A stretch of DNA of 64,000 bases, from NCBI GenBank assembly GCA_944390005.1, contig CALXOJ010000002.1, positions 186,001 to 250,000 on the forward strand, read 5' to 3'. Made by a program: the position numbers and the translations under genes. Origin of the DNA: an uncultured Spirochaetota bacterium (lineage in GTDB: Bacteria; Spirochaetota; Spirochaetia; JAFGXN01). The notes under the pieces are model-generated. The model ran no database searches, was not told where the DNA came from, and saw nothing but the letters and a program-made list of their open reading frames with translations. This document shows, piece by piece, positions 1 through 64,000 of the stretch. Position 1 is the first letter of the stretch. Every line of letters begins with the position of its first letter.

Positions 1-1
1 T

Positions 2-448
2 GACAGTGGAATTCGAGTGGGATTTCATTTTCATCCGATTGTCTGGTACTGTGGCTGGCAGGAGGAGTACGGCGCGGCGGTGCGCCGCATCACCGAACTG
101 TTTTCACCGGAAGAGACGGTGACAGTTTCATTGGGAACGCTGACTTTTATCAAATCCGTGATGCGGCGCATACGGGAGCGGGGAGAATTGACAAAAATTC
201 TGCAGATGGAAACAGAAGAAATCGCCGGTAAATTCTCTTATCCTTACGATAGAAAAAAGGAGTTGTTCCGAACCGTTTACGATTTTTTCCCCGATTCGTG
301 GAAAAAATCGGTTTTTTTCTATCTTTGTATGGAAGACGGACGGCTGTGGAACGATGTCTTCGGATTTGAATACAGCACTAACGAAGAATTTGAGGATGCC
401 ATGAAGACGGCGTACAAGAAAAAACTTTTCGGAGAAGTCGATGGGTGA
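2..448 (+). CDS. Spore photoproduct lyase-like radical SAM protein, C-terminal part (cut by window edge)
   Basis: The frame is open from base 2, so the GTG at 17 is probably internal and the N-terminus lies outside the window. Visible residues match the C-terminal half of SplB-type proteins: GFHFHPIVWY followed by GWQEEY, then SLGTLTF, and YLCMEDGRLWNDVFG near the end (known proteins read YLCMES..W..vFG). SplB proteins are radical SAM enzymes that reverse the spore photoproduct in UV-damaged DNA. The radical SAM cysteine motif would be upstream and cannot be checked. The stop overlaps the next gene by 8 bases, so the two are probably cotranscribed. Spirochaetes do not sporulate, so the true substrate is open. 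Confidence 0.8.
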   Translation, partial: DSGIRVGFHFHPIVWYCGWQEEYGAAVRRITELFSPEETVTVSLGTLTFIKSVMRRIRERGELTKILQMETEEIAGKFSYPYDRKKELFRTVYDFFPDSWKKSVFFYLCMEDGRLWNDVFGFEYSTNEEFEDAMKTAYKKKLFGEVDG

Positions 449-1949
449 AGTCAAAGTTAAAGTCGCCAAACGCGGGTCGTTTCAAGTTGAGCTGAAAATT
501 GACTATCCAATTGCACGTAAGAAAAAAATTGAAACAAATACGTATGACGTCACTGCATACTTTTTTGTTCCTTCACAGTTGGGAATCAATTCGTCGACTT
601 ATTCGGCTGAAGATTTTTTTGACGACTATTTTTCTTACACCCGATTTACCATTCTCGATTTTTCGTTGGATGATTTGCTTAACCACCATATTAAAACCAA
701 TCCTCTGTGGCGTCTGGAATCGCTGATTGACGGATACGGGGAAGGGAATATCGGAAATAAAGAGTCGATCATTTATGAATTGAAGACCTTTTGCAACATT
801 TTTCGCGATCGTATGGAGATTTTAAAGTCGGAATTCCGGAAGCTGAAACATAAAATTGACGAAGACGATTATCATCCCGTTGAGATTTTTGTCTCTTATC
901 GGGAAAAAATTGAAGCCGTATTTGGATATTTTCGTAAGTACCGCAGCTTTTTTTATGGCGAGGCGGCGGATGAGGAGCTTCTGTGGAGTTACCGCTGGGT
1001 TGATGAAGGCGTCAGTCTCGATTTTGAAAATTTGCTGTGGTACGTTTATGATACGGCATTAATCGGTCATGAAGAAGAACTGGCGGTGCTTTGTACGGAG
1101 GCCATCAAAAAAAACATTAGCTATAGAAAAGAGCAGGAATATCTCCATTATACATATAAATACAACAACAAAAAAAACGAGGCATTTATTTTTCGTGAAC
1201 ACAGCATTCGTAAATGGTCGGAGTTAAATCTTCATATGACGAGGACCAATTCCCGAAATCCGAAGCAGATCAGTTTTGTTTTGATTTCTGTTTCAACCGG
1301 AATTGCTATGTTCATCTTTCTTCTTCTGTCGATGCTGATTGTCAATAAATTTTCCAATCAACCGATTTTGTGGCTCCTCAGCGGTGTATTAGCTTACGTT
1401 TTGCGTGATCAGATTAAAGACAATCTGAAAGAGTATTCGAAAAAAATTTCTCCGGTTTTTACAGCCGATCGCGAACAGCATTTAATCGATCCGAAAAGCC
1501 GCAAACGCAGCGGTTTTACTCGAGAGTGGGTTTCGTTTGTTTCTTTTAAAAAAATTCCGGCTGCGATTAGGGATTTGCGGGAACGGGGAAAGAATAAATT
1601 GGATAAGTATTTGCTTTCCGAGGATATTTTGTGCTTTCAAAAAAAGACGAGCTTTAAAAGCCGGCGTCTGACTCAAAACCATCCGCGGCTGCCGAGTGTC
1701 ACCGACATTTTGCGGTTTGATTTACGGCGGTGTTTTTATAAAATGGACTCGGCGGTCGAAGAACTTTTTGTCCTTAACGATGAAGATCGTTTGGAGTCGG
1801 TTCCGGCGGGGCGGGTTTATCATATCGGCTTGATTTTACACATAAACGAGAAAGCATCCGGTATGAAAGCGGTCGGCTGCCGTGATGAGAGGTTTCGGAT
1901 TGTGGCGTCGCGGGAAGGAATTGTTCGCATTGAAAGAGTCAGAAGCTGA
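441..1949 (+). CDS. Conserved-looking membrane protein of unknown function
   Basis: I do not recognise this 502-residue protein. It has no signal peptide. Two hydrophobic stretches (about residues 279-302 and 306-321) could form a membrane hairpin, with about 275 residues before and about 180 after. The N-terminal part is rich in aromatic and acidic residues and the C-terminal part is rich in Lys/Arg. It starts inside the end of the SplB-like gene with an 8-base overlap, which implies translational coupling and possibly a shared job. No catalytic motif is apparent. Confidence 0.75.
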   Translation: MGEVKVKVAKRGSFQVELKIDYPIARKKKIETNTYDVTAYFFVPSQLGINSSTYSAEDFFDDYFSYTRFTILDFSLDDLLNHHIKTNPLWRLESLIDGYGEGNIGNKESIIYELKTFCNIFRDRMEILKSEFRKLKHKIDEDDYHPVEIFVSYREKIEAVFGYFRKYRSFFYGEAADEELLWSYRWVDEGVSLDFENLLWYVYDTALIGHEEELAVLCTEAIKKNISYRKEQEYLHYTYKYNNKKNEAFIFREHSIRKWSELNLHMTRTNSRNPKQISFVLISVSTGIAMFIFLLLSMLIVNKFSNQPILWLLSGVLAYVLRDQIKDNLKEYSKKISPVFTADREQHLIDPKSRKRSGFTREWVSFVSFKKIPAAIRDLRERGKNKLDKYLLSEDILCFQKKTSFKSRRLTQNHPRLPSVTDILRFDLRRCFYKMDSAVEELFVLNDEDRLESVPAGRVYHIGLILHINEKASGMKAVGCRDERFRIVASREGIVRIERVRS

Positions 1950-1954
1950 TTCCG

Positions 1955-1983
1955 TTGACATCCTCCGTTCCTTGTGGTAATCT
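1955..1983 (+). promoter_or_regulatory. Promoter of the glycerophosphodiesterase operon
   Basis: TTGACA at 1955-1960, a 17-base spacer, and TAATCT at 1978-1983. It sits in the gap after the unknown membrane protein and about 38 bases before the next start, which has its own GGAGG ribosome-binding site. Confidence 0.7.
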
Positions 1984-2021
1984 AAAAAGACGGTCGGATC
2001 GGTTGACTGTTCGGAGGTTTT

Positions 2022-2774
2022 ATGAGTGATATTTCCATTCCGTTGCTGTTTGCTCATCGCGGGGGAAAAACTGATGCTCCGGAAAATACTTTAGCCGCAT
2101 TTCGATGGGTAGCGGAAAATCGTATTCCTGCGGTGGAGTTGGATGTTCACCGCTGTGCAACCGGAGAGTTGGTTGTCATTCACGACTTTCAGACACAGAG
2201 AATCTGCGGAGTTGATTACAAAGTCGAAGAAACGCCTTTTGCCGTCCTTCGTTCTCTTGATGCCGGTTCATCGTTTGACAAACGGTTTGCCGGGGAAAAA
2301 ATTCCGCTTTTGGAAGAGATTTTCGATTTGCTCGGCTCTTCGGTTTTCTACGATATTGAAATCAAAACGCCTCGTTTTTTCGGAGATGCCAAACTTGTCG
2401 ACGAAGTCATGCAGTTAATTGATGAAAAAGGGCTTTGCGGCAATTCGATGATTTCTTCTTTTAATCCGTTTGTTGTCCGGCGGGCACGAAAAAAAAGATT
2501 TCCGCTGACAGCCGTTATTTTTGCCGAAGACGATGATGTTCCGCTGTTGTGGAAGCGGGGCTTCGGTTGGTATGTGGCTCGGTCAACTCACTTAAAACCC
2601 GGTCGGCAGCTTTTGTTTTCCGGTCGGATGCTGAAAGGATTGAAGAAGCGCAACCTTCCTGTTATGACATGGACCGTTAACGACGTGCAGGAAGCCTTGC
2701 GTTTGAAAAATGAAGGTGTTGTCGGAATTTGCACCAACTGTCCGCTGACGCTGCGGGATGCGGGAATTTGCTGA
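2022..2774 (+). CDS. Glycerophosphodiester phosphodiesterase (GDPD family)
   Basis: A 250-residue protein that should hydrolyse glycerophosphodiesters to sn-glycerol-3-phosphate and an alcohol. The N-terminus has the GDPD signature AHRGG, then APENTLAAF, the metal-binding ELDVH and the second catalytic histidine in VVIHDF. YDIEIKTP and the C-terminal MTWTVND also fit the family. Length is typical of the short cytoplasmic UgpQ type, and there is no signal peptide. The start has a clear GGAGG 5 bases upstream. Its product could feed the glycerol-phosphate oxidising operon at 8.9 kb, though that link is inference. Its stop overlaps the next start by one base. Confidence 0.92.
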   Translation: MSDISIPLLFAHRGGKTDAPENTLAAFRWVAENRIPAVELDVHRCATGELVVIHDFQTQRICGVDYKVEETPFAVLRSLDAGSSFDKRFAGEKIPLLEEIFDLLGSSVFYDIEIKTPRFFGDAKLVDEVMQLIDEKGLCGNSMISSFNPFVVRRARKKRFPLTAVIFAEDDDVPLLWKRGFGWYVARSTHLKPGRQLLFSGRMLKGLKKRNLPVMTWTVNDVQEALRLKNEGVVGICTNCPLTLRDAGIC

Positions 2775-3562
2775 TGAAAAAAAAACATGCGTTGATTTTC
2801 TTTTTAATGTTGAACGTTTCGCTTTGGGCGCAGGAAGAGGGAATTGCGGAGTATACCGTTGATGATGCCGGAAATCTTTCCGGGGAATATCTTTATATCG
2901 ATCCGGAAGAATCTTCACCGGTGGATGATCATTCGGGCGAAACAACTCCTCCCGCGGAGGGCGCTGTTCGGACAGCGAAAGCGCGGACGTCGGTAACAGT
3001 CAGCCTTTTTTATCCATTTTATATGGGATCGGGCGTCGATTTTATTAATGATTATGCATTTAACCCCGATTACGGAGGAACGCCGGTTGCGACAACGTTA
3101 AACGGAGGCGTCGATATTGAATTGCGTTTTGTTGTTGCCGATTATCTGCTTCTTGGCGGCGGATTTTCGTGGGGAGGGACGTTTTTGTTTGATTCCGCGA
3201 ACGAGTACCTGGAAGATGATAACTCTTCAATGAAGGTATTGACGCTGAGGGCATTAATCGGAGGTATTTATCCGATTGCGTCGTGGCTTTCCTTTTTCGG
3301 CGGAGTTCAAGGCGGTTTTTTGCAGCTGATTGAATCGGGATATTTGAAAGCGATTAATGCGCAATACGACGAAATCGCTCTTCCGTGCGGAATGATAGCG
3401 CCTTTTGTCGGTTTTGATTTTATTTTGAGCGGCGATTTTTCAATTTCACTTAAAGCGGATTTTACTGCCGGATTTTCTGCGAAAAATAATTTATTGAACC
3501 GCAATCGAATTGAGTCGGTTATGTATCCCGGAATTTATTTGGGATTCGGAATGGTCTTTTAG
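2774..3562 (+). CDS. Predicted outer-membrane beta-barrel protein
   Basis: A 262-residue exported protein. The start at 2774 is preferred because it gives a clean signal peptide (MKKKHALIFFLMLNVSLWAQ) and overlaps the previous stop as TGATG. An acidic low-complexity stretch (about residues 21-65) precedes alternating hydrophobic and aromatic strands with glycine turns (FYPFYMG, LLGGGFSWGG, FFGGVQGGF). The chain ends in GIYLGFGMVF, with the C-terminal Phe typical of barrels handled by BamA. The family is not recognised. Function, porin or small barrel, is open. Confidence 0.75.
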   Translation: MKKKHALIFFLMLNVSLWAQEEGIAEYTVDDAGNLSGEYLYIDPEESSPVDDHSGETTPPAEGAVRTAKARTSVTVSLFYPFYMGSGVDFINDYAFNPDYGGTPVATTLNGGVDIELRFVVADYLLLGGGFSWGGTFLFDSANEYLEDDNSSMKVLTLRALIGGIYPIASWLSFFGGVQGGFLQLIESGYLKAINAQYDEIALPCGMIAPFVGFDFILSGDFSISLKADFTAGFSAKNNLLNRNRIESVMYPGIYLGFGMVF

Positions 3563-3574
3563 GAGTCCGGTATC

Positions 3575-4018
3575 ATGCTTTTGGGGAAAGCGGTTTCCGA
3601 AGATCGCGTAAAAATTGATTTGAAAGCCCGGGATAAGGAGTCGGCTGTTCGCGAGTTGGTTTCTCTTGTTTGTGAAACGGAGCCGGATTGTGAAGAAATT
3701 GTTTCGGCTGTTATGGAACGGGAACGAAAAGGATCGACGGCTGCAAGCGCGGCAATCGCTTTTCCTCATGCGCGGCTTCGCTCGATTCGGCAGACCATTG
3801 TCTGTATCGGAATTTCTCATCAAGGAATTGATTTTGATTCTCCGACCGGAGAGTTGTCGCGGCTTATTGTATTGATTTTATCTCCGGAAAACGATTTCTT
3901 TTCTCATATTCGTATTCTTGCCGAATTGAGCGAGCGATTGAGTTCGCTTTCAGTCGAAAAGTTTGTGTCGGAAATGCGCTCACCGGACGCAGTGAGTTGT
4001 TTTTTCCGGGGAGTGTGA
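3575..4018 (+). CDS. PTS EIIA-type (PtsN-like) domain protein
   Basis: A 147-residue single-domain protein of the fructose/mannitol EIIA family (PTS_EIIA_2). The phosphorylatable histidine is in IAFPHARL at about residue 64, following the family-like 'ERERKGSTA' segment. No EIIB or EIIC genes lie nearby, so it is more likely a regulatory PtsN-type phosphocarrier than part of a sugar transporter. It has a GGAG ribosome-binding site and sits 12 bases after the barrel gene and 4 bases before pepT, so it is probably in that operon. Confidence 0.85.
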   Translation: MLLGKAVSEDRVKIDLKARDKESAVRELVSLVCETEPDCEEIVSAVMERERKGSTAASAAIAFPHARLRSIRQTIVCIGISHQGIDFDSPTGELSRLIVLILSPENDFFSHIRILAELSERLSSLSVEKFVSEMRSPDAVSCFFRGV

Positions 4019-4022
4019 TTTC

Positions 4023-5279
4023 ATGGAAATCAATGAAGCTGACCGCCGTTTTTTATTGCAGGCCTTTGTCTCTTTGGTGAAAATTCCGAGTGCATCGTCT
4101 CCGAATGCAGTTTCCAAGCCGACTGCGGAAGGAGAAATTCTCATTTTAAAGCGCATTGAGAGACTTTTACGGGCGTGGGGAGTGAATCCGGTTTTTTACG
4201 ATAACGGTTATCTGTTATTACGGGTACCGGCATCCGACGGATACGAGGAGCGTCCGGCAATCGGTTTTCTGGCGCACGTTGATACCTCTCCGGATTGCGG
4301 GGGAGATCATATTTCTCCGCAAATTGTCAGAAATTATGAAGGCGGTATCATTCGACTGAAAAACGGTGCCGTTTTATCCCCGATTGATTATCCCGAATTG
4401 TTGAATTTTAAGGGAGATGACATTGTCACATCGACCGGCGAAACCCTTTTAGGCGCCGATGACAAAGCGGGCGTAGCCATTCTTATGGGAATGATTCGAA
4501 AGCTGACGAAAGAAAACATTCCTTGCGGCGAGCTTTATTTTCTCTTTACAACCGATGAGGAAGTCGGGCGCGGGATGGAAAATCCGCCGTTGAACGAATT
4601 CAAACCAAAATATGCCTTTACGTTTGACGGCGGAACGCTCGGAGAAGCGGAGTATGAGTGTTTTAATGCGGTATCGGCCGTTTTTGAAATTACCGGACGC
4701 GCTACTCATCTCGGACAAGCCAAGGGGAAGCTGGTCAACGCCATTGATGTTGCGGCTGCATTGACAGCGGCGCTGCCGGAACAGGAAAAACCGGAAACAA
4801 CCGAGGGAAATGAAGGGTATTTCTGCCCTGTTTCGCTTGAAGGATCACTTGAAAAAGCGGAGTTAACAATCATTGTACGCGATTTTGAAGAAGAGGGAAT
4901 TCGGCGGCGAGTTGCTTTTTTACGTGAAATGGCAATTAAAACAGAGAAAAAATTTGACGGCGTTGTTATTAATGTGAAAACAGCATGGAAGTATCGCAAT
5001 ATGAAGTCGTTTATTCCGGAGAATTTGATTGAGTACTTGTTGAAATCGATGGAAAAGGCCGGTATTGAGCCGAAAATTCGTGCAGTCAGAGGGGGAACCG
5101 ACGGTGCTGTTTTAAGTGAACTGGGTATCCCGTGTCCGAATTTGTTTACCGGCGGACATAATTTTCATAGCTGCCTCGAGTGGTTGAGTGTTTCTGCATT
5201 TTATACAGCATTTTCGCTTGGAATGACGTTGATTGAAGAGGCGGAATTTCTGAAAAACAAGGGATTAGGAAAAAAATAA
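4023..5279 (+). CDS. pepT: Peptidase T, tripeptide aminopeptidase (M20B)
   Basis: A 418-residue zinc aminopeptidase that removes the N-terminal residue of tripeptides in the cytoplasm. Metal-site motifs are clear: LAHVDTSPD (first His/Asp), LLGADDKAGVA (bridging Asp), TTDEEVGRG (catalytic Glu and metal Glu), FTFDGG, and the C-terminal FTGGHNFHSCLEW with the last His ligand. Length is close to the usual 405-415 residues. It ends the operon begun by the glycerophosphodiesterase. A separate promoter follows its stop. Confidence 0.95.
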   Translation: MEINEADRRFLLQAFVSLVKIPSASSPNAVSKPTAEGEILILKRIERLLRAWGVNPVFYDNGYLLLRVPASDGYEERPAIGFLAHVDTSPDCGGDHISPQIVRNYEGGIIRLKNGAVLSPIDYPELLNFKGDDIVTSTGETLLGADDKAGVAILMGMIRKLTKENIPCGELYFLFTTDEEVGRGMENPPLNEFKPKYAFTFDGGTLGEAEYECFNAVSAVFEITGRATHLGQAKGKLVNAIDVAAALTAALPEQEKPETTEGNEGYFCPVSLEGSLEKAELTIIVRDFEEEGIRRRVAFLREMAIKTEKKFDGVVINVKTAWKYRNMKSFIPENLIEYLLKSMEKAGIEPKIRAVRGGTDGAVLSELGIPCPNLFTGGHNFHSCLEWLSVSAFYTAFSLGMTLIEEAEFLKNKGLGKK

Positions 5280-5281
5280 TA

Positions 5282-5309
5282 TTGATTTTTTGGCAAGATG
5301 TGATATAGT
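5282..5309 (+). promoter_or_regulatory. Promoter placed for a leaderless transcript
   Basis: TTGATT at 5282-5287, a 16-base spacer and TATAGT at 5304-5309. The -10 box ends 7 bases before the GTG at 5317. There is no Shine-Dalgarno sequence, so transcription would start at or next to the start codon. Confidence 0.55.
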
Positions 5310-5316
5310 AATTTCA

Positions 5317-7314
5317 GTGAATAAGATAGGATTTTCGTTTTTTTGTATCCTTTTTTCTCTTTTGTTTTCGTGCGAAGTCACCTCTCATCAGGAAGATAAT
5401 ATCGATTCGCGAAACGCCGGATTTGTCTCTCTTTCAACATTTAAGGATGGGAAGATCTTAAAAGCAGGCGAAAAAGTCGAATATGCTTTTTTGTTTACGG
5501 ATGAAGAAACGAAAGTTTCGTCTTTTCGGATTGATGTGGTTGATTTAATGACCAAAGAGACCTGTTCTTTTGGAACGGTCAAATCGCTCGCAGAAAGCGA
5601 TACCGTACTTTCTGCGGAAAATACGGCAAATGCCGGTTCCGATCAAACCATCGAGAATGATTATGATTGGAAGGGAACAACCGTCGTTCCCGAATCCTTG
5701 ACGGACGGGTATTATGCTCTTTTGTTTTCTTTTTTCGATAAGGAAGGGAAAGATCTCGGTTCCGTTGAAGCGGCGTTTTTTATCTCGTCGATTGCGTTAA
5801 AGATTGATTCATTCGGCTCTTATCCGGTTGTCATTTATCCGGGCGGAGAGTGTCTTTTATACGCGGATATTACAGCTCCCGAAAAATTTGATGCCGATGT
5901 GGTTTGGATTTGCAACGGTGTTGAGATTTATCGAAATCGGTTAAAAGAGATGCCTTCGGCGATCAAATGGAAGGCTCCTCAAGATAAAACCGCGGTGGAA
6001 ATGACGGTTGGAATTTATCCGTCGGATCCGCCGATAGGAGAATCATTTGATTTTCCTCCTTCCGTATCTTTAAGTTCGACGATTTTTATTTCAGAAAATC
6101 AGCCGATTGAAGGAGGGGATTTTCGTCCCGACTCTGCTTATGATTTGCTTTTTCATTTTCGGGGAGAGATGAAAAATTTCGCGCCCGGCGAATGGGAGAC
6201 AGTTGTCAAGGGCGAGCCGCAATTGGCGTTGGATGCAAATGTTTTCGGATATGCGTTTTCTGACGGAGCTGCTGTAGAAACAGAGTGTGACGGAGCTGTG
6301 TTTTTTGACGTCAACGGGAAGGCCGTTCCGGCATTTTTTGACTTTCGATTTAATTTGAAATCAGACGATTCAGGGCGCATCTTTTCCCTTTTTGATTTAA
6401 AAGGGAAAGAATTGTTTTCTTTTGAAAAAGATGAGCAGAGTTTGCGGATGCAGATCAACTCCGAATCCGGATCGTATTCTCGAATTTTAGATACTTCACT
6501 CTTTACATTGTCCGATTTGAATCGGGCGAGTTTTTATGTTGCGCAAAATCCAGAGTCGGGAGAAGGTACGATCGTTTGGTTTGTGGACGGTTATACGGTC
6601 GATCGGGACGTTTTTCCGTTTGAAGGAATTCCTGTCAGCACTTCGTATAAAGCGGTTATCGGCGGCGAAAACGGATATTCCGGCGTTATTGATGAGGTCG
6701 GTATTTTTAAAGCTGTTGATAGGGAAAGTAATTCTCTTTTTGCGGAGACTGTTAAGCGACATTTCGGCGAAATTTGCGTTATTGCGGATGATTTCACTTG
6801 CGGAAAGGACTCTTCAATTTATACCAGACTGCCGGAGCGCATTGATTCCGGATTGGCAGTGATAGAAAGCAACGAAATATTGCAGACTGTTCCGTTTCAT
6901 TCCGAGAATCAATTTTCGGTACAGATGGTTCTCTATGAAAATGGTTTTTTGGGAGGTTGTCTAGAGGTTAAATCCGTTGTTGCGGACTCTCCGTCTGAAA
7001 AGACGGTTCCTGTTGTCACTGTCGACTTAACGAACAATCGAATTGTTGCTTCGGATCAGGAAATGAAATTTAAGGCTGCTGAAAGCATCTTTGGCTTATA
7101 TCAATTGGATTTTGCGAAACAAGAAAACGGGTGGATCTGCAATTTCTGCGGAGAATCTTTTCCGGTCGATATTCCCGAAGGAACGCTTGTTGAGGTTTCC
7201 GTTTCGGCGGCAGATGGAGAGTCACTGACCTTGGACAGTTTGACTGTTTTGAATTCGATTTCGAAACAAGCCGATCTTTATCAAAAGCCTGTTTCTGTGA
7301 CTTGGCAGCCTTGA
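5317..7314 (+). CDS. Lipoprotein with a LamG/concanavalin-like region, function unknown
   Basis: About 665 residues. I prefer GTG 5317 to the TTG at 5290 because the TTG lies upstream of the -10 box. The N-terminus is a lipoprotein signal ending FSLLFSC, with Cys at about residue 19 and a relaxed lipobox. The middle of the protein is beta-rich. A segment at about residues 410-465 (WFVDGYTVD, then SYKAVIGGENGYSGVIDEVGIF) matches the end of LamG-type concanavalin folds, in which a strand pair and a 'DEv.iy' motif close the sandwich. It is probably surface or periplasmic and may bind glycans. The next gene is only 13 bases downstream, also exported, and probably cotranscribed. Confidence 0.75.
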   Translation: MNKIGFSFFCILFSLLFSCEVTSHQEDNIDSRNAGFVSLSTFKDGKILKAGEKVEYAFLFTDEETKVSSFRIDVVDLMTKETCSFGTVKSLAESDTVLSAENTANAGSDQTIENDYDWKGTTVVPESLTDGYYALLFSFFDKEGKDLGSVEAAFFISSIALKIDSFGSYPVVIYPGGECLLYADITAPEKFDADVVWICNGVEIYRNRLKEMPSAIKWKAPQDKTAVEMTVGIYPSDPPIGESFDFPPSVSLSSTIFISENQPIEGGDFRPDSAYDLLFHFRGEMKNFAPGEWETVVKGEPQLALDANVFGYAFSDGAAVETECDGAVFFDVNGKAVPAFFDFRFNLKSDDSGRIFSLFDLKGKELFSFEKDEQSLRMQINSESGSYSRILDTSLFTLSDLNRASFYVAQNPESGEGTIVWFVDGYTVDRDVFPFEGIPVSTSYKAVIGGENGYSGVIDEVGIFKAVDRESNSLFAETVKRHFGEICVIADDFTCGKDSSIYTRLPERIDSGLAVIESNEILQTVPFHSENQFSVQMVLYENGFLGGCLEVKSVVADSPSEKTVPVVTVDLTNNRIVASDQEMKFKAAESIFGLYQLDFAKQENGWICNFCGESFPVDIPEGTLVEVSVSAADGESLTLDSLTVLNSISKQADLYQKPVSVTWQP

Positions 7315-7327
7315 CAGGAGTGGCTGA

Positions 7328-8920
7328 ATGCCTTTTTTTCAAAAAAAGGGTTGTTGTGTTTTTCTGCTGTTGTCGCTCCCTTTTTTAGTGTATCCGCAGA
7401 CTCTTTATTTTTCTTATTTTGATGATATTCAGCTTTCCAATGGAGCTGAACCTATTGAAGTCGGTGAATCGGATGTGGAGCGTCTGATTCGACTTGATTT
7501 GCCGTTTTTATTAAATCTGAATGATTTTTCCGTATTAAAGCTTCCTGAGGCGCAAAAAGATAGTTTGGTCAAACAGCTTTCAGAGCGCGTTGATATTGAC
7601 GCTAATGATGAAGAGACGGAAGCCGCCGGGGAAGAAGATGCGGCTGCCTCAACGGAAGAGACAGCGGGAGCCGTCGGAGAAGAAGAGGCGGCAGAAACTG
7701 TCGGGGAAGAAGGTGCGGCTGCCTTAACGGAAGAGGCGGCGGAAACTGTCGGAGAAGAAGGTGCGGCAGCCTTAACGGAAGAGGCAGCGGAAACTGTCGG
7801 AGAAGAAGGTGCGGCAGCCTTAACGGAAGAGGCGCCTGTTTTAAACGACTCTCCGAGCGATCCGCTGTTTCCGATAATCGGTGTCGATGAAGCTTCCGCA
7901 AAAGACGCTTTCGCATGCGTTGTGATGAAAAAGGCTGAGAAACGGATTTTATCCGGAGGTCAAATTTTCTTCGAAATGGCTTTCGATTTCTATTTGGCGT
8001 ATGAAAACCGTAAAAGTATCTTATTTTCTCATGTCCGGACGGTCGGACTGGGAGCTTCGGAAGAGGAGGCTGTTTCTCAGATTAAGCGCAATTCAGTCGT
8101 ATCTTTTAAATCCGTATTGAACTCTCTATTCGGTCGGGCGGGGTCGCCTTATATTGTTGATTTTATTAATGATAAAAAAGTTGTCATTGCTCACGGACGG
8201 AATCAAGGTGCATTTCCCGGCGCTTTTTATCAAATCGTTCGGCATGATACCGATGATGACGGAAAAGTTATTGAAAAGATTCTCGGACGGCTTTATGTCG
8301 AAAAATGTGAAGAAGATTACAGTTTTTGCAGCATTCTCTACGCTTCAGAACCTGTTATTCCCGGAGATGGGATTCGTAAAATTCCCGGCGTCGGCGTACA
8401 TCAGTCGATCGGATATAGCTTGGTTATTTCATCTGTTTCGGTTTCAGAAACAGAAGTCAATACATATTTCAATCATTTAATCGGAGGGCGATGGGCTGTC
8501 TCAAGAGGAATGCCTTTAGCGAAACCGATTTTCGGCTTTGAAATCATGACGGGCGCAACAGATCAGCTGGATACGGTCGGCATGATGAAAGCTCCTGCTA
8601 TCGGGAATTTTTATGTCGGAATGCAGGTGGACCGCTTTTTCCATCAATTTTCTTTTTCACCTTTTGTCGATTTTGGAATTGCATTTACTTCCAACGCAAT
8701 GGAAGGGAAAGATCCTTTGCTTTGGTTTACATGCAAGGCCGGGGCCCGTTTTGTGTGGTTTTTTCACGAACAAGTCGGACTCTATTTGGAAGGCGGATAT
8801 ATTTCGTGGTTGGGAATTCCCGGGAAAGAATCGATTTTTGAAGATACCGAGTATATTTATTATGCTCCTAACGATTATACCGGAGGTTTTGGAGGAATCG
8901 GCTTAACGTTTTTGTATTGA
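7328..8920 (+). CDS. Exported protein with acidic tandem repeats and probable C-terminal barrel
   Basis: A 530-residue protein with a signal peptide (hydrophobic core about residues 9-20, VYPQ before the cleavage). Residues about 95-175 are an acidic Glu/Ala-rich tract containing three nearly identical 16-residue repeats. After it comes a globular part: the stretch around FACVVMKKAEKRI, with a neighbouring LYVEKC, resembles sequences in other treponeme-like hypothetical proteins but not a family I can name. The last 150 residues alternate hydrophobic and aromatic residues and end GGIGLTFLY, suggesting a small outer-membrane barrel. The AGGAG ribosome-binding site is well placed. Confidence 0.75.
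   Translation: MPFFQKKGCCVFLLLSLPFLVYPQTLYFSYFDDIQLSNGAEPIEVGESDVERLIRLDLPFLLNLNDFSVLKLPEAQKDSLVKQLSERVDIDANDEETEAAGEEDAAASTEETAGAVGEEEAAETVGEEGAAALTEEAAETVGEEGAAALTEEAAETVGEEGAAALTEEAPVLNDSPSDPLFPIIGVDEASAKDAFACVVMKKAEKRILSGGQIFFEMAFDFYLAYENRKSILFSHVRTVGLGASEEEAVSQIKRNSVVSFKSVLNSLFGRAGSPYIVDFINDKKVVIAHGRNQGAFPGAFYQIVRHDTDDDGKVIEKILGRLYVEKCEEDYSFCSILYASEPVIPGDGIRKIPGVGVHQSIGYSLVISSVSVSETEVNTYFNHLIGGRWAVSRGMPLAKPIFGFEIMTGATDQLDTVGMMKAPAIGNFYVGMQVDRFFHQFSFSPFVDFGIAFTSNAMEGKDPLLWFTCKAGARFVWFFHEQVGLYLEGGYISWLGIPGKESIFEDTEYIYYAPNDYTGGFGGIGLTFLY
7691..7834 (+). repeat. Three tandem 48-bp repeats inside a coding region
   Basis: Units at 7691-7738, 7739-7786 and 7787-7834 differ at only a few positions, and each encodes 16 acidic residues around AAETVGEEGAAALTEE. 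A shorter, more diverged copy lies just upstream. Because 48 is a multiple of three, copy-number change would lengthen or shorten the linker without breaking the frame. Confidence 0.9.
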
Positions 8921-8932
8921 GAGGATGCATCG

Positions 8933-10627
8933 GTGCTGAGGAAAAAGAAAAAGACAGTTCTCTCCGGAATTTCAATGACGGAGACAGAGAATTCTCTGAT
9001 TTTATTCGGCGAAGTTGATGATTGGACGGAAAAGCTGCAGATCGGGGCGGCGGCGGCAAAGCTGACGAAAAAACCGATTGTCAATCGTGTTGTTTGCCGC
9101 AATGGGGAAGATCCCGGCGGAGTTTGTATGCCGATGAATCTGATGCCGGAAGAGTTTAACGGCGTTTATGATGCGGTTATCATCGGCGGCGGCGTGGTTG
9201 GAGCGGCTGTGCTGCGCGAACTTTCCAAATGGAAACTGAAAACGATTCTGATCGAAAAGGAGTGCGATTTAGCGTTCCACGCATCCGGCCGCAACGACGG
9301 TATGATTCACCCCGGTTTTGCCGCAAAACCCGGTTCCCAAAAAGCGTACTACAACGTCCGCGGAAATGCGATGTACACGCAGTTGACGAAGGACTTAAAA
9401 GTGCCGTTTATCCGACAAGGCTCGATGATTTTGCTGGCCCACCCGTTGTACCGGTTGGCGGTGCCTTATATGCTTTATCGGGCAAAAAAAAACGGCGTTC
9501 CCGGCTGCCGTTATGTTTCCAAGAAAGAATTGAAAAAAATTGAACCGAATTTGGCGTGTCGGGCAGCCGGGGCGTTTTTGATGCCGACGTCCGGACAGCT
9601 GTTTCCTCAAAAGCTGGTGTGTGCATTGGCTGAAAACGCAGTGAGCAACGGCGCCGAAGTGCGGTTGGAAACGGCCGCGGCTGATTTTCGGTTTGAAGGC
9701 GGCCGCATTGTTGAGGTGATAACAAACCGCGGTGTGATCAAAACGAAGGCGGTTATCAATGCAGCCGGAGGTTGGGCTGATGTCGTGGCAGCCAAGGCGG
9801 GCGACCCCTTTTTTACGCTTCACTTTCGAAAAGGCGAGGATTTGATTCTCGATAAAAAAGCCGGTGCTTTCATTGGAAAAATTTATGCAATGCCGCGTCT
9901 TTCTCAGCTGAAGAGCAAATCCAAAGGCGGCGGTTTGGTTCCGACGGTCGAAGGGAATGTGTTGGTCGGACCGACGGCTCATGAAGTCTGTTCCCGCGAC
10001 GACTATTCGACGCACGCGGACGATATCGAAGAGCTTGGCAAACACATTCGTCTTAACGGAAAACTTTCCGCCGGACAAATTATCACCTACTTTGCCGGTA
10101 TCCGCGCCTGCTCTTATCACGAAGATTTCATTGTAGAACCGTCGAAGAGAATCGGTAATTTATTCCATTTGGCGGCGATTCAATCTCCCGGATTGGCAAG
10201 TGCTCCGGCATTGGCGGAAGAAGCGGCAAAATGGCTGATCGCACTTCTTTCGGAAAAAGAAGCGGTTCATCCCAATGAAAATTTCAATCCCGTTCGAGAA
10301 GACAAACGTTATGATTTCGATTTGATGAATGAAGATGAGAAGGATGCATTTTTAAAAATGAATCCGCTTTACGGGAGGATTGTCTGCCGCTGCGAGCAAG
10401 TTTCCGAAGGAGAAATTCGCGATGTTTTGCGAAACAATCCGGCGCCAATGACGTTAGATGGAATCCGTCACCGGGCGCGCGCGATGACCGGCCGCTGTCA
10501 CGGGGGATTTTGCACGCCTCGAATTGTGAAAATTATGATGGATGAACTCAATCTCAAAGTAACCGAAGTGTACAAAAAAAACCGTCTTTCGCCGCTTTTT
10601 TTCGGTGAAACAAAGGGGGAAAAATGA
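8933..10627 (+). CDS. GlpA-like FAD-dependent glycerol-3-phosphate dehydrogenase subunit with BFD-type iron-sulfur domain
   Basis: A 564-residue flavoprotein of the DAO family, most like anaerobic GlpA. After an N-terminal extension of about 78 residues resembling a small BON-like fold comes the FAD motif VIIGGGVVG (residues 82-90). The C-terminus (about 484-527) has the BFD-like [2Fe-2S] pattern CRCEQV then CHGGFC. The start is GTG with GAGAGGA 7 bases upstream. It likely oxidises glycerol-3-phosphate, or a related 2-hydroxyacid phosphate, to the keto form and passes electrons to its partner. It overlaps the next gene by four bases (ATGA), which implies coupled translation of a complex. Confidence 0.85.
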   Translation: MLRKKKKTVLSGISMTETENSLILFGEVDDWTEKLQIGAAAAKLTKKPIVNRVVCRNGEDPGGVCMPMNLMPEEFNGVYDAVIIGGGVVGAAVLRELSKWKLKTILIEKECDLAFHASGRNDGMIHPGFAAKPGSQKAYYNVRGNAMYTQLTKDLKVPFIRQGSMILLAHPLYRLAVPYMLYRAKKNGVPGCRYVSKKELKKIEPNLACRAAGAFLMPTSGQLFPQKLVCALAENAVSNGAEVRLETAAADFRFEGGRIVEVITNRGVIKTKAVINAAGGWADVVAAKAGDPFFTLHFRKGEDLILDKKAGAFIGKIYAMPRLSQLKSKSKGGGLVPTVEGNVLVGPTAHEVCSRDDYSTHADDIEELGKHIRLNGKLSAGQIITYFAGIRACSYHEDFIVEPSKRIGNLFHLAAIQSPGLASAPALAEEAAKWLIALLSEKEAVHPNENFNPVREDKRYDFDLMNEDEKDAFLKMNPLYGRIVCRCEQVSEGEIRDVLRNNPAPMTLDGIRHRARAMTGRCHGGFCTPRIVKIMMDELNLKVTEVYKKNRLSPLFFGETKGEK

Positions 10628-12285
10628 GGCGGGAAGAGTGCGATGTGGCTGTCATCGGTGCGGGGCCGGCCGGATTGGCTGCTGCTACGGCGGCTGCGGA
10701 ACAAGGCGTTTCGGTTTGTGTATTTGAACGGGAAGAACAGGCCGGCGGAATTTTAAAACAGTGTATTCACGACGGGTTTGGTTTGATTCGTTACGGAGAA
10801 AAACTTTCTGGACCCGAATACGCATACCGCGAGCTTCAACGGTTTCAAAAAACCTCAGCCCGCCTGCGGTTAGAAACATTTATGACTTCAGTCGAAAAAG
10901 ACAGCGGCGGTTTTTTACTGACAATGATCGACCGCGAAGGAATTTTGAAATATCGGGTTAAGGCGATTGTTTCGGCGTGCGGCTGCCGGGAACGGACCGA
11001 TCGGCAGATTCGTCTTCAGGGTCCGCGTCCGGCAGGAATTTTCACTGCGGGACAGGCGCAGGCATATATTAATTTGAACGGAATCATGCCGGCGCGCCGT
11101 TGTGTGATTTTGGGGAGCGGTGATATCGGTTTGATTATGGCGCGGCGGTTGACACTTGAAGGAGCGGAGGTTGCCGGCGTTTATGAAATCAAGGCGGAGC
11201 CGGCCGGATTGAGCCGCAACATTGCGCAGTGTCTGACCGATTTTTCGATTCCTCTGCATTTAAGCCGCACCGTTACCGAAGTCGTCGGCCGCGATCGTTT
11301 GCAGGGCGTTTACACTGAAAAAGTCGACAGTCGCTTTTCTCCGATTCCCGGAACAAGAGAGTTTGTCGCCTGCGATACGCTGATTCTTTCCGTCGGATTG
11401 ATTCCCGAAAATGATGCGTTTGATTTGCTGAATTGGGAAAAAGATCCGATCACATCAGGTCCTCAAGTCGATTCTCGGGGGATGACTTCGGTTCCTGGTG
11501 TTTTTTCTTGCGGCAATTCGCTGCACGTTAACGATTTGGTTGATTATGTTTCTCAAAGCGGTGAAACGGCCGGAAACGCGGCGGCCGCTTACGTACGCGG
11601 AGACAGCGGTCGGCAAACCGTAACGGTGCACGCTGGGAACGGCATCGCTTCGCTTGTACCGCAAAGAACCGAAATCGAAAGCGGATCGGTTGATTTCTTT
11701 TTCCGCAGCCGCGAAACGCTGCGCGGACGCCGACTTTCGGTGACGGCGGACGGAAATGAGATTTTTTCATGCCGTTACGGGATCGTTAAGCCGCCGGAAA
11801 TGGAAAAAGTGACGATTGATACCGACGCGATTCCAAAAAATGCCGCCGCAATCCGTTTTGAGCTTCTTGAAGACCCGCAAGCGAATGCGGATTCTTCGGA
11901 AATCGATGAAGCCGACGAATTGGTTTGTATCGAATGTCCGCGCGGCTGCCGTTTGAGAATCGGCCGATCGATAGACGGATCGATTGAAGTCAAAGGCAAC
12001 AGCTGCCCGAAAGGAAAACGCTACGGCGAAGAGGAGATGAAAAATCCTCACCGCGTTTTAACGACATCGGTGAAAACGGTTTTTGCTCATCAACCGCGCT
12101 TGTCGGTTCGAACCAACGGCGGTATTCCGACGGCGGCGCTCTTTGACGCAATGAAAGCGGCAGCGGCGCTGACTGTCGACCGTGGGACCGTTCCCGGCGA
12201 TACGATTGTAAAAAATTTCGGCGGTTGGGGAGTTGATTTGATTGCGACCTCCGAATGCCGTCCTGAATCAAGGAGTGAAATATGA
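10624..12285 (+). CDS. FAD/NAD-dependent oxidoreductase fused to DUF1667
   Basis: A 553-residue protein. The first 400 residues are a pyridine-nucleotide-disulfide-type oxidoreductase: dinucleotide motif VIGAGPAGLAAA (residues 10-21), the early GGILKQCIHDGFG, a second nucleotide motif VILGSGDIGLIMA, and a late GVFSCGN. From about 430 on is a DUF1667 domain with CIECPRGCRL and NSCPKG, four cysteines fit to bind a metal cluster, ending near VKNFGGWGVD. In many bacteria these are two separate genes next to a glpA homologue, so here they are fused. It probably carries electrons between the GlpA-like subunit and NAD(P) or another carrier. Confidence 0.85.
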   Translation: MRREECDVAVIGAGPAGLAAATAAAEQGVSVCVFEREEQAGGILKQCIHDGFGLIRYGEKLSGPEYAYRELQRFQKTSARLRLETFMTSVEKDSGGFLLTMIDREGILKYRVKAIVSACGCRERTDRQIRLQGPRPAGIFTAGQAQAYINLNGIMPARRCVILGSGDIGLIMARRLTLEGAEVAGVYEIKAEPAGLSRNIAQCLTDFSIPLHLSRTVTEVVGRDRLQGVYTEKVDSRFSPIPGTREFVACDTLILSVGLIPENDAFDLLNWEKDPITSGPQVDSRGMTSVPGVFSCGNSLHVNDLVDYVSQSGETAGNAAAAYVRGDSGRQTVTVHAGNGIASLVPQRTEIESGSVDFFFRSRETLRGRRLSVTADGNEIFSCRYGIVKPPEMEKVTIDTDAIPKNAAAIRFELLEDPQANADSSEIDEADELVCIECPRGCRLRIGRSIDGSIEVKGNSCPKGKRYGEEEMKNPHRVLTTSVKTVFAHQPRLSVRTNGGIPTAALFDAMKAAAALTVDRGTVPGDTIVKNFGGWGVDLIATSECRPESRSEI

Positions 12286-14033
12286 GTCACAAGAAGAATG
12301 AATTTCAGCCGCCGTGGTCGGACGAAGCGCCGGAAGCGGGAAGCTACCGCTCTGTTTTCAAATGGGGAGATCCGAAAGGATTCAAACACCCCAATCGGAA
12401 ACTCTACCGTTATATGAAAGATCAATTCAATTTAACCGACGATGATTTTCGTGTACGGGTGAAAGAAGGGAGAGAAAAAGTCTCCGTTCCGACTCAGCCG
12501 CCTCTGTTGGATAAAAAGCACCGTGAAGCGCTGGCTGCCGTTGTCGGATCCGAAAATGTTGCCGATGACGATTACAGCCGCGTTTTTTATTCGACAGGAA
12601 AAACGCAGGAAGAAGCGTTTGAACTGCGTGACGGTGTTGTAAAAAAACTCGCTGATTTGATTGTCCATCCGAGAGATACGGAAGATGTTGCGGCTGTTGT
12701 CCGATACTGCGATAAACACCGCATTCCGCTCTACGTTTACGGCGGCGGTTCTTCTGTCAACTTCGGTTTTCGTCCGATGTTCGGCGGCGTCATGCTGGTT
12801 TTGAATACACACATGAATAAACTGCTTGAAGTCAATGAGCTGAACAAAACGGCTACGGTGCAGGCCGGAATGTTTGGACCCGCTTACGAAGAGGGGCTGA
12901 ATCACGCTTCGGAAAAATTCGGAACGAAGCGCAATTATACCAACGGACATTTTCCGCAGTCGTTTGAGTATTCCAGTGTCGGCGGTTGGGTCGTGACTCT
13001 CGGTTCAGGGCAGGAGTCTTCGTATTACGGCGATGCTTACGATTTGGTCATGGGGGTCGAAATGGTTTCGCCGCGCGGTGTTATTGAAACACACGTTTAC
13101 CCGGCGACAGCCACCGGTCCGAAGGTTCTCGACATGATTAAAGGCAGTGAAGGCACTTTCGGGGTTATTACCAAGCTGACAATGAAGATTTTTTATTTAA
13201 GCGACGAAACAAAATACGGAGCTTCTTACGTCTTTAAAGATTGGGAGACGGCTGTCACCGTTTGCCGTGAAATTTCCCAAGGCGAATTCGGATTTCCCGG
13301 CGTTTTGAGAATATCCGATGAAGAAGAAACCGATATGGGATTGCGCCTCTACGGTGTAGCGGGCACGCCGTTGGATACATTGATGCGCCTCTTCGGATTC
13401 AAGGAGATGAAACGGTGTCTGATGCTGGTTCGAACCTGCGGAGAAAAACACTTCTCCAAAAACGTACTGAAACAGGTCAAAAAAATCTGCCGCCGTCACG
13501 GAGGTCTGCCGCTGACTTCGTATCCGGTGAAAAAATGGGACCACGGCCGTTATTTGGATCCGTATCTGCGCGAAGACTTAAACGATTTCGGTATGGTGCT
13601 GGATACGACAGAGTGCGGTGTTACGTGGGATAATCTTCATAAAGTTCATCAAGAAGTTCGGCGTTTTGTTAAGAGCCGACCGCTCACCGGTTGTCTGGCG
13701 CATTCGTCGCACTTTTATCCCGAAGGCACGAATCTTTATTTTATTTTTTTCTGCAAAGTAAAAAACAGAGAAGATTACATCGAGCTGCAGAGCGGAATTT
13801 TTGAAGCGATTCAGCGGGCCGGCGGTTCGCTCTCTCATCACCACGGCGTCGGCCGCATGATTGCTCCTTGGATGGAGGAGCATCTCGGCAAAAACGAATT
13901 AGATGTTCTAAAAACGCTGAAAAATCACTTCGATCCAAACGGAATTATGAATCCCAGCGGTCAAATGGGATTGGATTACCGTCCCGGCGACTTAAAAGGG
14001 CGCGATTGGCGGGGAATTGCTTCGCAGTCTTGA
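12282..14033 (+). CDS. Alkyl-DHAP synthase-like FAD-linked oxidase
   Basis: A 583-residue PCMH-type flavoprotein. The FAD_binding_4 domain spans about residues 125-305: LIVHPRDTEDVAAVV, YGGGSSVN, then HFPQSFEYSSVGGWV and MIKGSEGTFGVIT, which closely match alkylglycerone-phosphate synthase (AGPS). The C-terminal SHHHGVGR and NHFDPNGIMNPSG also match, including the histidine cluster used by AGPS. AGPS makes alkyl-DHAP for ether lipids, while relatives oxidise hydroxyacids. Its place behind a GlpA-like enzyme, which would make DHAP, fits either role. It overlaps the previous gene by ATGA. No separate acyl-DHAP transferase is seen here. Confidence 0.85.
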   Translation: MSHKKNEFQPPWSDEAPEAGSYRSVFKWGDPKGFKHPNRKLYRYMKDQFNLTDDDFRVRVKEGREKVSVPTQPPLLDKKHREALAAVVGSENVADDDYSRVFYSTGKTQEEAFELRDGVVKKLADLIVHPRDTEDVAAVVRYCDKHRIPLYVYGGGSSVNFGFRPMFGGVMLVLNTHMNKLLEVNELNKTATVQAGMFGPAYEEGLNHASEKFGTKRNYTNGHFPQSFEYSSVGGWVVTLGSGQESSYYGDAYDLVMGVEMVSPRGVIETHVYPATATGPKVLDMIKGSEGTFGVITKLTMKIFYLSDETKYGASYVFKDWETAVTVCREISQGEFGFPGVLRISDEEETDMGLRLYGVAGTPLDTLMRLFGFKEMKRCLMLVRTCGEKHFSKNVLKQVKKICRRHGGLPLTSYPVKKWDHGRYLDPYLREDLNDFGMVLDTTECGVTWDNLHKVHQEVRRFVKSRPLTGCLAHSSHFYPEGTNLYFIFFCKVKNREDYIELQSGIFEAIQRAGGSLSHHHGVGRMIAPWMEEHLGKNELDVLKTLKNHFDPNGIMNPSGQMGLDYRPGDLKGRDWRGIASQS

Positions 14034-14058
14034 CAAAATCTTCCGCCGCTGATATAAA
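14030..14058 (+). promoter_or_regulatory. Promoter of the small zinc-ribbon gene
   Basis: TTGACA at 14030-14035, 17-base spacer, TATAAA at 14053-14058. The -35 box overlaps the stop codon of the AGPS-like gene, and the strong AAGGAG ribosome-binding site of the next gene is about 9 bases further on. Confidence 0.75.
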
Positions 14059-14078
14059 CAAAAGATAAGGAGAAGAGA

Positions 14079-14273
14079 ATGTCAAAAGCCAATCGAGGAA
14101 AAGGAACTTTCGAGCGATACAACCGCGGCAAAGGAACTTGCCCCGTTTGCGGCCGGACCAATATCAAGGCGACTTACGAAGTGGAAGTCGGCGAAAAAAA
14201 GTTTTCGGTGTGCAAGCAGTGCAAAGCGGGCATCGCGCACGGTAAGTTGAAAGACAAAATCGCCGCTCTTTAA
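14079..14273 (+). CDS. Small four-cysteine zinc-ribbon protein
   Basis: A 64-residue basic protein. Two CxxC knuckles (CPVCGR at about residue 22 and CKQCKAG at about residue 46) are separated by a short beta-hairpin-like strand pair, a classic zinc ribbon. The N-terminus is Lys/Arg/Gly-rich (NRGKGTFERYNRGKGT), which suggests RNA or DNA contact. It has a near-consensus promoter, an excellent AAGGAG site and its own terminator, so it is a well-expressed single gene. The composition resembles a ribosome-associated protein. No function is known to me. Confidence 0.85.
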   Translation: MSKANRGKGTFERYNRGKGTCPVCGRTNIKATYEVEVGEKKFSVCKQCKAGIAHGKLKDKIAAL

Positions 14274-14290
14274 TCGGGCAGCTGAAAGAG

Positions 14291-14327
14291 CCGGTCTGTT
14301 GAAAAGACAGACCGGTTTTTTATTTTT
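14291..14327 (+). terminator. Intrinsic terminator after the zinc-ribbon gene
   Basis: A nine-base perfect stem (CCGGTCTGT and ACAGACCGG) with a 7-base loop, followed directly by a T-rich tract from 14316. Confidence 0.92.
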
Positions 14328-14361
14328 ACGGCAGTGCAATTTTAATTATTTATTAAAATGT

Positions 14362-14389
14362 TTGTAATTTCGAGTATATCATTTATAAT
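14362..14389 (+). promoter_or_regulatory. Promoter of the first Omp85-type gene
   Basis: TTGTAA at 14362-14367, 16-base spacer, and a perfect TATAAT at 14384-14389 in an AT-rich gap. Transcription would start about 20 bases before the ATG at 14417, whose ribosome-binding site is GGGAG at 14407-14411. Confidence 0.75.
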
Positions 14390-14416
14390 AGTGTAAACAT
14401 ATTGCCGGGAGTTGTT

Positions 14417-16579
14417 ATGAAATTCAAAGGTTTAGTTATTTTGTTTTTGTTGTTCTCTGCATTTCTTTTTGCTCAGGAAGTCACGGGAGAAGAAATGACC
14501 GGAGAAGAGGTCGTTGCCGAAGAGGCTGTTGAAGCTGAAGTTCCGGCGGATGCAGCGGTCGATTCCGAAGTTCCGCCGGAAGAGGTCGTTGAACAAGCGG
14601 CTGAAAATGAGGCTGAATCCGTTGTTGTTGAAGAAGAGCCGGAAGAAGAACAGATTTTCCGCACCTTTGAAGGCGAAAAAGCTTTAAAGAATGTCAAAGT
14701 TTACGAGAACCGTATCTACAAAGACGGTGCTCACGGAGTTTTCGGAAATTTTTTTGCAACTCCTGCCATTGCTTCGGAAATTAAAAAAGGTCTTGGAAAA
14801 ACAATTACAAATGAATCAGTTCTTGCTCTGATGGAGGAGTGGCGAGCTCGTGACGATTTTGAGTCTGTCGATTATTACTTTACATTCGATGAAAAAGATC
14901 GGGCGACTCTTCATGTGACTCTGATTGATAATCCTGGGTTTCAGGAATTTGAGGGAACAGTTACGTTCAATCGTATCAGTTTTTATTGCCGGAACAATTT
15001 TTTCGTTAACAGATCGTTGTTGAACGAAACATTGGCGTTGGAGAAAAAAAAGGAGTATACTCAGGCAGAAGTAGAAGAAGCTGTTGAGCGGATTTACAAA
15101 CTGTATGTTTTTAACGATATTTCGTGGGGTATTCGCGAAACCAAAACAGATAAAAACGGAAATAAATTTTATGCGTTTCAAATGATTTTATCGGAATATC
15201 CCGGCGATAAAATTCCCGAAGGTGAACAGATCACTGTGTCTAAAATTCAGTTTTTGGGTAATTGGTACACCAAAGATTGGGTTATGCTTCGGGAAATTGA
15301 TATTAAAGAAGGGGATGTTGTCGGAGTTCCTGAAATTGAATACGCTCGGCAGAGAATTCACAATTTGGGAATGTTCCGGGCTGTGGATTGGGGAGTTGTC
15401 TATGATGAGGAAGGCAACGCGATTCTGGTCTTCAATGTCAAGGATAATCTGACTATTCAGCCGTCGTTTGCATTTGCGGTTGGCAGTGACCGACTGCATT
15501 TGGGTATCGGCGTTTGGGATACAAACTTTTTGGGAACCAGTAGTTATCTGTGGACAATTTTTACTTTAAAAGATCTTATGCCGACTTTTGAATTCTCTCT
15601 TCGAATTCCGAAATTGAACAACAGTAATTTCGAATTGAGAACTTCTTTGAATTATTCATCGGAAAATAAATACACAGATTACCAGCGGATTGAAGAGGAA
15701 GGCGGCGCTTCTTATGATTTAAGACACAAAGGATACAGAGAAAATACCGTGACAGCTGCTTTCGGAGGTCTTTATCTGCTGCAGTTGGATGATAAAAACG
15801 AAAGGTTGTGGGAACAGCGTTTCGGTTTGATGTTCAATTATCAGTACATTTTTTCGAGGGAAGAAGAATTCCTTGGAATGCCGAGAGATTTTGCGGTTAA
15901 TTTCTTGAAGCTCTCCGAAGATTTTCAGTATGATGCAGAAAGAATCGGTGAAGGTCACTATGCGTCATTTGATTTTTCATATACATTCAATAACTTGAAG
16001 AAAATTGACTATCGGAAAACCGGTATTTCTTTTTCAGCTGTCAATACGGTCGGTTTCCCGTTCGGTCTGACCGGGTATATGAGCGACGGAATTACCGAAA
16101 AAGCGTTCAATACCTTTGATACTTGGTTCCGTTATTTCTATATTCCCGTTTCCTGGTTTGAATTTAGAGGGCAGTTAGCGACGGGTTATACAACGACTCA
16201 AATTCTTTCTCAGCAGTATTATTTCGGTTCTCGATCATTGGTCAGAAATATGCCGACCAATCGGCAGGGAAGCGGAAAGGCTTATTATAAGGGAAATTTC
16301 GACATTGCTTTTACACCGCCGATTCCGTATGTGAACAAAGTTCTTCAATTGGAAATCAGTTTATTCGGAGATATTGCTAATTACGGAAATGATTACAATC
16401 AGATATGGCGAGAAACTCCGCTATGGTCGGCCGGTTTCGGTATCATGATCTATATTCCGTTCTTTGGCGGTACTTTTGGATTGGAGACAGCGTGGGGTCC
16501 GAGCAACGTGGAAGGCAAAAACGGAACGCCTTACGTCAGTTTCGCTTTGACAAAATTCTACAACTACACAGACGATTAA
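14417..16579 (+). CDS. Omp85/BamA-family outer-membrane protein, paralogue 1
   Basis: 720 residues. The ATG at 14417 gives a good signal peptide ending FLFAQ, and GGGAG is 5 bases upstream. Residues about 21-80 are a Glu/Ala/Val-rich linker. POTRA-like modules follow (about 85-345): one ends LHVTLIDNPGF, another is ITVSKIQFLGNWYT to AILVFNVKDN. The rest is a barrel of amphipathic strands. Near the end, SRSLVRN stands where BamA proteins usually have an L-R-G-F loop motif, so it may not be the core insertase. At 720 residues it is shorter than treponemal BamA with five POTRAs. An intrinsic terminator follows, then a close paralogue. Confidence 0.82.
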   Translation: MKFKGLVILFLLFSAFLFAQEVTGEEMTGEEVVAEEAVEAEVPADAAVDSEVPPEEVVEQAAENEAESVVVEEEPEEEQIFRTFEGEKALKNVKVYENRIYKDGAHGVFGNFFATPAIASEIKKGLGKTITNESVLALMEEWRARDDFESVDYYFTFDEKDRATLHVTLIDNPGFQEFEGTVTFNRISFYCRNNFFVNRSLLNETLALEKKKEYTQAEVEEAVERIYKLYVFNDISWGIRETKTDKNGNKFYAFQMILSEYPGDKIPEGEQITVSKIQFLGNWYTKDWVMLREIDIKEGDVVGVPEIEYARQRIHNLGMFRAVDWGVVYDEEGNAILVFNVKDNLTIQPSFAFAVGSDRLHLGIGVWDTNFLGTSSYLWTIFTLKDLMPTFEFSLRIPKLNNSNFELRTSLNYSSENKYTDYQRIEEEGGASYDLRHKGYRENTVTAAFGGLYLLQLDDKNERLWEQRFGLMFNYQYIFSREEEFLGMPRDFAVNFLKLSEDFQYDAERIGEGHYASFDFSYTFNNLKKIDYRKTGISFSAVNTVGFPFGLTGYMSDGITEKAFNTFDTWFRYFYIPVSWFEFRGQLATGYTTTQILSQQYYFGSRSLVRNMPTNRQGSGKAYYKGNFDIAFTPPIPYVNKVLQLEISLFGDIANYGNDYNQIWRETPLWSAGFGIMIYIPFFGGTFGLETAWGPSNVEGKNGTPYVSFALTKFYNYTDD

Positions 16580-16593
16580 TCGTCCTTTGTTGT

Positions 16594-16628
16594 CGGGAGC
16601 GAATCAACACCGCTCCCGATTTTCTTTT
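16594..16628 (+). terminator. Intrinsic terminator between the two Omp85-type genes
   Basis: Perfect eight-base stem CGGGAGCG / CGCTCCCG (16594-16601 and 16611-16618), 9-base loop, then ATTTTCTTTT. It ends only about 5 bases before the next start codon, so downstream expression must rely on read-through or an unseen promoter. Confidence 0.85.
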
Positions 16629-16633
16629 GACTA

Positions 16634-18814
16634 ATGAAGAAATCAATCATGATTGAATTATTCAGCAAAATTTCAACAAAAAAGATACAAACAGTACTGT
16701 TTTTGCTCTTTGCTCCTACAGTTTTATTTGCACAGGAAACGGATACTGGAGAGACGGAAGAAGCTCCGATTGCAGTGGAAATAACCGAAGATTCGGAAGG
16801 GGAACCGGAATTCGCGGCAGAGGAAGAAGGAGCAGAAACAATTCCGACGGTTGAAGTCGCCGCTCCGGAGGAGGAGCCGGCTGAAGAAGAAGCCATCCGT
16901 TCTTTTGACGGCGAAAAGACTTTAAAAGGCGTTAAAGTGTATGAAAACCGCATCTATTCCGATGCTCTGCGGGGAATTTTCGGAAATTACCTTGCCTCTT
17001 GGGTCATTGCCGGTGACATCAAAAAAGGATTGGGAAAGACCGTAACTCATGAAGCCGTTGTTGCATTTATGGAAGAACTGCGATCCAAAGACGAGATCGA
17101 ATCGATTGATTTTTATTACACTTTTGACGCTAAAGATCGAGTCATTATTCACGTCATTTTAATCGACAACCCCGGTTTTCAAGACTTCGAAGGGACAGTG
17201 ACGCTTGATCGAATTGATTTTTACTGTCGGAACAACTTTTTTGTCAACCGCCGCGTATTGAAAAAAACGGTGAATCTCGATAAAAAAGGGACATATACTG
17301 AAGATGAAATTAAAGCTGCCATCGAACGGATTAACGGATTATATGTTTTCAACGATATTTCTTGGGGATTAAGAGAAGAGAAAAAAGATAAAAACGGCAA
17401 CCCCGTTTATGCTTTACAAGTGATTCTGTCCGAGTACGGCGGAAGTAAAGAAGTCAGAAGTGACGAGCTTGTTATTTCCGATATTCGGTTTTTGGGCAAC
17501 TGGTATACGCAGGAGTGGGTTTATACCAGGGAATTGGGGTTTAAAGTCGGAGATACAGTCAATGTCAATCAGTTGGATGCCGCCGCGCAGCGGTTGATGA
17601 ATTTGGGCGTTTGTACGTTTGTTGATTGGGGCGTCATTTACACGAGTGAAGGCGATGTCATTTTGGTTTTTATTACCAGAGATAAACTGACGCTTTTGCC
17701 GCAGTTTGATTTCGCGTTCGGCAGCGACCAACTGCGTTTGGGGCTTGGTTTTTGGGATAAGAACTTTATCGGCACCAAATCAACGATCAACTTTAAATTC
17801 GTTTTAGTCGACTTGATGCCGACTTTCAGTTTGGCGTTCTCTGTTCCGAAAATTGCCAATACATATTTTAATTATGAAATGTCGATTAGTTATGACTCTT
17901 CAAACAAATACACTGAAACGAGAAAAGAGGGCGATGATGAAGTCCGGACCAAAGGTTATCGGGAAGATACCGTCAATACGTACGCCAAAGTCAGTTATTC
18001 ACTTGAGCTGCCCGATAAAAACCAGGTAATGTGGTACCAGACGTTTGCTGTGACGCTCGGATACGACTTTACACAGTCGCAGAACAACGGAGACTATCTC
18101 GGTATGCCGGCCGGATTTGCGACGGGATGGCTTCATTTGGCGGAAGATTTTACTTATGACGAAACGATGATCGGTCACGGTCATTACATGAACATCGATC
18201 TCGGATACAGTTTTAACAATAATCGCAGTGATGGCGGATACCGGACGAAAGGAATTTCTTTTGCAATTACCAACACCTTCGGTTTTCCGCTCGAATTGAC
18301 CGGATACATGAGCCGCAACCTAGAAGACAATTCTGAAATTACAGAAAAATTTTACAATACTATTGATGCCAATTTCACATTTCACTATATCCCTGTTCAG
18401 TGGTTTGAATTTAAAGGGTATTTGGGAACAGGATACACGACAACCGACATTATCACCCGACAAACGTATTTCGGCAGCCGTTCTCTGACACGGTGGGTTC
18501 CATACAATATGCAGGGAAGCGGTAAAGGATTCTATCGCGGTAACTTTGATATCTGCTTTACGCCGCTGATTCCATATATCAGCAAAGTGATTATCATTGA
18601 ATTCGATCTGTTCGGCGACATCGGTAATTACGGTAATTCGTATACGGAAATGTGGAAAGAGACCCCAATTTGGGCGACCGGTATCGGATTCAATGTTTAT
18701 GTGCCGTTTCTGGAAGGATTCTTTGTTTCCATCGATTTGGCATGGGGACCTGACAATGTTTCCGGAAAACACGGAAAACCGAAATTTAACTTTGGTGTCA
18801 GTAAATTTTATTGA
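16634..18814 (+). CDS. Omp85/BamA-family outer-membrane protein, paralogue 2
   Basis: 726 residues, collinear with the preceding protein over its whole length: acidic linker, GEKTLKGVKVYENRIYSD, LIDNPGFQDFEGTVT, FLGNWYTQEW, the barrel, and SRSLTRW near the end. The signal peptide core is PTVLFAQ after a longer basic N-region, so the ATG at 16649 is a possible alternative start. There is no clear ribosome-binding site, and the terminator hairpin lies directly upstream. The pair looks like a tandem duplication that has diverged. TetR follows 24 bases later. The close similarity to paralogue 1, including the loss of L-R-G-F, suggests a dedicated exporter or assembly factor. Confidence 0.8.
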   Translation: MKKSIMIELFSKISTKKIQTVLFLLFAPTVLFAQETDTGETEEAPIAVEITEDSEGEPEFAAEEEGAETIPTVEVAAPEEEPAEEEAIRSFDGEKTLKGVKVYENRIYSDALRGIFGNYLASWVIAGDIKKGLGKTVTHEAVVAFMEELRSKDEIESIDFYYTFDAKDRVIIHVILIDNPGFQDFEGTVTLDRIDFYCRNNFFVNRRVLKKTVNLDKKGTYTEDEIKAAIERINGLYVFNDISWGLREEKKDKNGNPVYALQVILSEYGGSKEVRSDELVISDIRFLGNWYTQEWVYTRELGFKVGDTVNVNQLDAAAQRLMNLGVCTFVDWGVIYTSEGDVILVFITRDKLTLLPQFDFAFGSDQLRLGLGFWDKNFIGTKSTINFKFVLVDLMPTFSLAFSVPKIANTYFNYEMSISYDSSNKYTETRKEGDDEVRTKGYREDTVNTYAKVSYSLELPDKNQVMWYQTFAVTLGYDFTQSQNNGDYLGMPAGFATGWLHLAEDFTYDETMIGHGHYMNIDLGYSFNNNRSDGGYRTKGISFAITNTFGFPLELTGYMSRNLEDNSEITEKFYNTIDANFTFHYIPVQWFEFKGYLGTGYTTTDIITRQTYFGSRSLTRWVPYNMQGSGKGFYRGNFDICFTPLIPYISKVIIIEFDLFGDIGNYGNSYTEMWKETPIWATGIGFNVYVPFLEGFFVSIDLAWGPDNVSGKHGKPKFNFGVSKFY

Positions 18815-18838
18815 AAGACCTTCCGGAAAGCTGTATTC

Positions 18839-19504
18839 ATGAACGAAGACGAAATTTTTTGTAAATCAACTTTTTTGCGGTTATCCGCAGAGAAGCAGAA
18901 AAAAATTCGCGATGCGGCCATTAAAATATTTGCAGAAAACGGTTATGCCAATGCCAAAATGAAAACGATCGCTGTTGCGGCGGGTATCAGCGTCGGTTCG
19001 CTTTATCAGTATTTTGATACGAAGGAAGAGATTTTCCTTGATACACTTCAAACTATGAAGCATGAACTGGAATCGGTGCTGATGCCGCTTCTTTCGGCGG
19101 AAGTACCCTTTTTAAATAAAATCGAGACCGTTTTGAGGACGCTGTATCGGTTTTCGTGCCGCCATCCTTATGTCAATAAAATTTATAATGAGATGACATC
19201 AGAGGGAAATTTTCCTCTCTCCATTCGAATTGCCCGTGAAATTGAAGGAATTTCGTCGTATTATTACCGCACTTTGATTGAAATTGCCAAGAGAGAAGAG
19301 AGACTTTCCGAAACGATTGATCCGGAAGTTTTTGCTTTCTGCCTTGATAATTTATTTATGATGATGCAATTTTCTTTTTCCTGCGAATATTATAAAAAAA
19401 GAAAAGAAATTTACTTAAAGGAAAAAGCAAAAGACGATGAATTTGTTTTGAATCAAACTTTAAGTTTTCTTAGAGGCGCTTTTTTCTTTACGGAAAAAGA
19501 TTAA
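18839..19504 (+). CDS. TetR-family transcriptional regulator
   Basis: 221 residues. The N-terminal HTH is clear (about residues 20-65): RDAAIKIFAENGYANAKM, then IAVAAGISVGSLYQYFDTKEE, the TetR recognition helix and following Phe/Asp. The C-terminal ligand domain is not similar to a named subfamily. It ends 26 bases before a 19-base inverted repeat lying over the promoter of the next operon, its most likely operator. It probably represses the aminotransferase-aldolase-flavoenzyme genes until a small ligand binds. Upstream spacing of 24 bases would allow cotranscription with the Omp85 pair. Confidence 0.93.
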   Translation: MNEDEIFCKSTFLRLSAEKQKKIRDAAIKIFAENGYANAKMKTIAVAAGISVGSLYQYFDTKEEIFLDTLQTMKHELESVLMPLLSAEVPFLNKIETVLRTLYRFSCRHPYVNKIYNEMTSEGNFPLSIRIAREIEGISSYYYRTLIEIAKREERLSETIDPEVFAFCLDNLFMMMQFSFSCEYYKKRKEIYLKEKAKDDEFVLNQTLSFLRGAFFFTEKD

Positions 19505-19509
19505 AAATC

Positions 19510-19538
19510 TTGCAAATAAAGGAATAGAGGTGTAAAAT
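19510..19538 (+). promoter_or_regulatory. Promoter of the PLP-enzyme/aldolase operon
   Basis: TTGCAA at 19510-19515, a 17-base spacer and TAAAAT at 19533-19538. The -10 box lies within the left arm of the palindrome at 19531, so a bound repressor would block it. Confidence 0.65.
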
Positions 19539-19574
19539 ATAAAAGTGAATTGCGGTTCATTTTTATATTTTACA
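19531..19574. promoter_or_regulatory. Long palindrome, probable TetR operator
   Basis: Arms of 19 bases (19531-19549 and 19556-19574) pair at 18 positions, with one G-T mismatch and the loop TTGCGG. The outer part reads TGTAAAATATAAAA. It spans the -10 region and the expected transcription start of the operon, directly downstream of tetR. It is not followed by a T-run, so a terminator role is less likely. Confidence 0.7.
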
Positions 19575-19590
19575 TTAGAGGAGAATGAAT

Positions 19591-21084
19591 ATGTCAAATC
19601 GGCCCGGTTATGCAATACAAGAGTATCATGATACTCAGAAAGTCATGGAACAGCTAAATGCACTTATTAAAATGCCGATCCGTGGAATTAAAAAAGAAGC
19701 AATGGAAAAATATTTGGACTATTACGAGACCAAGTGTCAAAAATCCAAAGAAATGATCCAAGAGGCGATGAATTACATTCCCGGCGGAGTTCAACATAAT
19801 TTGGCTTTTAATTATCCGTTTCCGTTGGTGATGACGAAAGCCGAAGGCGCCTATCTTTACGACATCGATGGAAACAAATACATTGATTTTTTGCAGGCGG
19901 GCGGACCGACCGTTTTGGGTTCTAATCCTCCGAAAATTCGGGAAAAGGTCAAAGAACTGCTGGATACGTGCGGTCCGGTGACCGGTTTGTTTCATGAATA
20001 TGAGCTGAAGCTTGCTAAATTGGTCTGTGCTACCTATCCCGGCGTGGAATTTTTCCGTGCCTTGAATTCCGGAACGGAAGCGTGTATGGCGGCGGCGCGC
20101 ATTGCCCGCTGTGCGACAGGACATAAAAACATTGTTAAAATGGGCGGTGCTTACCACGGCTGGTCAGATCAGCTTTCTTACGGATTGCGGGTTCCCGGAA
20201 GACGCAGTTTCGGGTCTCACGGAATTCCGAAAAACATTTTCAAGTACACGCAGGAATTTTTCCCGAACGATATTAAGTCTTTGAAACGGGTTTTGAGACG
20301 CAACGTGTTTCGCGGCGGAACAGCGGCCGTTTATATGGAGCCGGTCGGACCCGAAAGCGGAACGCGGCCGTTGGATTACGATTTCCCGAAGAAGGTTCAG
20401 GAGTTGTGCAAAAAATACGGTGCGCTTTTGATTTTTGACGAAGTCGTTACCGGGTTCCGATTGGGGCCCGACGGAGCGCAGGGTTATTTCGGCATCGTTC
20501 CGGATTTAACCGTTTTCGGAAAAGTCATTGCCGGCGGTTATCCGTCTGCGGGCGCCATTGCCGGTTTGAAAAAATGGCAGAAATATCTTGCCGGCGGTTT
20601 GGATACGAAAAAAGAAGGGGAGAAGAAAGTCCACAAGGCTCACGTCGGCGGTACGCTGGCGGCAAATCCGCTCTCTTCGTTGGCCGGCTATTATACTGTA
20701 AAGGAAATCATCGAAACCAATGCGTGTGAAAAAGCCGGTGCGATGGGAGACCGTCTGACGAAAGGATTGCAGGCTCTGATAAAGAAATACAATCTGCCGT
20801 TTGTTGCCTATAACCAGGGATCGATTTGTCACTTGGAAACGGTCGGAACCATGCTCTTTTCGATTAACCTGCTGAAATTCTGGCAGATTCCCCGTATTCT
20901 GAAAGAGACGACGGAGCGGCAGAAAATGATGCAGAAAATGGGAGCCGCTTATATGGCTGAAGGAATTGTAACGCTGGCGGGAAGCCGTATGTACACATCA
21001 GCCGCCGATACCGAAGAAATTATCGATGATGCTTTGGCTCGTTTTGAGAGGGTTTTTCAAAATATCGCTGAAGGTGAAGAATAA
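19591..21084 (+). CDS. Class III PLP aminotransferase, glutamate-1-semialdehyde aminomutase-like
   Basis: 497 residues from the ATG at 19591, chosen because AGAGGAG lies 8 bases upstream (the ATG at 19585 is too close). A 60-residue helical extension precedes the HemL-like core: PGGVQHNLAF, LYDIDGNKYIDF, SGTEACMAAARIAR, YHGWSDQ, IFDEVVTGFRLGPDGAQ, and FGKVIAGGYPSAGAI with the PLP lysine at about residue 310. Extra residues and an aldolase neighbour argue against haem synthesis. Members of this fold also act as omega-transaminases or amino-sugar/amino-acid mutases. It starts a four-gene operon. The exact reaction is unknown. Confidence 0.85.
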   Translation: MSNRPGYAIQEYHDTQKVMEQLNALIKMPIRGIKKEAMEKYLDYYETKCQKSKEMIQEAMNYIPGGVQHNLAFNYPFPLVMTKAEGAYLYDIDGNKYIDFLQAGGPTVLGSNPPKIREKVKELLDTCGPVTGLFHEYELKLAKLVCATYPGVEFFRALNSGTEACMAAARIARCATGHKNIVKMGGAYHGWSDQLSYGLRVPGRRSFGSHGIPKNIFKYTQEFFPNDIKSLKRVLRRNVFRGGTAAVYMEPVGPESGTRPLDYDFPKKVQELCKKYGALLIFDEVVTGFRLGPDGAQGYFGIVPDLTVFGKVIAGGYPSAGAIAGLKKWQKYLAGGLDTKKEGEKKVHKAHVGGTLAANPLSSLAGYYTVKEIIETNACEKAGAMGDRLTKGLQALIKKYNLPFVAYNQGSICHLETVGTMLFSINLLKFWQIPRILKETTERQKMMQKMGAAYMAEGIVTLAGSRMYTSAADTEEIIDDALARFERVFQNIAEGEE

Positions 21085-21099
21085 TCGAAGGAGTGAATC

Positions 21100-21735
21100 A
21101 TGACCGCAGAAGAGGCGCGGAAAATTGTTGTCGATGCCGGGATTCGTTTGGTCGGAGAGGGTTTGGTAGCCCGGACGTGGGGCAATATCAGTCAGCGGAT
21201 TGATGAAAAACACATTGCCATTACGCCGAGCGGCCGCCCGTACGAATTGCTGACCGCCGAAGATATTGCGATTTTGAATATTGAAGATATGAGTTGGGAA
21301 GGTCGTTATAAACCGTCAGGAGAGAGAAAACTCCATGCGGCTATTTATGCCGATGACATCAATGTAAAAGCGGTTATTCATACGCATCAAACGAACGCAT
21401 CCGTTTGCGCGGCTGCCCGAAAATCGATTGCGGTTCCGGAGACGTATCGATCGCTTTTAGGCGACGAAGTTTTGTGCGCTCCTTATGGTTTGCCGGGCTC
21501 TAAAAAGCTGACAAAAGGATCCGCCGCGGCGGTTAAAGGCCGTGCGGCAGCGTTTATGGCGAATCATGGCGCCGTTTGTATTGCCGCCACCATGGAACAA
21601 GCCTTTGAAAGAGCGGCAGCATTGGAAAAGGCGTGCGAAGAGGTGATTCGGGAGGCATTTTGCCGTCTTTACGACGTGCGGGAATGGAGTCCTGAAATCC
21701 TCCGCGAATACTATGTGAAGGATCAATGCGTATGA
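21100..21735 (+). CDS. Class II aldolase/adducin-family protein
   Basis: 211 residues, the size of L-fuculose-1-phosphate or L-ribulose-5-phosphate epimerase-type enzymes. The metal and catalytic pattern is intact: TPSGRPYEL, KPSGE with Glu75, the zinc histidines His94 and His96 in VIHTHQTN, and His156 in NHGAV. It should cleave or epimerise a phosphorylated sugar-like substrate by a zinc-stabilised enolate. A strong AAGGAG site lies upstream. It overlaps the next gene, an inactive-looking copy, by four bases (ATGA), so the two probably form a hetero-oligomer. Confidence 0.9.
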   Translation: MTAEEARKIVVDAGIRLVGEGLVARTWGNISQRIDEKHIAITPSGRPYELLTAEDIAILNIEDMSWEGRYKPSGERKLHAAIYADDINVKAVIHTHQTNASVCAAARKSIAVPETYRSLLGDEVLCAPYGLPGSKKLTKGSAAAVKGRAAAFMANHGAVCIAATMEQAFERAAALEKACEEVIREAFCRLYDVREWSPEILREYYVKDQCV

Positions 21736-22355
21736 AAGATGCGGTAAACGAAATCCGTAAGCTGGCCGAAAAAGGTGTGCTTGCCGAAAACAGTGCGGCG
21801 GCTTTCAGAAAAGACGGCGTCTGTTACGTCACTGTCAGAAACGCTGATTTGAAAAACCTGACAGAAACCGATTTGATTGTCGTTCGTGACGATTCCGATG
21901 TTTCTCCCGATGTCATGCCAAAAGAGTATTTTCTTTATTTAGCGATTTTTGAAATTTTCCCGAAGGTCAGTGCCATTATCAGAACATCCACCGAATCGAT
22001 TCGGACCGCGTCTATTGTCAACAGGAAAGTCAGACCGATGTTGGACGATATGGCGCAAATTGTCGGCGTTTCCGTCCGAAGCGTCGATGAAGATGTTTTT
22101 GAAAACGCTCAGAAAATCGTTAAAGCGACTTCCGCCATGAAAGACAGGACGGCGCTGCTGATTCAGAATAACGGGGCTGTTTGTGTCGGTGCAACATTCG
22201 ATGATGCGGAAGTATCGGCTGTTGTTTTTGAAAAGGCGTGCAAAACGGTCATTGAATCATCGTTTTTGGGCGGCGGCCGTTATATCAATCCGATTGAGTG
22301 TTGGTTAATGCATTTGGTTTATAAGCTGAAGTATTCAAAACAGGCGAAAAAATAA
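21732..22355 (+). CDS. Class II aldolase-like protein lacking zinc histidines (pseudoenzyme)
   Basis: 207 residues from the ATG at 21732 (a second ATG at 21726 is possible). Secondary-structure order matches the preceding aldolase, including VKAVIHTH-like IRTSTESI and NHGAV-like QNNGAVCVG. The zinc ligands are changed: the two histidines correspond to Arg84 and Ser86, and the third to Asn147. The glutamate (Glu65) remains. It therefore probably cannot bind the metal and may serve as a structural or regulatory partner. The C-terminus carries a distinct basic tail (HLVYKLKYSKQAKK). Confidence 0.85.
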   Translation: MKDAVNEIRKLAEKGVLAENSAAAFRKDGVCYVTVRNADLKNLTETDLIVVRDDSDVSPDVMPKEYFLYLAIFEIFPKVSAIIRTSTESIRTASIVNRKVRPMLDDMAQIVGVSVRSVDEDVFENAQKIVKATSAMKDRTALLIQNNGAVCVGATFDDAEVSAVVFEKACKTVIESSFLGGGRYINPIECWLMHLVYKLKYSKQAKK

Positions 22356-22406
22356 GGAAATCAGAAGATTCGCTTGCGGTTTTTACAAAGGGAGATCGGG
22401 AATTTA

Positions 22407-24476
22407 ATGAAGTACACGAAGTTGTTTGAACCTGGGAAAATTGGAACAGTTAAAATCGGCAATCGTGTTGTAATGACGGCGATGGAAGTTGATTTAGGGC
22501 GATTTGACGGAAAGGTCAGTCAGCGGTTGTCGGACTATTATTATGAACGGGCGCGCGGCGGAGTCGGTTTGATTATTACCGGCATTGCACGTGTCGATTC
22601 GTTTACAGGCGTCGGATCGCCGATGCAGCTTTCGGTTGCCAATTTTTCCACTGTACGATCGTTGCGGAAACTGACAAAACGGATTCATACGACGAATACA
22701 AAGATTTTCTGCCAAATTCACCATCCCGGGCGGCAGTCGTATTCGGCGGAGATGTACATTTGGCCCCTTATTGCGGCGGTTTCAAAAATTCCCGGATTCG
22801 GTCGGATTTTCGGACCGATGGTTTCGTTTTACCGAAAATGGATGAAACTGACGTTTGAACCGGCTGTTGTCAGCGCTTCAGCTGTCAAGTGCACTCATGT
22901 CAATCAAAAAGTGCGGGCACTGAAGACATTTGAAGTCAGACGGCTGGTGAAAAAATTTATCCGCGGCGCTCAGCGCGTTCAAGCGGCCGGATTCGATGGC
23001 GTTGAAATTCATGCAGCGCACGGGTACTTGATTCAACAGTTTCTTTCGCCGCGTACAAATAAACGGACGGATGAGTACGGAGGGTCGTTTGAAAATCGTT
23101 TCCGGTTTCTGAAAGAAATTATCGAAGGAGTGAGAAATGCTTGCGGAAAAGATTTTCCCATTTCGCTTCGGTTATCGGTCGACGAATTTTACCGTGATGC
23201 AGAGGGAGACGAACAGGGCATTACTCTGCCAATGGGCATAAAAATCGCCGAAGCGGCGGCTGCGTTGGGAATAGATGCGTTGAATGTCTCCTCGGCGACA
23301 TACGAAACCATCAATGATTGGTTGGAACCGATTACTTATGAACCGGGATGGCGTGCGTATTTGGCTAAGGCTGTCAAAGAAAAGGTTTCGGTTCCCGTTA
23401 TCGCTGCCAATTTGATTCGCTCTGCGGAACAGGCAGAAAAGCAGCTGGAGGAAGGAATTCAGGATTTTATCGGAATGGGCCGACCGTTTCTGTGTGATCC
23501 TGAATTGGTGCAAAAAATTTCCGAAGAACGCGAAGAGGAAATTGTTTCTTGTATCGGATGCCTTTATTGTTTTGAATCGCTTCTTGCCGGAGCTTGGAAA
23601 GGAAAACCGCTGGAGTGTGCCCGCAATCCCGTTTTGGGGCAAGAACAGATCCTTCGGGAAATGCCAAAAGACGGAGCCGGGCGCCGTGTCGTCGTTATCG
23701 GTGCCGGTCCTGCCGGACTGACAGCGGCGTATTATGCGGCGCTGCGCGGTTTTGATGTTGATGTGTATGAAAAAGAAGCCGAGTCCGGCGGACAGGTTCT
23801 TTTAGCGGAGAAGCCGGATGGAAAGCTGCGGCTGGGAGATTGTATTCGGGAAGATTATCGCAGATGTCTCTCTCTCGGTGTACGATTCCATTTTAATCAA
23901 GAAGCGGATGCCGAATCCGTTTTAAAAACCGATCCGGAACGTGTGATTGTCGCTGTCGGATCTCAACCGTTTTTGCCTCCGATTAAAGGAAGAGAGAAAT
24001 CGAACTGTTACAGTGTCGAAACCGTTTTAAACGGCGGTGTTTCATTCCGAAATAAAACGGTTTCGGTTATCGGTTCCGGATTGACGGGGTTGGAAACCGC
24101 CGCGTTTTTGGCTGAGCGCGGCAATCGCGTCATTGTCATCGAAATGTGCGATGAAATTGCTCCGGGGGCTTACATTCAGAATGTTGAAGATGCGCTTGCA
24201 CGATTGAAGAAGCATAAAGCGCAGGTGATGGTTTCCCGAAAATTGGAGGAAATTAAAGAAAATTCCGTTGAAGTGACGGATTTAAAAGAAAACAAACGCG
24301 AAGAAATTGCCTGCGATGCGGTTGTTTTGGCAGTCGGAAACAGAAGCCGCCGCGAACTGTATGAGGAACTCAAAAGACGCGGCGTGAAGAAGTTATTCTT
24401 GATCGGTGACGCCGTTCGTCCCGGAAAAATTGCTGACGCCGTCCGCACCGGTTATCGGGCAGCTGTCGAGAAATAA
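22407..24476 (+). CDS. 2,4-dienoyl-CoA reductase-like NADH:flavin oxidoreductase
   Basis: 689 residues from the ATG at 22407. It has the three-part FadH/BaiCD layout: an OYE-type FMN TIM barrel (residues 1-370; GFDGVEIHAAHGYLIQQFLSP and NKRTDEYGGSFENR), a cysteine cluster (about 383-410), then FAD and NAD domains (VVVIGAGPAGLTAAYYAA, VSVIGSGLTGLETAAFLA, and a late LFLIGDAVRPG). It should reduce an activated C=C bond, using NAD(P)H via flavins and a 4Fe-4S cluster. Cysteine spacing, CIGCLYC then 15 residues then C, differs from E. coli FadH (CxxCxxxCx11C). It closes the TetR operon and meets rlmN with no gap. Confidence 0.9.
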   Translation: MKYTKLFEPGKIGTVKIGNRVVMTAMEVDLGRFDGKVSQRLSDYYYERARGGVGLIITGIARVDSFTGVGSPMQLSVANFSTVRSLRKLTKRIHTTNTKIFCQIHHPGRQSYSAEMYIWPLIAAVSKIPGFGRIFGPMVSFYRKWMKLTFEPAVVSASAVKCTHVNQKVRALKTFEVRRLVKKFIRGAQRVQAAGFDGVEIHAAHGYLIQQFLSPRTNKRTDEYGGSFENRFRFLKEIIEGVRNACGKDFPISLRLSVDEFYRDAEGDEQGITLPMGIKIAEAAAALGIDALNVSSATYETINDWLEPITYEPGWRAYLAKAVKEKVSVPVIAANLIRSAEQAEKQLEEGIQDFIGMGRPFLCDPELVQKISEEREEEIVSCIGCLYCFESLLAGAWKGKPLECARNPVLGQEQILREMPKDGAGRRVVVIGAGPAGLTAAYYAALRGFDVDVYEKEAESGGQVLLAEKPDGKLRLGDCIREDYRRCLSLGVRFHFNQEADAESVLKTDPERVIVAVGSQPFLPPIKGREKSNCYSVETVLNGGVSFRNKTVSVIGSGLTGLETAAFLAERGNRVIVIEMCDEIAPGAYIQNVEDALARLKKHKAQVMVSRKLEEIKENSVEVTDLKENKREEIACDAVVLAVGNRSRRELYEELKRRGVKKLFLIGDAVRPGKIADAVRTGYRAAVEK

Positions 24477-25496
24477 TTACTTTTCGGAGTCTTTTCCGGC
24501 CAGTTGTCCGCATGCGCCTTCAATGTCGCGGCCGCGGCTGCGACGTAACGTCATGTTGATTCCGTTATCGGCAGCTGCCTGTAAAAAACGGTGGACGCGG
24601 TTATTGGACGGGCTTTTAAACGATAAATTCGGAGTCGGATTCCATGGAATCAAATTGACTAACGGAGTGTGAAAGCCGTTTAAAAAACGGCATAAAGCGG
24701 TTAAATCACCGATAGAGTCGTTAAATTCGTCGATTAAAACGTATTCGAATGTAATGCGCCGTCCGACAGCATCCTGATAGTGAAGCAAAGCATCTTTCAA
24801 CTCTTCGAGAGGATATTTAAGAGTGATCGGCATCAGTTGTGCTCGTTTTTTGTTGTCGGCTGCATTGAGGGAGACCGCCAATTTCATCGGCATTTTTTCT
24901 TCAGCCATCCGTAGGATTCCCGGTACAACGCCGCAAGTCGATATTGTGATTTTTCGTTTGCTGAAGTGACAGCACTCCGGGGAGGAAAGAATTTCGACTG
25001 CTTTTACCACTTCGTCAAGATTGTTCAGCGGTTCTCCCATTCCCATAAAAACAATGTGGCTGATGGGTCCGCTCTTTTGGCGAAGGAGAATCATTTCTTC
25101 GACAATTTCTGCTGCCGACAGATTGCGTTTAAGACCACCGAGCGCGGTGTGACAGAAGCGGCACCCCATTGCGCATCCGACCTGGGTTGACAGACACGCC
25201 GTTTTGCGTCCCTTGTCGGTTGTTAAAACGACAGCCTCAATAACGGCTCCATCAGGAAATCGCAGCGTTCGTTTTACGGTTCCGTCGGCGGAAACCCGTT
25301 CCCTCAAAAGTTCCGAAGAAAAGAATGTTCCGTTTGCCTTTAAAGTCTCTCTCAGTGTTTTAGGCAGATCCGACATTTCATCAAAATTCATGATCCCCGA
25401 ATAGAGATTTTTAAAAAGCTGTTTTGCGCGGAACGGAGGAGAGAGAGACCACTCATCCGCCAGCTCTTTCGGCGTTTTCCCGATAAGAGAAATCAT
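24477..25496 (-). CDS. rlmN: 23S rRNA (adenine2503-C2) and tRNA methyltransferase
   Basis: 339 residues. This radical SAM enzyme methylates C2 of A2503 in 23S rRNA and A37 of some tRNAs. The cluster motif CAMGCRFC follows STQVGC. SHIVFMGMGEP and the catalytic cysteine in FACRFLNG-type regions fit, and TLRRSRGRDIEGACGQL, with the conserved C-terminal cysteine, closes the protein. It starts four bases inside the end of the TPR gene and ends the minus-strand ilvE operon. Its stop adjoins the stop of the flavoenzyme gene. Confidence 0.95.
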   Translation of the reverse strand: MISLIGKTPKELADEWSLSPPFRAKQLFKNLYSGIMNFDEMSDLPKTLRETLKANGTFFSSELLRERVSADGTVKRTLRFPDGAVIEAVVLTTDKGRKTACLSTQVGCAMGCRFCHTALGGLKRNLSAAEIVEEMILLRQKSGPISHIVFMGMGEPLNNLDEVVKAVEILSSPECCHFSKRKITISTCGVVPGILRMAEEKMPMKLAVSLNAADNKKRAQLMPITLKYPLEELKDALLHYQDAVGRRITFEYVLIDEFNDSIGDLTALCRFLNGFHTPLVNLIPWNPTPNLSFKSPSNNRVHRFLQAAADNGINMTLRRSRGRDIEGACGQLAGKDSEK

Positions 25497-26719
25497 GAAT
25501 TACGGATAGCCCGCAATTTGCTTTCAACCATCGGATTCGTCATTCCCATCTTCAAGTATGTAAGCAAAATCGCTTCGGCATTTTCCTTTTGCCCGATGCA
25601 GAGATAACAATCCGCCATTTCGACATAAGCGCGGAAGTGTCTCGGTTTTTGCATTCTCAGTTGATTCAGTTTATTTAAAGCCTCGTTGTAAAGTTTCATT
25701 TCTTTATAAACGAGGGCGATTCCGAGAACAGCATACATATCATAATCGATGTTCAACGCTTTTTTGTAATACGGCATCGCTTTGTCGTACTGTTTGCAAA
25801 TTCGATAAGCGTCGCCGAGTCGAGTCAGAATGATTTTATTATTGGGGTCGTTTTTCAGAATGGCGTTCCAGTAGTAAATCGACTCTTCATTGCGTCCTAA
25901 GCCGCGGCAGCAGTCAGCCATTCCGTAGAGAGCGTAAAAATTTTCCGGTTCGATTTTTAACGCTTTTTTGAAGTAGTCGATAGCCAGATTGAACGTTTTC
26001 ATTTTACGGTAACAGTTTCCCATTGAGGTCAGAACGCGGATTTTGGTTTTTAAATCGGTTGTTGTGCTTAATATCGAATTCAAGTAGTAAATTGCGGTAT
26101 CGTAATCTTTTTCGGAAAAGTAGAGCCGCGCTAAACCGATCAATGCGTAAGAGTTTGAGGAATCGAGCGCCAGCACTTTCTCGTAGTATTTTTTCGAATG
26201 GCTGAAGTCATTGATTTTGCGGTAGGAGTCTGCCAGACTGGTTAAAACCGTGATGTTGTTCGGTTCCGTCATGTAAAACCGTTCCCACAATGCAATGGCC
26301 TTTGAATATTGAGACATTGCTTTATAACAATCTGCCATTCCGAAGAGCGCGAAATTGTTGCGGTTGTTGTCTTCCAAAACAATTTCGTAATATTTTATCG
26401 CCGACGAAAGATTTTTTAATTTGCGTTCCGCATCGCCTATGCCAACCAACGCATAAGCGTTTTTCGGTTCAATATCGAGAATTTTTTGAAAGCAAATGAT
26501 AGCGTCGTCATACAATCCGTCGTGAAGCAGTTTATAACCGCGTTTTGATAAAGAGGCAATTTCCTCTTCTTCGGGACTGCGATGTTCCTTTTCCTTCGGA
26601 GAATGAAGCAAAATCGGGTTTTCATTGGCTTCTTTCTCGGTTAAGAAGTCAATTTCGTCAGGATTCTTGGCGATCTCTACAGATGACTTGTTCAACAGTT
26701 TTTTAATGTAATCATTCAT
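25493..26719 (-). CDS. TPR-repeat protein
   Basis: 408 residues, made almost wholly of about ten 34-residue TPRs (for instance NAYALVGIGDAERKLKNLSS and NFYALYGMADCCRGLGRNEE), preceded by about 65 polar residues. No signal peptide or membrane segment, so it is likely a cytoplasmic scaffold for protein-protein contacts. It follows the small protein at 26725 by 5 bases and overlaps rlmN by four, so the operon ties it to translation-related genes. The partner is unknown. A related TPR protein with a membrane anchor is at 50.4 kb. Confidence 0.88.
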   Translation of the reverse strand: MNDYIKKLLNKSSVEIAKNPDEIDFLTEKEANENPILLHSPKEKEHRSPEEEEIASLSKRGYKLLHDGLYDDAIICFQKILDIEPKNAYALVGIGDAERKLKNLSSAIKYYEIVLEDNNRNNFALFGMADCYKAMSQYSKAIALWERFYMTEPNNITVLTSLADSYRKINDFSHSKKYYEKVLALDSSNSYALIGLARLYFSEKDYDTAIYYLNSILSTTTDLKTKIRVLTSMGNCYRKMKTFNLAIDYFKKALKIEPENFYALYGMADCCRGLGRNEESIYYWNAILKNDPNNKIILTRLGDAYRICKQYDKAMPYYKKALNIDYDMYAVLGIALVYKEMKLYNEALNKLNQLRMQKPRHFRAYVEMADCYLCIGQKENAEAILLTYLKMGMTNPMVESKLRAIRNS

Positions 26720-26724
26720 ACCTT

Positions 26725-27096
26725 TTACTCGCTTTTATGGTTTCTATCCTCGTTTAAATTCTTTTCATCCTCTTTTAAAACGGCGCGGAGTGCTTGAACA
26801 GCCGATTCAATCATCGGTTCAAATCGGTCTTTACGTCCGGAAAGAGTATAGAATTTCAATGCTGTTACCGGATCATCTTTTTCCCGATAGTAATCGCCCA
26901 CTCGGCATAAGCCGTCGCTGTAATGCGTCGTCAGAAAAATTTTCTTGGCTTGATCAACCGAACCCTGATTCAGAAGACGGTTGCCTTGCAGATTCAGTTT
27001 TGCTTTGTCTTCAGCCTGAAGTGAAACGGAAGGCGCACCCGTTTTCAGAAAACCTTTTTTGGTCAGCAAATCGATTTGAGCTTTTCCGTCTTTCAT
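26725..27096 (-). CDS. Small protein with TPR-like helices, function unknown
   Basis: 123 residues. Two or three helical hairpins (LNLQGNRLLNQGSVDQAKKI, YSDGLCRVGDYYREKDD) resemble TPR or related repeats, and the C-terminus is acidic. Overlaps hisB by four bases (ATGA) and precedes the TPR protein by five, so it may work with that protein. I know no named family. Confidence 0.75.
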   Translation of the reverse strand: MKDGKAQIDLLTKKGFLKTGAPSVSLQAEDKAKLNLQGNRLLNQGSVDQAKKIFLTTHYSDGLCRVGDYYREKDDPVTALKFYTLSGRKDRFEPMIESAVQALRAVLKEDEKNLNEDRNHKSE

Positions 27097-27680
27097 GATT
27101 CCAACATTCCTTTTGAGGAAGGCGTTACGCCGTCCGTTCGCTTTGTCAACGACTGTCCGACCGCTTTGCCAACCGCTTTAAAAACCGCTTCGCTTAAGTG
27201 ATGGCTGTTTTCACCGTATAAACCGTTGATATGAAGATTGATACGGGCGTGTGAGACGAGAGCCGAAAAAAATTCTTTCAGCAAACACATTTCAAAGCGG
27301 CCGCAATAAATTTGGGGAAAATGGACGTTCCAAACCAAAAATGGACGACCGCAAAAATCGGTCAAAACGGAAGCCGCTGCATCATCCATCGGTACGGAGA
27401 CGGAACCGAAACGCATTGTCGGCCGACTTTGTTTGTCGAGTTGGGCCAGACATTGACCGATGACGATTCCTGTGTCTTCAACCAAGTGATGATCGTCGAT
27501 TTCAGTATCGCCTTTCGCCTTGATTTTAGCGTCAAATCCGCCGTGAAAAAAGAGAGCCGTTAACATATGATCGAAGAAAGGCACGGTTGTATTGACGGAA
27601 ACATCGCCTTTTCCGGGGAAGGAAATTTCGGCGTAAACGGAAGTTTCTTTTGTCGTTCGTTCAATTTTAACCGTTTCCAT
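27093..27680 (-). CDS. hisB: Imidazoleglycerol-phosphate dehydratase
   Basis: 195 residues, the single-domain IGPD that makes imidazole-acetol phosphate in histidine biosynthesis. The start METVKIERTTKET is chosen over an upstream in-frame ATG because AAGGAGG lies just before it. Manganese-site motifs are present: VPFFDHML, DDHHLVEDTGIVIG, and C-terminal HH in GENSHHLSEA. It follows hisG with a 14-base overlap. The histidinol-phosphatase half seen in enterobacterial HisB is absent. Confidence 0.96.
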   Translation of the reverse strand: METVKIERTTKETSVYAEISFPGKGDVSVNTTVPFFDHMLTALFFHGGFDAKIKAKGDTEIDDHHLVEDTGIVIGQCLAQLDKQSRPTMRFGSVSVPMDDAAASVLTDFCGRPFLVWNVHFPQIYCGRFEMCLLKEFFSALVSHARINLHINGLYGENSHHLSEAVFKAVGKAVGQSLTKRTDGVTPSSKGMLES

Positions 27681-28305
27681 TTTGCCCTCCTTGCAGCAGC
27701 GCAACCAATGCGTCGATTTCTGCGTATCTCATTTTATAATAAGACGGATTGACAATCATGTAAACACTTATTTCCTTTAAAACATCGATAATTTCCAACC
27801 GGTTGGCGGTCAGCGTTGAACCGGTTTCAACCAAGTCAACGATGTAGTCGGTCAGTCCCAGAACCGGTGCCAATTCCACGGAACCGTTCAGCTTGATAAT
27901 TTCAATCGGCGTTCCAAGGTTATTGTAGTAATCGGCGGCGAAACGGGTGAATTTAGATGCGACTTTCAGCTTGCGTCCGGGTTGAGGTTTTTCGGCTCCG
28001 ACCCGACCGGCCAAACACATTCGTGTTTGCCCGCAATTTAGACGCATGACCTTGGTAAAAATAGTACCCGATTCGTAGAGAACATCGTCTCCGCAAATTC
28101 CGACACCGGCAATGCCGTGTCGGACGTAAGTCGGTAAATCAGAATTTTTAACCAAGAAAAACCGGAATTTCCCGTCGGGGGAACAGGCGGTTAATTTTCT
28201 GTCTTCAAATTCAAAATTGATGCCGCAATTTGCGAAGAGTTTTTGTACCGATTTTTCAAGACGGCCTTTGGGCAGGGCGATTGTAATTTCTCCGGATTCT
28301 AACAT
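27667..28305 (-). CDS. hisG: ATP phosphoribosyltransferase, short form
   Basis: 212 residues, the HisG-S form that lacks the C-terminal regulatory ACT-like domain and needs HisZ. It catalyses the first step of histidine synthesis from ATP and PRPP. Visible motifs are ITIALPKGRLEKSV at the start, VGICGDDVLYESG, and the PRPP loop segment VDLVETGSTL. The short form fits the adjacent hisZ upstream, with a 7-base overlap. Confidence 0.96.
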   Translation of the reverse strand: MLESGEITIALPKGRLEKSVQKLFANCGINFEFEDRKLTACSPDGKFRFFLVKNSDLPTYVRHGIAGVGICGDDVLYESGTIFTKVMRLNCGQTRMCLAGRVGAEKPQPGRKLKVASKFTRFAADYYNNLGTPIEIIKLNGSVELAPVLGLTDYIVDLVETGSTLTANRLEIIDVLKEISVYMIVNPSYYKMRYAEIDALVALLQGGQNGNG

Positions 28306-29378
28306 AATTTGACAATCTCCCCTTGTTCACGTAAAGATTTGGCTTTCAAATAAAGTTCCGCCGTATCATCGCCGGTAAGCGTGACAAACGGCTGCGGTGA
28401 AGTTTTTGAACGAAGTGTCGGCAGCGATTCGATTTTTCTCTGCATCAAAGAAAATCCGACTGAAGCGCACGTGGTGCCAAAGTGCTCCATCAGCGTGTCG
28501 TAGCGGCCTCCTCCGGCAATTTCCGTCGCCGCGTGTTCGGTGTAAACACGGAAAACCATACCCGTATAATAATTCCGTTCGCCGATTTCAGATGTATCTG
28601 TTCGAATTTCCGCATTCGGAAAAAGCCGGGCGGTTTTTTCACCCAAAGCCGCGATATAAAGAGCTTCTTCCCGTAACGGTTGGGAATCCAGTGACTCCGC
28701 AAACGAAGCAAACGCTTTCGGCGGTCCGATAAAAGAAAACAGTCGGCGGAAACGGTCGATTTGGGACTCGGAGCAAACCGGTGCAAGAATCGAAGTCAAA
28801 AGTTCGAAGTCACGGTTGCGGACAACTGTTGCCAGCGACGGAGTAATTTCCGGCGGCAGCCCTGCACATGCCAAATTGAAAAGTTTACGGGAACCCAAAT
28901 GAAGAAAAGTTTGAATCGGCAGAGAGGCCAGCATTTCTTCCAATAAAAATAAAATTTCCAAATCGCCTTTTTCGCCGCCGACGCCGAAAAGTTCGGCTCC
29001 CGTCTGAAAAAATTCGTTTTTGGAAATATCGGTTTTGTTTTCGTGCCGCAAAATCGTATCGGAATAAAAAACCCGCAGCGGCAGATTTTTCGGTTCCAAT
29101 AATGATGAAATCTGCTTAGCCAGAAACAGAGTGACATCGTTGCGCAGCAGCAGCAAATCTCCTTCCCGATCTGTGAGTCGGTAGACGTCTTCGCTTTTGA
29201 CATAATCCGAATAAATGTCGTAAAAATCGAAAATCGGTGTTTGAACCGGCAGATACCCCCACAGTGTCAGAATTTCTGAAAACCGACCGGCGATTTTTCT
29301 GTGAAAAGCGGCTTCTTCCAGACAGAAACTGTCTGTTCCTTGCGGATTTTGGAGAAGCGCCTTATTGTTCCTCTTCAT
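28299..29378 (-). CDS. hisZ: ATP phosphoribosyltransferase regulatory subunit
   Basis: 359 residues, a HisRS-like catalytic-core paralogue lacking the anticodon-binding domain. LTLWGYLPVQTPIFDFYDIY, the TLR-like LLLLRNDVTLFLAKQI, and NEFFQTGAELFG correspond to the HisRS motif 1-2 area, and the late ATEIAGGGRYDTL to motif 3. With HisG-S it forms the octameric enzyme. Three in-frame ATGs lie near the start. I choose 29378 because an AGGA lies 5 bases before it. It overlaps the end of rsmD. Confidence 0.9.
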   Translation of the reverse strand: MKRNNKALLQNPQGTDSFCLEEAAFHRKIAGRFSEILTLWGYLPVQTPIFDFYDIYSDYVKSEDVYRLTDREGDLLLLRNDVTLFLAKQISSLLEPKNLPLRVFYSDTILRHENKTDISKNEFFQTGAELFGVGGEKGDLEILFLLEEMLASLPIQTFLHLGSRKLFNLACAGLPPEITPSLATVVRNRDFELLTSILAPVCSESQIDRFRRLFSFIGPPKAFASFAESLDSQPLREEALYIAALGEKTARLFPNAEIRTDTSEIGERNYYTGMVFRVYTEHAATEIAGGGRYDTLMEHFGTTCASVGFSLMQRKIESLPTLRSKTSPQPFVTLTGDDTAELYLKAKSLREQGEIVKLC

Positions 29379-29913
29379 TCTCATCCTCATAACGGTAAAA
29401 AAACACGCGGCTGCGTCCGTACTTTCTTTCGTCGTACAAATGCAACCGGCCGATTTGTTCCGAAAGCCGGTCTTCCTGAGGGAAATGGATAATGACGCGG
29501 CTTCCCGTGCGGAGCAAACGGCTTTCGGCCAATTTCAGCAGCGTCTGCTCTTTCCCGCCAAGCGGAAACGGCGGGTCTAAGTAAACGACGTCGTAACATC
29601 CGCTGTCGGTTGCCAAAAACCGGTCAACGGACATCATCCGAATAAACCGGGTCTCTTCAATAATACTTAAGTTTTGATACAAAACTTTCTTTTTTACCGG
29701 ATCCTTTTCGACAACCGTCACCGGATTTGCTCCGCGGCCGGCGGCTTCGACGGCCATAATCCCGGAGCCCGAAAACAGATCCAAAAACGAACACCCCGTC
29801 AAATCGCCGAGAATCGCAAAAAGCGATTCTCTCATTCGATCCATGGCCGGACGAATGATGCCCTTCGGGCAGGCGATTTGCCTTCGGACGTATTTGCCGC
29901 CGGTGATTCTCAT
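29362..29913 (-). CDS. rsmD: 16S rRNA (guanine966-N2)-methyltransferase
   Basis: 183 residues. The start MRITGGKYVRRQ matches the family start and overlaps the ilvE stop as ATGA. SAM motif FLDLFSGSGIMAVEA, the catalytic DPPF in VVYLDPPFPLG, and the RPAMDRMRESLFAIL segment identify RsmD. It methylates G966 of 16S rRNA in the small subunit head. It is placed between amino-acid biosynthesis genes, with no coaD neighbour. Confidence 0.95.
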   Translation of the reverse strand: MRITGGKYVRRQIACPKGIIRPAMDRMRESLFAILGDLTGCSFLDLFSGSGIMAVEAAGRGANPVTVVEKDPVKKKVLYQNLSIIEETRFIRMMSVDRFLATDSGCYDVVYLDPPFPLGGKEQTLLKLAESRLLRTGSRVIIHFPQEDRLSEQIGRLHLYDERKYGRSRVFFYRYEDENEEEQ

Positions 29914-30935
29914 TCGACTTTGAAAATCCATCCTTGCGGCGGTTCAATTTCACCGAATTGAATGCCGACCAATGTATCGTAAAGCTTCCGAATTGTCGGA
30001 CCAACCTCCGTTTCGCTGTAAAAAACATGAAGTTTGCCTTTGTAGCTGATGCCGCCGATCGGGGTGATGACGGCGGCTGTTCCGCAGGCGCCGGCCTCGG
30101 TAAATTCGTCAATCCGATCGATATAAACATCCCGTTCACTGACTTTCATTCCGAACCGTTTTTCGGCAATTTCCATCAATGAATATTTGGTGACGCTCGG
30201 TAAAATCGAAGGTGATTTCGGCGTTACAAATTCGTTGTCTTTTGTGATTCCGAAAAAGTTGGCGGCGCCGACCTCTTCGATTTTTGTGTGCGTTGCAGGA
30301 TCGAGATAAATACAGTCGGCAAAACCCGCGTCGGCCGCCAATTTATGAGGCAGCAGAGAGGCCGCGTAGTTTCCGCCGACTTTTTGAGAGCCGGTCCCCA
30401 ACGGTGCGGCGCGGTCGTAGTCGGCAATACAGAAGTTGCACGGAGCTAAGCCGTCTTTAAAGTAGGCGCCGACAGGCGAACAAAAGAGACCGAAAATAAA
30501 TTCGGGGGCCGGTTTTACGCCGAGGTTGTGTCCGACGCCAATCATATACGGCCGCAAATAAAGTGTTCCGCCGGTGCCGTAAGGCGGCAGAAAGCGTTCA
30601 TTGGCTTTTACAACCTTTTTACAGGCGTCGATGAACCGTTCAACGGGAAACTCAGGCATCAGCAGTTTGCGGCAGCTGTCCTGCATCCGTTTGGCGTTAC
30701 GGTCGGGACGGAAGAGGTTGATCGAACCGTCTTTGGCGCGATACGCTTTCAGTCCTTCGAAACACTCTTGTCCGTAGTGGAGCGCGGTTGAAGCTTCACT
30801 GATGCGAAGATAGTTATCTTCAGTCATGACACCGTCGTCCCAGGAGCCGTTTTTCCATACGGAAATGTAACGGTAATCGGTTTTTATATATGAAAAACCG
30901 AGGTGATTCCAATCTAATTCAGCTAATTTTTCCAT
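29910..30935 (-). CDS. ilvE: Branched-chain-amino-acid aminotransferase
   Basis: 341 residues, the longer (eukaryote-like) BCAT form, fold type IV. It transfers amino groups between 2-oxoglutarate and the keto acids of Val, Leu and Ile. Motifs: HYGQECFEGLKAYR, RPDRNAKRM, LYLRPYMIGVG, QKVGGNYAASL with the PLP lysine, and the late TEAGACGTAAVITPIGGI. It opens an eight-gene minus-strand operon reaching rlmN. An AAGGG ribosome-binding site lies 8 bases upstream. Confidence 0.96.
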   Translation of the reverse strand: MEKLAELDWNHLGFSYIKTDYRYISVWKNGSWDDGVMTEDNYLRISEASTALHYGQECFEGLKAYRAKDGSINLFRPDRNAKRMQDSCRKLLMPEFPVERFIDACKKVVKANERFLPPYGTGGTLYLRPYMIGVGHNLGVKPAPEFIFGLFCSPVGAYFKDGLAPCNFCIADYDRAAPLGTGSQKVGGNYAASLLPHKLAADAGFADCIYLDPATHTKIEEVGAANFFGITKDNEFVTPKSPSILPSVTKYSLMEIAEKRFGMKVSERDVYIDRIDEFTEAGACGTAAVITPIGGISYKGKLHVFYSETEVGPTIRKLYDTLVGIQFGEIEPPQGWIFKVE

Positions 30936-30947
30936 AATTTTTCCCTT

Positions 30948-30977
30948 ATTATATTATATTATATATTATTTCGTCAA
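30948..30977 (-). promoter_or_regulatory. Possible promoter of the ilvE operon
   Basis: TTGACG (30972-30977) and TATAAT (30948-30953) with an 18-base spacer on the minus strand. The AT tract holds three overlapping TATAAT boxes in 5-base steps. The best-spaced one would leave almost no leader before ilvE, so the exact -10 is uncertain. Confidence 0.4.
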
Positions 30978-31048
30978 AAATATCCATTAAAACGGGAAAA
31001 TAATCTTTAAAGACAGAAATTTAGTTTCAGTTTTCGAATATTTTCGAA

Positions 31049-33076
31049 TTAAAAGAGAGCGTCGGCTGCATCGGGTTGAATGCAGATTTCTTCCAATTGC
31101 CGGGTAATGTCAAGAAGAATTTTTTCATCGCGCAGAGGATCGGCAATTTTGAATTTGAGGTTCCCCGCCTGCCGTTCGCCGAAAATTTCGCCCGGACCGC
31201 GGATTCTCAAATCTTCCGCAGCAATTTCAAATCCGTTTTGAGTTTTCAGAAGGATTTTCAGGCGGCTTTTAGCTTCTTCTGTCAGTCGGGTTTCGTCGTA
31301 AATCAGAAAGCAGTAAGACTGTAAATTCGAACGGCCGATTCGTCCGCGCAGCTGGTGAAGGGTGGAAAGACCGAAACGCTGCGCATTTTCGACAACCATG
31401 GCTGTTGCATTCGGATTGTCGATGCCGACTTCGACAACGGTGGTTGCAACCAAAATATCGATTTCCCGAGCGGCAAATCGCTTCATTAATTCTTCTTTTT
31501 GCCTTTCTTCCAAGCGTGAGTGGATTAACGCAATCCGGAAGTCGGGGAAAATTTGCGTTTGAAGCGTTTCAGCCATGCGGACAGCGTCTTTCAAATCGCT
31601 GTCTCGACTCTCTTCGATAACGGGATAAACGAAATACGCTTGTCGTCCGGCTTTCAATTCCCGTAAGACAAAATCGTAGACTTTTTTTTCATTGCCGGCA
31701 CGCGTCAGGTGAGTTTCGATCGGCAGTCGTCCTTTCGGTAAATCTTCAATAGTGGTGACGTCGAGCGCGGTGTAGACGGTTTGTGCTAGGGTTCGGGGAA
31801 TCGGTGTCGCGCTCATGGTGAGTACGGACGGAGAGGTTCCTTTTGCCGAAAGAGAGGCGCGTTGAAGGACGCCGAATTTGTGCTGTTCATCGATGATGAC
31901 CAATCCAAGATTTTTGAAGACAACATTTTCTCCGAAGAGGGCGTGTGTTCCGATGATGAGATCGATGGTTCCGTCTTTCAGCGGCTTTAAAGCGCTGCGT
32001 TTGGCGTCAGCCGAGAGGCGTCCGGTGTAACAGCAGACGGTTTTGCCGAGAGGTTCGAAAATTTCAAACGCTTTTTCGGTATGCTGCCGCGCTAAAAGGT
32101 CGGTGGGGACCATCAACGCACACTGCTGCCGTTTTTCCATGACGCGTGCCGCCGCCAAAAATGCAACCAGCGTTTTTCCGCATCCGACATCGCCTTGCAG
32201 CAGCCGTTCCATCGGTTGTGATGATGTCAGATCGCGGTTGATTTCTGTCAACGCTGTTTTTTGCCCGCCGGTGAGTTCAAACGGCAGTGAGGCGATAATT
32301 TTTTTCTGAAGCGGAGAAAGCGCCGCATCTCCGGGAAGGACAGCGCTGTGTTTGCGCCGAGTCAGCCGCGCTTCGACAGCGCCTGCTGCGAAACGGTAGA
32401 GTTCCAAATAGGCGAGAGTGCGGCGGGCAAGGTGAATTTCCTCTTCATCTGCGGGAAAGTGAGCGGCTGAAACGGCGTCTGCGTACGGCATCAAGGAAAA
32501 CGGCGGCCGCAAACCCTTCGGCAGCCGGAAAAAGAGAAGCGGGCGGCAGCGTTCCAGCGCCGTCCGCATCGTTTTGATCAAAAAAGCGGATGAAAGTCCG
32601 GCGGTGAGCGGGTAAATCGGCAGATACTGTTTGAAAAAGACCGGATTTTCACTGTATTTTTCAAAATCGATCAGCTGTCCCGTTAAACGGCCGTTTTCCG
32701 GTCGAATTTTGGCGTAAAAATAAAATTTCCGACCGACGGGAAATGCCGCCGCAAGAAAGCCGCGATTGAAGAGCGGAAAACGGCAGACGATGCCGTCTTC
32801 GTCGATTGCCGTTATCACCGTCAGCATTCCGTTTTTTGTCGGTGTTTTTTCAACGGCAATCGTCTCTGCAACTCCGGCAGCCGCTTCGTTTAAGGCTGCA
32901 ATTTGCGTAAACGGATAAAAGCGGACGGTGTCTTTGTATGCGCGCGGATAGAATTCGATTAAATCCTGCAGGGAAAAAATTCCCAACCGAGCAAAAAGAG
33001 AGGCTTTTTGCGCACCGATGCCGGGAAGGGAGGTAATCGGGGTTGTCAGCCGCGATTCCCGAATCAGACCGTCCAT
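31049..33076 (-). CDS. recG: ATP-dependent DNA helicase RecG
   Basis: 675 residues, near the usual 690. RecG regresses stalled replication forks and processes Holliday junctions. The wedge (OB) domain is at about 60-160 and the helicase core starts near 255: QGDVGCGKTLVAF (Walker A), DEQHKFGV (box II; RecG has DEQH), TMSATPIPRT, then ATTVVEVGIDNPNA and QLRGRIGRSN. The start overlaps dnaE by 13 bases, so fork repair and replication genes are coexpressed. Confidence 0.96.
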   Translation of the reverse strand: MDGLIRESRLTTPITSLPGIGAQKASLFARLGIFSLQDLIEFYPRAYKDTVRFYPFTQIAALNEAAAGVAETIAVEKTPTKNGMLTVITAIDEDGIVCRFPLFNRGFLAAAFPVGRKFYFYAKIRPENGRLTGQLIDFEKYSENPVFFKQYLPIYPLTAGLSSAFLIKTMRTALERCRPLLFFRLPKGLRPPFSLMPYADAVSAAHFPADEEEIHLARRTLAYLELYRFAAGAVEARLTRRKHSAVLPGDAALSPLQKKIIASLPFELTGGQKTALTEINRDLTSSQPMERLLQGDVGCGKTLVAFLAAARVMEKRQQCALMVPTDLLARQHTEKAFEIFEPLGKTVCCYTGRLSADAKRSALKPLKDGTIDLIIGTHALFGENVVFKNLGLVIIDEQHKFGVLQRASLSAKGTSPSVLTMSATPIPRTLAQTVYTALDVTTIEDLPKGRLPIETHLTRAGNEKKVYDFVLRELKAGRQAYFVYPVIEESRDSDLKDAVRMAETLQTQIFPDFRIALIHSRLEERQKEELMKRFAAREIDILVATTVVEVGIDNPNATAMVVENAQRFGLSTLHQLRGRIGRSNLQSYCFLIYDETRLTEEAKSRLKILLKTQNGFEIAAEDLRIRGPGEIFGERQAGNLKFKIADPLRDEKILLDITRQLEEICIQPDAADALF

Positions 33077-36000
33077 ACCGAATTAATAAAACCGTACATC
33101 GAAATTTGGTCAAAGAGTCTTTCGTCGGATGAGATTCCCATCGAATCGGGCGCTTTTAAAATGTATTCGCCGGTTTTTGTCGGAACGTGAAGAAACACGG
33201 GGTTTTTCCCGTTTTGATTCATGACCGTGCGTCTCAATTCCATCAAATTATCCTGCGTGTATTGCGGATTGAAACGGATGTGAACCTCTTTCGGCAGGCT
33301 TTCTTTCGGAATTTTGTTTAAATCGATTTGAAGAAAGCGGTCGAAAATCAGCTGAATTTTTTCGCCCTGCTTGTCGAGTCGGGCTTTGAACATAATGATT
33401 TCGTCGTTTCCGAGCGATTCCCATTGAGATGCAGTGATTTTATAGGTTCGAGGAAAGACGACGACGGGCACCGAGTCGTCGAAATCTTCGATTTGAAAAT
33501 TCAGCATATCGTCGCCTTTTTGTGTGCGGCGGCGCTGCATTTGGTTGATCATCCCGAGAACGGTAAATATTCGACCCGATTCGTAAAGGGAAAGGGAGGC
33601 TGTACGAAAATCGGTGGCCTTCTCCCACAGCGGGCGGTATTTTTCCAACGGGTGTTTTGAGGCATAAAATCCGAGCGTCTCTTTTTCGTGCTGAAGCAAA
33701 TCCCGTTCCGACCACTCTTCCGTTTTTTCGAATTCCGGAGGAGGAAGCTGCGTCTCCTTATCTGCTTCACCGAAAAGATTGGCTTGTCCGCCTGCGAACG
33801 ACTCTTTTTCTTTGGAGACATAGGCCGTCATCCGTTCCGCGTTGGCGGCCAGTTCCGCTCTCGGTCGGTTTTCAATTGAATCGAAGACACCGGCGTAAAT
33901 CAGGGATAAGACAACGCGGTTATTGCAAATTCGAAGGTCGACTTTTTGGAGAAAATCAATGAAACTTTTGAATTTGCCTTTCTGTTCGCGGACAGACTGA
34001 ATGTGTTCGACAACAATCTCTCCGACGCCGTTGATTCCGCCAATGCCGTAAACGATCTTCCCGTTGTCGACGGTGAAAGCTTTTTCGGAGATGTTGATGT
34101 CCGGCGGAAGAACTTCGATTCCCATTGAACGGGTTTCTCTCAAATAGAGCTGCATTTTTTCCTTGGCGCCGCCGATTTCGTTTGTCAAGTTGGCTGCCAT
34201 GAATTCCGCCGGAAAGCGGCACTTTAAGTACGCCGTTTTATAAGCCAGAACCGAATATGCCGCCGCGTGAGATTTATTAAAACCGTATCCGCTGAACGGT
34301 TTGATAATGTCTTCAAAGAGAAATTCGGCGTCGGCTTCGTCAATGCCTGCCGTTTCGGCAGCGCCTTTGATAAACTTTGCTTTGGTTTTCATTAAAACAT
34401 CGAGTTTTTTCTTTCCCATTGCCCGACGCATCAAATCCGCTTCTCCGAGAGAAAAGCCGGCGACGGATTGACCGATTTTCATGATTTGTTCCTGGTAAAT
34501 CGGAATCATGTTGGTCGGCTGCAGAATATCATTTAACGCTTTGCAGCGGCGGCAGAGTTGCTCGAGGCGGCGGAAACTTTCCGCTTTTTGAGGGTTATCG
34601 AAAACCGGTTGCTGTTTGTGTTTATAGGCGATATAAACGGGAATCCAGTCCATGGGGCCGGGGCGGTAAAGGGCGTTTAACGCAATCATGTCTTCGATGG
34701 AGGTTGGACGGGCGTCTCGCAGAATTTTTTTCATGCCGCCGCTTTCAAACTGAAACACGCAGGAGCTTTTTCCTTCGCACAGCATTTGAAAGGTGGCAGC
34801 ATCGTTTTCGTCAATGTCGGCTTCCGTAAAGTCGGGCTTCGACTTACGAATCAACCGCAAACAGTTTTTGATGATTGTCAGCGTTTTGAGGCCCAAAAAG
34901 TCCATTTTGACCAAACCGCAATCTTCGATGTATTTTGCATCGTATTGGGTGGCAATTGAGGCAGAACCTTTGCTTCTGTCCATATAAAGAGGAACGTACT
35001 CCGCTATCGGCTCTAAACCGATGACCATACCGCACGCATGGGTTGAAACACCGCGAACCATGTCTTCCAAAACCATGGCCTCTTTAAAAACGATATTCCA
35101 TTCGGAACTCCACGGCTCTCCGTCGCTTTTATTCTCATGGCGCAAGACCGCTTGAATTTCCGGTATTTCTTTAACGGCGTTTTGCAGTGTCAGTTTGCTT
35201 TTGTCGGTAAAAACCTCTTCACCTTTGCCTGAGAGGTTTTCGAAAGCAGCCGCTGAAATTTCGTTCCCGTTTTTATCGTAGTAGTGTGTAGGCAGCAGAT
35301 CTTCGGAAATCAGCTGAGTCGCTTTTTTGGATTCGTCAAATGGAATGTTGTGTACGCGGGCAACATCAGTCAATACCAGTTTTGTGCTCAGCGTGATGAA
35401 TGTGCAAATGGAAGCCACTCGATCGGAACCGTATTTGCGGCGAACGTATTCGATGACTTCGTCGCGCCCTTCGTCGCTGAAATCGATATCGAAATCCGGC
35501 ATGCTGACACGCTCGGGATTCAGAAACCGTTCGAAAAGCAAATCATACTTCAGCGGATCGATGTCAGTGATTTTCATCGCATAGGCGACAATGGAGCCGG
35601 CGCCTGAACCGCGGCCGGGGCCGACCGGAATCGAATGGGTTCGGGCGTAAGTGATGAAATCCCAGACAATCAAAAAGTAACCGGCAAAACTTTTGCCGCC
35701 GATGTCAAAGATGACGCTCAACTCATAATCGGCACGCTGTTTGATTTCATCGGTGACTTCGGAGTAGCGTTCTTTTAACCCCCGGTAGGTTAGATCGCGA
35801 ACGTAATCTTCTGCCGTTGCATATTCTGAAGGAATTGGATAATTCGGCAGAATTCCTCCGGGAAATTCGATTTCACAGCTGCACTTTTCGGCCAGTTTGA
35901 CGGTGTTTTCCAAAACTTCCGGATGATCGGGAAAGAGGGCTGCCATCTGTTCCGCTGTTTTGAAGTAAAATTCGTGTTGTTTGAATTCGAACCGGGATGA

Positions 36001-36750
36001 GGCTTCGTTCTGTTTGCGGCGCCCCGGTCTTCCGTCATTGTTTTCTATGCGTTCTTCCGCGTCCCGTTTCAGCTGCTTGGTTCCGATGCAAATCAGCGTA
36101 TCCTGAGCGTTGTAATCTTCGGCTTCAACATAGTGAATATCGTTTGTGGCAATGACAGAAATATTCAATTCGGCTGCCAGTTCGAAAATTCCTTCGTTGG
36201 CGCGCGCCTCCTCTTCGATTCCGTGATTCATGACTTCCAGATAAAAGTCATCTCCGAAGATATTTTTATAAAACAGCGCGCGTTCTTTGGCTTTTTCCCG
36301 TTCTCCTGCCAGAATCAGCCGCGGAATTTCTCCGGCAATACACGCTGAGGAACAGATAAGACCTTCGTGGTACTGTTCCAGAATTTGATCATCAATCCGA
36401 GGGCGATAGTAAAATCCCTCCAGATAACCCGCGGAAACTAGTTTGATTAAATTTTTGTAGCCGGTGTTATTTTTGGCTAACAGAATCATGTGGTAATATC
36501 TTTCGTCGGCTTTTTGTTCAAATCGCGACGGCGGATAAATGTAGACTTCACAGCCGATGATCGGGCGGATACCGGCGGCTTTTGCACTTTTATAAAATGC
36601 GATCGCTCCGAACATATTTCCGTGATCGGTCAGCGCCAGATGCGACATTCCCAGTTCTTTGGCTTTGGCTACCAATTTTTTTACGGAAGCGGCGCCGTCC
36701 AGTAACGAAAAATCGGAATGGTTGTGCAGGTGAACGAATTTTTGCGTCAT
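33064..36750 (-). CDS. dnaE: DNA polymerase III alpha subunit
   Basis: 1228 residues from the ATG at 36750, chosen for its AGGAGG and the normal start MTQKFVHLHNHSDFSLLDG; an in-frame ATG 15 codons upstream lacks support. PHP domain at the N-terminus, polymerase aspartates in PDFDIDFSD (about residue 420), GRGSGAGSIVAYA, and YRPGPMDWIP. The OB-fold region lies near residue 1050, and the C-terminus is somewhat longer than E. coli DnaE. No epsilon-like exonuclease insert is seen. It is followed by recG and has its own promoter. Confidence 0.97.
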   Translation of the reverse strand: MTQKFVHLHNHSDFSLLDGAASVKKLVAKAKELGMSHLALTDHGNMFGAIAFYKSAKAAGIRPIIGCEVYIYPPSRFEQKADERYYHMILLAKNNTGYKNLIKLVSAGYLEGFYYRPRIDDQILEQYHEGLICSSACIAGEIPRLILAGEREKAKERALFYKNIFGDDFYLEVMNHGIEEEARANEGIFELAAELNISVIATNDIHYVEAEDYNAQDTLICIGTKQLKRDAEERIENNDGRPGRRKQNEASSRFEFKQHEFYFKTAEQMAALFPDHPEVLENTVKLAEKCSCEIEFPGGILPNYPIPSEYATAEDYVRDLTYRGLKERYSEVTDEIKQRADYELSVIFDIGGKSFAGYFLIVWDFITYARTHSIPVGPGRGSGAGSIVAYAMKITDIDPLKYDLLFERFLNPERVSMPDFDIDFSDEGRDEVIEYVRRKYGSDRVASICTFITLSTKLVLTDVARVHNIPFDESKKATQLISEDLLPTHYYDKNGNEISAAAFENLSGKGEEVFTDKSKLTLQNAVKEIPEIQAVLRHENKSDGEPWSSEWNIVFKEAMVLEDMVRGVSTHACGMVIGLEPIAEYVPLYMDRSKGSASIATQYDAKYIEDCGLVKMDFLGLKTLTIIKNCLRLIRKSKPDFTEADIDENDAATFQMLCEGKSSCVFQFESGGMKKILRDARPTSIEDMIALNALYRPGPMDWIPVYIAYKHKQQPVFDNPQKAESFRRLEQLCRRCKALNDILQPTNMIPIYQEQIMKIGQSVAGFSLGEADLMRRAMGKKKLDVLMKTKAKFIKGAAETAGIDEADAEFLFEDIIKPFSGYGFNKSHAAAYSVLAYKTAYLKCRFPAEFMAANLTNEIGGAKEKMQLYLRETRSMGIEVLPPDINISEKAFTVDNGKIVYGIGGINGVGEIVVEHIQSVREQKGKFKSFIDFLQKVDLRICNNRVVLSLIYAGVFDSIENRPRAELAANAERMTAYVSKEKESFAGGQANLFGEADKETQLPPPEFEKTEEWSERDLLQHEKETLGFYASKHPLEKYRPLWEKATDFRTASLSLYESGRIFTVLGMINQMQRRRTQKGDDMLNFQIEDFDDSVPVVVFPRTYKITASQWESLGNDEIIMFKARLDKQGEKIQLIFDRFLQIDLNKIPKESLPKEVHIRFNPQYTQDNLMELRRTVMNQNGKNPVFLHVPTKTGEYILKAPDSMGISSDERLFDQISMYGFINSVWTV

Positions 36751-36809
36751 CTCCCCCTCCTGTAAAAAACGGCAAGACGAACAAAGAGAGCACATTCTCG
36801 TCTATTCGT

Positions 36810-36837
36810 ATTATCTGCCATTTTTCGTTCGTGTCAA
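36810..36837 (-). promoter_or_regulatory. Promoter of dnaE-recG
   Basis: Minus-strand TTGACA (36832-36837), 16-base spacer and GATAAT (36810-36815), about 60 bases before the dnaE ATG. Confidence 0.75.
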
Positions 36838-36842
36838 GCGCT

Positions 36843-37730
36843 TTATTCAATTAATCCGGATTTTGTCAGATCCTGTGTTAAGATTAATCGGAAGGCATTA
36901 ATGATTCGTTCTTTTTTATAGGGCGATGGAGCGATCAATTCTCCTTCAATTTTTGAAGTAAAAAAACGCATCTCTTCTCGGATTTCAGCGGCGGAGAGCG
37001 GAAATTTTTTCCCGATAAGGCGATCTTCCGACTGTTTGATCCGAATGACGAGGCGGCCGTCTATATTGAATGCAAAGTTGATTTTTTCAATCAAAAATCG
37101 GTTTTTGCGGGCGACGAAACAGGACATGAAAAAATCTTGAGAGCGAATAACGGATCCGGGCAGCGCTGAAAAGCCCCAGAGGTTAAATCGGCCCGTCGGA
37201 ATACGGATTTTTGTGATGATTTCATTTGCTTGCAGAATAAAGCCGTTTTTTTCATCTAGGAACCGTTTGATTTCTCCGGAGCGCGTTGTCGTTTGGGATT
37301 TGACTTCGACTGCGGCGTCGAGAATCAGCAAAATCGGCAAAAGCAGCAGTTTTCGCTCGGTGACGGCCAGATGACCTCCGATTGTGGCCGTGTTGCGCAC
37401 CGCCGGTGTACCGACAGCACGGACGGCCGTTTTGAAAACGGGCGGCAGAAAACGCGATTCTTTGCATCGGAGGATGTCGCCTAATGTGACGGCGGCGCCG
37501 AATTCGATAAAATTTTCATAACGGCGGATGGTTTTCAATTCTTCAACACGTTTCAGTGAAATTAGGGGCGCTCCGAAGATCGGCAGTCGTTCCGATTGTT
37601 TGGAGAGCAGCGCTGTTCCTCCGGCGTAAAGAATTGCTCCCGGATTCCGTGCGTAGAGAGACAGTGCTTCTCCGAGATGTTCGGGGGTAAAAACCAAAGA
37701 GAGCCGACTATTTTCGTGCGGTGCGTTCAT
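36843..37730 (-). CDS. FAD-binding subunit of a xanthine-dehydrogenase-family enzyme
   Basis: 295 residues from the ATG at 37730, which has GGGAG upstream (an earlier in-frame ATG would overlap more of the previous gene). It is a CoxM/XdhB-like PCMH flavoprotein: ILYAGGTALLSKQ, the FAD-binding PAVRNTATIGGHLAV, and a C-terminal CO_deh_flav_C-like region with LIGKKFPLSAAEI. It would carry electrons from the iron-sulfur subunit to an acceptor. It overlaps the FeS subunit by 23 bases. Last gene of the operon that starts with the polysaccharide genes. Confidence 0.88.
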   Translation of the reverse strand: MNAPHENSRLSLVFTPEHLGEALSLYARNPGAILYAGGTALLSKQSERLPIFGAPLISLKRVEELKTIRRYENFIEFGAAVTLGDILRCKESRFLPPVFKTAVRAVGTPAVRNTATIGGHLAVTERKLLLLPILLILDAAVEVKSQTTTRSGEIKRFLDEKNGFILQANEIITKIRIPTGRFNLWGFSALPGSVIRSQDFFMSCFVARKNRFLIEKINFAFNIDGRLVIRIKQSEDRLIGKKFPLSAAEIREEMRFFTSKIEGELIAPSPYKKERIINAFRLILTQDLTKSGLIE

Positions 37731-38211
37731 GTTTTCTCCCGGTGTTGATTTTTTTCTCCGCTTTGACGATTTGTTCGGCAACCGATAGAAGCAGCGTTGG
37801 ACTGCTGCAGTTGCACTGATTGCCTTTTAAAGCGCGCGTGAGGGAGTCGCTGTCAATGTGTTCTTCCGAATGAATAAATTCGTGAATCGCAAAAATTTTC
37901 CCCCATCGACAAAAATCACACGGATCATATTGATTCTTTTGGAATATATGATTGATTCGCTGATATTCCTCGGTTTTCATGAATCCTTCTGCTGTTACGA
38001 CTGTTCGTCCTTTTAATTCAAAAGCTAAAATGGAACAACTGCTGACAATGCAGTTATCGAGAAGAATAGAACAGCTTCCGCAAGCGCCTTGATAACAAGA
38101 AACTTTATTGCGCAGTAGATCAAAATCTTCGCGAAGCAGATCGATTACCCGTTTTGTAGCGGGTACATCGACGGTTTTTTCTTCATTGTTCAGTGTGAAA
38201 CGAATAATCAT
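37708..38211 (-). CDS. [2Fe-2S] subunit of a xanthine-dehydrogenase-family enzyme
   Basis: 167 residues, CoxS/XdhC-like. The plant-type cluster is complete: C39, C44, C47 and C59 with normal 4-2-11 spacing (CYQGACGSC). The second cluster has C98, C101, C133 and C135 with the usual 2-31-1 spacing, though the surrounding residues are unusual: CDFCRWG replaces the common CGFCTPG, and CNCSSP replaces CRCTGY. Both clusters should form. It lies between the molybdenum and FAD subunits with overlaps on both sides. Confidence 0.9.
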   Translation of the reverse strand: MIIRFTLNNEEKTVDVPATKRVIDLLREDFDLLRNKVSCYQGACGSCSILLDNCIVSSCSILAFELKGRTVVTAEGFMKTEEYQRINHIFQKNQYDPCDFCRWGKIFAIHEFIHSEEHIDSDSLTRALKGNQCNCSSPTLLLSVAEQIVKAEKKINTGRKHERTARK

Positions 38212-40268
38212 TTGTCGACTTCTCCGAGATTGAAAATTTTCTCATTTTCAATCGGAATTTCTTTTAAATCTTTATTTACAGCTTGGCCGACAGCCGTCAA
38301 AAGAGCCGCCGGAATCAAGCTGTATGCGATTTCGCCAATTCCTTTTTCAAAGCCGTTTTCCGAACTTCGAAAAATAATTTCAATTTCCGGCAGACGATCG
38401 ATGCCCGGGTAGTAAAAAAGCGATTCATTGATCAGGTTTTGGTAACTTTCATCGCGAGTCACCCATAAAATACTTTGAATGACGGCGGTTTCAATCTTTT
38501 GTCGGGCAACGGCTTCATTATTGATGTAACCGCAGTCCAAAATAACGGTGATTTTATCGATAATCAGCTCCATTGTCAGAAAGCGAAGTGAAATTTCGGC
38601 AACTGCTGCCGCGCAAGTCACCGAAGTGTAAAGAAATTTTTTCTTGTTGCGGGAGAGTAAATCCGATGAAACTTTTTCGACGGTAATGGTTTGTTCTCGG
38701 CCGTGCGTTTGCGCTTTTGATCGGATTTCCTCAGCACACAGCTTGATCAGGCGGTTAATAGTGGAAATATTTCCGCTAAGAAGTGTCGGTCCGTTTGAGG
38801 CTGTTTCGTCCGAAAACGAATAGGAAATAGTGACATTACGGATCGGGAGATTGAGAATTTCGGAAACCGATTCCTTCCAAATCTGACGGGTTCTTTTACT
38901 GTTCGGAATGGAGGAGACATTGACTTTGACGATATTTTCCGGTGTCAAGCTCATTCGGACTGATTGATTGAACCTTCCTCGATGCATATTAAGACCGTTA
39001 GCCTGAAACGCGGTGCTTAGGCCGATTCCGCGGATAACTGAACCGGGAAACGATGTGCCGCCGCGTTTGCGCATATGTTCGTAGGCGGCGTGTTTGCGTG
39101 TAAAATCGCAGCGGTTGTTTAATTCGGCCAACAGAATCGGGAAAATATCTTTTTTTTCATAGTTGATACTGCGGAAAAAAGCGTGATTGATATTAGCCAA
39201 GCGCAATTCCAGAGGAGAAACTTCTTTTTGTTTTGCTAATCGATTGATGAACATTTCGGCAGCAAAGAAAAATTGAGGCAAACTGATTCCGGAAAAAAAA
39301 TCGGTTGGGGGAGTGTTGGATACACACGCCTCTCCGCGAATTTTGATAGAACGAGCGTTGTAAAAATACTTTGCTCCGAATGCAGTCGTTTCAATCATTT
39401 CTTTTGCAAATGGAAAGTAGGCGCCGCAGTAATAAGTAAAGGAAAAATTCAGGAAGTGCAGCTTCATTGAATCTCCGATACAGGCGTCGATAAAAAAAAG
39501 AGCCGGTGCGCGCTTTCCCGAATAAAGGATGTCTTCTTTTTTGGAAAGAACCAGCTTGATGCTTTTTTTCAAATTGATTGCCGCAAATGAAGCGACCGCC
39601 GCCAAAATCGACGGCTGCCAGATTTTTCCGTCGAAAGTGGGACTTGATTTTGCCAGCATAACGAAAACTTTTTCCGACGGCAGCTCTGTGATATTCATTA
39701 CCGTTTGCTTGACATGTTTCGGCCATTCGGAAGAGACGATCACTTTCAGTTTTGACGAAGGTCCGTATTCGATGAAAACTCCTTGCGAATCCGGATAAAA
39801 ATGCTCCTGTACCGGCGTGTTAAAAGAGCTGATAACTTCCGGAGCTTCTTCATCTTCTTGTTCTCCGGCGGCAGACTGAGAGCAAGATGTTTTATAAATG
39901 ACGGTCTTTCCGTTAAGATCTGAAAAAATCGATTCGAGCATCTCTTTTTCTTTATATTCGATTTCGACAGATTCGCAAACCGATTTCAGCGTCTCGCTTG
40001 ACGGCGCCGTAATCAGCAGAATCGGTTCTCCTCTGTAACGAATTTCTTTATCGGCCAGCAGCGGAATTTTTAAGTTGTTGACTGTGATAAAATTCTTTTT
40101 TCCGAAATCTTTTGCGCTGAATACCGAAACGTTTTTCGGCAGCTGCGGAATTTTAACGGATTGAATACGGCCTTCCGTGATGTGCGAGCGCAAAAAGCAG
40201 GCGTAGAGCATCTCTTCTCTTCGAATATCGCTGACATAATAGGGGTAATCGCCGGAATCAATGTTCAT
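38208..40268 (-). CDS. Divergent molybdenum-binding subunit, xanthine-dehydrogenase family
   Basis: 686 residues, shorter than the usual 750-790. The N-terminal domain is family-like (RYRGEPILLITAPSSET, QEHFYPDSQGVFIEYG). Cofactor motifs have changed: the pterin-binding GGGFGGK position reads SSPTFDGK (residues 208-215), and the GQG loop region reads SIPNSKRTRQIWKES. The active-site glutamate appears kept in GIGEIAYS (Glu646). It could be a specialised hydroxylase or a non-catalytic relic retained with intact FeS and FAD partners. It overlaps the DegT gene by four bases, which links it to sugar metabolism. Confidence 0.8.
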   Translation of the reverse strand: MNIDSGDYPYYVSDIRREEMLYACFLRSHITEGRIQSVKIPQLPKNVSVFSAKDFGKKNFITVNNLKIPLLADKEIRYRGEPILLITAPSSETLKSVCESVEIEYKEKEMLESIFSDLNGKTVIYKTSCSQSAAGEQEDEEAPEVISSFNTPVQEHFYPDSQGVFIEYGPSSKLKVIVSSEWPKHVKQTVMNITELPSEKVFVMLAKSSPTFDGKIWQPSILAAVASFAAINLKKSIKLVLSKKEDILYSGKRAPALFFIDACIGDSMKLHFLNFSFTYYCGAYFPFAKEMIETTAFGAKYFYNARSIKIRGEACVSNTPPTDFFSGISLPQFFFAAEMFINRLAKQKEVSPLELRLANINHAFFRSINYEKKDIFPILLAELNNRCDFTRKHAAYEHMRKRGGTSFPGSVIRGIGLSTAFQANGLNMHRGRFNQSVRMSLTPENIVKVNVSSIPNSKRTRQIWKESVSEILNLPIRNVTISYSFSDETASNGPTLLSGNISTINRLIKLCAEEIRSKAQTHGREQTITVEKVSSDLLSRNKKKFLYTSVTCAAAVAEISLRFLTMELIIDKITVILDCGYINNEAVARQKIETAVIQSILWVTRDESYQNLINESLFYYPGIDRLPEIEIIFRSSENGFEKGIGEIAYSLIPAALLTAVGQAVNKDLKEIPIENEKIFNLGEVDK

Positions 40269-41425
40269 TTGTATTCATTATACAGTGTTTTTTTGAAAAC
40301 CGCCACCACATATTTCAAATCTTTCCGACTCATCGATGAAAAGAGAGGCAGCGAAAGAATTTCATTGTAAGCCGCCGTTGTTTCCGGCAGATCTGCGGAA
40401 TTTCCGTCCGCGGCTGTTTGGTAAAATGTCATCAAATGCAGGGGGCGGTAGTGAATTGAGCAGCAAACTCCGTTTTCTTTCATTTTTTTGTAGACGATAT
40501 TTCGTTTGCCGTCTTTGATCCGAACAACGTAAAGATGAAAAGAAGAGCGGTCGTCAAAAGGAAGCAGTTCGACTCCGGGAAGAGCGGAAAATTCGTTTTG
40601 ATAAATTTCGGCAATCCGTTTGCGGCGATTGCGCATGGCATCGGCGCGTTTGAGCTGCGAAAGACCGAGAGCGGCTGCCATGTCCGTCAAGTTGTATTTG
40701 TATCCGCGGCAGACAATGTCATAGGTCGGCGGAGCGTCCGGTGATGTGTAACGATTCCAAACGGGGCGGTCGATGCCGTGGAGTCGGGCTTTTTCGATAA
40801 AGGCGGCGGCTTGCGGATTTCGGGTGACAACCATTCCGCCTTCGCCCGTTGTCAAAGTTTTGGTTGCATAGAACGAGTAAACGCCGGCATCACCGATTGT
40901 GCCTTGAAAACAGTCGTTATATGTTCCCGGAAAGCTGTGCGCCGCGTCTTCGATGATTTTAATACCGAGAGGAGCGCAAATCGCTGCAATTTCGTTCATC
41001 TCGCACGGACGGCCGCCGTAGTGGACGGGGATGACAGCTTTTATCCGATTTCCATGCCGTTCAATCGCTTGTTTCAGCGAGGAAATTGACAGTGTCAGCG
41101 TTTTCGGATCGACGTCCGCCAAAATCGGCTGTGCGCCGCAGTAGAGAACGGCTTCCGCTGTTGCGGCGAATGTCAGAGAAGGAATGACGACTGCGTCTCC
41201 ATTTCCGATTCCCAACGATTCTAATGCCAAATGAAGCCCCGCGGTCGCCGAATTGACCGCAAACGCAAACGGCACGTTCAGCCGCTGCCGGAATTCCGCT
41301 TCAAAACGAGCGCAAACGCTGCCGGTCGTAATCCAACCGCTTTTCAGAACTCGATCAACGGCTTTGCGGTCGGCTTTTGAAATTTCCGGGAGGGCAAAAA
41401 CGACGGTTCTAAAATTCCGGTTCAT
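40265..41425 (-). CDS. DegT/DnrJ/EryC1/StrS sugar aminotransferase (PglE-like)
   Basis: 386 residues, the size of PglE. A PLP-dependent nucleotide-sugar aminotransferase: SGWITTGSVCARFE, NSATAGLHLAL, the catalytic lysine in FYATKTLTTGEGGM (about residue 187), and the late YKYNLTDMAAALGLSQL. With the dehydratase upstream it likely makes a UDP-4-amino-4,6-dideoxy sugar for a surface glycan or protein glycosylation. It overlaps its upstream partner by 17 bases. Confidence 0.93.
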   Translation of the reverse strand: MNRNFRTVVFALPEISKADRKAVDRVLKSGWITTGSVCARFEAEFRQRLNVPFAFAVNSATAGLHLALESLGIGNGDAVVIPSLTFAATAEAVLYCGAQPILADVDPKTLTLSISSLKQAIERHGNRIKAVIPVHYGGRPCEMNEIAAICAPLGIKIIEDAAHSFPGTYNDCFQGTIGDAGVYSFYATKTLTTGEGGMVVTRNPQAAAFIEKARLHGIDRPVWNRYTSPDAPPTYDIVCRGYKYNLTDMAAALGLSQLKRADAMRNRRKRIAEIYQNEFSALPGVELLPFDDRSSFHLYVVRIKDGKRNIVYKKMKENGVCCSIHYRPLHLMTFYQTAADGNSADLPETTAAYNEILSLPLFSSMSRKDLKYVVAVFKKTLYNEYK

Positions 41426-42887
41426 CGGGAAGATCCTGTAAAGTCGGAGCGTAACGTTTCAGCAACATTCTCAGTGTATGGCGATTGCGGTAGAGTTCCG
41501 GTTTTTCCGGATTCAGAAAACAAATCGGACGCAGTTCTGCGAGAAAGGCGACCGGATCCGGTTTTTCGGTTTCGGCACGGTTGAGTCTGCCGATTTTGGG
41601 GTATCCGGTCGGTGTAACGGTTTCGTTTTCAGCATAAAGCCGTTCCGTCACTTTTTCGCCTTTGCGCAGACCGGTGATGACAATCGGAATGTCTTTGTAC
41701 GGTTCAAAGCCGTTGTAGGCAATCATTTGCTCTGCCAGTTCCCGAATCGGAATCGGTTTTCCCATGTCGAGAATGTATGTTTCTCCGCCTTTTCCGACGC
41801 CGCCGGCGCGCAGAACCAAACTGACAGCTTCGGGAATTGTCATGAAATAGCGGCTGACGTCCGGATGTGTTAAAGTCAACGGACCGCCTTTTTCGATCTG
41901 AGCTTTGAAAAGCGGTACAATACTGCCGCTCGAAGCGATGACGTTTCCGAATCGAACGACCGTAAACGCGCAGCGGCCGCCGTTAGCGGCAAGAATCAAA
42001 TCTTCGCAAAGTTCTTTTGAAACGCCGTAAACGCAGGAAGGTTCGACGGCTTTGTCGGTGGAAACCAGAAGAATTTTTTCTACTTGTGTTTCCTTTGCGG
42101 CTTTGATGAGATTTTCCGTTCCGAAGACGTTGTTTTTGATGCATTCGACCGGATTTTCTTCCATGACGGGAACGTGTTTGTACGCCGCACAGTGAAAAAT
42201 GACGTCGCAGTGCAGCCGTCGCAACAGTGAACGGAGGTGGTCTTCATCGATGAGATTGCAGATAACCGAAACGATTTTGGCGTCCGATCCGATTCCCTCG
42301 CTTTGCAGCATCTTCAATTCGTTTTGAATGTGATAGAGATGTTCTTCTCCGTTGTCGAGAAGGTAAAGCCGCTGGGAACCGCCGTAAAGCAATTGCCGCG
42401 CCAGTTCACTGCCGATACTGCCGCCGGCGCCGGTGATCAGAACCCGTTTGCCGCGCAGATAACGCAGGCTCTCCCGCAGCGGAATGGTCACCGGTGTACG
42501 GCCGAGCAAATCCTCTGCGTCAAGGTTCCTTGTCAGTATCAAACGGGCGTCTCCGCTGATAATTTGCGAAATGGTCGGTAGAAATTTGATTTCCGGAACG
42601 CCGCAGCGCTGAATCGAGGCGTAAATTTCTCTGAAACGATGTTTCGGCAGCGAGGGAATGGCGATGATAGCTTCATTCGCTCCGCAGTTTTTTAAAATTT
42701 CAGGAGCATCGGAAACAGCTCCGGCAACCGGAATTCCTGATTCTACCGTGCCGATTTTTTTAATGTCGTCGTCGAGAAAGCAGACAATTTCTCCCAGAAC
42801 TGGTTTGCGCCGGATTTCGGAGGCAATCTCTTTTCCCGCATTTCCGGCTCCGATAATGACAATGCGTTTGCGTTCAGAAGCGGTCAT
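41409..42887 (-). CDS. CapD/PglF-like nucleotide-sugar dehydratase without membrane anchor
   Basis: 492 residues. A nucleotide-binding domain (VIIGAGNAGKEIA) is followed by an extended SDR with LITGAGGSIGSELARQL, the UDP-GlcNAc 4,6-dehydratase-type motif HCAAYKHVPVMEENP, and LVSTDKAVEPSCVYGVSK. PglF, WbpM and CapD normally start with four transmembrane helices and run 590-670 residues. Here the protein starts at the Rossmann domain, and the Wzz gene ends one base earlier, so a lost segment upstream is excluded. It is probably soluble. Confidence 0.92.
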   Translation of the reverse strand: MTASERKRIVIIGAGNAGKEIASEIRRKPVLGEIVCFLDDDIKKIGTVESGIPVAGAVSDAPEILKNCGANEAIIAIPSLPKHRFREIYASIQRCGVPEIKFLPTISQIISGDARLILTRNLDAEDLLGRTPVTIPLRESLRYLRGKRVLITGAGGSIGSELARQLLYGGSQRLYLLDNGEEHLYHIQNELKMLQSEGIGSDAKIVSVICNLIDEDHLRSLLRRLHCDVIFHCAAYKHVPVMEENPVECIKNNVFGTENLIKAAKETQVEKILLVSTDKAVEPSCVYGVSKELCEDLILAANGGRCAFTVVRFGNVIASSGSIVPLFKAQIEKGGPLTLTHPDVSRYFMTIPEAVSLVLRAGGVGKGGETYILDMGKPIPIRELAEQMIAYNGFEPYKDIPIVITGLRKGEKVTERLYAENETVTPTGYPKIGRLNRAETEKPDPVAFLAELRPICFLNPEKPELYRNRHTLRMLLKRYAPTLQDLPDEPEF

Positions 42888-42888
42888 C

Positions 42889-44124
42889 TCAAATTTTGCG
42901 CCGTCCCGGGAATTTTTTGAATTTTAAAGCGTCTTTCATAGCATTGACTTTTTCGCGGTCTTCGCTGTTTTCCATGGTTGAATGGATGAATGATTTTAAG
43001 AAAACCGCGAAAGTCGAAAGGAAGATAACGGCAAAAGTAATGAAAATGCAGAAGCGGCCGCGTGACGGACCCGATTTGATTTCGGGAATCTGCGGATATT
43101 CTAAAATTTGCAAAGATGAAATTTCTCCCGATTGCTCCATGCGGGCAGCTGCTTCCTGCTGACGCAGCATTAAGTATAACTCTTGTCTAAGCTCGACTTC
43201 CCGGCGAAGTTCCGAGTATTGAGCAGACAGCGTCTGCAGTTTATTCATCGGGATGACATTCATTGAGTAACGTCCGGATCCGGTTTCGAATTCATGCAGC
43301 AGTTCTTTGGATTTTTGAATGGTTTTGACCTTTTGCACCACCGTCGGATCGGATTTCGGTCTGTACTCCGTTAAGAATTCCAACTCCATCTCTTCCTTCA
43401 AAATTTCTTCATTAATGTCTGTGTAAATCGAAAATTGATTCTGAATTTGAGATTGAAAGTCATAGATCCCGTGTTCTTTTTGAAACGCGGAGAGTTCCGC
43501 ATTGGCTTTAGCTAAATTATCTTCCGCATCTTTAATTTGATCGGCAATAAACGAAGAACGCGCATTGACTTGGTTTCGAAACAGAGTTTTGTAGCGCTCT
43601 TCCAACAGAGGAATGGCTTTTGATAAAATCTTCCACGCTAATTCGGGGTCAATATCAGTGTAGGAGACTTTCATGATCTGCGATGTTTCGTCAATCTCAA
43701 ATTGAAATGCTTGTCGCAGGCGATTGACCAGATTGGTTTTTTGCGGCTGTTGAATTTCGTAAATTTCGTATAGGTTAAACTCGGGAGAAGCTGCCAGTTC
43801 CAAAAGGAATGTTTCACCCAAAATCAAATTCTGAAGCAGCAGCGCCGACGTATTTGTTGAGCTTGCTGCGCCGGCCAACGCTGCCAGCGGAGACGTACTT
43901 TGGTTGAACGGATTGGAAGTCCCGGTTTGCAAAAAAATCATTTCACAGGAAGAGGTGAAGCGATCAGGCATCGGCGATTTCTGCGGATCAACCATTTTTG
44001 TGATCATAGCAAACGAAAACGAAAAAATCATAGCGCAAATCGTCGGAATGATGATTGCCCATTTCCCTTTTGCCAAAATCAACAAAACATCATACAAAGA
44101 TATCTTTGTTTCCTTTTCTTCCAT
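42889..44124 (-). CDS. Wzz-like polysaccharide chain-length determinant
   Basis: 411 residues. The N-terminal helix (WAIIIPTICAMIFSFSFAMI, about 22-41) and the C-terminal helix (GRFCIFITFAVIFLSTFAVF, about 363-382) bracket a periplasmic coiled-coil-rich domain (SFIADQIKDAEDNLAKANAE), the PCP layout. No tyrosine kinase domain follows. Such proteins set the length of exported glycan chains. It opens the operon toward the dehydratase, DegT and molybdenum enzyme genes; no flippase or polymerase is visible in the window. A near-consensus promoter lies upstream. Confidence 0.85.
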   Translation of the reverse strand: MEEKETKISLYDVLLILAKGKWAIIIPTICAMIFSFSFAMITKMVDPQKSPMPDRFTSSCEMIFLQTGTSNPFNQSTSPLAALAGAASSTNTSALLLQNLILGETFLLELAASPEFNLYEIYEIQQPQKTNLVNRLRQAFQFEIDETSQIMKVSYTDIDPELAWKILSKAIPLLEERYKTLFRNQVNARSSFIADQIKDAEDNLAKANAELSAFQKEHGIYDFQSQIQNQFSIYTDINEEILKEEMELEFLTEYRPKSDPTVVQKVKTIQKSKELLHEFETGSGRYSMNVIPMNKLQTLSAQYSELRREVELRQELYLMLRQQEAAARMEQSGEISSLQILEYPQIPEIKSGPSRGRFCIFITFAVIFLSTFAVFLKSFIHSTMENSEDREKVNAMKDALKFKKFPGRRKI

Positions 44125-44157
44125 AGTTTAATTGACCCCAAATAAAAAAATCATTGT

Positions 44158-44186
44158 ATTATATAATGAAAAAGCGGTTTTCACAA
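44158..44186 (-). promoter_or_regulatory. Promoter of the Wzz-dehydratase-DegT operon
   Basis: Minus-strand TTGTGA (44181-44186), 17-base spacer, TATAAT (44158-44163). The -10 region ATTATATAAT is self-complementary, so it also presents TATAAT on the plus strand toward the SPOR gene, but no good plus-strand -35 is seen. Confidence 0.7.
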
Positions 44187-44253
44187 GCGGAAAGGACATT
44201 TTTTACTTGAAGAACCTCTGAAATTTGCCGAAGAGACAGAAGGAGCTGAATTT

Positions 44254-45855
44254 ATGGCAAGATCGTTTCTGGCGGGTTTACTTATGTTATGCATTTTCCC
44301 GCTGTTCGCTCAAAATTCCGAAGTGAAGATGAATTGCCGGGTTTTACTGCCGGAAGAATACGGCGGCAACGGATATATCATTTCACATAATAATTTAATT
44401 GACGGCGCTTTTGTGGAAGTGACCAATTTGGGAAATTTAAAAAAATCCACGGCTGTTGTTCGGCGTAATTCGAATGCGGTCGAACAGGGAGTCGTTTCCG
44501 CTGCTCTGGCGTTAAATTTGGGAATTCCGTTTAATGGGAATGCCGAAATTTCAGTTCGGTATATATCTTTTTTAAAAAATTCCGAAGATGTGTATGCTCC
44601 GTTTTATGCTGAGCACAAACCGTCGGACTCTGCAGCGACGGCAGAAGCGGTGAGTGAGACGGATACCGAGGAAAGTTCACAGATTGCGGTAAGCGAAGAA
44701 CCTCCCGTAAAAAGCGAATCTTCCAACGAAGAAGTTCCGGTCGAATCTGCCGCACCGGTTTCCATTGTCGAAAAAGTTCCGACGAAAACCTCTTCAAGTG
44801 AATCGATTCAACTGCCGATTCCTCAATGGGAATTTGTACCGACGGATGAAAGTGTCGTTTTAAGCGATCATTTCGAAAATCCGGAAACAAAAATCGAATC
44901 CGAATTGACGGAAGCGCATCTTCCCGATGCCTCTCTTTTTGAACTGACCTATGTCGAAGATTTCGTTAAAAAAGAAGACGAACATTCGTTTGAAACGCTG
45001 CATCCGGATGTGGATATTGAGCGGCCTTGGTATGTCATTGAGCAGGAAAGCGCTGTTGCTGAAGGGCGGATGTATCAGCGTGATGTAGAAGATTTTCCGT
45101 CTTGGAAGGAAGAAACCAGAATTGAAGAGTATGTTCCTCAGCCCGAATCGGTGACTGTGTGGGTCAACGGCGAAGAAATCGGTCTCCCGCATTATCCTGA
45201 AATCGACAGCGGATATTATCGGATTGTCGATGAGGCTGTTCAGGTCAAAAGAATCAATCCTCTGTTTACAGTGGCTCAGGTTTCACTTCCGGAAGCGATA
45301 CAAGGCGTCGGTGTTGAGGATCTTGTTGAATCGGGAGAGAGCGAATATGTCCGCAATGAAATTGATGAGCCGCAAGTCATTCAAATAAAAATCAGCGAAA
45401 CTATCGAAGAACCTGCTCTGAAATCGGATGTTGAGCATGAATGGGATTCCGAATCGACAGCGGAACCGTTTATAGAATCCGTAGCTGCGGTTGAACCTCC
45501 ATCGAAACCGGTTGAATCGTTGGTTCAGGCTCCAAGCGAGGAAGTTTTGACAGAACCCGAAGTCTTACCGGATTTGCGTCCGATTGTCATCACGGAACCG
45601 GAAAAGCCGTATTCGCCTTTAGTCAGCGGCGCACTTTATATGCAAATCGGCGCTTTCCGAACCGAAACGGCAGCAGAAAAGATATCCGAAAAGTTAAACG
45701 CTTATTTTCCGACTGTTGTTTTTGAAACGGAAGAAAACGGCAGCGTTGTTTACAAAGTTGCTGTCGGACCGATTTCCATCGACGAAATCGGTGTGATTCG
45801 GCTTTACTTGAAAGATTTTCACATTCGGGACGCTTTTCCGATTATCGGACGGTAA
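44254..45855 (+). CDS. SPOR-domain envelope protein
   Basis: 533 residues with signal peptide (LLMLCIFPLFAQ). Residues about 30-105 (VLLPEEYGGNGYIISHNN to GNAEISVRYI) look like a small beta domain of the RlpA/DPBB kind. A long Pro/Glu/Ser-rich linker follows. The last 75 residues are a SPOR domain (ALYMQIGAFRTETAAEKIS then VYKVAVGPI), which binds denuded glycan strands at division sites. It likely acts in cell-wall separation. AAGGAG lies 8 bases before the start. It is one base from ligA, so they are coupled. Confidence 0.85.
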   Translation: MARSFLAGLLMLCIFPLFAQNSEVKMNCRVLLPEEYGGNGYIISHNNLIDGAFVEVTNLGNLKKSTAVVRRNSNAVEQGVVSAALALNLGIPFNGNAEISVRYISFLKNSEDVYAPFYAEHKPSDSAATAEAVSETDTEESSQIAVSEEPPVKSESSNEEVPVESAAPVSIVEKVPTKTSSSESIQLPIPQWEFVPTDESVVLSDHFENPETKIESELTEAHLPDASLFELTYVEDFVKKEDEHSFETLHPDVDIERPWYVIEQESAVAEGRMYQRDVEDFPSWKEETRIEEYVPQPESVTVWVNGEEIGLPHYPEIDSGYYRIVDEAVQVKRINPLFTVAQVSLPEAIQGVGVEDLVESGESEYVRNEIDEPQVIQIKISETIEEPALKSDVEHEWDSESTAEPFIESVAAVEPPSKPVESLVQAPSEEVLTEPEVLPDLRPIVITEPEKPYSPLVSGALYMQIGAFRTETAAEKISEKLNAYFPTVVFETEENGSVVYKVAVGPISIDEIGVIRLYLKDFHIRDAFPIIGR

Positions 45856-45856
45856 T

Positions 45857-47839
45857 ATGGAGGCGGGGCGCGAGCTGCGGGCGGAGGCGCTTCGGTTGGC
45901 CGAAGATCTCCGCCGTTATCAGTATGAATATTACGTTTTGGGGCGGCCTTCCGTCAGCGATCTTGAATACGACCGTCTCTTCGACCGGCTTTCCGCTTTG
46001 GAAAGCCGGTATCCCGAACTGAAAACCGCCGATTCTCCGACACAGCGCGTCGGTTCGGATTTGGAGGCCGGTTTTGAAGAGACGGCGCACACTGTTCCCG
46101 TCCTCAGTCTGGACAAAGCGTATTCCGTCGCCGAAGTGGTCGCATGGATGCGCAGACTGCCGCCGCAGACCGTTTTTTCCGCAGAACAAAAAATTGACGG
46201 CGTTTCTATTGTCTTATACTACGAGAACGGCATTTTGACTCGAGCGGTTACCCGCGGGAACGGTTTTGTCGGAAACGATGTGACTGAAAATGTCAGAACC
46301 GTGCGGTCGGTTCCGCTGCGCATTCCTTACGAAGGAAAACTGGCCGTTCGCGGTGAAATTTATCTACCGAAAAAGGATTTTGAACTCCTCAATAAAACTC
46401 TTGAAGTGCCGTTTGCGAATCCGAGGAATTTAACCGCCGGCGTTATCCGCCGCAAGCAGAGCCGTGAAGCGGCTGTCGTTGGGTTGCGGCTTTTTGTTTA
46501 CGAAGGTTTTTTCGAGCCTCCGCTGCCGGATCAGCAGACTGTTTTCGAAAAACTGCGGGAGTACGGTTTTCCGCTTAATCCGAATACGGTGTTTTTGACT
46601 GCGGATGAAGAGCGGCTGCGCAGTCAGATTGAAAAAGAGACGCGCGAACGCTCCCGGCTGCCGTATGAAATCGACGGTTTGGTGTTTAAAGTCGCATCGA
46701 CAGCTGAAAGAGAGGCGCTTGGTTATACGGAACATCATCCGAAGTGGGCCATCGCTTATAAATTCGAAGCCCCGACGGGAGAAACGACGGTTGAAGAGAT
46801 CGACGTTCAAGTCGGACGGACGGGACGCATGACACCGGTAGCTCGCGTTGTACCGGTGGAGATCGGCGGATCGATGATTTCTAATGTAACTCTTCACAAT
46901 CAGGATTATATCGATCTTCTCGAACTTTCCGTCGGCGATCGGGTCCGGGTTTCTAAACGGGGAGACGTCATTCCTGCTGTTGAAAGAGTGATCGAGAAGA
47001 GAGAAGGCGCCCCGATTTATAAAATGCCGGAACGCTGTCCGGAGTGCGAATCCAAAGTCAAAATTGTCGGCGCCCACCGTTTTTGTCCGAACAGCGGCTG
47101 TCCCGCGCAAAAACGGGGAAGATTGAAATTTTTCATCGGCCGCGATCAAATGAATATTGAGAATCTTGGCGGAGAAACGATGGATTTTCTTATCGAAAAT
47201 GACTTTATTTCGTCCGCACCGGATATTTACCGCTTTGATTACACGAAACTGATGAAATACGACGGTTTCGGTGAAAAGAAAATTGAATCGATTATTCGCG
47301 GCGTGGAAAAGAGTAAGTCGCAGCCGTTTTCAAAGGTGTTGGTCTCGTTAGGCATTCCGGAGTTAGGACCGAAAGCCGTTTCACTTTTGATTGATTCGGG
47401 TCTGACGTCGATTGATTTGTGGCTGGATGCGGCGGAAAAGAAGAATAACGCGGTTTTTCTCTCGGTAAAGGGAATCGGTCCGTCGATTGCAGCGTCGGTT
47501 ATCGATGCATTGAATCGACCGGAAATGCGTCAAATAATTGAAGATTTGCGTCAGTGCGGACTTTTGTTTGAAAGTGAAACGCAACCCGACGAATCGGACG
47601 ATCGTTTTAAAGGGACTTCGTGGTGCATTACCGGCAATTTTGAACACTTCAAACCGAGGGAAAAAGCTCAAAACGAAATCGAAAAACGGGGCGGACGAGT
47701 CGTTGCGGCGGTTTCGGCTAAAACCGATTATCTTTTAGTCGGTGAAGGCGGCGGAGGCAAACGCGCTAAAGCGGAGGCGCTCGGAGTGACCATCATCGAT
47801 GAACAACGGTTTTTGAAAATGATTAAGGGGGAAGAATGA
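45857..47839 (+). CDS. ligA: NAD-dependent DNA ligase
   Basis: 660 residues, normal for LigA. Domain Ia (YYVLGRPSVSDLEYDRLF), the adenylation lysine in EQKIDGVSIVLYY (about residue 113), the second motif EIDGLVFKV, the OB fold with MTPVARVVPVEIGG, the zinc ribbon (CPEC then CPNSGCP, 391-415), a helix-hairpin-helix segment, and a C-terminal BRCT domain (SWCITGNFEHFKPREKA). It seals nicks in replication and repair. It sits one base after the SPOR gene and overlaps the next by four. Confidence 0.97.
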   Translation: MEAGRELRAEALRLAEDLRRYQYEYYVLGRPSVSDLEYDRLFDRLSALESRYPELKTADSPTQRVGSDLEAGFEETAHTVPVLSLDKAYSVAEVVAWMRRLPPQTVFSAEQKIDGVSIVLYYENGILTRAVTRGNGFVGNDVTENVRTVRSVPLRIPYEGKLAVRGEIYLPKKDFELLNKTLEVPFANPRNLTAGVIRRKQSREAAVVGLRLFVYEGFFEPPLPDQQTVFEKLREYGFPLNPNTVFLTADEERLRSQIEKETRERSRLPYEIDGLVFKVASTAEREALGYTEHHPKWAIAYKFEAPTGETTVEEIDVQVGRTGRMTPVARVVPVEIGGSMISNVTLHNQDYIDLLELSVGDRVRVSKRGDVIPAVERVIEKREGAPIYKMPERCPECESKVKIVGAHRFCPNSGCPAQKRGRLKFFIGRDQMNIENLGGETMDFLIENDFISSAPDIYRFDYTKLMKYDGFGEKKIESIIRGVEKSKSQPFSKVLVSLGIPELGPKAVSLLIDSGLTSIDLWLDAAEKKNNAVFLSVKGIGPSIAASVIDALNRPEMRQIIEDLRQCGLLFESETQPDESDDRFKGTSWCITGNFEHFKPREKAQNEIEKRGGRVVAAVSAKTDYLLVGEGGGGKRAKAEALGVTIIDEQRFLKMIKGEE

Positions 47840-48561
47840 AACGGATTCTTTTGATTGCGGCGGCGTTTTTGTTGCCTTTTTCGGCGGCGGCGCAAACATC
47901 GGATGAATCGGGTTTTTGGCAGGCGCAGCCCGATGAGGTTCCCGAAACCGCGGCGCAAGACCTCTCCGGCGAATCCGATACGGCCGGCGGCAGCGAATCC
48001 GAAGATGCCGGCGGCGATTGGGGTTTCGGTCCGTTGCGGTTGGGAATGTCCTCGGCGGAGGTGAAAGCCGCATTGGAAGAGAGCCCTGATTTTTCTTATC
48101 GGCAGTTTACCGAATCGATGCTGCCGTACACCGATTTGCCGGTTTTCGAGTGCAAAGGAACAAAATTCATCGACCGCGCTGTTTTTCAATTCTACGAAGA
48201 TCGTCTTTATTCGATGACCATTTTTTTTAATCGCCGCAAACTCGATTTTTATACGTTGTTTACGACACTGACAGAAAAATGCGGTGTTCATTCGCAGCTG
48301 TCGCCCGAAAGGATCGTCTGGGAGAACGGAACAGTGCGGCAAACGTTGACTAAACCGCTGACTCTTGCCTTTTTAGACGTCGCTGTTCACGATGAACTGC
48401 TCGGCCGCTCGGAAGTGCGGAAAGACGAAGAGTTTTTTGCTAAACAGGAATTCTTAGACCGTTTCGGAGCGCCTCAAAGCGAAGAAAATTCGGAATCGGC
48501 TGCCGGAACCGGAGAAGCTGAGACTGAAGAAACGGCGGAGGGTGACAATGACACTCCGTAA
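47836..48561 (+). CDS. Exported protein of unknown function
   Basis: 241 residues with a signal peptide ending LPFSAAAQ. After an acidic stretch comes a globular domain (about residues 55-200) beginning WGFGPLRLGMSSAEVKAAL, which looks like a BLIP/SmpA-type lid: 'lRLGMs..eV' is a common periplasmic start motif. Then two segments with FFNRRKLDFYTLFTTL and an acidic C-terminal tail. I know no exact family. Overlaps ligA as ATGA, so it is cotranscribed. Confidence 0.8.
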   Translation: MKRILLIAAAFLLPFSAAAQTSDESGFWQAQPDEVPETAAQDLSGESDTAGGSESEDAGGDWGFGPLRLGMSSAEVKAALEESPDFSYRQFTESMLPYTDLPVFECKGTKFIDRAVFQFYEDRLYSMTIFFNRRKLDFYTLFTTLTEKCGVHSQLSPERIVWENGTVRQTLTKPLTLAFLDVAVHDELLGRSEVRKDEEFFAKQEFLDRFGAPQSEENSESAAGTGEAETEETAEGDNDTP

Positions 48562-48991
48562 AGCGGCGGCGTTTATCGCCGTTGCGCTGCTTTTATCGTG
48601 CCGACCGCAGCCCGAAGTTTCGATCAACGGTCAGAGATTTGTCGTCGAGACAGCTGTTACGCCGCAGGAGCGTTCGCGCGGTCTGATGTTCCGAGAGTCG
48701 CTGCCGAAAAACCACGGCATGCTCTTTATTTTCGAATCCGAGCAGATGCTTTCGTTTTGGATGCAGAACACATCGATTCCGCTTTCGATTGCTTATATCA
48801 ATGCCGACGGAGTGATTGTCGATATTTTGGATATGGATCCGTTTGATTTGACGGCAGTTCCTTCGAGTCGGCCGGCAATGTATGCGTTGGAAGTTAATCA
48901 AGGCGAATTCGAAAAGCGGGGGATTCGTCCCGGAAATCGAGTGATTTTTTCGGAAGAAATCAAAGAAATTCAGGGAAATTCTTTGCAATAA
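48548..48991 (+). CDS. DUF192 lipoprotein
   Basis: 147 residues from the ATG at 48548, chosen because GGAGGG is 5 bases upstream. The signal ends LLLSC, a lipobox, with Cys at about residue 18. The rest is a DUF192 (UPF0127) domain: VTPQERSRGLMFRESLP, GMLFIFESEQMLSFWMQNTSIPLSI, and LEVNQGEFEKRGI. DUF192 proteins are exported beta-barrel-like domains of unknown role. Its last 32 bases overlap the 3' end of maf on the opposite strand. Confidence 0.9.
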   Translation: MTLRKAAAFIAVALLLSCRPQPEVSINGQRFVVETAVTPQERSRGLMFRESLPKNHGMLFIFESEQMLSFWMQNTSIPLSIAYINADGVIVDILDMDPFDLTAVPSSRPAMYALEVNQGEFEKRGIRPGNRVIFSEEIKEIQGNSLQ

Positions 48992-49538
48992 GCAGCCGCA
49001 GTTGCGCAATCGGCAGTCCGACAACGTTTGAATACGATCCGATGATTTTAAAAAAAAGAAGTTCCCCCGAATTTTGAATACGGTAACCGCCGGCGGCTCC
49101 CCGCCATTCGTCCGTATCTAAATACCACTCTTTCATTTCTGCGGTCAGCCGCGCCATGACAATTTTAGTCTCAACGGTTCGCGTCAGACACTTTCCGGCG
49201 GTCCAAAGAGTGAATCCTGTTGTGACACGATGGGTCCGTCCTGAGAGAAGATTCAGCATTTCGGCTGCCTCCTGCCGTGTTTGCGGTTTTCCCAGCAGCC
49301 GACCGCGAACGGAAACCAATGTATCGGCAGCGATAATTAATGTGCGCACAGGCCGGTTGAGGGTTTCCGCGGCGGTTTCGGCCTTTAATCGGGATAACCG
49401 TGCCGTCTGAAAACGGATATTGCGCCCCGTCAGCGTTTCATCGGCGTCGGTCGGATGAATTTCAAATTCACTGAAAACCAGCGACAACAGCTTTTTTCGT
49501 TGGGGTGAAGCGGAAGCCAGAATGATTCGGTTTGTCAT
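48960..49538 (-). CDS. maf: Maf-family nucleotide pyrophosphatase
   Basis: 192 residues from the ATG at 49538; longer in-frame starts lack support. The N-terminal ILASASPQRKKLL is the Maf signature with the S-x-x-R loop. AADTLVSVRGRLLGKP and GYRIQNSGELLFFKIIGSYSNVVGLPI follow. Such enzymes hydrolyse dTTP/UTP or modified nucleotides, a housecleaning role linked to division. It follows the YugP-type peptidase gene by 31 bases. The 3' end overlaps the DUF192 gene tail-to-tail. Confidence 0.93.
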   Translation of the reverse strand: MTNRIILASASPQRKKLLSLVFSEFEIHPTDADETLTGRNIRFQTARLSRLKAETAAETLNRPVRTLIIAADTLVSVRGRLLGKPQTRQEAAEMLNLLSGRTHRVTTGFTLWTAGKCLTRTVETKIVMARLTAEMKEWYLDTDEWRGAAGGYRIQNSGELLFFKIIGSYSNVVGLPIAQLRLLIAKNFPEFL

Positions 49539-49569
49539 AAAAGATCTGTTTTGAGCTTGAAATGCAGCA

Positions 49570-50298
49570 TCAGTCCCGGCGGTTAAGGATGCCTGAGCGC
49601 AAAACCCAGTATGCCAGCTGAAGCAGCGAACCGATGGCGGCCGCCACATAGGTCAATGCGGCTGCGGAAAGCACTTTTCTCACGGCTTCCGTCTCTTCTG
49701 CGGATCGGGTGATGCCGTCGGCTTCCAATTCGCGGACAGCGCGGCGGGAAGCGTCGATTTCAACGGGAACGGTCACAACTGAAAAGACAAATGTCGCCGA
49801 GTAGAGAATCACTCCGGTCAGAGCAAGGTAGTAACCGATCGACAGGTTTCCGGATGAGGCCTGATACGCGCTTCCCAGAATGATACCGATGATGACCAAC
49901 CACAATCCGATATTGGAGCCGATGTTTACAACGGGAACCAATGCGGTGCGCAGTCCGAGCCAACGGTATCCGGTTGCGTGCTGAACGGCGTGTCCGACTT
50001 CGTGCGCAGCCACTCCGACAGACGCGGCAGAAGAGCCGCGGTAAACATCGGGGCTGAGAACCAAATTTTTGGTGGCCGGGTTGTAGTGATCGGTTAAAAA
50101 TCCTTTCCCTTCTATTATTTTTACATCAAAAATACCGTTGGCTTTTAAAATGCGTGCAGCCGCTTCTGCGCCGGTGACTCCGGAAGAGACGGCGGTTTTT
50201 TTGCCCTGTGCAAATGCCGCCTTGACGCGCAGCGACGTAACAGCCGACAGCGCCAAACAAGTGAGCATGATGATTAAATAAAGCGGATCAAAAAACAT
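49570..50298 (-). CDS. YugP-type membrane zinc peptidase
   Basis: 242 residues, DUF2335/Zn_peptidase_2-like (YugP). Four hydrophobic segments (residues about 5-22, 128-148, 158-180 and 222-238) and the zinc motif HEVGH in SVGVAAHEVGHAVQHATGY (about residue 117), with the third ligand probably the Glu in REEL-like RAVRELEADG. YNPATKNLVLSPDVY is a family motif. It is presumed to cleave membrane or periplasmic substrates, which are unknown. A strong promoter and GGAGG site are present. Confidence 0.92.
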   Translation of the reverse strand: MFFDPLYLIIMLTCLALSAVTSLRVKAAFAQGKKTAVSSGVTGAEAAARILKANGIFDVKIIEGKGFLTDHYNPATKNLVLSPDVYRGSSAASVGVAAHEVGHAVQHATGYRWLGLRTALVPVVNIGSNIGLWLVIIGIILGSAYQASSGNLSIGYYLALTGVILYSATFVFSVVTVPVEIDASRRAVRELEADGITRSAEETEAVRKVLSAAALTYVAAAIGSLLQLAYWVLRSGILNRRD

Positions 50299-50322
50299 CT
50301 TTCCTCCATAAAACTCTTTCCC

Positions 50323-50350
50323 ATTATAAACGAATTGGAGAGAAAGTCAA
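50323..50350 (-). promoter_or_regulatory. Promoter of the YugP-like peptidase gene
   Basis: Minus-strand TTGACT (50345-50350), 16-base spacer, TATAAT (50323-50328). The transcript has a leader with GGAGGAAAG before the ATG. Confidence 0.8.
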
Positions 50351-50378
50351 ATACGGTTTTGATTTTTCCGAATTGTGC

Positions 50379-50407
50379 TTGACATTCGTCCGTTCAGAAC
50401 CGATAAT
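50379..50407 (+). promoter_or_regulatory. Near-consensus promoter placed for a leaderless transcript
   Basis: TTGACA at 50379-50384, 17-base spacer, GATAAT at 50402-50407. The -10 box ends 7 bases before the ATG at 50415 and no ribosome-binding site fits between. Confidence 0.75.
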
Positions 50408-50414
50408 AAATTGT

Positions 50415-51752
50415 ATGAGTTTTACCGATATTTTAATAATTTTCGTTCCGATCATCATTATTTTGATTATCATTGCGGTTTCGGTTTCTTTTATTTTCAG
50501 AGTAGAAAATGTTTCGGCAAGACATCGATCCGAAAAAAAAATGAAAAACATCACTCCGGGAATGCCGTTGCCTAAAAACGTTAAGTCTCAGCAGGATTTG
50601 GCAAACTATTATTACGAGAACGGCGATTACGTTAAAGCGGCTCAAATTTATTCGGTTTTGATCGGCAACGCTTCGGTCAATCGGAAGTTGGACGGATTTA
50701 ATATTTCATTGCGATACGGAATCAGCCTGATGAAAACCGGGCATTTGGATCAAGCGTACAAATACGTCGCTGATGCGTTTTTGATGAACCGTTCCGATTT
50801 TACGGCTGCTTCGACTTTGGGATTAATCGAATACAAGCGGGGTAATTATGATACCGCTATCATTCGGTTTAAAATTGCCGATCAAATTCGGCCGCGTGAC
50901 CGGCAGGTGCGTAAATATATCGGTTTATGTCTCTTTCATTTGAATAAATACAATGAGGCGTATCCGTTGCTGAACGCCTGCTTGGAGTACGATTCCGACA
51001 ATCGCGAGCTGATTTACTGTGTCGCTAAGTGCTGCGTTCAAATGGGGCGGAGTGAAGAAGCTTTAAAAGCGTTCAATTATTTGAAAAACGACGAGGAATA
51101 CGGTTCGTTGGCGTGTTTGGAAGTCGGCGGGATTTACTTATCAAAAGGAATGAACGACGAAGCGCTGTCGTTTTTACAGCAGGCGGCTGCGGCTCAGAAT
51201 CTCGGTTATGAAGAGTCGCTGGAATTGCAATACCGCACCGGTCTTGCCTATTTACGCAAAAATGAATTGACTAATGCGATGAACATATTCAATGAAATCA
51301 GTAAAACCAAACCGGATTATAAAGATGTGCGTCTTTTGTTGGAAAAATATGGAGCGATTTCAGCAAATAAGGGATTGTCCGGTTATATTTTTGCCGAAGA
51401 GGGTGAGTTCAGCGATATTTGCCGTCGGCTGATCGATTTACTTTTCCCGAAAGCAAGTATTAAAATCTTGGAGTCGTCGTTCGCTCCCAAGCGGTATATG
51501 GAAATTTTCGCTAATATTGAAACGGTCAAATGGGAAGATAATGTTTTATTTCGATTCTATCGCAGCAATTTGGTCATCGACGAAATTCCGATCCGTGAAT
51601 TTTATGCCAAAATGCGCGACAGAAAAATCAACCGCGGATTTTGTCTGACGGCCGGCAGCTTTTCCGATGCTGCCAAAAGTTTTACGGAAGCCCGTTACAT
51701 CGATTTGATTGAAGGAGCTCAGCTTGAAGATTTATTGAAAAAATTGAGTTGA
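50415..51752 (+). CDS. Membrane-anchored TPR protein with degenerate Mrr-like C-terminal domain
   Basis: 445 residues. One N-terminal helix (about residues 5-28, IIFVPIIIILIIIAVSVS) anchors it, with a cytoplasmic TPR array (about 55-315, e.g. YYYENGDYVKAAQIYSVLIG, YEESLELQYRTGLAYLRKNE). The last 120 residues resemble an Mrr-type nuclease fold: IREFYAKMRDRKINRGFCLTAGSF, then [19 protein letters not shown]. The usual catalytic residues are missing: no GxGGxD, and the QxK strand reads FRFYRS. It is probably non-nucleolytic and may act as a scaffold at the inner membrane. Start chosen at the promoter-proximal ATG. Confidence 0.82.
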   Translation: MSFTDILIIFVPIIIILIIIAVSVSFIFRVENVSARHRSEKKMKNITPGMPLPKNVKSQQDLANYYYENGDYVKAAQIYSVLIGNASVNRKLDGFNISLRYGISLMKTGHLDQAYKYVADAFLMNRSDFTAASTLGLIEYKRGNYDTAIIRFKIADQIRPRDRQVRKYIGLCLFHLNKYNEAYPLLNACLEYDSDNRELIYCVAKCCVQMGRSEEALKAFNYLKNDEEYGSLACLEVGGIYLSKGMNDEALSFLQQAAAAQNLGYEESLELQYRTGLAYLRKNELTNAMNIFNEISKTKPDYKDVRLLLEKYGAISANKGLSGYIFAEEGEFSDICRRLIDLLFPKASIKILESSFAPKRYMEIFANIETVKWEDNVLFRFYRSNLVIDEIPIREFYAKMRDRKINRGFCLTAGSFSDAAKSFTEARYIDLIEGAQLEDLLKKLS

Positions 51753-52391
51753 CGAAGAAGTCGGCGCTTTTTGAATAACAGCCAAACACCGCGGCGCGTC
51801 ATAGAACGGATTTTGAAGTATTTCCACACGCACTGCGGTATTTTTTTTGTCTAAACAGGCTGTTTCTTCGAGAGCGCTCGCTTCTTTTGCTTTGAATGCG
51901 GCGAGTGTTCCGCCCGGTTTTGTCACCGATAAAAGCGGAATAATAAATTCAGTGAAGGGGCGGAAGGCGCGGAAAACCGTGCAGTCAAATTGCGTTTTGA
52001 TTTCCTTTAAGTCGCGATTTTCGACAAAAACCCGGCTGCTCAATCCGCAGACAGCTGTTGCATAACTCAAAAACGAAGCCCGTTTTGCCGATCGCTCAAT
52101 CAATGTCATTTTTGTGTTTGTCCAAAAGACTGCAAGCGGAATACCGGGTATGCCGCAGCCGGAACCGACGTCCGCGGCAGTCGGCGGTCCGGCAGTTCCC
52201 AAAACGGGTAATCCGGCGAGAGCATCGAAAATATGGCGGCGCAAAAGCGTTTCTTCGTCGTCGGCTTTCACAAGGTTGATTTTCCGGTTGAAAAGCAGCA
52301 GTTCACGGCTGTAGATTTCCAGCGCGCGTTTTTGGTCGGCGGTTGGGGTCAAATTGAATGCGGCAAACGCCTTTTCCCACAGCGGATTCAT
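51732..52391 (-). CDS. rsmG: 16S rRNA (guanine527-N7)-methyltransferase
   Basis: 219 residues, GidB family. It methylates G527 of 16S r[18 protein letters not shown], the SAM motif [28 protein letters not shown], and [12 protein letters not shown] identify it. It is translationally coupled to mnmG (4-base overlap), the common gidAB order. Its last 21 bases overlap the TPR gene tail-to-tail. Confidence 0.96.
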
Positions 52392-54235
52392 GAGCGCCTT
52401 CCGCGTGCCAAAACAGTCATCAGAACCGCGATGTCGGAGTTGCGTACGCCGGAGATTCGTCCCGCTTGCCCGATGGAGAGCGGCTGCACGGCGTTGAATT
52501 TTTGCCGCGCTTCGGAAGAGAGTCCTTCAACGGCGTTGTAATCGAAATTTTCGGGGATTCGCATCTCCTCCATCCGCTTCATCCGTTCAACCTGTTCATT
52601 CTGACGAGCAACGTATCCTTCGTATTTAATGTCCAATTCGGCTTGTTCGAGAAAAGCGGGCGGAAAGTTCTTTAAAGCCGGTTCAAGCTCCGTCAAATCG
52701 GCAACGGTAACGTCGGGTGATTTCAGAGTTTGGAGAAAAGAGCGGCCGGCGTGTTTGATTCCGTTTAAAGCTTCCGTTTCAGACTCTTTGACTTTCCGTT
52801 GTTTTAAAAGTTCTTTAATTTCGTCGATTTGTCCGATCTTTTTTTGCAGCCGTTCCATAGCGGCTTCATCTGCCGAGCCGATTTTGTACGCTTTCGGTGT
52901 CAGCCGAGCGTCGGCGGTGTCATGTCTCAGGTTGAGTCGGTATTCGGCGCGCGAAGTAAACATTCGGTACGGTTCTTTGGTTCCGAGTGTCACCAAATCG
53001 TCGATTAAAACCCCGATGTACGCTTCGTAGCGAGTCAAAATCAGCGGCGGTTTTCCGTCGATTTTCAAAGCGGCGTTGATGCCGGCGATTAACCCTTGTC
53101 CGGCGGCTTCTTCGTAACCGGAGGTGCCGTTAGTTTGGCCTGCCGAAAAAAGTCCTTCCAGGCGGCGCGTCTCCAAAGACGGTTTCAGCTGCAGCGGGTC
53201 GAGGTAGTCGTACTCCACCGCATAAGCGGGACGGCAAATGCGGACGTTTCTCAATCCGGGAACGGTGCGCAAAAACTGAAGCTGAACATCTTCCGGCAGC
53301 GACGTCGAAATTCCGTTGAGATACAATTCGTCGGAATTCAAACCTTCCGGTTCGATGAAAATTTGATGACGGTCGCGGTCGGGGAAACGGTAAACCTTGT
53401 CTTCAATGGACGGACAGTAACGCGGTCCGGTGCCGACAATTTTTCCTCCGTAGAGCGGCGAACGGTGCATATTTTCGCGGATAATGCGGTGGGTTTCTTC
53501 ATTCGTATAAGTGATAAAACAATCAACGGAGGGGCGTTCGACAGCATCGTAAGCGAACGAAAACGGCCGCGGACGCAAATCGGCAGGCTGCCGTTCCGTT
53601 TCGGAAAAGTCGACGGAACGTTTGGAAACGCGTGCCGGCGTTCCCGTTTTCAGGCGGCCGACGGTAAAACCCAGTTCGCGCAGGTGTTTCCCGAGTCCTT
53701 TCGCTGCCGGTTCTCCCAAACGGCCGGATTCGGCTTCGTAGTCGCCGATGAAGATTCTGCCTTCCATAAAAGTGCCGGTCGTCATGACGACCGCCGCCGC
53801 TGAAAGACGGTGGCCGCGTTCGGTCACAACGCCTTCGATGCGGCGGCCGCTTCGGTCAGTCAAAAAACCGGTAACCGTGTCCTGGAAAAGCGAGAGCCCC
53901 GGCCGGTTTTCCAGCGTCTGTTTGGCGGCGGTGCTGTAAAGGAATTTATCTGCCTGTGCACGCGGCGCCTGAACGGCCGGCCCGCGCGTTTGATTTAAAA
54001 TGCGGAACTGAATCATCGATTGATCAATGAGTTTTGCCATTTCACCGCCCAATGCATCGATTTCCCGCACAATGTTGCCCTTAGCCAATCCTCCGACAGC
54101 CGGATTGCAGGAGAGTTTTCCGACGGTATCGAGGTTTTGGGTCACAAGAAGAGTGTTTTTCCCGAGACGGGATGCGGCAGAAGCTGCTTCAATGCCGGCG
54201 TGTCCGCCTCCGATAACAATGACATCGTAATCCAC
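52388..54235 (-). CDS. mnmG: tRNA uridine 5-carboxymethylaminomethyl modification enzyme
   Basis: 615 residues, a GidA-type flavoprotein that with MnmE modifies U34 of tRNAs. [14 protein letters not shown] (FAD motif), [48 protein letters not shown], and the C-terminal helical region are complete. It starts with GTG and has no ribosome-binding site; a TATAAT lies 6 bases upstream, so the mRNA is probably leaderless. MnmE is not in the window. Confidence 0.96.
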
Positions 54236-54241
54236 ATTCGG

Positions 54242-54270
54242 ATTATAGTCTTTTTCTCCGAAAAATTCCA
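54242..54270 (-). promoter_or_regulatory. Promoter of mnmG, placed for a leaderless transcript
   Basis: Minus-strand TATAAT at 54242-54247 and a weak -35 (TGGAAT, 54265-54270) with a 17-base spacer. Only six bases separate the -10 box from the GTG start. Confidence 0.55.
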
Positions 54271-54288
54271 GATTGAAAACTGAAAAGG

Positions 54289-54317
54289 TTGAAAGAGTTT
54301 GTTAAATGCTGTATATC
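54289..54317 (+). promoter_or_regulatory. Promoter of alaA, placed for a leaderless transcript
   Basis: TTGAAA at 54289-54294, 17-base spacer, TATATC at 54312-54317, ending 7 bases before the ATG at 54325. No ribosome-binding site. Confidence 0.6.
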
Positions 54318-54324
54318 TGAATTT

Positions 54325-55560
54325 ATGGAGCAAAAAAGCAACGGCAGTCGATTCATAAAATCGCATAAATTGGATAACGTGTGCTATGACATTCGCGGAG
54401 AAGTGTTGGATAAAGCAATTCAAATGGAGCGAAACGGCATTAAAATTCTGCGGCTGAATACCGGAAATCCGGGAGCTTTTGGGTTTGATGCCCCCGACGA
54501 ACTGCTTTGTGATTTGGTTGGCAACATTCATAATGCGGTCGGGTACAGCGACAGTCAGGGAATTTTTCCGGCGCGAAAGGCGATTCAGCAATATTATCAA
54601 ACTCGAGGCGTTTTCAACGTCGGTATTGACGATATTTTTATCGGGAACGGCGTCAGCGAACTGATTCTGCTCTCCATGCAGGCGCTTTTGAACGAAGGAG
54701 ACGAAATTCTGATTCCGTCTCCCGATTATCCGCTGTGGACGGCGGCCGTTGTGCTGAACGGCGGAAAGGCGGTTCATTACCGCTGCGACGAAGCGTCGGA
54801 CTGGTATCCGGATATTGAGGATATAAGAAAAAAAATCACATCAAAGACAAAGGGAATTCTCGTTATTAATCCGAATAATCCGACCGGAGCCGTTTATCCT
54901 GCCGAAATTTTGACAAAAATTGTTCGATTGGCGGAAGAACACAATCTGATTTTGTTTGCCGACGAAATTTATGAGAAAATTTTGTATGACGGAGCTGTTC
55001 ATATTCCGGCAGCGACTCTTTCTTCTTCAATTTTAACCGTTACGTTTAACGGACTCTCGAAAGCGTATCGGGCGGCAGGGTTTCGCGTTGGGTGGATGGT
55101 TCTCTCCGGCAATCGGGAACAAGCGGCCGATTACATTGAAGGACTGAAAATCGTCTCCAATATGCGTCTTTGCAGCAACGTTCCCGGACAGTTTGCCGTG
55201 CAGGCGGCGTTAGGCGGCTATCAAAGCATCAACGATTTAGTAAAGGAGGGAGGACGACTGAAAGTGCAGCGGGATATCTGTTACCGTGCGGTGACATCCA
55301 TTCCCGGTCTTTCGTGCGTCAACGCCCGCGGCGCGCTCTACCTCTTTCCGAAAGTCGATACGAAGAAGTTTGGCATTACCGATGATAAACGGTTGATCTA
55401 CGACATTCTTGTCGAAACCAATATCCTGTTTGTTCAGGGCACCGGCTTCAATCATCCGGAACCGGATCATTTTCGGATCGTTTTTTTGCCGAATCAGTTC
55501 GAACTGGAAACGTCGTTGGGAAAATTGGAGCATTTTTTTGCAAATTACCGACAAAGCTGA
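54325..55560 (+). CDS. alaA: Alanine transaminase-type aminotransferase (AlaA/YfbQ-like)
   Basis: 411 residues, fold-type I PLP enzyme. The start at 54325 matches the family start (NVCYDIRGEVLDKA follows within 30 residues), whereas the earlier TTG lies in the -35 box. LRLNTGNPGAFGFDAPDEL, YSDSQGIFPARKAI, GNGVSELILLSMQALL, INPNNPTGAVY, and the PLP lysine in FNGLSKAYRAAGFRVGWMV (about 245). E. coli AlaA converts pyruvate and glutamate to alanine and 2-oxoglutarate. Stands alone with its own promoter. Confidence 0.93.
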   Translation: MEQKSNGSRFIKSHKLDNVCYDIRGEVLDKAIQMERNGIKILRLNTGNPGAFGFDAPDELLCDLVGNIHNAVGYSDSQGIFPARKAIQQYYQTRGVFNVGIDDIFIGNGVSELILLSMQALLNEGDEILIPSPDYPLWTAAVVLNGGKAVHYRCDEASDWYPDIEDIRKKITSKTKGILVINPNNPTGAVYPAEILTKIVRLAEEHNLILFADEIYEKILYDGAVHIPAATLSSSILTVTFNGLSKAYRAAGFRVGWMVLSGNREQAADYIEGLKIVSNMRLCSNVPGQFAVQAALGGYQSINDLVKEGGRLKVQRDICYRAVTSIPGLSCVNARGALYLFPKVDTKKFGITDDKRLIYDILVETNILFVQGTGFNHPEPDHFRIVFLPNQFELETSLGKLEHFFANYRQS

Positions 55561-55567
55561 AAATCGT

Positions 55568-55596
55568 TTGCCGTTTTGACTGCAGCGTGTTATAAT
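55568..55596 (+). promoter_or_regulatory. Promoter of the lemA-TPM operon
   Basis: TTGCCG at 55568-55573, 17-base spacer, perfect TATAAT at 55591-55596, then AAGGAG at 55603-55608 ahead of ATG 55614. Confidence 0.75.
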
Positions 55597-55613
55597 TAAG
55601 CTAAGGAGTGTTT

Positions 55614-56195
55614 ATGAATTTTCGGATAAAACTGATTTTGACCGGACTGCTGTCGCTTTTTATTTCCTGCGGATACAACGCCATGCAGACACAGGAAGAG
55701 GCTGTTTTTCAAGCATGGGCTAATTTGGAGAGTCAAATTCAACGGCGCTCCGACCTGATTCCCAATTTAACGGCGACGGTTAAGGGTGCAGCTGCCATGG
55801 AGCAGGAAACGCTGACGCAGGTCATGCAAGCTCGTGCTGAGGCCACAAAAGTAACGTTGACCTCCTCCGATTTATCAAATCAGGCCAAGATGAATGAATA
55901 CGTCGCTTCTCAACAGGCACTCTCTTCATCGTTGTCGAGACTGTTGGTTTCGGTTGAAAATTACCCAGAGCTGAAAAGTCTGGCGGCGTTTACCGATCTT
56001 CAGACACAGCTGGAGGGAACGGAAAACCGCATCGCCGTCGCTCGCAAGGATTATAACGAGGCGGTCGCTGCCTTTAACGGAATGATTCGTAAATTTCCGT
56101 ACAGTCTGACCAATTCACTGCTGCTTCATTTGGAGAAAAAGGAGTATTTCCAGGCATCCGAAGAAGCGCAGACGGTTCCGTCCGTAGAATTTTAA
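55614..56195 (+). CDS. LemA-family lipoprotein
   Basis: 193 residues. The signal ends LLSLFISC, a lipobox. The LemA fold follows: [70 protein letters not shown], and a C-terminal RKFP segment. LemA proteins are helical exported proteins of unclear function, often beside TPM-domain genes as here. Start chosen at 55614 for the AAGGAG 5 bases upstream (a GTG at 55608 is in frame). Head of a five-gene run. Confidence 0.94.
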
Positions 56196-56199
56196 ATCA

Positions 56200-56916
56200 A
56201 TGAAACACGCCGGTTTTGTAGGAATTTTGCTGTTTTTTGCGGCTATTTCTGTTTGGTCGCTGACGGTTCCTCGACTGACCTCGCCGGTTTATGACGGAGC
56301 CGGGTGGTTTTCGCCGGGGGAGGAGGCGGCTTTGGAGCGGCGGTTAACGGATCTTTCGGGGACTGACGGCTTTCAAATCGTTGCCGTTACGGTTCCCGAT
56401 TTACAGGGAGTTTCCGTCGAAGAGTTCGCGTTGGAAACGGGACGGCAAAACGGTATCGGTTCTGCGGAGGCGGACAACGGAATCGTGCTGCTGGCTTCCG
56501 CGGCGGAGCGGGAAGTCCGAATCGAGGTCGGTTACGGGTTGGAAGGAACGGTGACCGATTTGCAGTGCGGCCGCATTATTCGCGAGATCATGGTTCCGCA
56601 GTTGGCTGCCGGTCGGTATGCAGAGGCGTTTGACGGTGCAGCGCAGTCTGTCGGTGCTTTAGTACGCGGCGAAGAGCCGTTTCCCGAAACAGATGGCGAT
56701 AAAGCGTTGTACTCGGAAAATTTCTCCGTCGGGATTTTCATCGTCATTGTGATTTTGTTTATTGCGGCGGGATTTTTCAACGGTGGTCGAGGCGGAGGCC
56801 GTTCGAGCGGCGGTTTCTTTTCCGGCGGATTTGGCGGAGGCAGTCGCTTCGGCGGAGGCGGCAGATTTGGCGGAGGCGGCAGATTTGGCGGAGGCGGAGC
56901 TTCCGGAAGGTGGTGA
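56200..56916 (+). CDS. TPM-domain (YgcG-like) protein with Gly-rich tail
   Basis: 238 residues, 4 bases after LemA. Signal peptide (ILLFFAAISVWS), a TPM_phosphatase domain (VYDGAGWFSPGEEAALERRL to GYGLEGTVTDLQCGRII, residues 28-145), one C-terminal membrane helix (about 174-190), and a glycine/Ser-rich cytoplasmic tail of GGG-RF repeats. This is the standard LemA-partner type (YgcG). No ribosome-binding site is apparent, so translational coupling is likely. Repeats in the tail include two perfect 18-bp units at 56851-56886. Confidence 0.92.
   Translation: MKHAGFVGILLFFAAISVWSLTVPRLTSPVYDGAGWFSPGEEAALERRLTDLSGTDGFQIVAVTVPDLQGVSVEEFALETGRQNGIGSAEADNGIVLLASAAEREVRIEVGYGLEGTVTDLQCGRIIREIMVPQLAAGRYAEAFDGAAQSVGALVRGEEPFPETDGDKALYSENFSVGIFIVIVILFIAAGFFNGGRGGGRSSGGFFSGGFGGGSRFGGGGRFGGGGRFGGGGASGRW
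56851..56886 (+). repeat. Perfect 18-bp tandem repeat in the Gly-rich tail
   Basis: Two identical copies of GGCGGAGGCGGCAGATTT, each coding GGGGRF. Confidence 0.9.
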
Positions 56917-56918
56917 CA

Positions 56919-57572
56919 ATGAAAAATTATGCGCGTCAGCAATTCAGCTGCAAAGATGCCGAAGCGGTTTCGGCAGCTGTGGCATCTGTTGAAAAAGCGA
57001 CATCGGGCGAAGTGGTTCCGGTTGTTCGTTCTTACAGCAGCCGTTACCGACGGCCGGTTTTGCGGTGGATTCTCGGCTGTCAAATGGTCTTTATCTGTTC
57101 ATGGGCGCTGGGAACAGCGGCGATCGGCGAACCTTTAACGCCGTTTGGATTGCTTGTGTTTACCGGACTTTACCTGCTTTTGACCGTATTCATGTTTCTG
57201 TTGCCGGAGATTTGTCCGCCGTTTTTACGATTGTTGGCGGGAAGGCGTTTGACAGATGAAAAAGTAACGGAACAGGCTGTCAACGCTTTTGTCCGTTACG
57301 GTGTTTCGGGAACGGAACGCCGTTCGGGAATATTGATTTACGTTTCGCTTTTTGAACGACAGGTGGTGATTTTAGCGGATAAAGGAATTGATAAAAAAGT
57401 TGCTCCTGAGACGTGGAAAACCGTCTCAGAACAAATTGCCGACGGAATGCGCAGCGGTCATCCCGCCGAGGCGATGGTGCGGGCGATTGAATCGTGCCGC
57501 GATTTATTGGCCAAGTACTTTCCGCCGACCGATAAAAATCCCGATGAACTGCCGAATTTTATCATGGAGTAA
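56919..57572 (+). CDS. Second TPM-domain membrane protein
   Basis: 217 residues from ATG 56919 (GGAAGG 8 bases upstream). SAAVASVEKATSGEVVPVV begins a TPM-type domain that is split by two membrane helices (about 45-65 and 76-92) and resumes with VNAFVRYGVSGTERRSGILIYVSLFERQVVILADKGIDKKV, a segment typical of the DUF-like membrane TPM proteins next to YgcG. It is the usual third gene of LemA-TPM clusters. Confidence 0.88.
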   Translation: MKNYARQQFSCKDAEAVSAAVASVEKATSGEVVPVVRSYSSRYRRPVLRWILGCQMVFICSWALGTAAIGEPLTPFGLLVFTGLYLLLTVFMFLLPEICPPFLRLLAGRRLTDEKVTEQAVNAFVRYGVSGTERRSGILIYVSLFERQVVILADKGIDKKVAPETWKTVSEQIADGMRSGHPAEAMVRAIESCRDLLAKYFPPTDKNPDELPNFIME

Positions 57573-57576
57573 GCTG

Positions 57577-58173
57577 ATGAAGCGTATTGTCTGCGTTTTT
57601 TTACTGCTGTTACCGGTGTTTGCTTTTTCTTCTCCGGAAGAGCCGCGCGCCATTGATTTCGAAAATCCCGGATTGATTGATCAGACCGGAACTTTTTCCG
57701 CCGCATTTCTCAATGAACAGAATTTGAAGATCAAAGCTTTTACGGAAAAAACCGGTATTTTACTGCGGGTGATCTATACTTCGACAAAAGATTTGACCGA
57801 ATCGACAGGCGCTCTTTTAAGGGGAATCGACGACTCCCGCTATGCAATGCTTTGGATCTGCGTGCGCAACGACGGCGCCTATTACGCGGTCGGTGAATCG
57901 CTTTTCGATACGTACGACACCAAAGCGTGCACCTACATTAAAGCCAAAACCGAACGGGCGATGCGAAAGGATTCCCCCGAAAAAGCGATTGAACGATGTA
58001 TTGATTATTCCATCGGTTACGGAGAACGCTCCGGAATTGCCCGCTTTTTTTACGAGTACGGAATCGCTGTTTTTCTGGTTCTGCTGCTTTGTTTCGGTAT
58101 TTCATGGGGTGTCGTTTTCCGGAAGAAGACCGGAATTACCGGTCGGGAAAAACGATCCGGCCGCGATAAATGA
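57577..58173 (+). CDS. Third TPM-like exported membrane protein
   Basis: 198 residues from ATG 57577, giving a clean signal peptide (MKRIVCVFLLLLPVFAFS). LIDQTGTFSAAFLNEQNLKIKAFTEKTGILLRVIYT matches the start of TPM domains. The rest (SRYAMLWICVRNDGAYYAVG) follows the fold but is diverged. A C-terminal helix (about 168-186) and a basic tail. It overlaps the aldo/keto reductase gene by ATGA. Confidence 0.78.
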   Translation: MKRIVCVFLLLLPVFAFSSPEEPRAIDFENPGLIDQTGTFSAAFLNEQNLKIKAFTEKTGILLRVIYTSTKDLTESTGALLRGIDDSRYAMLWICVRNDGAYYAVGESLFDTYDTKACTYIKAKTERAMRKDSPEKAIERCIDYSIGYGERSGIARFFYEYGIAVFLVLLLCFGISWGVVFRKKTGITGREKRSGRDK

Positions 58174-59177
58174 AAAAACCGTCTGCCGTATTGCCGATCT
58201 GCCCTGTGATTCTCGGTACATGGGCGCTCTGCGGTTGGATGCGCGGCGGTTTTGACCGCCGCGAAGCGTTCCGAACGCTGTCGGCTGCTGTTGACCGCGG
58301 CGTTGACGGTTTCGATACGGCGCCTGTTTACGGATTGGGGGCTGCCGAGTGCCTTTTGGGCGAATTTTCCCGCGGCTTTCGTCACCGGCTTTACATCGCC
58401 GATAAGTGCGGCATGGTTTGGCATACTGACGCCGGCAAACGGGCGTTTTATGCCGACGAAAACGGAACGCGGCGCGCCGGCGGGCACTGCGTTCGACTGC
58501 ATCTTCACCCCGAATCGATGCGTTTTGAATTGGAGCAGTCGCTGCGCCGCCTCCAAAGCGATTACATCGATTTATACCAAATTCATTGGTATGACGGAGT
58601 AACGCCGTGGGATGATATTATGGAAACGATGCTGCGTTTCCGCGATGAAGGAAAAATTCGGGAAATCGGCGTCTGTAATGTTTCGACGGAAAAGATGCTG
58701 CGGTGTCTGAAAACGGCGCCGCTTGCCTCCGATCAGGAACGGCTTTCGTTAATCGACCGCAAGGCGGAAAAAAACAACGCCGCGTTTTGCGCCCGCAGGG
58801 GAATCGGATTTTTGGCATATTCGCCGCTGTCATTCGGATTGTTGGCAGAAGAGACGCCGTCGGACACTGTTTTCGGCGGATCGGACGTCAGAACTTTGTC
58901 ACCGCGTTTTTCTGTCGAAAACCGACAGAAGGCGGCGGCTTTACTCGGCGAACTGCGGCCGTTTCGGGAAAAATATGCTCTCAGCTGCGCAGCGTTCGCT
59001 TTGGCGTGGGTTTTAAACGTCCCCGGAGTGACACACGTCATTTCCGGCGCCCGTCGGATCGGTCAGCTCGATGAAGATTTAAAGGCTCTCGGTATCCGTT
59101 TAACGGATACTGATCGAAAACAAGTCGACGAAATTTTGAAAAATCGAGCAAAAGATTTTCCTTCTGTGAAGCATTAA
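58170..59177 (+). CDS. Aldo/keto reductase
   Basis: 335 residues, an NADPH-dependent (alpha/beta)8 reductase. The tetrad is visible: Asp in GFDTAPVYG, Tyr in the same motif, Lys in YIADKCGMV, and His in DLYQIHWYD. GIGFLAYSPLSFGLL and a C-terminal GVTHVISGARRIGQL complete the family. Tight coupling (ATGA) to the TPM cluster. Substrate unknown. Confidence 0.92.
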   Translation: MKKPSAVLPICPVILGTWALCGWMRGGFDRREAFRTLSAAVDRGVDGFDTAPVYGLGAAECLLGEFSRGFRHRLYIADKCGMVWHTDAGKRAFYADENGTRRAGGHCVRLHLHPESMRFELEQSLRRLQSDYIDLYQIHWYDGVTPWDDIMETMLRFRDEGKIREIGVCNVSTEKMLRCLKTAPLASDQERLSLIDRKAEKNNAAFCARRGIGFLAYSPLSFGLLAEETPSDTVFGGSDVRTLSPRFSVENRQKAAALLGELRPFREKYALSCAAFALAWVLNVPGVTHVISGARRIGQLDEDLKALGIRLTDTDRKQVDEILKNRAKDFPSVKH

Positions 59178-59216
59178 GCGAAAGTAGCCAAATGGTTTTA
59201 TATTAAGGAGTTTGTG

Positions 59217-59747
59217 ATGAAAAGCAGTACAGCCATTTTAAAAGCATTAAAAAAAACACCCAACTTCCGCAGTTTTCCGGATGACGGATTGTTGAAATTA
59301 ATCGAAGTCGGACGCGTTCTTGAATTCTCAAAAAAAGATTATATTTATCAGGAAACTTCCGAAAACGGAGTTGAGGCAGCAGATTGCGAAAGTTTTTTTA
59401 TTATTGTGAAGGGATGCATCGACCTTTCGATCAATGAAGACGGACGCGAAGTTTATCTTTGTACGCTGGGTGAAGGCGAAATTATCGGAGAAACCGGAAT
59501 TTTCCCTCGTATGGGGCGAGTCGACAATGCCGTATCGACGGAGGATTCCAAAATTCTTGAAATCAAAAAAGAAAATTTCATTAAATTTATGAAAGAAAAT
59601 CGCAGCGCTTCCAATCAAATTTTGTTGATTATGATTAGTTGTCTGATCAAAAAACTTCAGCGAACCAATCGCGATTTGGCTTTTGAGCGGCGCGAAGACT
59701 TCTCACAAAGCATGATTGACGAATTGATTCAAAAGACAACCGAATAA
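59217..59747 (+). CDS. Cyclic-nucleotide-binding domain protein
   Basis: 176 residues. One cNMP-binding beta-roll (about 15-130): FFIIVKGCIDLSI and LGEGEIIGETGIFP, with the ligand Arg region reading MGRVDNAV instead of R-x-A. No HTH follows (the C-terminal helices LLIMISCLIKKLQRTNRDL look like a dimer or effector segment), so it is not a standard CRP-type regulator. AAGGAG precedes the ATG. Its last 45 bases overlap folK on the other strand. Confidence 0.88.
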   Translation: MKSSTAILKALKKTPNFRSFPDDGLLKLIEVGRVLEFSKKDYIYQETSENGVEAADCESFFIIVKGCIDLSINEDGREVYLCTLGEGEIIGETGIFPRMGRVDNAVSTEDSKILEIKKENFIKFMKENRSASNQILLIMISCLIKKLQRTNRDLAFERREDFSQSMIDELIQKTTE

Positions 59748-60233
59748 CGGACGATTGAGTTTTTCAATGCGTTGGGTTTTCAGCGCGGTTTTCAGACAGT
59801 CGTCCAAGCGGCGACCGAAAAGCGTTTCGTTTTTGTAAATTTCAAGCAGAGGCGCCAAAACGAAAGCCCGTTCGAAGAGACGCGGATGAGGAATCAGCAG
59901 CGTTTCGGTGCGGATTGTTTCTCCGGAGGAGAGAAATAACAAATCGATATCGATGATCCGGGGACCGTTGTGTTCGGTTTTTACGCGCCCGAATTCGGTT
60001 TCGAGCTGCTTTGTGTAACGATGAAAAATCTCCGGCGGACAGTCGATTTCAACCGAACAGCAGAGGTTGAGAAAATCGTTTTGGGGCGGTGCGTCAACCG
60101 GAGCTGTTATCCATCCGGAGCTGACGGTAAGCGGTCCGGTTTTCGGCAGTTGAGAAAGGGAGAGCAGTGCGCGGTGCATATTGGCGACAGTGTTGCCGAT
60201 GTTTGTGCCGAGGCTGAGATACAATTCATTCAT
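59703..60233 (-). CDS. folK: 7,8-dihydro-6-hydroxymethylpterin pyrophosphokinase
   Basis: 176 residues, HPPK of folate synthesis. YLSLGTNIGN, the NGPRIIDIDLLFL segment, and PHPRLFERAFVLAPL are diagnostic. It follows folP with an 8-base overlap. The C-terminal tail extends into the cyclic-nucleotide gene's 3' end on the other strand. Confidence 0.95.
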   Translation of the reverse strand: MNELYLSLGTNIGNTVANMHRALLSLSQLPKTGPLTVSSGWITAPVDAPPQNDFLNLCCSVEIDCPPEIFHRYTKQLETEFGRVKTEHNGPRIIDIDLLFLSSGETIRTETLLIPHPRLFERAFVLAPLLEIYKNETLFGRRLDDCLKTALKTQRIEKLNRPLFGCLLNQFVNHAL

Positions 60234-61059
60234 ACGGATACCTCCTGTCGGGAAAGATGGCGGCGGCTGTCAGCGCGGCTTCCCGGTTGATTTTGACGTC
60301 GTGAACACGAAAAAAGTCGACGCCGGCGGCAACGCCGACGGTCGTCGTCACAGCGGTTGCGGCGGCTCTCTCCCGCGGGACGCTGCCGCAAATAGAAGCA
60401 AATAAACGCTTTCGGGAAGTGCCTAACTCAATCGGTAATCTGAACGTGTGCAGTTCTTTTAATCGACGGATTGCTTCAAACGCTTGCTCCGGCGTCATGG
60501 CAAATCCGATTCCGGGATCAATGATGATCTTTTCTTCTTTAACGCCGGCTCGTACTGCCGTTTCCAAAGACCGTTCCAGTGATCTTTTGATCGCGTTCAT
60601 AATGTCGTTTTCGTTATCGTCGGTTCTGCTGCTGCCGGACAAACAAACTGCGCAGCCGGCGGAAGCGGCGACTGCTGCCATTTCCGGATCGGCTTGAAAA
60701 CCGCTGACGTCGTTGAGTATTTGCGCGCCCCAATTCAAAGCGGCAGCGGCCGTTTCGGATTTATACGTGTCGACGGAAACAGGAATGGATGACGCGGCGA
60801 TAAGGTCTTTGACTGCGGAGAGGCGGCGGATTTCCTCTTCTGCGGAAATCGGAATGCTCCCCGGACGGGTGGATTCGGCTCCGATGTCGATAACAGCGGC
60901 TCCTTCATCTACCATTGCTTGCCATCTCAAGGCAGCAGCTTCAAACGAGGCGTATTCCCCGCCGTCGCTGAACGAATCAGGAGTCAAATTGAGAATTCCG
61001 ACAATAAGCGGAGTTTCTCCCAACGGCAGTTCAAATCGGCCGAAAGCGATGGTTTTCAT
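60226..61059 (-). CDS. folP: Dihydropteroate synthase
   Basis: 277 residues, TIM-barrel enzyme joining p-aminobenzoate to the pterin pyrophosphate. ILNLTPDSFSDGG, DIGAESTRPGS, NDVSGFQADPEMA, DPGIGFAMTPEQAFE, and GTSRKRLF are present. The usual M-H-x-x-G-x-P-x-x-M loop reads CLSGSSRTDDNENDIM instead. A GGAGG site lies upstream. It is the sulfonamide target. Confidence 0.94.
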   Translation of the reverse strand: MKTIAFGRFELPLGETPLIVGILNLTPDSFSDGGEYASFEAAALRWQAMVDEGAAVIDIGAESTRPGSIPISAEEEIRRLSAVKDLIAASSIPVSVDTYKSETAAAALNWGAQILNDVSGFQADPEMAAVAASAGCAVCLSGSSRTDDNENDIMNAIKRSLERSLETAVRAGVKEEKIIIDPGIGFAMTPEQAFEAIRRLKELHTFRLPIELGTSRKRLFASICGSVPRERAAATAVTTTVGVAAGVDFFRVHDVKINREAALTAAAIFPDRRYPYE

Positions 61060-61090
61060 GAAGCCGCCTCCTTTTGCAATGCGCGGAGAG

Positions 61091-61654
61091 TTATTCGGAA
61101 ACAGTCAGCCATGACAGAGCCTCCGAACGCAATGCGCTGTCGGTTTCATAAATTCCTTTTGCGGCAACTGTGACGGTTTGCGTTCCCGGTTTTTTGATTC
61201 CTCTCATGGAAATGCATAAATGTTCCGCGCGGACAACTGTCAGAACACCTTTCGGATTCAGTTTTTCGTTCAAAGCTTCGGTAATTTGCGCCGTCAGATT
61301 TTCCTGAATCTGCGGTCGGCGAGCTAAAATATCGACCAAGCGGGCAATTTTGCTCAATCCGGTAATTTTTCGGTTTTGCGGCGCATAAATGACCGAAACC
61401 GTTCCGAAAAACGGCAGAAAGTGGTGTTCGCACATCGAATAAAACGGAATTCCGCAGACAGAGACCGGCGCGTCGCTTTCCGCTTCAAAAAAAACGTTCA
61501 AGACATCGGCTGCCTTTCGGTTCAGTCCGGAAAAAATTTCTTCGTACATGGAAGCGATTCGTCTTGGGGTTGCTTTCAAACCTTCCCGATTGGGATTTTC
61601 TCCGATTGCTTCCAAAATCAACTCGACGGCCGTTTCAATTTTTTGTATGTCCAT
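61091..61654 (-). CDS. folE: GTP cyclohydrolase I
   Basis: 187 residues, type IA enzyme opening folate synthesis from GTP. NREGLKATPRRIASMYEEIF, MCEHHFLPFFGTVSVIYAP (zinc Cys and His), LVDILARRPQIQENLTAQI, and RAEHLCISMRGI are complete. First gene of folE-folP-folK. No clear ribosome-binding site; a weak -10 box lies 5 bases before the ATG. Confidence 0.97.
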   Translation of the reverse strand: MDIQKIETAVELILEAIGENPNREGLKATPRRIASMYEEIFSGLNRKAADVLNVFFEAESDAPVSVCGIPFYSMCEHHFLPFFGTVSVIYAPQNRKITGLSKIARLVDILARRPQIQENLTAQITEALNEKLNPKGVLTVVRAEHLCISMRGIKKPGTQTVTVAAKGIYETDSALRSEALSWLTVSE

Positions 61655-61659
61655 GGCTT

Positions 61660-61688
61660 ACTCTATCAAAAAATCCGAAAAAATTCAA
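61660..61688 (-). promoter_or_regulatory. Possible promoter of folE, near-leaderless
   Basis: Minus-strand TTGAAT (61683-61688), 17-base spacer, TAGAGT (61660-61665), ending 5 bases before the ATG. The -10 is weak. Confidence 0.35.
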
Positions 61689-61698
61689 ATGAAACGCT

Positions 61699-61726
61699 TT
61701 GCATTTCCGTAAATCGGCGGTATAGT
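61699..61726 (+). promoter_or_regulatory. Promoter of the U32 peptidase-family gene
   Basis: TTGCAT at 61699-61704, 16-base spacer, TATAGT at 61721-61726, then GGAGAGG before ATG 61743. It lies back-to-back with the folE promoter candidate. Confidence 0.6.
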
Positions 61727-61742
61727 GAGGGCGGAGAGGCAA

Positions 61743-63929
61743 ATGAACGAGTTATTGGCGCCTGCCGGGACGTTGGAGTGTGCGGTGGCGGCGTTTGAGG
61801 CGGGAGCGGATGCGGTTTACGCCGGAGTTTCGCGTTTTAATGCCCGCGAACGAAATCGGAATTTTACTTATGATGAAATGAGTCGGCTGAGTCGTTACAC
61901 AAAAGATTTCGGAAAGAAATTTTACGTTACGATGAACACGCTGATTAAGAACGATGAAATTGATGATTTTACCGCTGAGTTGGAGAGTTTATCGCGGTTG
62001 GAACCCGATGCGCTGATTGTTCAGGATTGGGGAGCGGTAAAAATCTGCCGCGATTTTTTCCCCGAATTTCGGCTTCACGCTTCGACGCAGGCGGGGATTC
62101 ATAATCGTGCCGGTTTGCGGACTGCCGCGCGTGCCGGCATTGCGCGCGTCATTTTGGAGCGGCAGTTGACGTTGGCAGAAATCGCTGCACTGGCGGAAAA
62201 TCGGCCGACAGAGTTAGAGGTGTTCATTCACGGAGCGCTTTGCTGCAGCCTTTCCGGGATGTGCTGTTTTTCTTCGATTCAGGGCGGCTTCAGCGGCAAT
62301 CGGGGAAAGTGTAAACAGCCGTGCCGCCGTCTTTACCGGAGCGCAGACAACGTTCGCTCACCGATTTTCTCTCCGGACGATCTGCAGGCGGTTCCGCTGA
62401 TTCATTCGCTGAAACAACTTGGAATTGACTCATTTAAAATCGAAGGGAGACTCAAGCGTGTCGATTATGTTCACAAAACCGTCAGCGCTTACCGCTTGCT
62501 GTTGGATAACGATGCCTCCGATAAGAAAGTTATCGAAGAAGCGGAAAGAATCCTGAAGGGAACTGCCGTGCGTGCCGTCGGTATCGGTTTTTACGATAGA
62601 AAAAGCCGAAAAACGCTTTTGGGTAAACCGTCGCGGCAGACGGGTGAGGCGGCGGCGGTTTTGATTGCGGCTAAAGGTTTTCGACGAACGGCAAAAGCGT
62701 TGGTTGAAGTTAAACTCGGAGACAAATTGCGTATCGGCGGCGCTTCCGATGCCCGTATTGTCACGTTAAAACGCATTGAATCAAACGGAAAAGCTGTCAG
62801 CGTTGTCCGTCCGGGGCGGATTTTTACGTTTGAAGCCGGTTTTTCGATGGCTGAAGGGAAAAATTCAAATGAAGTTGTTTTGTATCGAGTCGGAGCGCAA
62901 ATCGGTAAGTCCCCCGAATTTTTGGAGAGAATGAAGCGTTTTGACGACCGCCGTCCGCTGCCGCTGACCGTGAAGCTGACAGGTGAAGCGGTGACGGTTG
63001 CTGTAACCGGATTTTCTCAAACCGAACAGAGGCTGCCGTACCGTTTGGCGGTCGCCGAAACTTCCGCAGTCGATGAAGAAACATTGCGGCGAATTTTTTC
63101 CCGTTGCGGCGGCGTTGATTGGAAAGCGGGAGAAGTGACGGCCGACGTCGAAGGGCGGTGGTTTGTTCCCGTTTCGCTGCAGAAACAGTGGCGGAGGAAA
63201 ATTGAAGAAGTATGGAGTACCGCTCCGGTAGCTGAACGGCCGAGGCGTGAAGCGGTGCGGGCGGCCGCCGACGCTTGGCGGAGCAAAACGGTCCTCGATG
63301 AAACGCTCACAGTTTTCGGCTGCCGGCAAACCCCCGACGGCCGTTCGGCAGTGCGCTGCGTTCCGGAAGCGGAGACGGCTGTTGCCGGCGACGAATTGCT
63401 TCTGCCGTGTTTTCTTTCGGATTCGGATGTTGAATTGTGGAGACGGCATGTCGAAGAAGCTGCCTCCCGCGGTATCAAACGCTTTCGGTTGACGTCTTTG
63501 TTTCAGCTCGATTTTTCGTATCCGGCGGATGCGGTGCTGACCGTTTCCTATCCGCTGCCGGCAGTCAATGCATTTGCTGCTCGGTTCTTTATTAAACACG
63601 GCTGCAATCGTATTCAAATTTGGCCGGAGTTGAACGACGACGAAGCGGTTGCTGCTGCGGCTTCGTTCGGCTGTGCGTGCGAGCGGCGCGTTTCCGGTGA
63701 TTTCCCTGTTTTGGCGACGCGGGCGGCCGTTTGCGAATCGGCTGTCTTTTCCGCCGACGGCGAACCGGTTTCCTTCAGTTGGCGAATCCGTTCTGATCGT
63801 CAGACAGGGCTCAATTTTCTTTTTCCCGATCGTTCGATTGCTGCCGCACCGATTTCCGGCTGCGGAGAGTTTTTTACGACCGTCGAAAATCCTTCGGCGG
63901 CGCCGCTTTCGTTTCCCGGTTTGCGGTAA
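61743..63929 (+). CDS. U32 peptidase-family protein (RlhA/YhbU-like)
   Basis: 728 residues from ATG 61743, chosen for GGAGAGG 4 bases upstream. The N-terminal TIM-barrel-like U32 domain: LLAPAGTLECAVAAFEAGADAVYAG, FYVTMNTLIKNDE, LHASTQAGIHN, then the signature EVFIHGALCCSLSGMCCFS and NRGKCKQPCRRLY, with cysteines able to hold an iron-sulfur cluster. The C-terminal half (about 310-728) is a longer domain as in DUF3656-containing members. Such proteins hydroxylate rRNA or tRNA (RlhA, TrhP) rather than act as proteases. The short 71-base end of the window after it holds nothing I recognise. Confidence 0.93.
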   Translation: MNELLAPAGTLECAVAAFEAGADAVYAGVSRFNARERNRNFTYDEMSRLSRYTKDFGKKFYVTMNTLIKNDEIDDFTAELESLSRLEPDALIVQDWGAVKICRDFFPEFRLHASTQAGIHNRAGLRTAARAGIARVILERQLTLAEIAALAENRPTELEVFIHGALCCSLSGMCCFSSIQGGFSGNRGKCKQPCRRLYRSADNVRSPIFSPDDLQAVPLIHSLKQLGIDSFKIEGRLKRVDYVHKTVSAYRLLLDNDASDKKVIEEAERILKGTAVRAVGIGFYDRKSRKTLLGKPSRQTGEAAAVLIAAKGFRRTAKALVEVKLGDKLRIGGASDARIVTLKRIESNGKAVSVVRPGRIFTFEAGFSMAEGKNSNEVVLYRVGAQIGKSPEFLERMKRFDDRRPLPLTVKLTGEAVTVAVTGFSQTEQRLPYRLAVAETSAVDEETLRRIFSRCGGVDWKAGEVTADVEGRWFVPVSLQKQWRRKIEEVWSTAPVAERPRREAVRAAADAWRSKTVLDETLTVFGCRQTPDGRSAVRCVPEAETAVAGDELLLPCFLSDSDVELWRRHVEEAASRGIKRFRLTSLFQLDFSYPADAVLTVSYPLPAVNAFAARFFIKHGCNRIQIWPELNDDEAVAAAASFGCACERRVSGDFPVLATRAAVCESAVFSADGEPVSFSWRIRSDRQTGLNFLFPDRSIAAAPISGCGEFFTTVENPSAAPLSFPGLR

Positions 63930-64000
63930 TTTGATTGACTTTGGTGCCATATTTCAGAGGAAAAAACGTCTTTGAACTCTTGAATCAAACAAAAAATCCA

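Follow-up and report, generated by a model that had tools for sequence, protein, structure and literature searches.

What does a long and nearly perfect palindrome do when it lies between a tetR-family gene and the class-III aminotransferase gene that follows it on the same strand? We analyzed this question in a 64,000-nucleotide stretch of DNA, referred to here as the window, from an uncultured Spirochaetota bacterium, and compared the locus with those of its relatives. Judging from the sequences of these loci, the center of the palindrome is very probably the operator of the TetR protein encoded just upstream, which would repress the aminotransferase operon until a ligand releases it. See Table 1 for the coordinates of all features.

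Table 1. Features of the tetR-aminotransferase locus, in window coordinates
Feature	Position	Strand	Basis and remarks
tetR-family regulator gene, 221 aa	18839..19504	+	Pfam TetR_N (PF00440), 56 bits, cut-off 24
-35 hexamer TTGCAA	19510..19515	+	Promoter scan; kept in sister genome G001
44-bp palindrome	19531..19574	none	Arms 19531-19549 and 19556-19574, loop 19550-19555
-10 hexamer TAAAAT, within left arm	19533..19538	+	Promoter scan; kept in sister genome G001
Predicted operator core AAGTGA-ATTGCGGT-TCATTT	19543..19562	none	Half-sites 19545-19548 and 19557-19560; shared motif, weight matrix
Ribosome-binding site AGAGGAG	19577..19583	+	Read from sequence; 2 bases 3' of palindrome; AGGAG kept in sister genome G001
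Class-III (glutamate-1-semialdehyde-type) aminotransferase, operon gene 1	19591..21084	+	
Class II aldolase/adducin-type gene 1, probable operon member	21100..21735	+	Pfam Aldolase_II
Class II aldolase/adducin-type gene 2, probable operon member	21726..22355	+	Pfam Aldolase_II
NADH:flavin oxidoreductase (Old Yellow Enzyme type), probable last operon member	22374..24476	+	

The palindrome and the genes around it

The palindrome is beyond chance. An inverted-repeat search of the window recovered the structure that an earlier note on this DNA had described, with 19-nt arms that are complementary at 18 of 19 positions around a 6-nt loop, and the end of tetR does lie 26 bases before it. Arms of 19 nt with at most one mismatch and a loop of at most 10 nt occur at this single place in the 64-kb window and in none of 60 whole-window shuffles. 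Even an arm of 16 nt was reached in only 3 of 5,000 shuffles of the local AT-rich stretch around the palindrome. A pattern search with TGTAAAAT-N10..30-ATTTTACA found one place in the 1.95-Mb genome.

The upstream gene encodes a TetR-family regulator, with a TetR_N helix-turn-helix domain that passes the Pfam cut-off. Its product is likely the repressor that binds the predicted operator. Directly upstream of tetR lie tandem POTRA-containing outer-membrane (BamA-like) proteins (14402-16579 and 16634-18814) that are about 53% identical. In the sister genome (G001, to which locus L054 appears to belong), which is the sole other genome of the genus compared, matches were seen to one BamA-like gene only, versus two in the window.

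Downstream of the palindrome, the ATG at 19591 is a likelier start for the aminotransferase than the ATG at 19585, because the sister genome lacks the latter. The operon appears to run from the aminotransferase through two aldolase-type genes to a flavoprotein. The first aldolase gene occurs together with the aminotransferase in 76 and the second in 74 of the 84 loci listed, own genus included, and the flavin oxidoreductase was matched only in this genus among the locus stretches listed. Two relatives' loci add an FGGY-family sugar kinase, and one of them also has an aldehyde dehydrogenase. In two Firmicutes relatives examined, the aldolase pair of the window (21100-22355) corresponds to one longer protein (L068:5466-6656 and L078:5512-6738), and two Aldolase_II stretches were matched in the longer protein of L068.

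A predicted promoter reaches into the left arm

The promoter TTGCAA-N17-TAAAAT named in the earlier note is present, with its -10 box inside the left arm, and it would start transcription near 19545. By sequence alone it is unremarkable, as it matches at 9 of 12 positions and four such sites occur in 18600-20000, where shuffles have a mean of 3.4. The promoter is nonetheless credible because the sister genome keeps CTTGCAA, TGTAAAATAT, and a spacer of 17 bp, although many of the letters within that spacer differ. This pattern supports a working promoter at the predicted site. Most of the palindrome center is kept in the same alignment.

A motif shared across related loci

Relatives for the locus comparison were the best 80 of 200 from a contig search, together with 394 genomes sampled from a class with more members. 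Loci with a TetR homologue beside the aminotransferase were found in Firmicutes-type bacteria and in other members of the window's class. We collected 33 intergenic regions in which a TetR match (E <= 1e-25) is found no more than 700 bp upstream of an aminotransferase match, the latter with more than 50% identity and beginning at residue 20 or earlier. The set takes in the window (L002) and the sister locus, and L001 and L003 were dropped as duplicates. The tetR gene is divergent from the aminotransferase gene in 26 of the 33 and co-directional in 7.

The exact motif GTGA-N8-TCAC is present in 29 of the 33 regions (mean 0.07, maximum 1 in 200 shuffles). The relaxed form RTGA-N8-TCAY is present in 32, including the window (mean 0.89, maximum 4 in 200 shuffles), and is unspecific when taken alone, with 9 places in the window. 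When spacers of 0 to 20 were tried with the exact form, only N4 (15 regions), N8 (29), and N12 (5) exceeded one region, and the N4 and N12 counts arise from overlapping GTGA repeats. Three loci have the relaxed form only, namely the window, where the right half-site is TCAT, the sister locus, and L068. One tetR-aminotransferase pair, L073 of Fusibacter ferrireducens, is without even the relaxed motif. These loci are related and not independent: the TetR proteins fall into 11 clusters at 60% identity, of which 9 have the exact and 10 the relaxed motif, and into only 4 clusters by single linkage at 50% identity, of which 3 have the exact and all 4 the relaxed motif.

The motif is common to loci with a homologous regulator and tracks the presence of that regulator, the window and its sister having the relaxed form only. 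Among 86 aminotransferase loci outside the genus, a set from which loci with fewer than 120 bases upstream were left out, the exact motif lies within 400 bp upstream of the aminotransferase in 32 of 34 loci that contain such a TetR versus 11 of 52 in whose stretch none lies (Fisher p = 1e-11). Across the class, the exact motif is present at 16 of the 29 loci that encode close TetR relatives, a group that partly overlaps with the 33 regions above, and at none of the 21 with distant TetRs. The 13 close TetR loci in which the exact motif is absent include L033, L035, and L038, at 38-40% identity.

Some loci have the motif and no adjacent regulator. In genome G002, of the same family, the aminotransferase carries the motif and the 4.5-kb locus has no tetR, with TetR homologues on other contigs. 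A GGTGAA-type version of the motif occurs in the aminotransferase loci L082, L085-L087, L092, L095, L096, L100, and L111, with no TetR homologue in the stretch, and the regulator for these loci may lie elsewhere. A second GTGA-N8-TCAC site overlaps the first at a 4-bp offset in L063, L071, L078, and L133, and also in L004, L040-L042, L044, L047, L049, and L051.

The recognition helix of the TetR protein reads SLYQYF in this genus, and most motif-bearing relatives have K for Q (YKYF or FKYF). The Q may go with the change of a half-site from GTGA to ATGA. In L007, which shares the Q with the window, no relaxed motif was found in its stretch.

The position of the motif relative to the promoter is also shared. 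In 25 of 32 regions, the distance from the end of a -10 box to the motif center downstream of it is 12-20 bp, against a mean of 1.9 and a maximum of 7 regions for random centers (2,000 trials), and in the window this distance is 14 bp. Five of the 32 regions have no promoter match near the motif. The usual geometry is therefore a promoter followed by an operator over the start site.

The predicted operator and its action

The earlier note had proposed a TetR operator on the grounds of position and symmetry. The comparison supports this reading, as GTGA-N8-TCAC is frequent at the loci of the TetR subfamily, lies just downstream of the -10 box, and recurs in relaxed form at the palindrome center. 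The extent of the operator had been drawn too wide: the central ~20 bp are conserved, and the whole 44-bp palindrome is not.

We infer that binding, repression, and induction by a ligand would proceed as follows. A TetR dimer would bind the half-sites GTGA and TCAT (= ATGA) across the 8-bp spacer and would cover roughly +1 to +16 of the TTGCAA-N17-TAAAAT promoter. Occupancy of the start site would sterically keep the aminotransferase-aldolase-aldolase-flavoprotein operon from being transcribed. TetR would then leave the site on binding a ligand, probably one of the pathway's substrates or intermediates.

Weight matrix and search for further sites

A weight matrix was built from exact sites only, 32 in number, all from loci outside the window's own genus. 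Its best score in the 64-kb window falls at 19541-19564, with 14.2 compared to 7.6 for the second-best place and 13.0-27.4 for the training sites. The site of the sister genome scores 6.85, which is below every training site, yet it is the best in its own 9.5-kb locus (next -0.49). Outside the core, the matrix positions are only weakly informative.

None of the eight best matrix matches in the window lies near the start of tetR, and tetR starts 24 bases past the end of the preceding gene. Therefore, TetR probably does not repress its own gene directly here, unlike what the divergent arrangement suggests for the relatives.

The earlier note had advised searching the genome for the same palindrome to find further targets, and this returned the known site alone. 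A genome-wide search for a further operator with AAGTGAATTNCGGTTCACTT, allowing up to three mismatches, likewise gave the known site only. With AAGTGA-N8-TCACTT and at most one mismatch, the genome yielded the known site and one asymmetric place on contig C9, and the reversed-pattern control also gave two. A stricter consensus had no matches genome-wide and missed the window site itself, which differs at one inner position. We also considered as a target an exact GTGA-N8-TCAC at 12275-12290, next to the 5' end of an FAD-linked oxidase gene, and rejected it. The sister genome does not keep it, and simple arithmetic predicts roughly one match to these 8 bases per 64 kb, so it probably arose by chance. 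A search of viral contigs found no relative of the TetR.

The sister genome and the outer arms

A further point against the operator reading is that the arms extend far past the motif and are not needed by an operator. These AT-rich outer arms lie outside the shared motif and were seen in this genus only, in two genomes; in other loci, the palindrome that surrounds the motif never exceeds 13 nt per arm. In the sister genome, a TetR ortholog with 81% identity is followed by a matching palindrome with arms that agree at 17 of 18 positions. An extra base has entered each arm, and at the outer ends two pairs present in the window are lost. The gained bases are A and C, which do not pair, and the outer arms stand 2 bp further apart.

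DNA identity between the window and the sister locus is about 80-92% at 16757-19718, 86-96% at 19719-20918, and 99-100% downstream (20919-25100). This profile suggests that recombination took place here recently, with its breakpoint near 20900.

The long arms may be a by-product, in which a template switch reverse-copied the -10 region across a pre-existing short operator and only the core is functional. We regard this as a serious possibility, at slightly under an even chance; it bears on the arms alone and does not conflict with the operator reading. The outer 14 bases of both arms are exact reverse complements, which makes the right arm a copy of the -10 region, and in relatives the core occurs with no such long arms. 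Template switching has been reported to create and repair palindrome arms of this kind (PMC8794818). However, the arms are present in both genomes compared within the genus, with no armless state among them. Furthermore, the sister arms are imperfect copies, with one A-C mismatch and two outer pairs lost, and give no support there for upkeep by repeated switching.

It is unlikely that a protein-binding DNA site spans all 44 bp, with two TetR dimers sitting on it in the manner of QacR or a different symmetric regulator occupying the outer arms. The overlapping sites 4 bp apart in L063, L071, L078, and L133 are suggestive of paired dimers, and binding as a dimer of dimers has been described for QacR-type regulators (PMC6449355). 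The same source describes QacR and the FadR of Sulfolobus acidocaldarius as placing two dimers on overlapping repeats, to which the 4-bp-offset sites of some relatives are similar. Unlike these systems, the window core has a single N8 site and not two overlapping pairs of half-sites, and the matrix gives little weight to anything outside it. The outer-arm distance also changes by 2 bp in the sister genome, which a rigid site would hardly tolerate and which argues against a rigid extended site.

Two further readings give the full palindrome a role in RNA. In one, which we consider quite improbable, the palindrome has two jobs: the center is a DNA operator, and the full length acts as an RNA hairpin only in messages that read through from tetR. 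If this were true, the read-through mRNA would be shut off or processed while the repressor gates the proper promoter. The other holds that the palindrome is mainly an RNA hairpin in the tetR read-through mRNA, affecting the stability, processing, or translation of the aminotransferase message, and we consider it very improbable. The RNA fold is stable (-23 kcal/mol, z -5.4, with none of 200 shuffles as stable), and just 2 bases lie between its stem and the ribosome-binding site. A comparison for compensating changes, which covers two genomes only, is mixed. The base gained in each arm of the sister genome keeps the remaining pairs in register, but the A and C stay unpaired, two outer pairs are lost, and no pair clearly compensates. 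This imperfect pairing argues against a strongly kept hairpin. Moreover, RNA from the predicted start near 19545 would be without most of the left arm and would fold otherwise, and the long arms are known from two genomes only. Rfam had no matches in the window at its gathering threshold, which leaves no known structured RNA there. The earlier note had named conservation of the palindrome only as an RNA hairpin, with compensatory changes, as grounds against its operator reading. The relatives instead share the central motif as DNA with a fixed 8-bp spacing and shorter arms, and the sole paired change in the arms is the non-pairing A/C.

An intrinsic terminator for tetR is scarcely credible, as the earlier note had already doubted: the hairpin does lie directly 3' of the gene end, but its stem is almost all A-T and not G+C-rich, no T-run follows, the terminator scan does not report it, and it overlaps a promoter that is kept in the sister genome.

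Comparison with known systems and implications

The preferred reading, a TetR operator at the palindrome center, makes the site another example of a well-known kind of TetR operator. The inverted repeat lies close to the regulator gene and overlaps a promoter, here a predicted one. The same layout, a palindromic operator beside the regulator gene that overlaps the promoter of the neighboring enzyme gene, is described for TetR, QacR, and TetR-family pairs generally (PMC3511530). Unlike the classical divergent arrangement of TetR, the tetR gene of the window precedes its target co-directionally, and the "200 bp rule" given in that source concerns divergent neighbors (PMC3511530).

The best NCBIfam match of the window TetR is the fatty-acid regulator FadR of Bacillus (NF053878), at 46 bits over residues 18-76, the DNA-binding part. 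The family cut-off is 200 bits, and we rejected an identity with Bacillus FadR. The operator of Bacillus FadR is likewise a TGA...TCA inverted repeat. Unlike the case of Bacillus FadR, the neighbors here are an aminotransferase and aldolases and not beta-oxidation genes. A limited literature search, with broad queries swamped by unrelated work, found no description of a motif for this TetR subfamily or of the gene cluster.

For the TetR subfamily that accompanies the conserved aminotransferase/aldolase cluster in Spirochaetes and Firmicutes, the comparison yields a predicted operator motif: AAGTGA-N8-TCACTT, in which the half-sites read GTGA or ATGA. Such a motif would make the regulon predictable in many genomes. 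It would also offer a handle on the inducer and hence on the role of the pathway.
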